DNA of 33,006 nt from Candidatus Martarchaeota archaeon (GTDB lineage Archaea > Micrarchaeota > Micrarchaeia > Micrarchaeales > Micrarchaeaceae): NCBI GenBank assembly GCA_023473395.1, contig JAMCYO010000034.1, positions 1-33,006 of the forward strand, in the 5' to 3' direction. A model generated the notes under the pieces. That model had not been told where the DNA came from. It saw nothing but the letters and a program-made list of their open reading frames with translations, and searched no databases. Shown one piece after another: positions 1-33,006 of this stretch. Positions within the stretch are counted from its first letter, which is position 1; each line of letters begins with the position of its first letter. A program made the position numbers and the translations under genes.

Positions 1-1103
1 ATTTGGTGCCCGGCCCTTATGGCAACATTGTAATTGTCGAATATGCTGGCTATGTCGTGTGGGTGCACGCCGTTTATAGAGAATGAAACTACTCCGCCGC
101 GCCACCCTTTTAATGGGTCTGGACCGTAAATCTCTACGTTATCAATTTCTGACAATGCCTTAACTGCATATTTAGTCAACTCTACCTCATGCTCGAAAAC
201 GTTTTCCATACCTAATTTTTTAAGGTACGCAATCGCAGGCCTCATGCCTATTCCACCTTCTATGTTGGATGTTCCTGCCTCGAATTTCCACGGTATGTCG
301 TTCCATGTGCACGAATAAAATTCCACCGTCCTTATCATGTCGCCTCCGCCAATTATCGGAGGCATGTTTTCCAATATTTCTCTTTTACCGTAAAGGGCAC
401 CTATGCCTGTTGGCCCGAGCATCTTGTGGCCCGACAAGGCGTAAAAGTCGCAATCGATGTCAGAGAGGTCTACCGGCATGTGCGGTGCCGACTGCGCTCC
501 GTCAACCAAAACAGTTGCCCCTGCATCATGGGCTTTTCTTGTTATCTTCTTAACGTCGTTTATGGTTCCCAACACGTTTGAAGCGTGTGTAATTGCGACG
601 AGTTTCGGGTTTTTGCCCAAGCCCTCTTCCAAGCTTTCCTGATTAAGTCTGTAATCGTCTCCGACCTTTATGTAATCCAATTCTGCCTTCTTCCTTTTTG
701 AAAGAAGTATCCACGGCACCAAATTGCTGTGGTGTTCCATTTCCGAAACGAGGATATGGTCGCCTTCCCTTATGTTTTTGTCCCCCCAAGATAGCGCCGC
801 AAGGTTTATCGCCTCAGTCGTGTTTCTGACATAAATAAGTTCCTCATATGATTTGGCGCCTACGAATTCGGCCAATTCCTTTTTTGAATCCTCGTAAGCC
901 TCGGTCGCTTTCTCTGCGATTTCATATATGCCGCGGTGTATGTTGGCGTTGTAGTTCCTATAATAATCGCTTATCGCATCTATTACCTGGTTGGGTTTCT
1001 GGGATGTGGCTGCGCTATCCAAATAAACGAGACTTCTTCCGTCCCTTTTGTTACCGAATATTGGGAAATCCTTCTTTATGCTTTCAACATCGAGCTTAGC
1101 CAA
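1..1103 (-). CDS. sufS: Cysteine desulfurase SufS (partial, runs off the window start; TTG start)
   Basis: Manual minus-strand translation from TTG at 1103: MAKLDVESIKKDFPIFGNKRDGRSLVYLDSAATSQKPNQVIDAI...NIHRGIYEIAEKATEAYEDSK...SEMEHHSNLVPW...VDGAQSAPHMPVDLSDIDCDFYALSGHKMLGPTGIGALYGK. Class V aminotransferase with the SGHK PLP lysine. Missing from the ORF track because it is open at the edge. Confidence 0.95.
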   Translation of the reverse strand, partial: MAKLDVESIKKDFPIFGNKRDGRSLVYLDSAATSQKPNQVIDAISDYYRNYNANIHRGIYEIAEKATEAYEDSKKELAEFVGAKSYEELIYVRNTTEAINLAALSWGDKNIREGDHILVSEMEHHSNLVPWILLSKRKKAELDYIKVGDDYRLNQESLEEGLGKNPKLVAITHASNVLGTINDVKKITRKAHDAGATVLVDGAQSAPHMPVDLSDIDCDFYALSGHKMLGPTGIGALYGKREILENMPPIIGGGDMIRTVEFYSCTWNDIPWKFEAGTSNIEGGIGMRPAIAYLKKLGMENVFEHEVELTKYAVKALSEIDNVEIYGPDPLKGWRGGVVSFSINGVHPHDIASIFDNYNVAIRAGHQ

Positions 1104-1838
1104 TCAGTCACCTATCTTGTCATAACCTGCTTTTTCTATTTCTTCTATCAAATGGGGCTCACCCTCCTTTATTATCTTGCCGTTCATCATTACGTGCACA
1201 TGCTCCGGTTTCATGAACTTTAATATCCTGCTGTAATGCGTTATAACAAGCAACCCTGGAGAATTTTGCTCTATTATCCTGTTTATGTTTTCTGCAACTA
1301 TTTTTATGGCATCTACATCAAGCCCGGAATCCGGTTCGTCAAGTATGGCGATCTTTGGCTTCAAGATTGCCATTTGAAGCACCTCTGCCTTTTTTTTCTC
1401 GCCTCCGGAAAATCCTTTGTTCAACGACCGCCCTACTATGTTTCTGTCAAATTTAAGCTGTTCGGCGTTTTCCTTTATACTATCCATGAATTCCTTGGTA
1501 TTTATTGTTTGTTCGTTAACCGATTCGAGCGATGACCGCAGGAAATTGACGAACCCCACCCCGTCTATCTCGGAAGGGTTCTGGAAAAGCATGAAAAGCC
1601 CTTGCTTGGCCCTTTTGTCAGGGCTAAGCCCGAGTATAGACTTTCCGTCAAGCAGTATGTCGCCTCCGGTTATTTTCACTCCTGGGTGGCCCATTATCGC
1701 CTTTGCCAATGTTGTCTTTCCGGAGCCGTTCGGCCCCATAAGCACATGAAATTCACCTTTGTTAATACTAAGGCTGACACCATCAAGTATTTTCTTGCCT
1801 GCTATTTCAGCTTTCAAATCCTTTATTTCCAGCAACAT
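1104..1838 (-). CDS. sufC: Fe-S cluster assembly ATPase SufC
   Basis: Walker A GPNGSGKTT, signature FSGGEKKKAEVLQ, Walker B KIAILDEPDSGLD; next to sufS/sufD/sufB. Confidence 0.97.
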   Translation of the reverse strand: MLLEIKDLKAEIAGKKILDGVSLSINKGEFHVLMGPNGSGKTTLAKAIMGHPGVKITGGDILLDGKSILGLSPDKRAKQGLFMLFQNPSEIDGVGFVNFLRSSLESVNEQTINTKEFMDSIKENAEQLKFDRNIVGRSLNKGFSGGEKKKAEVLQMAILKPKIAILDEPDSGLDVDAIKIVAENINRIIEQNSPGLLVITHYSRILKFMKPEHVHVMMNGKIIKEGEPHLIEEIEKAGYDKIGD

Positions 1839-1847
1839 TAATCACAC

Positions 1848-2183
1848 CTATCTTATCATTATACTGCATGATTTTTCAACGCCCTTTGGGCATATCTTGC
1901 ATATTACTCGTTGCGCATTGTACTCGTCATTTATCAACACGCTCTTGGCAAACGACTCTATGTCACTATCTTTTATTTTAATGCCGTCTGATTCCGGCAT
2001 GGGTCTTTTGTTGAGGTATTTGCTGACTTCTGCCTGGCTTACCCCTACCATTTTTGATATGGCTTGTTGTGTTAACCCATATTTGCTAAACAGGACCCAC
2101 GCCGTCCTTGCCTTAACTATAGGTATAAATTTCATAGCCACATAGTCATATCCGTTTTCTTCGTTATTCATACCATACACCAA
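1848..2183 (-). CDS. HTH transcriptional regulator with C-terminal Cys cluster (CxxC...C), inside the suf operon
   Basis: HTH-like LTQQAISKMVGVSQAEVSKYL; C-terminus VICKICPKGVEKSCSIMIR. 5' end overlaps the 3' end of sufD by 20 nt. Resembles archaeal HTH regulators of the COG2522 type. Confidence 0.8.
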   Translation of the reverse strand: MVYGMNNEENGYDYVAMKFIPIVKARTAWVLFSKYGLTQQAISKMVGVSQAEVSKYLNKRPMPESDGIKIKDSDIESFAKSVLINDEYNAQRVICKICPKGVEKSCSIMIR

Positions 2184-3390
2184 AATTTTTCAACGGTTCT
2201 GAAGGCAAGCCAACATGCCTGCTTTCGAGCCTGTATTTTGCCATAAGCATCGAGAGCGATTTTGCATCCTGATTCTTAATCTTCTTAAGCAATTCGTATA
2301 TTAGCCCGCTCCCTACAAGGAACTTTGCCTGGTCCTTGTCCATACCCCTGCTTGACAAGTAAAATATATCATCGTCGGGTATTGGCGATGTGGAACTTGA
2401 GTGCGACGCTTTTACATAACTTTCATCGATTGACATATCTGGCATCATGACAATCCTAGCATTCTTGTCGTATATAAGACCCTTTTCCTCTATATGCGAC
2501 TCCGATCCCTCTGCGTCCCTCTGCATCTTTGCCAGGCTCTTTACAACACCATACGATTCGTCTGCCAGAACCGTCCTTATTTCATAGTTGCAAACGCTTT
2601 TTGGCTTTAGATTGACCATTCTTGTGTTAAGATCGAATTTTTGGGATCCCGTTCCTATTACCGCCTCATTTGAATTTATTATAGAACCGTAGCCGGAGTT
2701 GTAAAAAACGCTCCTTTGCCTTCCGGCAGCTCCCCCGGTGTAAAACGCGTTAAAATCTAGGGAGGAATTGTCTCCAGTGTTGAATGTTCTTGTCACCATA
2801 GAAATGGTCTTTTCGGATTCGGCATGTATCTCGCTTATTTCTATGTGCGCAGATTCATTTATCCTAAAAGCCTGCACTGCGGCGTTTAGCGATTCTGCAT
2901 TATTTTCCCCTGAAAGGAAAAACTCGTTCAACGCTGCCGTAACCCCTTTCTTAACTTCAAAAAATATGCTTGCTGGTGGATTGAAATTTCCATCATTGTA
3001 AAAGAGGATGTTAAGGTTCCCGTTCTCATTTATTGTTGCCCTTATCGTTTCACACGAAAAATCGTGCGAAAATGCCACGAGCCTGTCAACAGGCACCATC
3101 GACTCAATCGCGGAACGCGTCTCTTCGCTGCCTATGCTCATAAACTTTGAACCTTTGGCTATCGCTCCATTGTATATTACCACATCGAATTTTATTCCTA
3201 CTCTTTTAGACAGGGAAGATATTATGTTATCATCATAGCCTTTAAGGACCGTCTCTAGCTCCTTTCTAATTTCGAACTTTTTCAGGTCCAAATTTACAAA
3301 ATATTTCTTGTAAAGCTGATCATTTTCGAACGGCACTTCAGTGTAACCTTTTGCATATGTGCGCTGCTCTTGCTGTTCTTCGGATGGCAT
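2164..3390 (-). CDS. sufD: Fe-S cluster assembly protein SufD (SufB/SufD family)
   Basis: SufB/D beta-helix core with conserved C-terminal pattern SHSSSTSPIPDDDIFYLSSRGMDKDQAKFLVGSGL. Confidence 0.9.
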   Translation of the reverse strand: MPSEEQQEQRTYAKGYTEVPFENDQLYKKYFVNLDLKKFEIRKELETVLKGYDDNIISSLSKRVGIKFDVVIYNGAIAKGSKFMSIGSEETRSAIESMVPVDRLVAFSHDFSCETIRATINENGNLNILFYNDGNFNPPASIFFEVKKGVTAALNEFFLSGENNAESLNAAVQAFRINESAHIEISEIHAESEKTISMVTRTFNTGDNSSLDFNAFYTGGAAGRQRSVFYNSGYGSIINSNEAVIGTGSQKFDLNTRMVNLKPKSVCNYEIRTVLADESYGVVKSLAKMQRDAEGSESHIEEKGLIYDKNARIVMMPDMSIDESYVKASHSSSTSPIPDDDIFYLSSRGMDKDQAKFLVGSGLIYELLKKIKNQDAKSLSMLMAKYRLESRHVGLPSEPLKNFGVWYE

Positions 3391-3399
3391 TTTATCACT

Positions 3400-4833
3400 T
3401 CATGCTATTGAATTGGTCGTATCCAGTTTTATGAGGCGCTTGAGCTCAAGCGAATATTCAAGCGGCAGAACCTTGACAAGCGGTTCTATGAAACCTAGAA
3501 CAGCTGTAGCAATGGCGTCGTCCTCTTTCAGGCCTCTGGACATCATATAAAAAAGGTCGTCTTCAGCCAACCTTCCCACCGTGGCTTCATGGCTCACGAA
3601 AGCGTCGTTTGCGTAAATCTCGTTATACGGGTATGTGTTGGTCTTTGCATCCCTGTCCAAAAGCAACGCATCGCATTTGACGCTGGATTTTGAATTATAG
3701 GCCTTTTTGTCTATGTGGATAAGGCCGCGATAAGAAGCGACGCCGCTTCCCTTGGAAACGCTTTTCGATATTATCTGCGATGTAGTATTAGGTGCAAGGT
3801 GGTAAGCCTTTCCGCCGGAATCCTGCGTCTGCTTTTCCCCTGCTACTGCTATTGAAAGTATCTCGCCGCGTGCACCCTCTTCCTTAAGGAAAACGCTTGG
3901 ATATTTCATGTTTACCTTACTGCCTATGTTGGCGTCTATCCATTCCACATTCCCATTCTCATAAACATATGCCCTTTGCGTAACGAGGTTGTACACGTTT
4001 TTGGACCAGTTCTGCACGGTAACATACCTTATATGGGCGTTTTTGTGAGCTACGAGCTCAACTACTGCCGCATGCAATGAAGAACTTATGTATATCGGCG
4101 CAGTGCAGCCTTCAATGTAAACTACCTCGCTGCCTTCATCCGCTATTATCAGCGTGCGCTCAAACTGTCCAGCCTTTTCCGCATTTATCCTGAAATAAGC
4201 CTGCAGCGGCATGGAAAGCCTTACGCCTTTTGGTACGTATATGAACGAGCCTCCAGACCACACTGCGGTATTTAATGCAGCATATTTGTTGTCGCTAGGC
4301 GGTATTATGTTGCCGAAATATTTTTTCACTATTTCGGGGTGCTCCTTCACCGCGTTGTCCATGTCAGTAAATATGACTCCAAGCTTTTCCAGTTCCTCTT
4401 TGACGTGGTGGTACACAACTTCAGAATCAAACTGTGCTTCAGCCCCCGCGAAGAATTTCCTTTCTGATTCCGGTATCCCGAGCTTGTCGAACGTATCCCT
4501 TATGTCCTTTGGCACGTTATCCCAGGAATCGCTTTTCTTCGCGTTTGGCTTGAGGTAATAATATATGTCATCATAGTCTATGCCGCTGAGATCTGGTCCC
4601 CATTCTGGCACGGGCTTTTCCTTGAATATCCTATAACCCAAAAGCCTTTTTTCTAGCATCCAATCGGGTTCGTTCTTGCTTCTGGACAACTGCCTTATAG
4701 TCTCTTCAGAAAGCCCCTTAATTACTGTCTCGTAATCGTCCTTAGTCTTGAAGCCGTACCTCTCTAAGTATTCATCTTCCTTTTGCATTACGTTCTGCGT
4801 CTCGTCTTCAACCATTATTAAGCACCAAAACAT
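3400..4833 (-). CDS. sufB: Fe-S cluster assembly protein SufB
   Basis: WSGGSFIYVPKGVRLSMPLQAYFRINAEKAGQFERTLIIADEGSEVVYIEGCTAP...SHEATVGRLAEDDLFYMMSRGL. An alternative start is the in-frame Met at MVEDETQ. Confidence 0.96.
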   Translation of the reverse strand: MFWCLIMVEDETQNVMQKEDEYLERYGFKTKDDYETVIKGLSEETIRQLSRSKNEPDWMLEKRLLGYRIFKEKPVPEWGPDLSGIDYDDIYYYLKPNAKKSDSWDNVPKDIRDTFDKLGIPESERKFFAGAEAQFDSEVVYHHVKEELEKLGVIFTDMDNAVKEHPEIVKKYFGNIIPPSDNKYAALNTAVWSGGSFIYVPKGVRLSMPLQAYFRINAEKAGQFERTLIIADEGSEVVYIEGCTAPIYISSSLHAAVVELVAHKNAHIRYVTVQNWSKNVYNLVTQRAYVYENGNVEWIDANIGSKVNMKYPSVFLKEEGARGEILSIAVAGEKQTQDSGGKAYHLAPNTTSQIISKSVSKGSGVASYRGLIHIDKKAYNSKSSVKCDALLLDRDAKTNTYPYNEIYANDAFVSHEATVGRLAEDDLFYMMSRGLKEDDAIATAVLGFIEPLVKVLPLEYSLELKRLIKLDTTNSIA

Positions 4834-4840
4834 GATTCAA

Positions 4841-4859
4841 TTATAACTCGGTTATAACT
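4841..4859. promoter_or_regulatory. Direct repeat TTATAACT-N3-TTATAACT, candidate suf operator
   Basis: TTATAACT at 4841-4848 and 4852-4859 (11-bp period), between the TATA-like box and the sufB start. Confidence 0.4.
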
Positions 4860-4864
4860 GTGAT

Positions 4865-4876
4865 AATATTTAAACC
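4865..4876 (-). promoter_or_regulatory. Putative TATA box of the suf operon
   Basis: Minus strand GGTTTAAATATT, about 35-40 nt upstream of the sufB start; predicted TSS near 4845. Confidence 0.5.
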
Positions 4877-4978
4877 TTATCCGGAAACTTCTGACGCAAC
4901 CTACAAAAGAAGCAAACCAGATAAAGGTATAAACATATTTGTTACAAAAATACTATCGTTAAAACCTAAGGTGTAAAT

Positions 4979-6607
4979 ATGCCAGTAAGCACATTTTCAA
5001 ACGAGTCTACTTATAGAAAAATGGTCGAATCGGGCCAAGAGTCAAAATTCGACGAACTGTTCGATCAGGCAGCCAAATCCGCGCTTGCGGGCTTCGGGAA
5101 AACGTTTCCGATGTACATTGGCGGAAAACAGGTTTATGCAAGTTCTGTCCTTGAGGAGAGGTCTCCAATTGACCGGAAAGTGCTAATAGGAAAATTTCAA
5201 AAGGGTACCAGGGAAGATGCGAGGTCCGCCATATCTGCGGCGCGCAAGGCTTTTGCCCAGTGGGGCCTGCTTGAATACAAGGCGCGCCTCGAGGTATTCA
5301 AGAAAGCAGTGCTGAAGTTCAGGGAGAAGAAATTCGAGCTTGCGGCAATATTGAGCTACGAGAACGGAAAATCGCGCTATGAATCGGTGGGAGAAGTGGA
5401 CGAGGCGATAGACTTCATCAACTACTACATAACTGAAATGGAAAGGAACAGGGGCTATTCTAGGAAAAACCTGATAAGCCAGAGCACTGTAAAGGTAAAG
5501 GCGGGTTTCCAGGGCGCCCCAGCGGAAAAAACAGAGAAAATAACCATAAAGCTCAAGCCTTACGGCGTCTTCGGGGTGATAGCGCCGTTCAATTTCCCTA
5601 TATCGATATCAGTAGGGATGAGCACCGGTGCCTTAATAACTGGAAATACTGTTGTATTCAAGCCTTCATCTACCGACAACATGTCAATGCTTACTGGATT
5701 AAAGATATACGAAATATTCAAGGAATCCGGAATGCCTGACGGGGTTTTCAATTACATTACTGGCCCAGGTTCAGAAGTAGGAGACGAGCTTGCGGTGAGC
5801 AAGGATGTTGATGGAATAGCATTTACCGGTTCAAGGGACACAGGAATGAGCATGGCTGCCCGTACTTACGCCCAAAGGTTGCAGAAGGTTTTCGTCGTTG
5901 AAATGGGCGGCAAAAATCCAGTCATAGTAACAAAGCATGCAGAGATCGAAGAGGCGGTTGAAGGGGTAATAAGCGCAGCTTTCGGCTTTGCCGGACAAAA
6001 GTGCAGCGCGCTTTCAAGGGTATATGTGCACGAATCAATAAAAGAAGTATTCCTCAGCAAGCTTATAGCGCGGGTGAGGGAGCTTAAGGTAGGCAATCCA
6101 TTGGCTAAAGAAAATTACATAGGCCCGCTTATAAGCGAAGGTGCATATAAAAGATATGTGGAATCTGTGGAAAAAGCGAAATCTGCCGGAAGGATGCTCT
6201 ACGGCGGTTCAAGGGTTAAGACGGATCTTGATGGATTCTATGTCGAACCTGTGATAGTCGAAATACGCCACGACCACGAACTCGTGCATAAGGAGCTGTT
6301 TCTCCCATTCATAACTGTTGAGAGTTTTAACGACTTTGGCGATGCGATAAGGATGGCCAACGACGTAGAATACGGGCTTACTGCAGGCATGTATAGCAAA
6401 AACAGGGTGGAGATAAGAGAATTCGAAAAGCGCATAGAGGCAGGCACGGTATACGTAAACAGGGCAATAAGCGCAACTACTGGTGCGATAGTAGGCATGC
6501 ACACGTTCGTGGGATGGAAGGGCAGCAGCCTTACTGGAAAAGGCACCGGCAGCAAATTCTATCTCCAGCAGTTCATGAGGGAGCAGAGCTTTTCGGTCAC
6601 GGGTTAG
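4979..6607 (+). CDS. Aldehyde dehydrogenase family protein (P5C dehydrogenase-like)
   Basis: VIAPFNFPISISVG, GIAFTGSRDTG, VVEMGGKNPVIV, GFAGQKCSALSRV (catalytic Cys), ALDH C-terminus. Confidence 0.93.
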   Translation: MPVSTFSNESTYRKMVESGQESKFDELFDQAAKSALAGFGKTFPMYIGGKQVYASSVLEERSPIDRKVLIGKFQKGTREDARSAISAARKAFAQWGLLEYKARLEVFKKAVLKFREKKFELAAILSYENGKSRYESVGEVDEAIDFINYYITEMERNRGYSRKNLISQSTVKVKAGFQGAPAEKTEKITIKLKPYGVFGVIAPFNFPISISVGMSTGALITGNTVVFKPSSTDNMSMLTGLKIYEIFKESGMPDGVFNYITGPGSEVGDELAVSKDVDGIAFTGSRDTGMSMAARTYAQRLQKVFVVEMGGKNPVIVTKHAEIEEAVEGVISAAFGFAGQKCSALSRVYVHESIKEVFLSKLIARVRELKVGNPLAKENYIGPLISEGAYKRYVESVEKAKSAGRMLYGGSRVKTDLDGFYVEPVIVEIRHDHELVHKELFLPFITVESFNDFGDAIRMANDVEYGLTAGMYSKNRVEIREFEKRIEAGTVYVNRAISATTGAIVGMHTFVGWKGSSLTGKGTGSKFYLQQFMREQSFSVTG

Positions 6608-6610
6608 CGG

Positions 6611-7015
6611 ATGCTTAATTTTATAAGAAAAAGGCTTTCCTATGCGGAAAGGCAGATTAGCGTCGGCGGAGTAGAACTTTCTGCGATAATTGCAGACAGC
6701 TTCCTAAAACGCATGATAGGCCTTATGTACAGGGAAACCTTGGAAGAGGGAAAATGCATGCTTTTTACATTTCCTTCTGAAAGCATGCTGGGCATATGGA
6801 TGAAAAGCATGAAATTTCCAATCGACGTAATATGGCTTGATTCGGATTTGAAAATCGTATCGATAATGGAATCTCTACCCCCGTGCGATAAGATATTCTG
6901 CAAAACATATTACCCCTCTTCGAAATCCATGTACGTTATAGAATTCAATTCGGGATTCGTCAAAAAGAACAACATTAGCAAACAAACAAAAATAGAACTA
7001 GAAAAAAATATATGA
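6611..7015 (+). CDS. DUF192 family protein
   Basis: RMIGLMYRETLEEGKCMLFTFPSESMLGIWMKSMKFPIDVIWLDSDLKIVSI matches the DUF192 (COG1430) pattern. Confidence 0.85.
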   Translation: MLNFIRKRLSYAERQISVGGVELSAIIADSFLKRMIGLMYRETLEEGKCMLFTFPSESMLGIWMKSMKFPIDVIWLDSDLKIVSIMESLPPCDKIFCKTYYPSSKSMYVIEFNSGFVKKNNISKQTKIELEKNI

Positions 7016-7030
7016 AGGAAAGGAGATAAT

Positions 7031-7372
7031 TTATCTCCTTCTCTTCTTGGAAGAACTCCTTGCAGACATCTTCTTTGATGCTTTTTTGGCTGACTTCCTT
7101 GCCGGCTTTCTGGCTGCTGCCTTCCTTTTTGCTCCAGAACCGCGAGCCCTTCCGCCCCTGTTCATTGCAGTCCTTACAACATAGCCTTTTCCATCGATGT
7201 AGTACAGGAATCCCTCTTCCCTGCTTATCTTTTCGCTGCCTACCTTCGCCTTCCTGCCCCTTGTATTCATTTTCATTGGAGTCTTCCAGACGTATCCGTC
7301 CTTTCCAAGATAGTAGAGATATCCATCGTCTCTATCTATTTTCTCACTGCTTACTCTCTGTGGCTGTGGCAT
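7031..7372 (-). CDS. Small basic protein: tandem ~32-aa motif plus Lys/Arg/Ala/Ser-rich tail (chromatin-protein-like)
   Basis: Likely start at MPQPQRVSSEKIDRDDGYLYYLGKDGYVWKTPMKM; second copy VGSEKISREEGFLYYIDGKGYVVRTAMNR; tail AKRKAAARKPARKSAKKASKKMSARSSSKKRRR. The listed ORF (to 7495) probably overextends past the TATA-like ATTTAAACTT (minus strand of 7401-7410). Confidence 0.75.
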   Translation of the reverse strand: MPQPQRVSSEKIDRDDGYLYYLGKDGYVWKTPMKMNTRGRKAKVGSEKISREEGFLYYIDGKGYVVRTAMNRGGRARGSGAKRKAAARKPARKSAKKASKKMSARSSSKKRRR

Positions 7373-7578
7373 TTTATTCACCATAACTAATACTATCGTT
7401 AAGTTTAAATAACTATTGCAAATTTTCCTCGTATTCTCCTCGAATACTTTTGCTATGTCCTCGTAAAATTGCAGATCGGTTTGCCGATGTTTCAAAAATC
7501 CGTATTATGTCGTCAATTTTTGTTGAGGGCTACCAAATTATTATAAGCTTAAGTATCGATAACTACGTGTGTGATTGC

Positions 7579-8367
7579 ATGCTAGACATAAAGGTAATAT
7601 CGCAAAAGAAGCTCGACGGATATACGCTTATAGAGGGTTTCCCCGGTGTCGGCCTTGTAGGTTCAATGGCGCTGAGCTACATAATAGAAAAACTCGGAAT
7701 GGAATATTACGGATATTTCGACAGCCAGGCATTCCCGCCGCTCGTATCAATACACAATTCAATACCAATGCACCCAGTAAGGATATACTTTTCCTCAAAA
7801 TATAAACTCGTAGCAATATTCGCAGAGTTTGCCGTGCCCACGGAAATGACCTATATAATGGCTAAGAAGATATCAGATTTTATAAAGGAAAACAAAATAA
7901 AAGAAGTCGTATCGATAGGCGGGATGCCAAGCCCTGCCGAAACTGCAGCGCTTGAAGACCCCGACTCAAAACTGCAGAACAGCCCGGAAAACCAACCAGA
8001 AACAGTATATGCTGTCGTATCATCACCGGAAATGGTGCCAGAGATGAAAAAGGCAGGTATAAACGTGATAAGCGAAGGGGTTGCGACAGGCATAAGCGCG
8101 TTACTTATGATTAACTCTGCATCTGAAAATATACACGATACAAATCTGTTGGTGCAAGTGGACCAGCGCATAGTCGACCCCAAGTATGCAGAAATAGCAA
8201 TAAAAGCCATAAACAAGATGCTTGACCTTAAAATAGACATAACAGAACTTGACAAGGAGGCAAAGATCATAGAGGCAAAAGTGCGAGATATAATAAAAAA
8301 GAATAAGGCTTCGCACGAAAGCCTCAAGGCTGCGAACGAGGATGCCGGACCGTCCATGTACGCTTGA
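7579..8367 (+). CDS. PAC2 family protein (proteasome assembly chaperone-like)
   Basis: MLDIKVISQKKLDGYTLIEGFPGVGLVGSMALSYIIEKLGMEYYGYFDSQAFPPLVSI...; ATG at 7579 preferred over the 7450 start in the track. Confidence 0.88.
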   Translation: MLDIKVISQKKLDGYTLIEGFPGVGLVGSMALSYIIEKLGMEYYGYFDSQAFPPLVSIHNSIPMHPVRIYFSSKYKLVAIFAEFAVPTEMTYIMAKKISDFIKENKIKEVVSIGGMPSPAETAALEDPDSKLQNSPENQPETVYAVVSSPEMVPEMKKAGINVISEGVATGISALLMINSASENIHDTNLLVQVDQRIVDPKYAEIAIKAINKMLDLKIDITELDKEAKIIEAKVRDIIKKNKASHESLKAANEDAGPSMYA

Positions 8368-8381
8368 TTTTTATTTTTATT

Positions 8382-8492
8382 GCAGGGGTGGCAGAGTCTG
8401 GTCTGGCTCAAGGTAAAAAGCCACAGAAAAACGCGCAGGACTTAAGATCCTGTGGCCTAGCGCCTTCGTGAGTTCAAATCTCACCCCCTGCA
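8382..8492 (+). tRNA. tRNA-Leu (anticodon UAA) with a ~24-28 nt insertion (probable intron) in the D-arm
   Basis: Acceptor GCAGGGG/CCCCTGC + discriminator A; anticodon arm CAGGA-CTTAAGA-TCCTG (TAA at 8443-8445); variable arm GGCCTAGCGCC; T-arm GTGAG-TTCAAAT-CTCAC. Total 111 nt; the excess lies between D-loop GGT (8400-8402) and 8434. Confidence 0.9.
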
Positions 8493-8509
8493 CATAAAAT
8501 CAGTTCGGT

Positions 8510-9556
8510 TCAATGTATTACAGTAGAATTGCATCCCTGCGGCACAACCAAATTACCGCTTATTATAAGCTTCAAATAACCCAAATACGGTATAACCCCT
8601 ATGACTTTTCCGCTTACTGCGGTCATATTGGGCGGATAATTTCCATACTGTATGTCGAGCCCAGGATTGTTGTCTCCCTTGGTCAGTACAAAGTAATCTC
8701 CACTGTCGTTGAGTATTGCATAAGCCCTGTGCACTATGTAGGAATCCCCCTCGCTATAAAAAAGGTCTTCCGGGCGTGTCGCGTACACTATTATACTGTT
8801 GTTCCTATCCCCGCTTATGGTTACGTTATTTATAGTTATGCTAGTGGTATAGGCTTCGTTGAGTATTTGTCCAGTGGACAGTTTTACTGCTCTTGTGCCA
8901 CATGTATACTGTATGGGGTTCGCTTTCTGTTCCACCGCGTTTACTAAGCTATAAACCCCATTTGAGTCCTCTATCAGGCCCACTTTATACCCTGGCGCCA
9001 ATGTCTGCCTTATGTAAGTTCCGTTTGCATTTGTCATGTAAGCTATGCAGCTCAGCGACTCCGAATCTGGACTTGAAAGTATCTTTGCCATCTCAACATT
9101 GGTTACGTCAACTATTGGCGCCTTTATCTGTGAAATGTTGGAAACCCCATGCAGGAAAATAAGGTCGCCCCTATGCAAGTAAGGGAGCATGCTGCAACTT
9201 GGGACTACATCGACAGGATTATTCGTAGCCAGAACAAACTTTAGCGCGTACCAGAAAGCAACAACCACTACTATTGCAATTACAATCTCTGCCAGGCTCT
9301 TTTTGTAACCTATGTCCTTGCCGCCGCTTATCACTTCTAGGACTATCGCTATTATTATTAGGAAAAATGTGGCAACACCCAACGCTATGGCTATTACTTT
9401 TATCCTTTCGAAAAAGACGTATAAGACAAGCGCCACTACTATAAGCAGGTATATGGGCCATACTGTAAGCCCTTTGTCCTTGTCTCTATTGTTGTCTCCT
9501 TTTCTGCCATGTTTCTTGCTCTTTGCCAAAAAATCACTTGGACTGTTCCTTAGCAC
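8510..9556 (-). CDS. Signal peptidase I, archaeal/Sec11 type (S26), with extra N-terminal TMs and a long insertion
   Basis: Catalytic Ser box PSCSMLPYLHRGDLIFL; IVHRAYAI; TKGDNNPGLD; hydrophobic N-terminal segments. Confidence 0.9.
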   Translation of the reverse strand: MLRNSPSDFLAKSKKHGRKGDNNRDKDKGLTVWPIYLLIVVALVLYVFFERIKVIAIALGVATFFLIIIAIVLEVISGGKDIGYKKSLAEIVIAIVVVVAFWYALKFVLATNNPVDVVPSCSMLPYLHRGDLIFLHGVSNISQIKAPIVDVTNVEMAKILSSPDSESLSCIAYMTNANGTYIRQTLAPGYKVGLIEDSNGVYSLVNAVEQKANPIQYTCGTRAVKLSTGQILNEAYTTSITINNVTISGDRNNSIIVYATRPEDLFYSEGDSYIVHRAYAILNDSGDYFVLTKGDNNPGLDIQYGNYPPNMTAVSGKVIGVIPYLGYLKLIISGNLVVPQGCNSTVIH

Positions 9557-12500
9557 TGACTATCTCAACGCCAAAGACATTGGATTCGCCTTCTTTTTTC
9601 GCAACGCCTATCGCGGTATCCGCATAGGATATTAGCGTATCGTTGTGGCTTACAACTACGAACTGCGATATTGAGCTTAGTTTCTTTATCAGTGCCGACA
9701 ATGTCTTGGAATTTTGCTTGTCGAGCGCCGTATCTATCTCATCGAATATGTAGAACGACAACGGCCTGCACATCTGTATCGAAAACAGCATTATCAGCAT
9801 GAGCATCGATTTTTCGCCGCCGGAAAGCCTTTCCGCCCTCCTTCTGCTTTTTCCCTCGAACATGTTGAAACTCAACCCGGAATTGAACGGGTCCTTCGGT
9901 TCGTCAAGCACGATGTTGCCTTCCCCATCCTTGAAAACAGACTTGTAAAGCTCCATAAACTTCTTGTTTACTTTGTCAAAAGTGTCGTTGAACACCTCCA
10001 GCTTTCTGGCTTCCAGCTGGCTTATCATCGACAATATCGAGTTTCTTTCGGTTTCGAGCGTCATTATCTTTTCCTGTACTCCTTCGACATCTTTGCTTTT
10101 CTCCATGTACATCTCAGGCGCCCTCATATTGACGCTGCCCATTCCCTCGAGCTCCGCCCTGAGCCTGTACGACTCCTTTTCCAGGTGTTCGATTTCGCCG
10201 TCGACCACTTCCATCCTATCATAACTGGCGAGTTCGGCTTTTATGTCTGACAGCCTAGTTTGAAGCTGGCCTTTTGTCGCCTGCATGCCTATCGCTTCCC
10301 TCTCTATGCGTTCCTTCTCGCTGGCAAGCTTTCCTTTCTCAAAACCGTTTTTTGAAAGCTCTTCCTCCATTTTTTTGATTTCTCCGTACAAGCCTGCCGA
10401 TTTCTTGTCGTGCGCTTTTATGCTCTCTTCTATGGTCCCTGCCTCTACTTTCAGTTCCTTTATCTTCTTCTCCAGTTCGCTGCGCTTTCTGTTGTTCTGT
10501 TCAAGCGAAGCATTTTTCGATTCTATGCCCTTTTCCAATTCGGCAATCCTGGAGTTAAGTATGTCGCATTCCTTGCCAAGCGCAGCCTTTTCCGTCATGG
10601 CTTTTTCAAGCTTCGAAGTGCAAGCCTTGATCTTATCATCTATTTCTTTTGCCCTCTGCCCGTCCTTCGAAGCCAAGAACCTGTCGCTTATCCTCCCATA
10701 GTTGGACGAGTTCTCTGACTTTATCCTTTCCAGTTCCTTTGCAAGCTTTTCTATAATTGTTTCGATATTGGTTGCTGATTCGGATTTTGCATTGAGTTCC
10801 TTTTCTAATGACGCAAGTTTTGCCTCTGCAGACCTTTTTTCTTCTTCTATGCTTTTTATGTTTGCCCTTATCGCTTCCAATTCCATTGAGGAACTCATGA
10901 CTATAGTCTCTGCCTTTCCGAAACGCTGTCTTGCATCCTCTTCGAGGCTCTGCATGTTTTCGATATCATTCCTTATGCCTTTTTCGTTTTCCTCTATGGA
11001 TTTCAATTCGGAAACCGCTTTGGCATAGCTAAAGTTTTTGCTAAATCCACCGGACACAACTCCAGACTGTTCCAAAATTTCCCCATCAATGGTTACGAAC
11101 CTGTGCCTGTTGCCTTTCTCCAAGCCCCTTATGTCACCTACAAGATATGTGTTTGAGAATATAAACTTGAAAGCCTTGCCGAACTTGCTGTCGAATTCAA
11201 CATAATCTATTAACGGGTCCCCCTCCGCTATCTTTTGCGTCTCCGCATAGCTTATCGCGTTCAATGGTATGAAAGATGCCCTGCCAAGCTTGTTTTCCTT
11301 CAATATTTTAACTGCCCTATCAGCCACCTCTATGCTCTCCACAACAAAATAGCTTAGCCTGCCTCCCGCCGCGGCGTTTATCGCTTCTGAATACCTGTCG
11401 TCATATTTCAATAATTCCATTGCCCTGCCATAGAATCCAGAAGCAAGCTTTTCCGATAGCACTTTACCTGCCCTGTTGCTGTCACCACCATGCGTTGCTA
11501 TCGCCTCCCTAAGCGAAATCTTGCGCTCAGAAAGCTTCTGCAGTTCGGCCTCGGCGCTCCTCTTTCTGGATTTAATCGATTCCAATTCTTCCCTTGCGGA
11601 AGACTGATCCCTGTTGGCCTTGTTTGACGTGGATATAATCTCCTGTTCGCTTTTCCTGTATTCCGAAAGCGCTTTAGATATCCTTTCCAGCTCAGTGCCT
11701 AGCGCCTTTTTACTTGACTCAAGCTCCAAGATTGAGAGCCTTGCCGCCATTGCGGTTTTCTTTGCGGATTCGAGCTCGGAAGAAATCTTCTCAAAGTTTT
11801 TCATTCCGTTCTCGTAAGCTTCCATGTCTGCTTTTCCCTCTTCCGATAGCGCCCCGGGTTTCAAGTGCTCTATCTCCGCCTTTAATGATAATATTTCCGA
11901 TTCAAGCCTTGGTATTGACCTAATGTTTTCTTCAAGCTTGGCTTTTCCGTTTTTGTTCTCTTCGGAAAGCGATTTTATCTCTGCTTCTATCTCCGTAGCA
12001 TAGTGCTTTAGCGATTCCACCTCGGATTCGGATACTGCTATGTTCCTTTTCAATTCCTCGAGCTTCCTGTTGGATTCGTTGAGCTCTGAGGACCTTTCAT
12101 TCAGCGCCCGTGCCGCCTCGTTCCTTTTGCTTGACAAACTCTCCGAAATGGAGTCAAGCTCAAGTATCTTAGATCCCAATTGCTTTGCAGCTGCGTCATA
12201 CTCTGACAGCTTTCTTATTATTTCCTGAAGCTCCTTGCCTATCGCTTCGCCCCTTTTGAACAGTATGGTATAATTTGTGCGCTTGAGCATTTCATTTATT
12301 GTGGAGTATTTCTCCGCCGCTTCTTTTTCCTTCTTTAGTTCCTCCAGGAATCCGAGCCTCTCCCCAAGCATTACCTTGGTGTTCGTTATCTTTTCCTCTA
12401 CTGCATCGAGTTCCTTCTGGGATGCGTTTTTCTTGTCATCAAATTCTTTTATGCCCGCAGCAGTGTCTATGAGCTCCCTGCGCTCCTTCGGGTTTAGGTT

Positions 12501-12929
12501 GAGTATCTTTACTATCTCCCCCTGTGTTATTGTGTTCGTATCGCTTATCAGGCAGTTGTTTGATCTAAGGTAATCCGTAACCTCCTGCCTTGTCATTCTC
12601 TTGCCGTTTAGCCTGTAGGCAATCTTGCCGTTCGGCTTTATGATCCTTGTGACTGTGGCTTCGCCATCCCCTTTTAGCACAAGGCTCACATAGGCCTTCC
12701 GCTCCTGCTTCTTATTCTGGCTCCCGACCTCGCTTACCAATTGCGGTGTAGAAGTTGCCCTTATTCTTCGCAATGAGGTTTCCCCTAGCACGAAAAGCAA
12801 TGAATCGCAAATGTTGGACTTTCCTGAGCCGTTCGGCCCCACAATGCAGTTGAAGCCCTTGTTGAACATTATTGTTGCGTTTCTGAATGACTTGAAATTG
12901 TGAATAATGAGCTTGTCTAGATACAGCAT
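9534..12929 (-). CDS. smc: Chromosome segregation protein SMC
   Basis: N-terminal GPNGSGKSNICDSLLFVLGE, coiled coils, hinge, C-terminal LSGGEKSMLMLIMLFSIQMCRPLSFYIFDEIDTALD. Confidence 0.97.
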   Translation of the reverse strand: MLYLDKLIIHNFKSFRNATIMFNKGFNCIVGPNGSGKSNICDSLLFVLGETSLRRIRATSTPQLVSEVGSQNKKQERKAYVSLVLKGDGEATVTRIIKPNGKIAYRLNGKRMTRQEVTDYLRSNNCLISDTNTITQGEIVKILNLNPKERRELIDTAAGIKEFDDKKNASQKELDAVEEKITNTKVMLGERLGFLEELKKEKEAAEKYSTINEMLKRTNYTILFKRGEAIGKELQEIIRKLSEYDAAAKQLGSKILELDSISESLSSKRNEAARALNERSSELNESNRKLEELKRNIAVSESEVESLKHYATEIEAEIKSLSEENKNGKAKLEENIRSIPRLESEILSLKAEIEHLKPGALSEEGKADMEAYENGMKNFEKISSELESAKKTAMAARLSILELESSKKALGTELERISKALSEYRKSEQEIISTSNKANRDQSSAREELESIKSRKRSAEAELQKLSERKISLREAIATHGGDSNRAGKVLSEKLASGFYGRAMELLKYDDRYSEAINAAAGGRLSYFVVESIEVADRAVKILKENKLGRASFIPLNAISYAETQKIAEGDPLIDYVEFDSKFGKAFKFIFSNTYLVGDIRGLEKGNRHRFVTIDGEILEQSGVVSGGFSKNFSYAKAVSELKSIEENEKGIRNDIENMQSLEEDARQRFGKAETIVMSSSMELEAIRANIKSIEEEKRSAEAKLASLEKELNAKSESATNIETIIEKLAKELERIKSENSSNYGRISDRFLASKDGQRAKEIDDKIKACTSKLEKAMTEKAALGKECDILNSRIAELEKGIESKNASLEQNNRKRSELEKKIKELKVEAGTIEESIKAHDKKSAGLYGEIKKMEEELSKNGFEKGKLASEKERIEREAIGMQATKGQLQTRLSDIKAELASYDRMEVVDGEIEHLEKESYRLRAELEGMGSVNMRAPEMYMEKSKDVEGVQEKIMTLETERNSILSMISQLEARKLEVFNDTFDKVNKKFMELYKSVFKDGEGNIVLDEPKDPFNSGLSFNMFEGKSRRRAERLSGGEKSMLMLIMLFSIQMCRPLSFYIFDEIDTALDKQNSKTLSALIKKLSSISQFVVVSHNDTLISYADTAIGVAKKEGESNVFGVEIVSAKEQSK

Positions 12930-12955
12930 TGACTAACACCGTCGCCTAATAGCAC

Positions 12956-14044
12956 TTAGTTATTAATCTTTTTAGAGTTTCCCTTACTGTGCATCATATG
13001 CAGGGATATTAGCGATTCCATGTGCTGCATTTGCAGTATTCCAACGAACCTCCCGCGGCGCATCACTGCCGCGATTCCAATGCCGTCTGTTTGCATCTTG
13101 CTGTATGCCTTGTATATGGGTTCGTTGTAATCGAATTCCTCGAGCTGTGTGCTCAGCCTGCTTATGTCGATGTTTTCGAGTTTGGGGTTGTTTATCATGT
13201 TCTGCGGCATCCTCGCCACAGCGTAAATCTTCATGCCATACTTGAAAAGCACTATATGCTTGTGGCTCTTGATTATTGCGGAGTATACATCATAAAGCGT
13301 AGGCCTTCCTCCAAGCATCGCGTAATTCTTGCTCACGGCAGCGCCCACTTTCATGTCTTTCGTGTACTCCCTTACATAGGCGTTCTGCAGTTCAGCTTTC
13401 GCACCGCCGTAAAGGAACACTGCTATGAAAACGTCCCAAAGGACTATGAATTCCTTGTAAAGCAGCGAATAGCCATTTTCGACTGCCACGAAAGCCAACG
13501 TGCCTATTATGAAAAGCACTATTATGGCGTTGCTTATGTTTACTGTGAGCTTTGTCGCGCTCATGAAGTCCCTCTTCTTTTCCAGGTAGCTCCTGAGGAC
13601 GCGCCCCCCGTCTAGAGGGAACCACGGCAGTATGTTGAATACTGCCAATAGCAAGTTAAGTACGAACAGCAGCTGCACGAAGAGCTTTATCGTCCCTGCA
13701 GGTATGAATATCACGAGCGCCCCGAATATGAAGCTCAGGAGGAAACTCGATACCGGCCCAGCTATCGCGATCCTGAATTCCAGTTTCGGCGGTATGTCAT
13801 CCATATCTATTACGGAACCGCCCCCCAACGGGTACAATATTATCTTCTTTACGCTTATCTTGTTCCTTATCGCGGTTACCGAATGCGCAAGCTCATGGAG
13901 GAAAACGCAGACGAAAAGAAGCACGAATATTATGAAAAGATTTACGCTTATTACAAGGGCAAGCAGCATCATGAGTATGAATGTCCAGTGCAATTCTATG
14001 GGTATGCCGTAAATGCTCCCTATGTTCGGCGAGGCTCCTGCCAT
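12956..14044 (-). CDS. M50 family metallopeptidase (site-2-protease-like) with CBS-like C-terminus
   Basis: HELAHSVTAI zinc motif, NILPWFPLDGGRVL motif, several TM segments; likely start MAGASPNIGSIYGIPIELHW (14044). Confidence 0.9.
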   Translation of the reverse strand: MAGASPNIGSIYGIPIELHWTFILMMLLALVISVNLFIIFVLLFVCVFLHELAHSVTAIRNKISVKKIILYPLGGGSVIDMDDIPPKLEFRIAIAGPVSSFLLSFIFGALVIFIPAGTIKLFVQLLFVLNLLLAVFNILPWFPLDGGRVLRSYLEKKRDFMSATKLTVNISNAIIVLFIIGTLAFVAVENGYSLLYKEFIVLWDVFIAVFLYGGAKAELQNAYVREYTKDMKVGAAVSKNYAMLGGRPTLYDVYSAIIKSHKHIVLFKYGMKIYAVARMPQNMINNPKLENIDISRLSTQLEEFDYNEPIYKAYSKMQTDGIGIAAVMRRGRFVGILQMQHMESLISLHMMHSKGNSKKINN

Positions 14045-14140
14045 AATTGGTTTTTCGTTCCTACCTATAATAATATTTCTGTGCTTAATCAAGTATACTA
14101 AGGCAAAGGTGGTCATGCGTCAGGCAACAGCAATGAAACA

Positions 14141-14932
14141 ACGTTAAAGTTCGTTTACGGAGAGCCGGCCCTTATCCTAAAAGACAAAAAGAGGAATTGG
14201 CTGGTCATCGGAGACGTGCACATCGGCGCAGAGCGCAGGCTTTCAGAAAAAGGGGTAAGGGTGTATGAGGTTTGGAAGGCGATGGCCTCAAAAATACTCA
14301 CGCTGTCGAAAACCTTTTCCGTTACTGGCGTCATATTGCTTGGGGACATAAAAGACAGCATATTATACCCAGAGTCGTGGGAGCAGCGTGACATAAAGCT
14401 CTTTTTCGGCGAGCTTTCGGGCCTCGAGGTCAAGATGCTCAAGGGCAACCACGACGGCCACATAAACGATCTGCTAAGCATGGAAACGCATGAAGAGCTA
14501 ATGGTAGGCGACTATGCGCTCTTGCATGGGAACAAATGGCCATCGGAAAAAGCTATGAAAAAGCGCAACATAATAACAGGCCACAACCACATAGCGGTCA
14601 ACATAATCGATGAGAACGGGGCGGTGTACTCGGAAAAAGCCTACATAATAGCCAAAGCGGACAAGGACAAGATAAAGGAATTCTACGCAAATTCGAAAGC
14701 GGAAAAGCTTATCGTGATGCCGGCTTTCAACCCCCTCATAATGGGAATGCCGGTAAGCAAGGAGCGCCCTGACAAGGAGAACATAAACCCACTGCTGAGG
14801 AACGGGCTTTTCAATTATGGCGAAGCCGACGTGTATTCGATAAACGGCTCGTACATGGGGAAAGTAAAGAATCTAAGCGCAGCAAAGCCAAGGGCGCAAC
14901 TGCCAAAGAAAAAAAGGCACGTCAGTCTCTGA
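14141..14932 (+). CDS. Metallophosphoesterase (COG1407, ICC-like); apparent ACG start
   Basis: Frame reads (ACG)-LKFVYGEPALILKDKKRNWLVIGDVHIGAERR...GDIKDS...KGNHDGHI...LLHGNKWP...TGHNHI. The listed ORF (14216 GTG) would cut off the catalytic GDVH. No ATG/GTG/TTG between the upstream in-frame TAA (14099-14101) and the conserved N-terminus. Confidence 0.85.
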   Translation, partial: TLKFVYGEPALILKDKKRNWLVIGDVHIGAERRLSEKGVRVYEVWKAMASKILTLSKTFSVTGVILLGDIKDSILYPESWEQRDIKLFFGELSGLEVKMLKGNHDGHINDLLSMETHEELMVGDYALLHGNKWPSEKAMKKRNIITGHNHIAVNIIDENGAVYSEKAYIIAKADKDKIKEFYANSKAEKLIVMPAFNPLIMGMPVSKERPDKENINPLLRNGLFNYGEADVYSINGSYMGKVKNLSAAKPRAQLPKKKRHVSL

Positions 14933-15095
14933 TTATCGTTATTGGTATTACTCCTTTTTCAAACTCCATTTCCGCCAAGTCTAGCGGTTCGCTTACCCCT
15001 TCCGGCACCTTTATCAAAGGTGGTGCACCGTGTGCGAGCTGCAATGCCCTGGCGCCAATGACTCTCGCTTTTTCGAATTTTGTGTATTCTTCCAT
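14922..15095 (-). CDS. rpoK: DNA-directed RNA polymerase subunit K (Rpb6 homolog), 57 aa
   Basis: Manual translation: MEEYTKFEKARVIGARALQLAHGAPPLIKVPEGVSEPLDLAEMEFEKGVIPITIIRD*. Conserved Y-T-x-x-E-x-A-R-x-I-G-x-R-A-x-Q. Below the ORF track length cut-off. Confidence 0.95.
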   Translation of the reverse strand: MEEYTKFEKARVIGARALQLAHGAPPLIKVPEGVSEPLDLAEMEFEKGVIPITIIRD

Positions 15096-15103
15096 TCAAC
15101 CGC

Positions 15104-16555
15104 CTATATCGGACTTGGTTTGAACCTCTCCTTGGCTTCGTGCATGCTCTTCGAAACCTTGCTTTTCCACTGCTCGAAATCCTCAGGCTTTTCCGGGTAT
15201 TTCATGTAAATCGCATTGAGCTCTTTCATCTTGCCGACCGCGTACAAGAGGTCCCTGAATGCGCCTATGTTCTTTGTTCCCTTAAGCACCATGGAGAATT
15301 TGGACGCAAGGCTTAGCTCCGGCATCATGCCTAGCGCAAGCTGGTTTGCCTCCTTTACGCTTAAGAAGTTCTTGAAACCATAATTGAGAACGTCGTTGTT
15401 GAGCGACTGCAGGTATATCCTGAATACCTCAAGCCCAGCTGTCTTGTATCCGTATTCCTTGTTGAAATCGAGGTTGTACTGCCAAAGCCCTTTCGTGCTG
15501 GTGTCGTTGGCTTCTATCGCCCTTACTGCATTCTCCCCCGCGAGTATACCGGAAACCATAGCGGGACCTATGCCTCCTGCGCTTATCGGATTTGGCATTA
15601 CCATGCTGTCCCCGGCGCCCATGTAGCCGTCATAAACAAGGCTCTCCATCTGCCTCCTTACAGCAACGGACCATATGCCCTTCCCGTTATTGTCCTTGTT
15701 GAAAATCTTGTACTCCTTGTTCTTTATGACTGGCAGCCATGCTATGTACTGGTCTATAAGGTTCTGAAGCGTGTCGTTCCTTTTTAGGGCCTTGTTCCTT
15801 ATGTCAAGGCTGCGCTTCTGCACGCCAAGCCCTACGTTCATCTTGTTTCCGCTTTTTGGGAAAACCCAGCCATAACCGCCAGGTGCCATTTCCTGGTTCA
15901 GGTGTATGAGGGCGTTCTTTGGGTCGTAATACCTTTCGTCCTCATGGTCTAGTTCGAATTCTATTATGTACCTTCCGGTTGTTTCCACGTCGTCTATGTC
16001 TACGTTTTTCTCAACGAAATTGTTGTCGGGAAGCCTCCTGCGGAGAACCGTAGATATGCCAAGCGCGTCTATTACCAACTTGGATTTGTAAATCGTGTGG
16101 TTCTTGTCCTTATCCTTGCCGTAGACCCCTGCAACTTTGTTGCCTTCCAAAACCGGCCCCTCAACTTCGAACTGCGTCACGTAATGTGCGCCGTTCTTGA
16201 CTGCAACATCCCTTATTTTCCTTTCGAATTCCGGCCTGTCTAGTACGTAACCGACGCCATCGAACAGGAATTTCGAGTTGAGGTCCGGGGAAAGAGCGTA
16301 TACTCCGTCGACCTTCACGTCAAGCTCCGGCTTGGAAAAGTTTATGCCAGTTTTGGACGTTATGTAGTCAAGGTGCGACCCCGCAACAGCATCGCCGCAC
16401 GTCCATCCCCAATTGGTCTTCTTTCCGACGTTATCCGAATCGTTCCTGTCCAGGAGCAAAACCTCCAAGCCCTTCTTCGCTGCAACGGCCGCGGCAAGGT
16501 TGCCCGCCATTCCTGCTCCTGCTACTATTAAGTCATAGGATTCCTTAGCTTCCAT
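15104..16555 (-). CDS. Geranylgeranyl reductase family FAD-dependent oxidoreductase
   Basis: DLIVAGAGMAGNLAAAVAAKKGLEVLLLDRN Rossmann motif; GYGWVFPKSGNKMNVGLG; GDSMVMPNPISAGGIGPAMVSG. Likely start MEAKESYDLIV. Confidence 0.88.
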   Translation of the reverse strand: MEAKESYDLIVAGAGMAGNLAAAVAAKKGLEVLLLDRNDSDNVGKKTNWGWTCGDAVAGSHLDYITSKTGINFSKPELDVKVDGVYALSPDLNSKFLFDGVGYVLDRPEFERKIRDVAVKNGAHYVTQFEVEGPVLEGNKVAGVYGKDKDKNHTIYKSKLVIDALGISTVLRRRLPDNNFVEKNVDIDDVETTGRYIIEFELDHEDERYYDPKNALIHLNQEMAPGGYGWVFPKSGNKMNVGLGVQKRSLDIRNKALKRNDTLQNLIDQYIAWLPVIKNKEYKIFNKDNNGKGIWSVAVRRQMESLVYDGYMGAGDSMVMPNPISAGGIGPAMVSGILAGENAVRAIEANDTSTKGLWQYNLDFNKEYGYKTAGLEVFRIYLQSLNNDVLNYGFKNFLSVKEANQLALGMMPELSLASKFSMVLKGTKNIGAFRDLLYAVGKMKELNAIYMKYPEKPEDFEQWKSKVSKSMHEAKERFKPSPI

Positions 16556-16665
16556 ATTAAACACATATGCAAAATTAAGCGTATTTAGTTATTTCTGCAA
16601 TCTATTTAAAGTTTCTTATCCGCAATCATGGCAACGCAGCAGATCAAAGCCCGATTGGGGGATAG

Positions 16666-16680
16666 CTTATATATATTTTC
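16666..16680 (+). promoter_or_regulatory. Strong TATA box upstream of the L30e-S12-S7-EF2 cluster
   Basis: CTTATATATATTTTC, leaving an ~80-nt leader to the L30e start. Confidence 0.6.
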
Positions 16681-16711
16681 CTATTTCAAATATACTGCTA
16701 TACGGTTGCTG

Positions 16712-16750
16712 CAGTAGTACCTGTGGTATTCTAAGCTATAAGGTCTACTG
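16712..16750 (+). promoter_or_regulatory. Potential leader hairpin upstream of L30e
   Basis: CAGTAG(T)ACC 16712-16721 pairs with GGTCTACTG 16742-16750 (9 bp, one bulged T). Confidence 0.45.
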
Positions 16751-16780
16751 TCGAGTTGCGCCGTTATGCAGTTGATATGT

Positions 16781-17086
16781 ATGGCAGATTTATCGAGCGA
16801 CATAAGGCTGGCCGTTGACAGCGGAGAGACAGCCCTTGGTGTGAACGAAGTCATAAAGTCGATAAGGGACGCAAAGGCTAAGCTCATAGTTATAGCTTCT
16901 AAGAATAAGGAAAGCACCACCCAGGACGTAACCCACATGGCAAAGGTGGCAAACGTGCCAGTTGCTGTGTTCGAGGGCAACCCGTTGGAATTGGGCGCGG
17001 TCTGCGGAAAGCCTTTTTCCGTATCTGCGGTTTCCGTGATAGAAGCAGGAAACTCTAACATACTTAAAACGAATAAAAAAGAATGA
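16781..17086 (+). CDS. rpl30e: 50S ribosomal protein L30e
   Basis: MADLSSDIRLAVDSGETALGVNEVIKSIRDAKAKLIVIASKNKESTTQDVTHMAKVANVPVAVFEGNPLELGAVCGKPFSVSAVSVIEAG; in-frame alternative ATG at 16766. Confidence 0.95.
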   Translation: MADLSSDIRLAVDSGETALGVNEVIKSIRDAKAKLIVIASKNKESTTQDVTHMAKVANVPVAVFEGNPLELGAVCGKPFSVSAVSVIEAGNSNILKTNKKE

Positions 17087-17096
17087 AGGGGATAAT

Positions 17097-17525
17097 TTGC
17101 CTAATGGAGAATTTGCCGCTAGAAAACTCGTAAAGCAAAGGAAGCATCAGAGGATGCTAAAGAAATGGCTAAAGAGAAAAAAGCTTAAGCTTAAACAGAA
17201 ATACGACCCTATGGGAACCGTCCCTAGGGCAAAGGGCCTAGTGCTGCAGAAGTTCGCTGTGGAACAGAAGCAACCGCACTCCGGCCAAATAAAATGCGTG
17301 AGGGTGCAGCTGATAAAGAACGGCAAGACCGTGGGCGCATTCGTTCCTGGCGACGGCGCAGTCAACTACATAGACGAGCACGACGAAGTCACGATAGAAG
17401 GTCTCGGAGGCTCCCAAAGGGGCCAGATGGGCTGCATACCTGGAATGAAATACAAGGTAGTCGAGGTAAACGGTGCCAACATGGTGCAAATAATAAAGGG
17501 CAAGAAGGAAAAGCCTAAGAGATGA
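17097..17525 (+). CDS. rps12: 30S ribosomal protein S12 (uS12), TTG start
   Basis: DPMGTVPRAKGLVLQKFAVEQKQPHSGQIKCVRVQLIKNGKTVGAFVPGDGAVNYIDEHDEVTIEGLGG. Confidence 0.97.
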   Translation: MPNGEFAARKLVKQRKHQRMLKKWLKRKKLKLKQKYDPMGTVPRAKGLVLQKFAVEQKQPHSGQIKCVRVQLIKNGKTVGAFVPGDGAVNYIDEHDEVTIEGLGGSQRGQMGCIPGMKYKVVEVNGANMVQIIKGKKEKPKR

Positions 17526-17530
17526 TTTTT

Positions 17531-18226
17531 ATGGCAGAAGAAGCAGAACACCAGCAAAAAAAGGCGGCAAAACCAAAGAAGAAGGCTGCCCCGAAACGCA
17601 GGGCCGTTGCCACTTCCTACGGCAACGCGCACAAGCTTTTCAACAAGTACGACTACAATGTGGAAGTGCTAGACCTCAGCCTGAAGAACTACATAAACCT
17701 GAAACCTGAGGAATTTCCGTCATCGTACAGGAGCACGAGCTCCAAGATGTTTTCGAAGGCGAACATAAACATAGTCGAAAGGCTGGAGAACGCGCTCATG
17801 AGGGGAGGCACCGGAAAGAAGGTCGGCGGAAGGGTAATAAGGACCGAAGGAAGGCTGCAGGGCAAGAAGCTTAAGGTAATGCATATAGTCGAAAGCGCTT
17901 TCGACATGGTAAACGAAACGACGAAGAAAAACCCGCTTGAAGTGTTCATAAGGGCATTGGAAAACAGCGCCCCCATAGAGGACACGACAAGAATAAGGCA
18001 AGGAGGTACCGTTTCAAACATACCGGTGGACATAAGCGCCAGCAGGAGGCTCGACACGGCACTTAGGAATATTTCAACTGCATCGATAATAGGTGCGTTT
18101 AACAACAAGAAGAGCATCTCGGAAGCTCTGGCAAACGAGATGATACTAGCTGCAAACAACGACATAAACAGCTACGCGCTAAAGAGGAAGAACGAAATAG
18201 AGCGCATGGCCAGGAGCGCAAAGTAA
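17531..18226 (+). CDS. rps7: 30S ribosomal protein S7 (uS7) with basic N-terminal extension
   Basis: KANINIVERLENALMRGGTGKKVGGRVIRTEGRLQGKKLKVMHIVESAFDMVNETTKKNPLEVFIRALENSAPIEDTTRIRQGG... Confidence 0.96.
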   Translation: MAEEAEHQQKKAAKPKKKAAPKRRAVATSYGNAHKLFNKYDYNVEVLDLSLKNYINLKPEEFPSSYRSTSSKMFSKANINIVERLENALMRGGTGKKVGGRVIRTEGRLQGKKLKVMHIVESAFDMVNETTKKNPLEVFIRALENSAPIEDTTRIRQGGTVSNIPVDISASRRLDTALRNISTASIIGAFNNKKSISEALANEMILAANNDINSYALKRKNEIERMARSAK

Positions 18227-18239
18227 TCGGTGTTTTATA

Positions 18240-20432
18240 ATGGTAAGGAAAGAGTACGTAGTAGAAGAAATAGCCAAGATAATGGGCGAGCTGGACAATA
18301 TAAGGAACGTTGCGATAATAGCGCACGTCCACCATGGAAAGACAACGCTGACGGATTCTCTGCTGGCTAGGGCAGGCCTCATATCAAAAGCAGTCGCAGG
18401 CGACGCACTCTATACCAACTACGAAGCCATAGAAAAGGACAGGAGAATGACGATAAAATCTGCAAACATATCCCTGGGTTTCGCATACAACGAGAAGGAC
18501 TACATAATAAACCTTATAGATACGCCGGGGCACGTCGACTTTGGTGGCCACGTCACAAGGTCAATGCGCGCGGTAGACGGCGTAGTGCTCGTAGTCGACC
18601 CTGTCGAGGGCGTAATGCCGCAGACCGAAACAGTGCTAAGGCAGGCGCTTAAGGAAAAAGCCAAACCGGTGCTTTTCGTCAATAAAGTGGATAGGCTCCT
18701 GACCGAGCTAAGGCTGACCCCAGAACAGACTTTCGAAAGGCTGTTGAAGCTCATAAACGACATAAACAAGTTGATATCCCAGTTTGCACCCGAGGAATTC
18801 GCCGAGAAATGGCAGGTGAGCGTTGAAAAGGGAAGCGTTGCCTTTGGCTCCGCAGCAAAGAAATGGGCGATATCGAAGCCGATAATGGACAAATACAAGG
18901 TCACGTTTAAGGACATATTCGCCCTTACCGCAGCAGGGGACGAGAAGAAGCTGCAGGAAGTTGCGCCAATAGACGAATCGACGCTTGTCATGATGATAGA
19001 CCACCTCCCGAGCCCGCGCGTGGCCCAGAAGTATAGGATACCTCAGATATGGCACGGAGACCTGGAATCGGAAGACGGCAAGGCAATGCTCAATACGGAC
19101 CCAAATGCCAATACAAACATAGTTGTGTTCAACATGGTTTACGACCCGCACAGCGGGGAGGTCCCGGTCGGAAGGGTATTTTCAGGCACTGTCAAGAAAG
19201 GCACTGAATTGCACATATCTGGATTGAATAATACGCAGAAAATACAGCAGGTCGGAATATACATGGGCCCTGACAGGGTGCCGGTAGATGCAATACCTGC
19301 CGGAAACATCGCTGCGCTCATAGGGCTAAAGGACGTCAGCATCGGCGACACTCTAAGCACTGGCATAATAGAGCCGTTCGAGCAGATAACGCACTATTCT
19401 AAGCCGGTAGTCACCAAGGCTGTCGAAGCCAAGGATTCAAGGGATACGACCAAGCTCATAGAGGCGCTAAGGGAGCTCTCAAAGCAGGATCCCACCATAA
19501 TAACCGAAATAAACCAGCAGACAGGCGAACACCTCGTCAGCGGAATGGGCGAATTACACCTAGAAGTCATAGAGACCAAGCTCAGGGACGAGTTTAAGAT
19601 ACCGATAATAACGAGCCCGCCGATTGTGATATACAGGGAGACCATAACCAAAAAGGCAGGCCCGATAGAAGGAAAGACCCCAAACAAGCATTCGAAATTC
19701 TACGTTACCGTAGAACCGCTCCCAGAAGGCTTGCAGAACGCGATAGATGAGGGGACGCTTCGCGAGGGCAAGCCAAAGGGCCAAGCAGCAATAGAGGTAA
19801 TGGTGGCTGCTGGCCTCGACAGGGCGATAGCTAAGAACGTCGAGGACATATCAAACAAGTGCATGCTCGCAGACGTAACCCACGGAGTCCAGTACATGAA
19901 CGAAGTAATGGAATTGCTCATAGACGGATTCAGGGAAGCCGTAAAGGACGGCCCATTGGCAAGGGAGCGCTGCTCAGGGGTGCTTGTCAGCGTCGTAGAC
20001 GCAACGATACACGAAGACCCTGTGCACAGGGGCCCGGCGCAGATAATCCCAGCCATAAGGAACGCAATATACGCAGGAATGCTTACTGCAGGGGTGTCGC
20101 TTTACGAGCCGAAGCAGAACTTTACGATAAACATACCACAGGAATACATGTCCGGAGTGATAACGTTCGTGCAGAGCAAACGCGGCACTGTTACAAGCGT
20201 AACCCAAGAAAACGAGCAGGTTTCAATAGTGGCAAAGATGCCGGTTGCGGAGACGCTCAAGGGTTTCTCAAACGATCTTAGGGGCCTTACGCAGGGAAGG
20301 GCCATATGGTATACGGAGTTCGCTGGCTACGAAAAACTGCCAACAGAGCTACAGAACAAGGTGGTGCGCGAGATAAGGGAACGCAAGGGCCAGAACCCAG
20401 AACCGCCTACGCCGGACCAGTTCCTTGCCTAA
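18240..20432 (+). CDS. fusA: Translation elongation factor aEF-2
   Basis: NVAIIAHVHHGKTTLTDSLL, DTPGHVDFGGHVTRSMRAVDG, NKVDRL, diphthamide-loop region DATIHEDPVHRGPAQIIPAIRN. Confidence 0.98.
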   Translation: MVRKEYVVEEIAKIMGELDNIRNVAIIAHVHHGKTTLTDSLLARAGLISKAVAGDALYTNYEAIEKDRRMTIKSANISLGFAYNEKDYIINLIDTPGHVDFGGHVTRSMRAVDGVVLVVDPVEGVMPQTETVLRQALKEKAKPVLFVNKVDRLLTELRLTPEQTFERLLKLINDINKLISQFAPEEFAEKWQVSVEKGSVAFGSAAKKWAISKPIMDKYKVTFKDIFALTAAGDEKKLQEVAPIDESTLVMMIDHLPSPRVAQKYRIPQIWHGDLESEDGKAMLNTDPNANTNIVVFNMVYDPHSGEVPVGRVFSGTVKKGTELHISGLNNTQKIQQVGIYMGPDRVPVDAIPAGNIAALIGLKDVSIGDTLSTGIIEPFEQITHYSKPVVTKAVEAKDSRDTTKLIEALRELSKQDPTIITEINQQTGEHLVSGMGELHLEVIETKLRDEFKIPIITSPPIVIYRETITKKAGPIEGKTPNKHSKFYVTVEPLPEGLQNAIDEGTLREGKPKGQAAIEVMVAAGLDRAIAKNVEDISNKCMLADVTHGVQYMNEVMELLIDGFREAVKDGPLARERCSGVLVSVVDATIHEDPVHRGPAQIIPAIRNAIYAGMLTAGVSLYEPKQNFTINIPQEYMSGVITFVQSKRGTVTSVTQENEQVSIVAKMPVAETLKGFSNDLRGLTQGRAIWYTEFAGYEKLPTELQNKVVREIRERKGQNPEPPTPDQFLA

Positions 20433-20448
20433 GCCCTGGAAGCCAAAA

Positions 20449-20460
20449 CATATATATTTG
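20449..20460 (+). promoter_or_regulatory. TATA box for the downstream hypothetical gene (predicted leaderless)
   Basis: CATATATATTTG centred ~25 nt before ATG 20479. Confidence 0.5.
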
Positions 20461-20478
20461 GAAATCCCACGTCTTGCC

Positions 20479-20826
20479 ATGCAAAAGCGTACGAAGGCGC
20501 AAAAGCACAGCAATGTGGAGCGCCTTATAGTGGCTGACATAACCCTTGCTGAGCTTTCTGCGGCAACTGTAGCCTCAGAACCAATATTGGCAAAGCTCGA
20601 ACCATTCGAGACTGCGCACCTGATGGGCAACAGCATACAGCTACAGGTGTCGGCCGCATACATGCACGACACATCAATAGCCCTTTTTGTTTCTGCACTT
20701 GTAATATCATTTCCAATAATATACAAGATAGAATCTGGGCTTTACGATAGGCTTTACAAGCCCGCTGGAAAGAAGTTGGCCTCGATGCTTAGGGTCCATG
20801 GCAAAAATTCAGAAAGCTTTAAATAA
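20479..20826 (+). CDS. Hypothetical 115-aa protein with one hydrophobic segment
   Basis: MQKRTKAQKHSNVERLIVADITLAELSAATVASEPIL...TSIALFVSALVISFPIIYKIESGLYDRLYKPAGKK...; start chosen from TATA spacing; family not recognised. Confidence 0.65.
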   Translation: MQKRTKAQKHSNVERLIVADITLAELSAATVASEPILAKLEPFETAHLMGNSIQLQVSAAYMHDTSIALFVSALVISFPIIYKIESGLYDRLYKPAGKKLASMLRVHGKNSESFK

Positions 20827-20854
20827 GATTAGATGTAAAATGCTAATACAAACT

Positions 20855-20894
20855 TCTTCATATACTGGATGAAGTGCAAAACCGACGGTGTTTT
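20855..20894 (+). promoter_or_regulatory. Two potential hairpins in the rpl7ae leader
   Basis: CTTCAT-atactgg-ATGAAG (20856-20874) and AAAAC-cgacggt-GTTTT (20878-20894), just before ATG 20897. Confidence 0.35.
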
Positions 20895-20896
20895 AA

Positions 20897-21370
20897 ATGG
20901 CAAAATCTTACGTGAAGTTCGAAGTATCTAAGGATCTGGCTTCAAAGACATACGAAGCCCTGCAGATGGCTAAACAGTCAGGAAAGCTCAAGAAGGGCAT
21001 CAACGAGGTCACGAAAAGCGTCGAACGCGGCGCTGCCACGTTCGTTGTAATGGCCGAAGACATAGAGCCGGAAGAGATTGCGATGCACATACCGCAGCTC
21101 TGCGAGCAGAAGAAGGTTCCGTTTTCGTATGTTCCAAGCAAGCTCGAGCTTGGGAAGTCCATAGGGCTTACGGTGCAGTGCGCTGCTATAGCCGTGGAGT
21201 CGCAAGGAAGCGCATCCCAGGCCATAAAAGATATAATATCAAAGACGACAGGAACCTCGCAGAAGGCAAAGGCCGAACCAAAGCCTGAGCACAAGGAGGA
21301 AAAGAAAGAAGAGCACAAGGAACAGCATGCAGAGAAAAAGGAAGAGCACAAAGAGGAAAAGAAGGAGTGA
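20897..21370 (+). CDS. rpl7ae: 50S ribosomal protein L7Ae with K/E/H-rich C-terminal tail
   Basis: KLKKGINEVTKSVERGAATFVVMAEDIEPEEIAMHIPQLCEQKKVPFSYVPSKLELGKSIGL; tail HKEEKKEEHKEQHAEKKEEHKEEKKE. Confidence 0.96.
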   Translation: MAKSYVKFEVSKDLASKTYEALQMAKQSGKLKKGINEVTKSVERGAATFVVMAEDIEPEEIAMHIPQLCEQKKVPFSYVPSKLELGKSIGLTVQCAAIAVESQGSASQAIKDIISKTTGTSQKAKAEPKPEHKEEKKEEHKEQHAEKKEEHKEEKKE

Positions 21371-21386
21371 TTGAAGCTTAAAGGGA

Positions 21387-21689
21387 ATGGTAAAAATGGA
21401 AGATAAACCGACTCCAAAAGGACCAAAGGCTCCCGCGCCGGCCGCTGCACCTTTGCAGCCCGCCAATTCCGAACAGCAGTTCTCAGGATTCCTGGCAGAA
21501 GTTGTTGAGGTAAACAACAAGGTAAAAACTGGCATGTACGGCGAGGTTTATCAGGTCACGTGCAGGATTCTCGAAGGAAAAGACAAAAGCAGGATTATAA
21601 GGAGGAACGAAATCGGTCCCATAAAAGTTGGAGACGTGATAAGGCTTCCGGACACAAGCAGGGAAGCAAGGGAGATAAAGGTAAAGTGA
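21387..21689 (+). CDS. rps28e: 30S ribosomal protein S28e with Pro/Ala-rich N-terminal extension
   Basis: FLAEVVEVNNKVKTGMYGEVYQVTCRILEGKDKSRIIRRNEIGPIKVGDVIRLPDTSREAREIK. Confidence 0.92.
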   Translation: MVKMEDKPTPKGPKAPAPAAAPLQPANSEQQFSGFLAEVVEVNNKVKTGMYGEVYQVTCRILEGKDKSRIIRRNEIGPIKVGDVIRLPDTSREAREIKVK

Positions 21690-21699
21690 GGCGTGCCGC

Positions 21700-21861
21700 A
21701 TGAAATGCTCATATTGTTCAAAGGAAATCCCGAAGGGCACAGGCACAGCCTACGTCTTCAAGACCGGTAAAATAAACTACTACTGCAGCAGCAGATGCTA
21801 CAAGTACGACATAATCCTCCACAGGAAGGTAAGCAAGAAGGAATTCACTCCAAAAAAGTGA
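21700..21861 (+). CDS. rpl24e: 50S ribosomal protein L24e, 53 aa
   Basis: Manual translation: MKCSYCSKEIPKGTGTAYVFKTGKINYYCSSRCYKYDIILHRKVSKKEFTPKK*; CxxC...CxxxC zinc motif. Below the ORF track cut-off. Confidence 0.95.
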   Translation: MKCSYCSKEIPKGTGTAYVFKTGKINYYCSSRCYKYDIILHRKVSKKEFTPKK

Positions 21862-21865
21862 TTCC

Positions 21866-21900
21866 AATTTTTCCTATTTTTTCTAATTCTTATCCTTTTT
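21866..21900 (+). terminator. T-rich putative archaeal terminator after rpl24e
   Basis: AATTTTTCCTATTTTTTCTAATTCTTATCCTTTTT directly after the L24e stop. Confidence 0.5.
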
Positions 21901-21940
21901 AACTTATGCGAGCGAGAAGTCCCCCTTTCGCTAGATAGGC

Positions 21941-22036
21941 ATGAAAGCAATATCGATAAGGGAGCCTTGGGTAGGTATGTTCCCTAGTAGGGTGAAAGGG
22001 CAATTGGGCCTGTTCGAATTCCTATATGAAGAATGA
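21941..22036 (+). CDS. Possible 31-aa small ORF (ASCH-like N-terminus, perhaps a remnant)
   Basis: MKAISIREPWVGMFPSRVKGQLGLFEFLYEE*; lies between rpl24e and ftsZ. Confidence 0.3.
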   Translation: MKAISIREPWVGMFPSRVKGQLGLFEFLYEE

Positions 22037-22096
22037 ACCAATGCCGCATCCGGTGCCAGGCTAGGCAAAGATCAGGCCTTGCATTGGCTCGGCGAA

Positions 22097-23161
22097 TCAG
22101 AAAAGGTCGTCGAGTTCGACCTTTTCGAGGTTCTTTATCTCCTTCTTTATGCTGCTTTCGCTGTACTCCGGGAATTCAACCCCGCTTACTACGAGCATTA
22201 TTCTTATTGAGTCTTTTGCCATCTCACCGTCGATCCTTGCGCCCCATTTTATCAGCGCGTCGCTGCTTATCCTGCTGGCTACCTCTTGGAATATCGTCTC
22301 GGCTTCCCTAAGTGTAAGGCTTTCCCCTCCTATGATGTTTATGAGCGCCTTCTTGGATGTTGCAAGGTCTGCATCGAGCATCGGGCTCTGTATGGCGTTT
22401 TCAAGCGCTATCATCGCCCTGTTCTGCTGTGTAGACGTCGCCATGCCCTCTCCCGAGCCTATGACGGCGTAGCCAGAATCCTTAAGCACCATTCTCAGGT
22501 CTGCGAAGTCTATATTTACCATTCCCGGTTTGGTTACCATTTCGACTATTCCCTTCGTCGCGCTTGCGAGAACCTCGTCGGAAACTCTGAAAGCCATGTT
22601 CAACGGCAGATCCGGGGCTACGGAAAGCAGCTTGTCGTTGTGTATGATTATTACGGTATCGCACACCTTCTTCAGCTTTGCCAGCCCTTCAAGCGCGTTG
22701 TGCATCCTTGTCCTTCCTTCACTAGAGAAAGGCAGCGTTACTATTGCAACGGTTAGCGCACCGTTTTCCTTTGCCTCGTGCGCTATTGTCGATACTGAAC
22801 CTGTTCCGGTGCCTCCCCCGAGCCCGCAGGTTATAAATACGAGATTTGCATCGGAAAGCAGGTGCTTTATCTCGTCCTTGCTCTCCATTGCGGCTTCTTC
22901 GCCAACCTTCATGTCGCTTCCGGCTCCCAATCCTTTGGTAACCCTCTTTCCCAGAAGCAGCTTCCTTTCGGCCTTTGTCTTGATCAGATGCGGTGCGTCA
23001 GTATTCATTGCAATAAGGGTGGCACCGTCAATCCCTAACGCCGAAAGCCTATTGACTGTATTGCTTCCGCTCCCACCAGTGCCTACCACATATATTTTTG
23101 GTTTCGCACCTTCTATAAAACGCAATATCTCTTCATCATCAACGCTGGTAAATTCACTCAT
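22097..23161 (-). CDS. ftsZ: Cell division protein FtsZ
   Basis: VVGTGGSGSNTVNRL, FITCGLGGGTGTGS tubulin signature, NIDFADLRMVL. Confidence 0.98.
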   Translation of the reverse strand: MSEFTSVDDEEILRFIEGAKPKIYVVGTGGSGSNTVNRLSALGIDGATLIAMNTDAPHLIKTKAERKLLLGKRVTKGLGAGSDMKVGEEAAMESKDEIKHLLSDANLVFITCGLGGGTGTGSVSTIAHEAKENGALTVAIVTLPFSSEGRTRMHNALEGLAKLKKVCDTVIIIHNDKLLSVAPDLPLNMAFRVSDEVLASATKGIVEMVTKPGMVNIDFADLRMVLKDSGYAVIGSGEGMATSTQQNRAMIALENAIQSPMLDADLATSKKALINIIGGESLTLREAETIFQEVASRISSDALIKWGARIDGEMAKDSIRIMLVVSGVEFPEYSESSIKKEIKNLEKVELDDLF

Positions 23162-23265
23162 AACATCACGGTCGCTACTTATTATGCTCCTGAAAAGGTT
23201 AAAAATCTATTCTGCCAATAAAACATTTACCGATTCAAATCTATAAATTGCAATATGGCGAGTCA

Positions 23266-24228
23266 ATGGCAGGAACAAAAAATCCCAGTAAAAAAAGTCT
23301 TGTATCCGTACCTGTAAAGGACATAAAGCTGAAGAAGAACATTAGCGTAAAGGAGCTTTTCAAAGAGATGGAACACATAGGCGGGTTTTCGGCGCAACAC
23401 ATGGTTATCGGAACGCACATAGTCGAGAATATGTTCGCAGACAAGGATTCGTTCAATTTCCTTTCTTTTCCTGCTGACATAGTGTCGACAGGCCTTAGAG
23501 GAGTCCTTGCATCTATGACAAAACATTTCGACGCAATAATCACTACTGGCGGAACCGTGGACCACGATCTAGCCCGCGCGTTCGGAGGTGTGTATTCTCT
23601 TGGCACTTTTAATGCCGACGACGCTTATCTGCATTCGCAAAAGGTATATAGGCTGGGGAACGTGTTCATAGAGAATGACGAATATGGCTTGAAGGTAGAG
23701 AATAGCTTCAAAAAGATAATGGACGACATATATACTTCGAAGGACTATAAGAAGGAGTACAGCGCCAGCGAGCTGCTTTATGAATTCGGCAAGAGGATAA
23801 AGGATGAAGGCTCGATATTAAGGCAGGCATACCTGCACAACGTCAAGATATTCAATCCGGGAATCTTGGACGGCGCGTTCGGTACGCAGCTTGCGATATA
23901 TTCGCAGGATCATGACTTCAAGCTTAACCTTATAAAGGACGAGCTGGAGCTAAGCAACATATCGTTCGACAACAAAGTCACTGGGGCATTGATGATTGGA
24001 GGCGGCATAAGCAAGCACCATGTCATATGGTGGAACCAGTTCAAGGGCGGCCTAGATTACGCCGTTTACATAACCACGGCCACGCAGTTCGATGGAAGCC
24101 TTTCCGGTGCAAGGCTTACCGAAGCGGTTTCATGGGGCAAGATAAAAGAGGACGCGAAATACGTGACGATTGACGGCGATGCCACGATAATATTGCCTTT
24201 CATGATGGCGGCTTTGGGAATAGAATAA
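23266..24228 (+). CDS. dys: Deoxyhypusine synthase
   Basis: STGLRGVLASMTKHFDAIITTGGTVDHDLARAFGG...DGSLSGARLTEAVSWGKIKEDAKYVTIDGDATIILPFM. Alternative upstream start at 23248. Confidence 0.96.
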   Translation: MAGTKNPSKKSLVSVPVKDIKLKKNISVKELFKEMEHIGGFSAQHMVIGTHIVENMFADKDSFNFLSFPADIVSTGLRGVLASMTKHFDAIITTGGTVDHDLARAFGGVYSLGTFNADDAYLHSQKVYRLGNVFIENDEYGLKVENSFKKIMDDIYTSKDYKKEYSASELLYEFGKRIKDEGSILRQAYLHNVKIFNPGILDGAFGTQLAIYSQDHDFKLNLIKDELELSNISFDNKVTGALMIGGGISKHHVIWWNQFKGGLDYAVYITTATQFDGSLSGARLTEAVSWGKIKEDAKYVTIDGDATIILPFMMAALGIE

Positions 24229-24232
24229 AAGG

Positions 24233-24901
24233 CTACCTTACCACGGTTCCGCTGTGCTTTTCCCTTTTTATTGCTTTTTCTATTCCTTCTATGCTTTTGT
24301 CCAGAAAGTGCAGCTCCGCCTTAGACCTTTTCGCTATCTTGCACGCTATTACATCGAATATAAAGCTCGACCGGGCAACCCTGTCATCCCCCTTCATTGC
24401 AAGTTCTATTAGCTTGTCCATTGCCATTTCCTCAACGAAGTTGCCTTTTTCGTCATAAAGCCCTTTCGGAGTGCTTACGTTTATCACGTGCGTCGCATCG
24501 GCCGACTCCGCTATAAGCATGGTGACGGTATCTGTGCTTATTCCAGGTATAAGCCCCCCAGTAACTATCACGCTGCTGCTGCCAAGTTCCTTTCTTATAC
24601 CGTTTGCGCTTCCCACATATACTGTTGAAATACTCCCGAGCGCAGCATGGATTAACCAAGCATTGAGGTATGTCGTCTGTATGCCTATGTTATCCTTTAT
24701 GAATTCAGAAACGCCGAACTTTGCGGCAGCTGAGATATATTTTTTACTCGTAAAGCCGCCGCCAACTACTATTACGAATTTTGTACCCGAAGAAGCATGC
24801 TTGTTTATGAGCCCGGCGAAGTCCCTTATGAATTCGACATCAAGTTCTCCGTCTTCCTTTGTAAGCGTGCTTCCTCCAAGCGAAATCGCTATGGTTCCCG
24901 T
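24233..24901 (-). CDS. pyrH: Archaeal UMP kinase (amino acid kinase family); apparent ACG start
   Basis: Frame after the upstream TGA: (ACG)GTIAISLGGSTLTKEDGELDVEFIRDFAGLINKHASSGTKFVIVVGGGFTSKKYISAAAKFGVSEFIKDNIGIQTTYLNAWLIHAALGSISTVYVGSANGIRKELGSSSVIVTGGLIPGISTDTVTMLIAESADATHVINVSTPKGLYDEKG... The listed ORF (24616) begins at an internal GTG. Confidence 0.85.
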   Translation of the reverse strand, partial: TGTIAISLGGSTLTKEDGELDVEFIRDFAGLINKHASSGTKFVIVVGGGFTSKKYISAAAKFGVSEFIKDNIGIQTTYLNAWLIHAALGSISTVYVGSANGIRKELGSSSVIVTGGLIPGISTDTVTMLIAESADATHVINVSTPKGLYDEKGNFVEEMAMDKLIELAMKGDDRVARSSFIFDVIACKIAKRSKAELHFLDKSIEGIEKAIKREKHSGTVVR

Positions 24902-26158
24902 TCACTCGCCCAAATCTATGGTATCCCCAACTTTCGGTGCATAAGCCTCGAACCCTTCGCCTCGCAAACCGTCGGCGAAAGCTTCTGTATTTTCCGGGCT
25001 TCCATGCACGCACACGACCTTGTTCGGAGCGCTTTCCCTTACGAAATTGTAAAGGTCACTCATCCCTGAATGCGCAGAAAAATCATAAAAGCCTACCGGT
25101 ATCCTGAATTCTCTGTCAACTTCTTCAACATATATCTTTCCAGTGTCCATAAGCCTCCTTCCGTTGGTTCCCTCTACCTGGTAACCAGTAAGGAATACTT
25201 TAGATTCGTTGTTCAGCCTTGTTATGTAATGCATCGCAGGCCCACCGCTCAGCATGCCTGCGGTAGTTACCACCACAGAACCACCCTGCAATGCCTCCCT
25301 TCTATCCGCCACGTCGGTTACCCAGTTGCATTCGTTGGCCGCCTTGGCGAGCATGTCGGCATTGGCTATGAACTTCCTGTTGGAGAGCACTATTTCGGTA
25401 GCTTCCCTTGCCATTCCGTCTATATAAGTCCTTTCTATCAATCCGTTTTTGTACAGCACTGCAAGCAGCTCCTGGCTCCTTCCAACTGCAAATGCCGGAA
25501 CCAGCGCAATGCCGCCATTGTCCGTAACTTCCTTTACATTTTCAATAAAGTCTTTGACCAACTGTTTCCTGTCAGGGTGCTCCCTTGTTGCGTACGTTGA
25601 CTCTATTATCATTACGTCGCACCTTACCGGTTTCGCGCCCTCGTGCAACAGCTGCGGCGATGCCTTGAAATCTCCAGTATACAATATTCTTTTGTTGTCC
25701 TTCGCGCCGTTGCGTTCAACAAGCGTCAGCGCGCTGCCAGCAATGTGCCCGGCGTCGAAAAGCTCTATGTCGAAATTACCAAGCTGTATGCGTTTTTTGT
25801 AATCTACTTGCATGAACCTTTTCGAAAATTTTTCGAGCTGCCTTTTATGGAAATTTATCTTCGTATGCTCTTTTCTCGATATCTTTATCGTGTCGTTCAG
25901 CAAAAGTTCCGAGAGCCCGAGCGTGGGGCTGGTTCCTATCGTCGGCATTGACATTTCATTGTACAGCGCAGGCGCAGAACCGCTATGGTCCAGATGCGCA
26001 TGGCTCAGAATGAAAGCATCCGCTTTCGGAACGACAGTGGGATATTCGGCACCCTCGTCGATTTTGGTGCCGTAGTCAAACAGCAAATTTCTTTTGTCTT
26101 TGAGAAATATCGCTGAGCGCCCAACCTCGTGTGCGCCTCCATAAAAACTTAATTTCAT
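24902..26158 (-). CDS. MBL-fold/beta-CASP ribonuclease (COG1236-like)
   Basis: FILSHAHLDHSGSAP, YTGDFKASPQLL, beta-CASP region VPAFAVGRSQELL, TAGMLSGGPAMHYI, FSAHSGMSDL, CVHGSPENTEAFADGL. Confidence 0.92.
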   Translation of the reverse strand: MKLSFYGGAHEVGRSAIFLKDKRNLLFDYGTKIDEGAEYPTVVPKADAFILSHAHLDHSGSAPALYNEMSMPTIGTSPTLGLSELLLNDTIKISRKEHTKINFHKRQLEKFSKRFMQVDYKKRIQLGNFDIELFDAGHIAGSALTLVERNGAKDNKRILYTGDFKASPQLLHEGAKPVRCDVMIIESTYATREHPDRKQLVKDFIENVKEVTDNGGIALVPAFAVGRSQELLAVLYKNGLIERTYIDGMAREATEIVLSNRKFIANADMLAKAANECNWVTDVADRREALQGGSVVVTTAGMLSGGPAMHYITRLNNESKVFLTGYQVEGTNGRRLMDTGKIYVEEVDREFRIPVGFYDFSAHSGMSDLYNFVRESAPNKVVCVHGSPENTEAFADGLRGEGFEAYAPKVGDTIDLGE

Positions 26159-26340
26159 TAAAATACCTTAATGGCAGAAAAACCGCCAAGATAGATTTCC
26201 CGCGAAACTATAAAAAGGGTTTGCAATGACGGAAATCGGCACTGCGCGCCGCTGGCAACGGCGTAAATTTCCTATAAAAATTGGAAAGATATTTAAGGTA
26301 TAATAACGTTTTATAAATGTCAACGATTGCGAATGATTAA

Positions 26341-27213
26341 ATGGCGAACGAAATAAACTTCATGGATTTGACTGTTTTGAAAAGAATAAAGCCGGACACG
26401 ACTGTAGAGAAATTCGGTGCTTTGATAAATTCCTCTTTCTTTGATGCATCCAATGCCTTGGGTACCTTAAAAATAAAAGGCCTTGTGGATTTTACCACAT
26501 ACGTCCCAGGCCAAAACGCAATTACTGTCACAGAAATGGGAAAAAAGCTAATAGAAGAAGCGGATACCAAGGAGAAAATGCCATTCGACCAACTGGATTT
26601 TGCCATACTGACCCAATTGTCAACTGGCAAAAGGAATTTGGCCGATTTGAGCACAGCAGTAAACATAAGCCCAAAGGATCTTGGGATGCACCTGTATAAG
26701 CTAAGCGAACAACAATACATTTCTGCCGATATAAGGAACGGTTCTTTGGACATGTCGCTCACGGAAAAAGGTTTCATGCAGGCAAAGGCAGGCATGCCGC
26801 AGCAGGTCTCCCAGCCTGCGCAAACAGCGCAGGCGCCAAGGCCGCAGCCGCAACAAAACCCGCAATCCGGCGCGCAGAATCAGCAACCTCAACATCTGCA
26901 GAGTGTGCCACAAGCAGTTCCGCCCCAACAGGCAAAACCTATGCAGCCCCAGCCATTGCAACCGCAACAGGCACAACAGCAGGCCCCCGCCCTAACCCAG
27001 GGTGCACAGCAGCCAGCCCAAGCCTCGCAGCCTATGTCCTCCCAACCGCAACAGCAGACGCATCCCCCGGAGGACAAGGAACTTGCAGAAATGCAAAAAC
27101 AGCTTTCATCCACATCAACTAAAAAAACAGGCTCAAAGAGCGTTTACCTGATAGGCATAATCGTAGTGATAATCATAATATTGATAGCGCTATTCGCAAA
27201 GGGCGTATTATAA
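26341..27213 (+). CDS. Winged-helix-like protein with Pro/Gln-rich linker and C-terminal TM anchor
   Basis: N-terminal ~140 aa with two wHTH-like segments (FMDLTVLKRIKP...VTEMGKKLIEEA and DQLDFAILTQLSTGKRNLADLSTAVNISPKDLGMHLYKLSEQQYISADI), ~120-aa P/Q-rich stretch, terminal VYLIGIIVVIIIILIALFAKGVL. Confidence 0.75.
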   Translation: MANEINFMDLTVLKRIKPDTTVEKFGALINSSFFDASNALGTLKIKGLVDFTTYVPGQNAITVTEMGKKLIEEADTKEKMPFDQLDFAILTQLSTGKRNLADLSTAVNISPKDLGMHLYKLSEQQYISADIRNGSLDMSLTEKGFMQAKAGMPQQVSQPAQTAQAPRPQPQQNPQSGAQNQQPQHLQSVPQAVPPQQAKPMQPQPLQPQQAQQQAPALTQGAQQPAQASQPMSSQPQQQTHPPEDKELAEMQKQLSSTSTKKTGSKSVYLIGIIVVIIIILIALFAKGVL

Positions 27214-27231
27214 TAACAATAGGTAGTTGAC

Positions 27232-27855
27232 ATGGGTTCGCTAATGGATTATATGGAAGCATACGCACTGCTAAACAAATATGGGATAAAAGCATTAAGG
27301 GCAAGCTATGTTTCGAGCGCGTCTGAAGCGATTAAATTTTCAAACGGAAAGAAAATAGTAATGAAACTGATTTCGGACAAGGCGCTCCACAAATCGAAAA
27401 GCGGCTTGGTAAAGCTTAATCTGTCGTCCGAAAGCGAGATTGCATCGGCTTATAACGCGCTCGCAAAGCTCGGCGAGAATCTTAAGCCATACAAGATTCT
27501 AGTGCAGGAACAGGTGTCAAACGGTACTGAAATAATTGTCGGTGGCAATACTGATGTTCAGTTCGGGAAGCTGATACTCCTGGGGCTCGGTGGCATATAC
27601 GTCGAGGTATTCAAGGACGTATCCATAAGGGTATGCCCGATAACCGAATACGACGCGTCTGAAATGATAAACACCCTCAAATCCAAGCAGATAATGCTCC
27701 AAGACCCTAGGAACGAAAAGATAGTCAAGGGGCTGCTGCTTAAGGTATCGGAACTGCTCACCAAAAATCCTGAAGTACAGGAGCTTGATCTAAATCCAAT
27801 AATCCTGCATGATGGTACATACGATGCGGTAGACTTGAGGCTTATGAAGGGTTGA
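27232..27855 (+). CDS. Acetyl/acyl-CoA synthetase (ADP-forming) beta subunit (ATP-grasp)
   Basis: LLNKYGIKALRASYVSSASEA...ILVQEQVSNGTEIIVGGNTDVQFGKLILLGLGGIYVEVFKDVSIRVCPI...VQELDLNPIIL. Confidence 0.92.
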   Translation: MGSLMDYMEAYALLNKYGIKALRASYVSSASEAIKFSNGKKIVMKLISDKALHKSKSGLVKLNLSSESEIASAYNALAKLGENLKPYKILVQEQVSNGTEIIVGGNTDVQFGKLILLGLGGIYVEVFKDVSIRVCPITEYDASEMINTLKSKQIMLQDPRNEKIVKGLLLKVSELLTKNPEVQELDLNPIILHDGTYDAVDLRLMKG

Positions 27856-27859
27856 TTAA

Positions 27860-29260
27860 ATGGCTGGAAAATACTATAACCTAGACAACATGCTAAAACC
27901 AAAAAGCGTCGCGATAATAGGCGCTTCGCAAAGCCCTGAAAAAGTGGGCCATATAATAATGCAAAATTACCTCAACGTTGGCTACAGCGGCGAGATCTAT
28001 CCTGTTAACGTATCCTCAACCGGGACTATTTTGGGGAAGAAATCGTACAAAAGCGTATTGGACGTGAAAAAGCCCATAGACCTCGCAGTAATAGCTATAC
28101 CTGCAAAATTTGTTGCGGATGCGCTTGAGGAATGCGGAAAGGCTAAGGTAAAGAGCGTTATAATAGTGAGCAGCGGTTTTTCCGAAGTAGGAGACAGCGA
28201 ACTCCAGGAGAAGCTTGTTTCCATAGCCAAAAAATATTCGTTGCCTGTGCTTGGACCAAACTGCCTGGGCGTAATGGACCTGCGTTCCAGGGTGGATACG
28301 ATGTTCCTTCCGACTTTCAAAATTGACAAACCCAGCATAGGCGGCGTCAGCTTCGCTTCCCAAAGCGGTGCGGTTGGCAGCACGGTGCTGGATTTGATAT
28401 CGCATGAAAATTTCGGCCTTTCAAAATTCATATCGTACGGAAACGCAGCGGTAATAGACGAAGCCGACATACTTAACTACCTCGGCCATGACCCGGACAC
28501 GAAGGTGATAATATTTTACATTGAAGGCGTAAAGAGGGGCAAAGAATTCATAGAGGTCGCGAGGGAAGTGACGAAGCTCAAGCCAGTCATAATAATAAAA
28601 GGCGGGATAACCCCTGCTGGTTCCAGCGCAGCGCATTCGCACACTGCATCGCTTGCCGGCAGCTACCAGGCGTACGAAGCCGTATTCGAGCAGTTCGGCT
28701 TCATACAAGCAAAAAGCCTCGACGAAATGCTGTATTACGCAAAGATATTCGAGGCGCAGCCGCTAACCACAAAGAAGCGCGTGGCTGTAATAACTAACGG
28801 CGGAGGGGTCGGCGTTCTGGCTGCGGACTCGCTTTACCTTAATGGCCTGGAGATGGCAACGCTTTCCAAGGAATCAGAGAAAATACTTAGGAAAGCAATG
28901 CCTCCCATAGTAAACATGTCGATGCCGATGGACATGGCCGGCGACGCCGATGACAAAAGGTTCGGCACTGCCATAGACGTGTTTTCAAAGGATCCGAATG
29001 TCGACGCTCTCATGATAATAAGCCTTTTCCAGACTCCGGGAGCAGATTCGAGGGTGGCATCAACCATAATAAAATACGGAACTGAGAGCGAAAAACCTAT
29101 TGTCGTCGTAAGCCCTGGCGGCAACTACGCCGAGGTACACAACAACATGATGGAGAGTTCGGGAGTTCCGGTATATCCGTCCCCGGAAGATGCGTCGAAG
29201 GCTCTCGCAGCGCTGATAAAGTATTCGGAATACAGGGAGAGGCACTCAAAAAGCGGATAA
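27860..29260 (+). CDS. Acetyl/acyl-CoA synthetase (ADP-forming) alpha subunit
   Basis: MLKPKSVAIIGASQSPEKVGHIIMQNYLNVGYSGEIYPVN; VLGPNCLGVMD; SFASQSGAVGSTVLD; SHTASLAGSYQAYEAVFEQFGFIQA. Confidence 0.95.
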   Translation: MAGKYYNLDNMLKPKSVAIIGASQSPEKVGHIIMQNYLNVGYSGEIYPVNVSSTGTILGKKSYKSVLDVKKPIDLAVIAIPAKFVADALEECGKAKVKSVIIVSSGFSEVGDSELQEKLVSIAKKYSLPVLGPNCLGVMDLRSRVDTMFLPTFKIDKPSIGGVSFASQSGAVGSTVLDLISHENFGLSKFISYGNAAVIDEADILNYLGHDPDTKVIIFYIEGVKRGKEFIEVAREVTKLKPVIIIKGGITPAGSSAAHSHTASLAGSYQAYEAVFEQFGFIQAKSLDEMLYYAKIFEAQPLTTKKRVAVITNGGGVGVLAADSLYLNGLEMATLSKESEKILRKAMPPIVNMSMPMDMAGDADDKRFGTAIDVFSKDPNVDALMIISLFQTPGADSRVASTIIKYGTESEKPIVVVSPGGNYAEVHNNMMESSGVPVYPSPEDASKALAALIKYSEYRERHSKSG

Positions 29261-29344
29261 CGAAAAACCTTGCAGATAAGCGGCCGTCCAACTCCAAAGC
29301 AATGCTTAATAAAAGGTAATGAGATTGCTGATACGGGTCTTAAA

Positions 29345-30715
29345 ATGCCTAAGGTAAAAATATCATCAAAAGCAAAAAATGTGATTGAAAAGGATAAAAA
29401 ATTCATAGTAACAACCACCAGGGAAAGCTATCCTTTCGTCGCGGAAAGCGGCGACGGAGACTTTACCTACGATATAGATGGAAACAGGTTCATAGACTTC
29501 TCAAGCTTCATATCGGTATACAATTTCGGCGTAAACGCCAATGCAAAAGTGCGCACTGCAATAAAAAACCAAGTAGATAAGCTGATGCATTCCGCATTTA
29601 CTGACTACTACGCAGAGCTCCCCGTAAAGTTCGCGGAGGAGTTCACCTCTTTGTTTCCCAAGCAGTACGGCAAGCTTTTCTTTTCCAACTCCGGGACGGA
29701 AGCGAATGAAGCGGCGATAAAATTTTCCAAAGTAATAACAAAGCGCAATAACATAATGGCTTTTTACAACTCCTTCCATGGCAGGACAAACGGGTCGCTT
29801 TCTTTGACGTCCTCAAAGCTGGTACAAAGGGAACATATGGGCCCTTTTGTTAACACAACGCATGTACTATACCCGTATTGCTACAGGTGCCCGCTGCACC
29901 AGAGCTACCCTGATTGCGGCTTTGCATGCATAGATTACATAAAGGATTACCCACTAAGCAAAGAGGTTTCAGGCCACGAAGTCGCGGCATTCGTTGCAGA
30001 GCCAATACAAGGGGAAGGCGGCTATGTCGTGCCGCCAAAAGACTACTTCAAAGAGCTCAAGTCCCTTACCGACAGCTATGGCATGCTTTTTGTTTCGGAC
30101 GAGGTACAAGCTGGATACTTCAGGGCGGGCAAACCTGCGGCCCTGGACAATTTCGGGGTCCATGCCGACATATACACATTTGCTAAATCGGTCGGAGCAG
30201 GTCTTCCGTTGGGGATAACGATGCTCAAGCGTTCGCTTCCTGACATACCTGCAGGGGCGCACGCAACCACATTCGGAGGCAACCTTGCCGTAATGGCGGG
30301 AGCCTACGCTCTTGCAAAACACATAAAGGGCAATATGCATTCCATAGAAGAGCAGGTGCATTCGAAGGGCCGCATGATAAAATCAAGGCTCGAGAAGATG
30401 AAGGAGCATTACGAGCTCATAGGCGACGTGAGGGGTCTCGGCATGATGCTTGCCATAGAACTCGTAAAGGACAGGAAAACCAAGGTTCCTGCAATAGAGG
30501 AACGCGACAGCATAATGGAAAAGTGCTTCTACGACGGGCTCTTGATGCTTCCAGCCGGCACTTCCACAATAAGGATAATACCTCCGCTAACCATGTCCGT
30601 AAGGAACATAGAGGCCGGCCTGGACATACTCGAGCGCGCAGTAGCGGAAACCGACAGGGCGATGCACTCCGCCAGTGCTCCAAAAAGCCGAGAGAACCCA
30701 AGGAGAGCGCATTAG
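29345..30715 (+). CDS. Class III PLP-dependent aminotransferase (4-aminobutyrate/acetylornithine type)
   Basis: FSNSGTEANEAAIKFSK, FHGRTNGSLSLTSSK, EPIQGEGGYVVPP, FVSDEVQAGYFRAGK, TFAKSVGAGLPLG. Start MPKVKISSKAKN preferred over the track start at 29270. Confidence 0.92.
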   Translation: MPKVKISSKAKNVIEKDKKFIVTTTRESYPFVAESGDGDFTYDIDGNRFIDFSSFISVYNFGVNANAKVRTAIKNQVDKLMHSAFTDYYAELPVKFAEEFTSLFPKQYGKLFFSNSGTEANEAAIKFSKVITKRNNIMAFYNSFHGRTNGSLSLTSSKLVQREHMGPFVNTTHVLYPYCYRCPLHQSYPDCGFACIDYIKDYPLSKEVSGHEVAAFVAEPIQGEGGYVVPPKDYFKELKSLTDSYGMLFVSDEVQAGYFRAGKPAALDNFGVHADIYTFAKSVGAGLPLGITMLKRSLPDIPAGAHATTFGGNLAVMAGAYALAKHIKGNMHSIEEQVHSKGRMIKSRLEKMKEHYELIGDVRGLGMMLAIELVKDRKTKVPAIEERDSIMEKCFYDGLLMLPAGTSTIRIIPPLTMSVRNIEAGLDILERAVAETDRAMHSASAPKSRENPRRAH

Positions 30716-30864
30716 CAAAAGGTATAAAAACACAAATAACAAAAACTATTTATAATAATTAGGGCAAAAATGAGTGCTGAAGCCTTATTTGGTAGTGCCG
30801 CAAGGGCGCCAAATGCCTGATATTGTATCTAGATAAGCTAAAATGTATACTCAAAGATGATTTA

Positions 30865-31290
30865 ATGGCAAACGTATATGACGTTGACGCATCCGAACTC
30901 GTAAAGCTCGCTGCAGAAAAGCTCAAGGGAAAGGTAAAGAAGCCCGAGTACATAAACTACGTGAAAAGCGGAGCATCGAAGGAAAGGGTGCCAGAGGATC
31001 CTGATTTCTGGTACATGAGGACTGCCTCGATACTAAGGCAGATATACCTGAACGGACCGGTAGGGGTATCTAAGCTCAGGACAAGGTACGGCTCAAGGAA
31101 GGACCACGTCATACACCACCATCACCACATGCCGGCAAGCGGCAGCATAATAAGCGACGCCTTCAAGGAGCTGGAAACGCTCGAATACGTCAAAAAGACG
31201 GATAAAGGCAGGATCATAACCCCGAAGGGGAAATCCTTCATGGACAAGCTAAGCAACGAGCTCAGCGGCCACAATCAGGAAGCAAATTGA
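30865..31290 (+). CDS. rps19e: 30S ribosomal protein S19e
   Basis: MANVYDVDASELVKLAAEKLKGKVKKPEYINYVKSGASKERVPEDPDFWYMRTASILRQIYLNGPVGVSKLRTRYGSRK... Confidence 0.96.
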   Translation: MANVYDVDASELVKLAAEKLKGKVKKPEYINYVKSGASKERVPEDPDFWYMRTASILRQIYLNGPVGVSKLRTRYGSRKDHVIHHHHHMPASGSIISDAFKELETLEYVKKTDKGRIITPKGKSFMDKLSNELSGHNQEAN

Positions 31291-31312
31291 ATTGTTTTTG
31301 CAAGGAATGTAA

Positions 31313-31621
31313 ATGCCGGAAAGCTATGAAGGTTCTGATGACAAGGAGGCAAAGAAGGTCTTGGCGAAGATGTACAAGGACATGCAGCGCGAACAGCAGT
31401 TGAAGTCGCTGCTCAGGCAGCTCATGGAGCCGGAAGCGTACGAGCGCATCATGAACATAAGCGTGTCGAACCACGACCTATACATACAGCTGTCCAACAT
31501 GATTGTGCAACTGGCGCAGTCGAACCAGATATCTGGAAGGATATCAGACGCGCAGCTCGTGTCGCTGCTCAACAGGCTCACGTACAAGCCAGAACCCAAG
31601 ATAGAATTCAAGCACAAATGA
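31313..31621 (+). CDS. DNA-binding protein, PDCD5/TFAR19 family
   Basis: LRQLMEPEAYERIMNISVSNHDLYIQLSNMIVQLAQSNQISGRISDAQLVSLLNRL. Confidence 0.92.
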   Translation: MPESYEGSDDKEAKKVLAKMYKDMQREQQLKSLLRQLMEPEAYERIMNISVSNHDLYIQLSNMIVQLAQSNQISGRISDAQLVSLLNRLTYKPEPKIEFKHK

Positions 31622-31646
31622 AAACTATTATGATTACGGTGTTATA

Positions 31647-31808
31647 ATGTCAAAAAAGAGCAAGATTAAAAAGGAGCGCCTCGGCAAGCAGATAAAGAGG
31701 TCGAGGAGAATACCTGTCCTTGCCATGGTAAGGACGCACAGGAGGATACAGCAAAACCTCTTCTCGAGGAATTGGAGAAGGACTAAACTAAAAATAAAGG
31801 ACGATTGA
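31647..31808 (+). CDS. rpl39e: 50S ribosomal protein L39e, 53 aa
   Basis: Manual translation: MSKKSKIKKERLGKQIKRSRRIPVLAMVRTHRRIQQNLFSRNWRRTKLKIKDD*. Below the ORF track cut-off. Confidence 0.95.
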   Translation: MSKKSKIKKERLGKQIKRSRRIPVLAMVRTHRRIQQNLFSRNWRRTKLKIKDD

Positions 31809-31809
31809 A

Positions 31810-32238
31810 ATGCCTGCAAAACTAATCACGATTAATATAAGGAGGTACCTTGTCACACAGCCAAGGTCAAGGAGGCAAAAGCGCCTCAGCAGCTACGTCA
31901 GGGAAAGGATAGCACATTATACCAAGCTCAAGGAGGAGAACGTAAAATTGGATCTAGAGATGAACAAGGCGCTTGTAAAATTCTATTCGAAGCACATGCT
32001 TCCAATAAAGACTAGCGTAAACGTGGAAAACGGCGTGGCAAAGGCATCTCTCTATTCCGAAAAGAAGCCCGAAGCTCCTGTTGTTCCCAAGGGCAAGGCA
32101 GCTGCAAAGGAACAAAAACAGCAACAGAAGGCTCCGGAAAAGAAACAGGACCAAAAGGCCGCTGAAAAACCTTCCGAAGCCAAAAAGCCGGATCAAAAGC
32201 AAAAGGAGCAAGAACAGAAGCCCAAAAAGGAAGAATGA
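31810..32238 (+). CDS. rpl31e: 50S ribosomal protein L31e with long charged/Gln-rich C-terminal tail
   Basis: INIRRYLVTQPRSRRQKRLSSYVRERIAHYTKLKEENVKLDLEMNKALV; tail KGKAAAKEQKQQQKAPEKKQDQKAAEKPSEAKKPDQKQKEQEQKPKKEE. Confidence 0.94.
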   Translation: MPAKLITINIRRYLVTQPRSRRQKRLSSYVRERIAHYTKLKEENVKLDLEMNKALVKFYSKHMLPIKTSVNVENGVAKASLYSEKKPEAPVVPKGKAAAKEQKQQQKAPEKKQDQKAAEKPSEAKKPDQKQKEQEQKPKKEE

Positions 32239-32270
32239 TCCGGCAAGGTAACCAACCAGAGGTGCTTGCC

Positions 32271-32945
32271 ATGCCCATAATAAAATACTCAATACACGAA
32301 AGCGGATATGTGGGCGCCTTCGGTACTGCTACCGACAACCATATTTTCGTAAGCAGCACTATAAATAAGGCAGGACTGAAGGCGATAGGCTCTGCCCTTG
32401 GGATCGAGTGCACGCCAATCACAGTCGCGCTCTCGTATCTTGTTGGCATATTCTCAAGGGCAAATTCCTACGGGATAGTGTTATCGAACCTCGCAACCGA
32501 AAACGAGATAAAGGCGATAAAGGAAGCGGCACCAGACATAAACGTCGGAATAATAAAAAGCAGCCTAAACGCGATAGGGAACAACATACTCGCCAACGAC
32601 AAGGTAGCGATAATAAACCCGGAATATTCCGCTCAGGATGCAAAAGAGATAAGGGACATACTCGGCGTTGAGGTAGTCAAGTACGACGGCGGCAGCTTCA
32701 AGACAGTCGGTGCAGGCAATATACTCACCAACAAGGGCCTGCTCATCAATAACAGGTGCGACGACGCGGAACAGGCAGAAATGGAAAGGATAACCGGGAT
32801 GGAATCCATAAGGACAACCGCAAACATGGGCTCGCTGAGCATAGGCCTTTCAGTAATAGCCAATTCAAACGGCGCCGTAATAGGCTCCGAGACAACGGGC
32901 TTTGAAATCGCCAGGATAACGGAAGCACTTAAAATAGACGATTAA
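32271..32945 (+). CDS. eif6: Translation initiation factor aIF6
   Basis: YVGAFGTATDNHIFVSST...GIVLSNLATENEIKAIKEA...VVKYDGGSFKTVGAGNILTNKGLLINNRCDDAEQAEMERITG; ATG 32271 fits the family N-terminus. Confidence 0.95.
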   Translation: MPIIKYSIHESGYVGAFGTATDNHIFVSSTINKAGLKAIGSALGIECTPITVALSYLVGIFSRANSYGIVLSNLATENEIKAIKEAAPDINVGIIKSSLNAIGNNILANDKVAIINPEYSAQDAKEIRDILGVEVVKYDGGSFKTVGAGNILTNKGLLINNRCDDAEQAEMERITGMESIRTTANMGSLSIGLSVIANSNGAVIGSETTGFEIARITEALKIDD

Positions 32946-32957
32946 AAAGGTGTAATA

Positions 32958-33006
32958 ATGGAATACATTGTAAGGGGAAAAATAAGGAACAAAAACAGCA
33001 ACAGAA
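32958..33006 (+). CDS. rplX: 50S ribosomal protein LX (L18Ae/L20e), partial at window end
   Basis: MEYIVRGKIRNKNSNR...; follows L39e-L31e-aIF6 as in the common archaeal cluster. Confidence 0.75.
   Translation, partial: MEYIVRGKIRNKNSNR

Follow-up and report, generated by a model that had tools for sequence, protein, structure and literature searches.

Probable translation initiation at ACG in the UMP kinase gene and a few other genes of a Micrarchaeota genus

The window analysed here is a 33,006-nucleotide stretch of DNA from a genome (G000) of the Micrarchaeota genus to which Ca. Micrarchaeum harzensis belongs. For the latter a finished circular chromosome was obtained from PacBio and Illumina reads (PMC8975820); genome G002 (single contig, 989,838 bp) was taken as this organism. 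On the minus strand, pyrH occupies positions 24233 to 24901 (222 codons) and encodes a probable archaeal UMP kinase (PyrH). The frame matched TIGR02076 (E 1.8e-39, residues 5-221; 135.7 bits, below the curated cut-off of 158), PF00696 and solved archaeal UMP kinases, the best of which were Pyrococcus-type uridylate kinases (e.g. 2bri, aligned from residue 4). It was the sole UMPK match in G000. Upstream on the same strand lies its partner, a 418-aa beta-CASP ribonuclease (MBL + Beta-Casp + RMMBL; 24902-26158), ended by a TGA at 24904-24902. The next codon in the pyrH frame is an ACG (24901-24899), which is the proposed initiation codon. A weak purine-rich stretch resembling a Shine-Dalgarno (SD) sequence (GGGCGAG; 24905-24915, minus strand) stands 3 nt 5' of the ACG and reads GGGGAG in three congeners; a strict matcher scored it as "no SD".

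From 24907 to 24866 the minus-strand sequence is GAG TGA ACG GGA ACC ATA GCG ATT TCG CTT GGA GGA AGC, with GGC before the GAG. The preliminary description of this DNA had stated that pyrH has no ATG, GTG or TTG before the GGS loop and that the ACG directly follows the beta-CASP stop; frame, adjacency and coordinates were all correct. Within the stop-to-stop frame (24901-24233), the first canonical start is a GTG 95 codons in (codon 96). Initiation there gives only a 127-aa stub, and annotation under table 11 would cut the sole UMP kinase found in the genome to this size. Use of a downstream start, or decay of pyrH to a relic, was judged very improbable. ATA (24890-24892, minus strand), a codon that table 11 includes among its starts, had been named as the next option but was rejected, as GTA is found in its place in G003. 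An internal start would drop the GGS loop, and against a relic the pyrH frame is intact at 72-75% protein identity in five species, in each of which it is the only UMPK match.

These five species (G000, G001, G003, G004 and G005) share the junction GAG TGA ACG NNN ACC RTA GCR. Codon 2 varied (GGA, GGT, AGC, GAT, GAA; Gly, Gly, Ser, Asp and Glu) while the ACG was constant. Four-fold degenerate pyrH columns with an invariant residue retained one codon in all five species in 8 of 57 cases. Among the all-Thr columns that contain ACG, 3 of 10 were ACG throughout, the start column being counted among them, and codon retention alone is therefore weak evidence. The window lies in a draft genome of 41 contigs, and faulty sequencing or assembly, or a minor allele, was considered as the cause; the agreement of five separately assembled species had already refuted this for pyrH, further ACG cases in the finished M. 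harzensis genome (G002; e.g. Rrp42 and aIF5B) cannot be draft errors, and the explanation was given practically no weight. A single-base indel between the GTG and the kinase frame was likewise ruled out, the junction being common to all five species.

More distant relatives carry ATG at the same place. In G006, a sixth congener (63% identity), ATG GAC ACC ATT stands at the aligned pyrH Met, and in G025, from another genus, the beta-CASP/pyrH junction reads GGT GAA TAG ATG CGC AAC ATT. In many other Micrarchaeota loci an ATG precedes the first Gly of the GGS loop by 8 codons, a distance equal to that of the ACG. The beta-CASP gene also precedes pyrH in G006 and, in other genera, in G025 and G023. 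Because the stop in G025 is directly followed by ATG at the homologous junction, the simplest assumption is that stop-ATG was the ancestral layout and that the T became C in the line leading to the five species. UMP kinase was not found in G002, in which a 20-kb stretch (480001-500000; L135) consists of N and may hide the gene. In another family, pyrH of G053 (L016) reads TAA ACG AAG AAA ACC and has no canonical start; this is a possible independent case from one genome.

Two further explanations were drawn from the architecture of the junction. Beta-CASP and pyrH share one frame and the stop adjoins the ACG, as would suit read-through of the TGA into a beta-CASP/UMP kinase fusion protein. However, the stop-ATG of G025 and the different frames of the two genes in G006 mark separate proteins as the ancestral state, and other ACG genes have no long in-frame gene upstream; we gave read-through hardly any chance. 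Initiation in another frame, at a GTG overlapping the TGA (GTGA), followed by a frameshift into the kinase, was held to be just as improbable. GTGA is found at the junction in all five species, and 4-nt overlaps of this type are common in operons, but the GTG is made of a conserved Glu codon and the stop, and codon 2, the site of any shift, is different in every species. Moreover, G025 has TAG-ATG with no GTGA, and the other ACG genes are without such an overlap.

Synonymous sites around the pyrH start (24880-24945 of the window) were unusually conserved in the five species, which hints at constraint at the RNA level.

A second gene of the window, encoding an SbcD-like metallophosphoesterase (14102-14932, plus strand), had been described as showing the same pattern. 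This was correct insofar as no canonical start precedes the GDVHIG motif; the ACG that is a possible, weak start in the window's genome (14141-14143, plus strand) lies off the aligned position of the congeners' ACG or ATG. There, G002, G004 and G005 read ACG TCG GAA AAA versus ATG TCG GAA AAA in G003, and in the three ACG species an ATG nine codons downstream is a possible start. The phosphoesterase thus appears to back an ACG-start pattern only weakly.

A search for further genes with ACG at the aligned Met and no ATG, GTG or TTG, as had been suggested, was productive. For the exosome subunit Rrp42 (NF003282), G002, G004 and G005 carry GTGATTTTACGGG, with ACG at the start position; three species have ATG, as GTGATTTTATGGG in G000 and G003 and GTGATTGCATGGG in G001. 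A membrane protein with no match in a Pfam and NCBIfam profile search showed GGTG-N5-ACG CAY AAR GGN in 7 of the 8 genomes of the genus, the search pattern itself having required ACG, and in the genomes read no other in-frame start was found nearby. Adenine phosphoribosyltransferase (Apt) has ACG in G002 and ATG in G003, with the same 10 nt (aagtgattta) ahead of the start in both. ACG was also found in aIF5B of G002 (ATG in five others; a TTG lies a few codons upstream also in G002), in an Lhr-type helicase of G000 after AGGTGAT (ATG in five others), and in cobalamin adenosyltransferase of G002 and G003 (ATG in G000). On the minus strand of G002, the start regions lie at 173573-173603 for Rrp42 and at 708376-708410 for aIF5B. 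A G001 protein with a pilin-like N-terminus reads GCGTGATTAA ACG GGT AAA GCA CAA TCC. SD sequences were strong in Rrp42, Lhr, the adenosyltransferase and the membrane protein, and weak in pyrH and the phosphoesterase. These comparisons give good support to the proposal that this lineage initiates at ACG: the codon is conserved in pyrH (5 species), the membrane protein (7) and Rrp42 (3), and ACG in some species stands against ATG in others in Rrp42, Apt, aIF5B and the Lhr-type helicase.

In G001, aIF5B (L190, ORF of 1116 codons) contains an apparent intein in the nucleotide-binding loop, ending ...GLIVHN before TTLLDKIR.

Two genes appear to start with near-cognate codons other than ACG. RNase HII lacks a canonical start in G000, G001 and G003, where ATA is found at the likely Met position (L181, codons 44-46 of the ORF at 4469-5296; L189; L210), preceded by GGTG in G000 and G001 and by GGTGGT in G003. 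For a SpeE-like protein (L129:8109-8879, L217 and L174), the apparent start is ATC in G002 and ATT in G003, both behind GGTGATTA(A/G), and ATG in G000. These genes bear on the idea, also raised in the preliminary description, that ACG is edited to AUG in the mRNA as in plant organelles. One C-to-U change would turn every ACG case into AUG, but C-to-U editing cannot make ATG from ATA, ATC or ATT, so that RNase HII and the SpeE-like gene would not be mended. We know of no mRNA editing of the C-to-U start-codon kind in archaea. Editing was accordingly disfavoured and regarded as improbable, though the least so of the rival explanations. ACG-to-AUG editing is known in chloroplasts (PMC9845219), and the plant-organelle cases are alike in that ACG stands in the DNA where AUG is needed; they differ in that no sign of editing was noted for Micrarchaeum and in that ATA, ATC and ATT starts appear to coexist with ACG in its genomes.

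For a genus-wide survey, approximately 0.34-0.76 Mb from each of four members were used and orthologous frames were paired, with the coding onset placed from codon-position substitution patterns in the paired orthologues; 571 families passed. Canonical starts in the surveyed genomes were ATG (975), TTG (138) and GTG (90). Sites were retained if one species had a canonical start and the other a different codon, with an SD match of at least 5 nt and a stretch free of canonical starts reaching 15 codons upstream and 8 downstream. Four sites passed, ACG in 3 and ATC in 1, and nothing else. Opposite internal Met, ACG made up 79 of 3,182 noncanonical codons (about 2.5%); at this chance rate, at least three ACG among four sites has p near 6e-5, a value that serves as a guide only, the numbers being small and the filter having been tuned while looking. 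A codon scan found no genome-wide enrichment of ACG after SD motifs, where ATG stands out (GGTGTT-N3-ATG, z 15.8); ACG starts are therefore rare, in roughly 1% of genes. An in-frame stop directly preceded the near-cognate start in 6 of about 11 families, compared with 13.6% of canonical starts; as the filter favours such cases, this excess is suggestive only. Two other approaches were discarded. A tally of genes without canonical starts from BLAST boundaries was too noisy, with conserved upstream leaders and shadow frames intruding, and column-wise codon enrichment near coding boundaries was confounded by SD composition.

Near-cognate starts are known from bacteria, in which infC (ATT in E. 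coli, ATC in Streptomyces) and sigR (GTC) are under IF3 control (PMC5472188). The resemblance lies in initiation without ATG, GTG or TTG, which possibly keeps expression low or regulated. However, infC and sigR are single regulated genes, whereas in Micrarchaeum ACG recurs in housekeeping genes and the initiation factors are archaeal, with no IF3. For eukaryotes, initiation at a mammalian ACG triplet and at that of Sendai virus P/C is among the work cited in PMC9845219. In these cases, too, the codon is ACG and mismatches the CAU anticodon at position 2 alone. Eukaryotic and viral ACG initiation works by scanning; the initiation proposed for Micrarchaeum differs in being archaeal and either SD-led or coupled. 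In a study of prokaryotic start-codon evolution, among 61,358 ancestral AUG starts 2 had changed to CUG and 1 to AUU, and ACG is absent from the text of the paper (PMC5622118). There, as here, related genomes differ in their start codons; several ATG/ACG differences were found among our 571 families. Open-access papers yielded no description of ACG as a start codon in Micrarchaeota or any other archaea, which is not proof of novelty; if true, stable use of ACG to start housekeeping genes would, as far as searchable papers show, be the first archaeal report. Table 11 does not allow ACG as a start, and annotation pipelines will therefore shorten such genes or miss them. The fidelity of start-codon choice in DPANN archaea can be tested in the cultivated Ca. 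Micrarchaeum harzensis, for which RNA-seq exists.

For the ACG starts, position, conservation and exchange with ATG were seen directly; that ribosomes start there and insert Met we infer from sequence comparison. On this basis, pyrH and a few other genes of the genus very probably start translation at ACG, a reading limited by small counts that were drawn from a search through many families. An altered initiator anticodon (CGU, pairing with ACG) was not found in G000, G002 and G003, in which the initiator tRNA has a CAU anticodon, A1-U72 and three G-C anticodon-stem pairs. Start codons are proofread in archaea by aIF1 (SUI1; review PMC7531240). Loss of this fidelity factor was not found in the 8 genus members, all of which have it, and thus no obvious loosening of start selection was detected. 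With a normal CAU tRNA and aIF1 present, the simplest reading is near-cognate initiation by the normal tRNA, aided by the SD. We consider it likely that ACG initiation is of this rare kind, with the ordinary CAU initiator tRNA, usually a strong SD and, at pyrH, probable help from reinitiation. The ACG at 24901-24899 would be read as Met through a near-cognate match. A small set of genes would start in this way, and at least two others apparently at ATA or ATC/ATT; most of these genes carry a strong Shine-Dalgarno sequence (GGTG or GGTGAT) about 3-5 nt upstream.

At pyrH, ribosomes terminating at the adjacent TGA would probably reinitiate at the ACG and so offset the weak SD; a contribution from reinitiation is likely here, given the weak SD and a TGA that both adjoins the ACG and closes a long upstream gene. 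Termination-reinitiation, which had been suggested from the TGA-ACG adjacency, thus fits pyrH, where the stop ends a 418-aa gene. Most of the other cases are different, in that no gene is ended by the in-frame stop before the start. Where such a stop directly adjoins the start, the open frame that it closes is mostly short, and reinitiation is therefore no general explanation. A broader proposal is that the initiation code of Micrarchaeum is relaxed, with ACG and, more rarely, AUA, AUC and AUU as regular, evolutionarily kept starts in conserved, essential genes, through mismatch tolerance in the P site, modification of the initiator tRNA or aIF1; this was regarded as tentative and rather unlikely.

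A second CAT tRNA, tRNA-Met(CAT), of about 120 nt was found in G000 and G001; its anticodon region is interrupted by an intron of roughly 45 nt.
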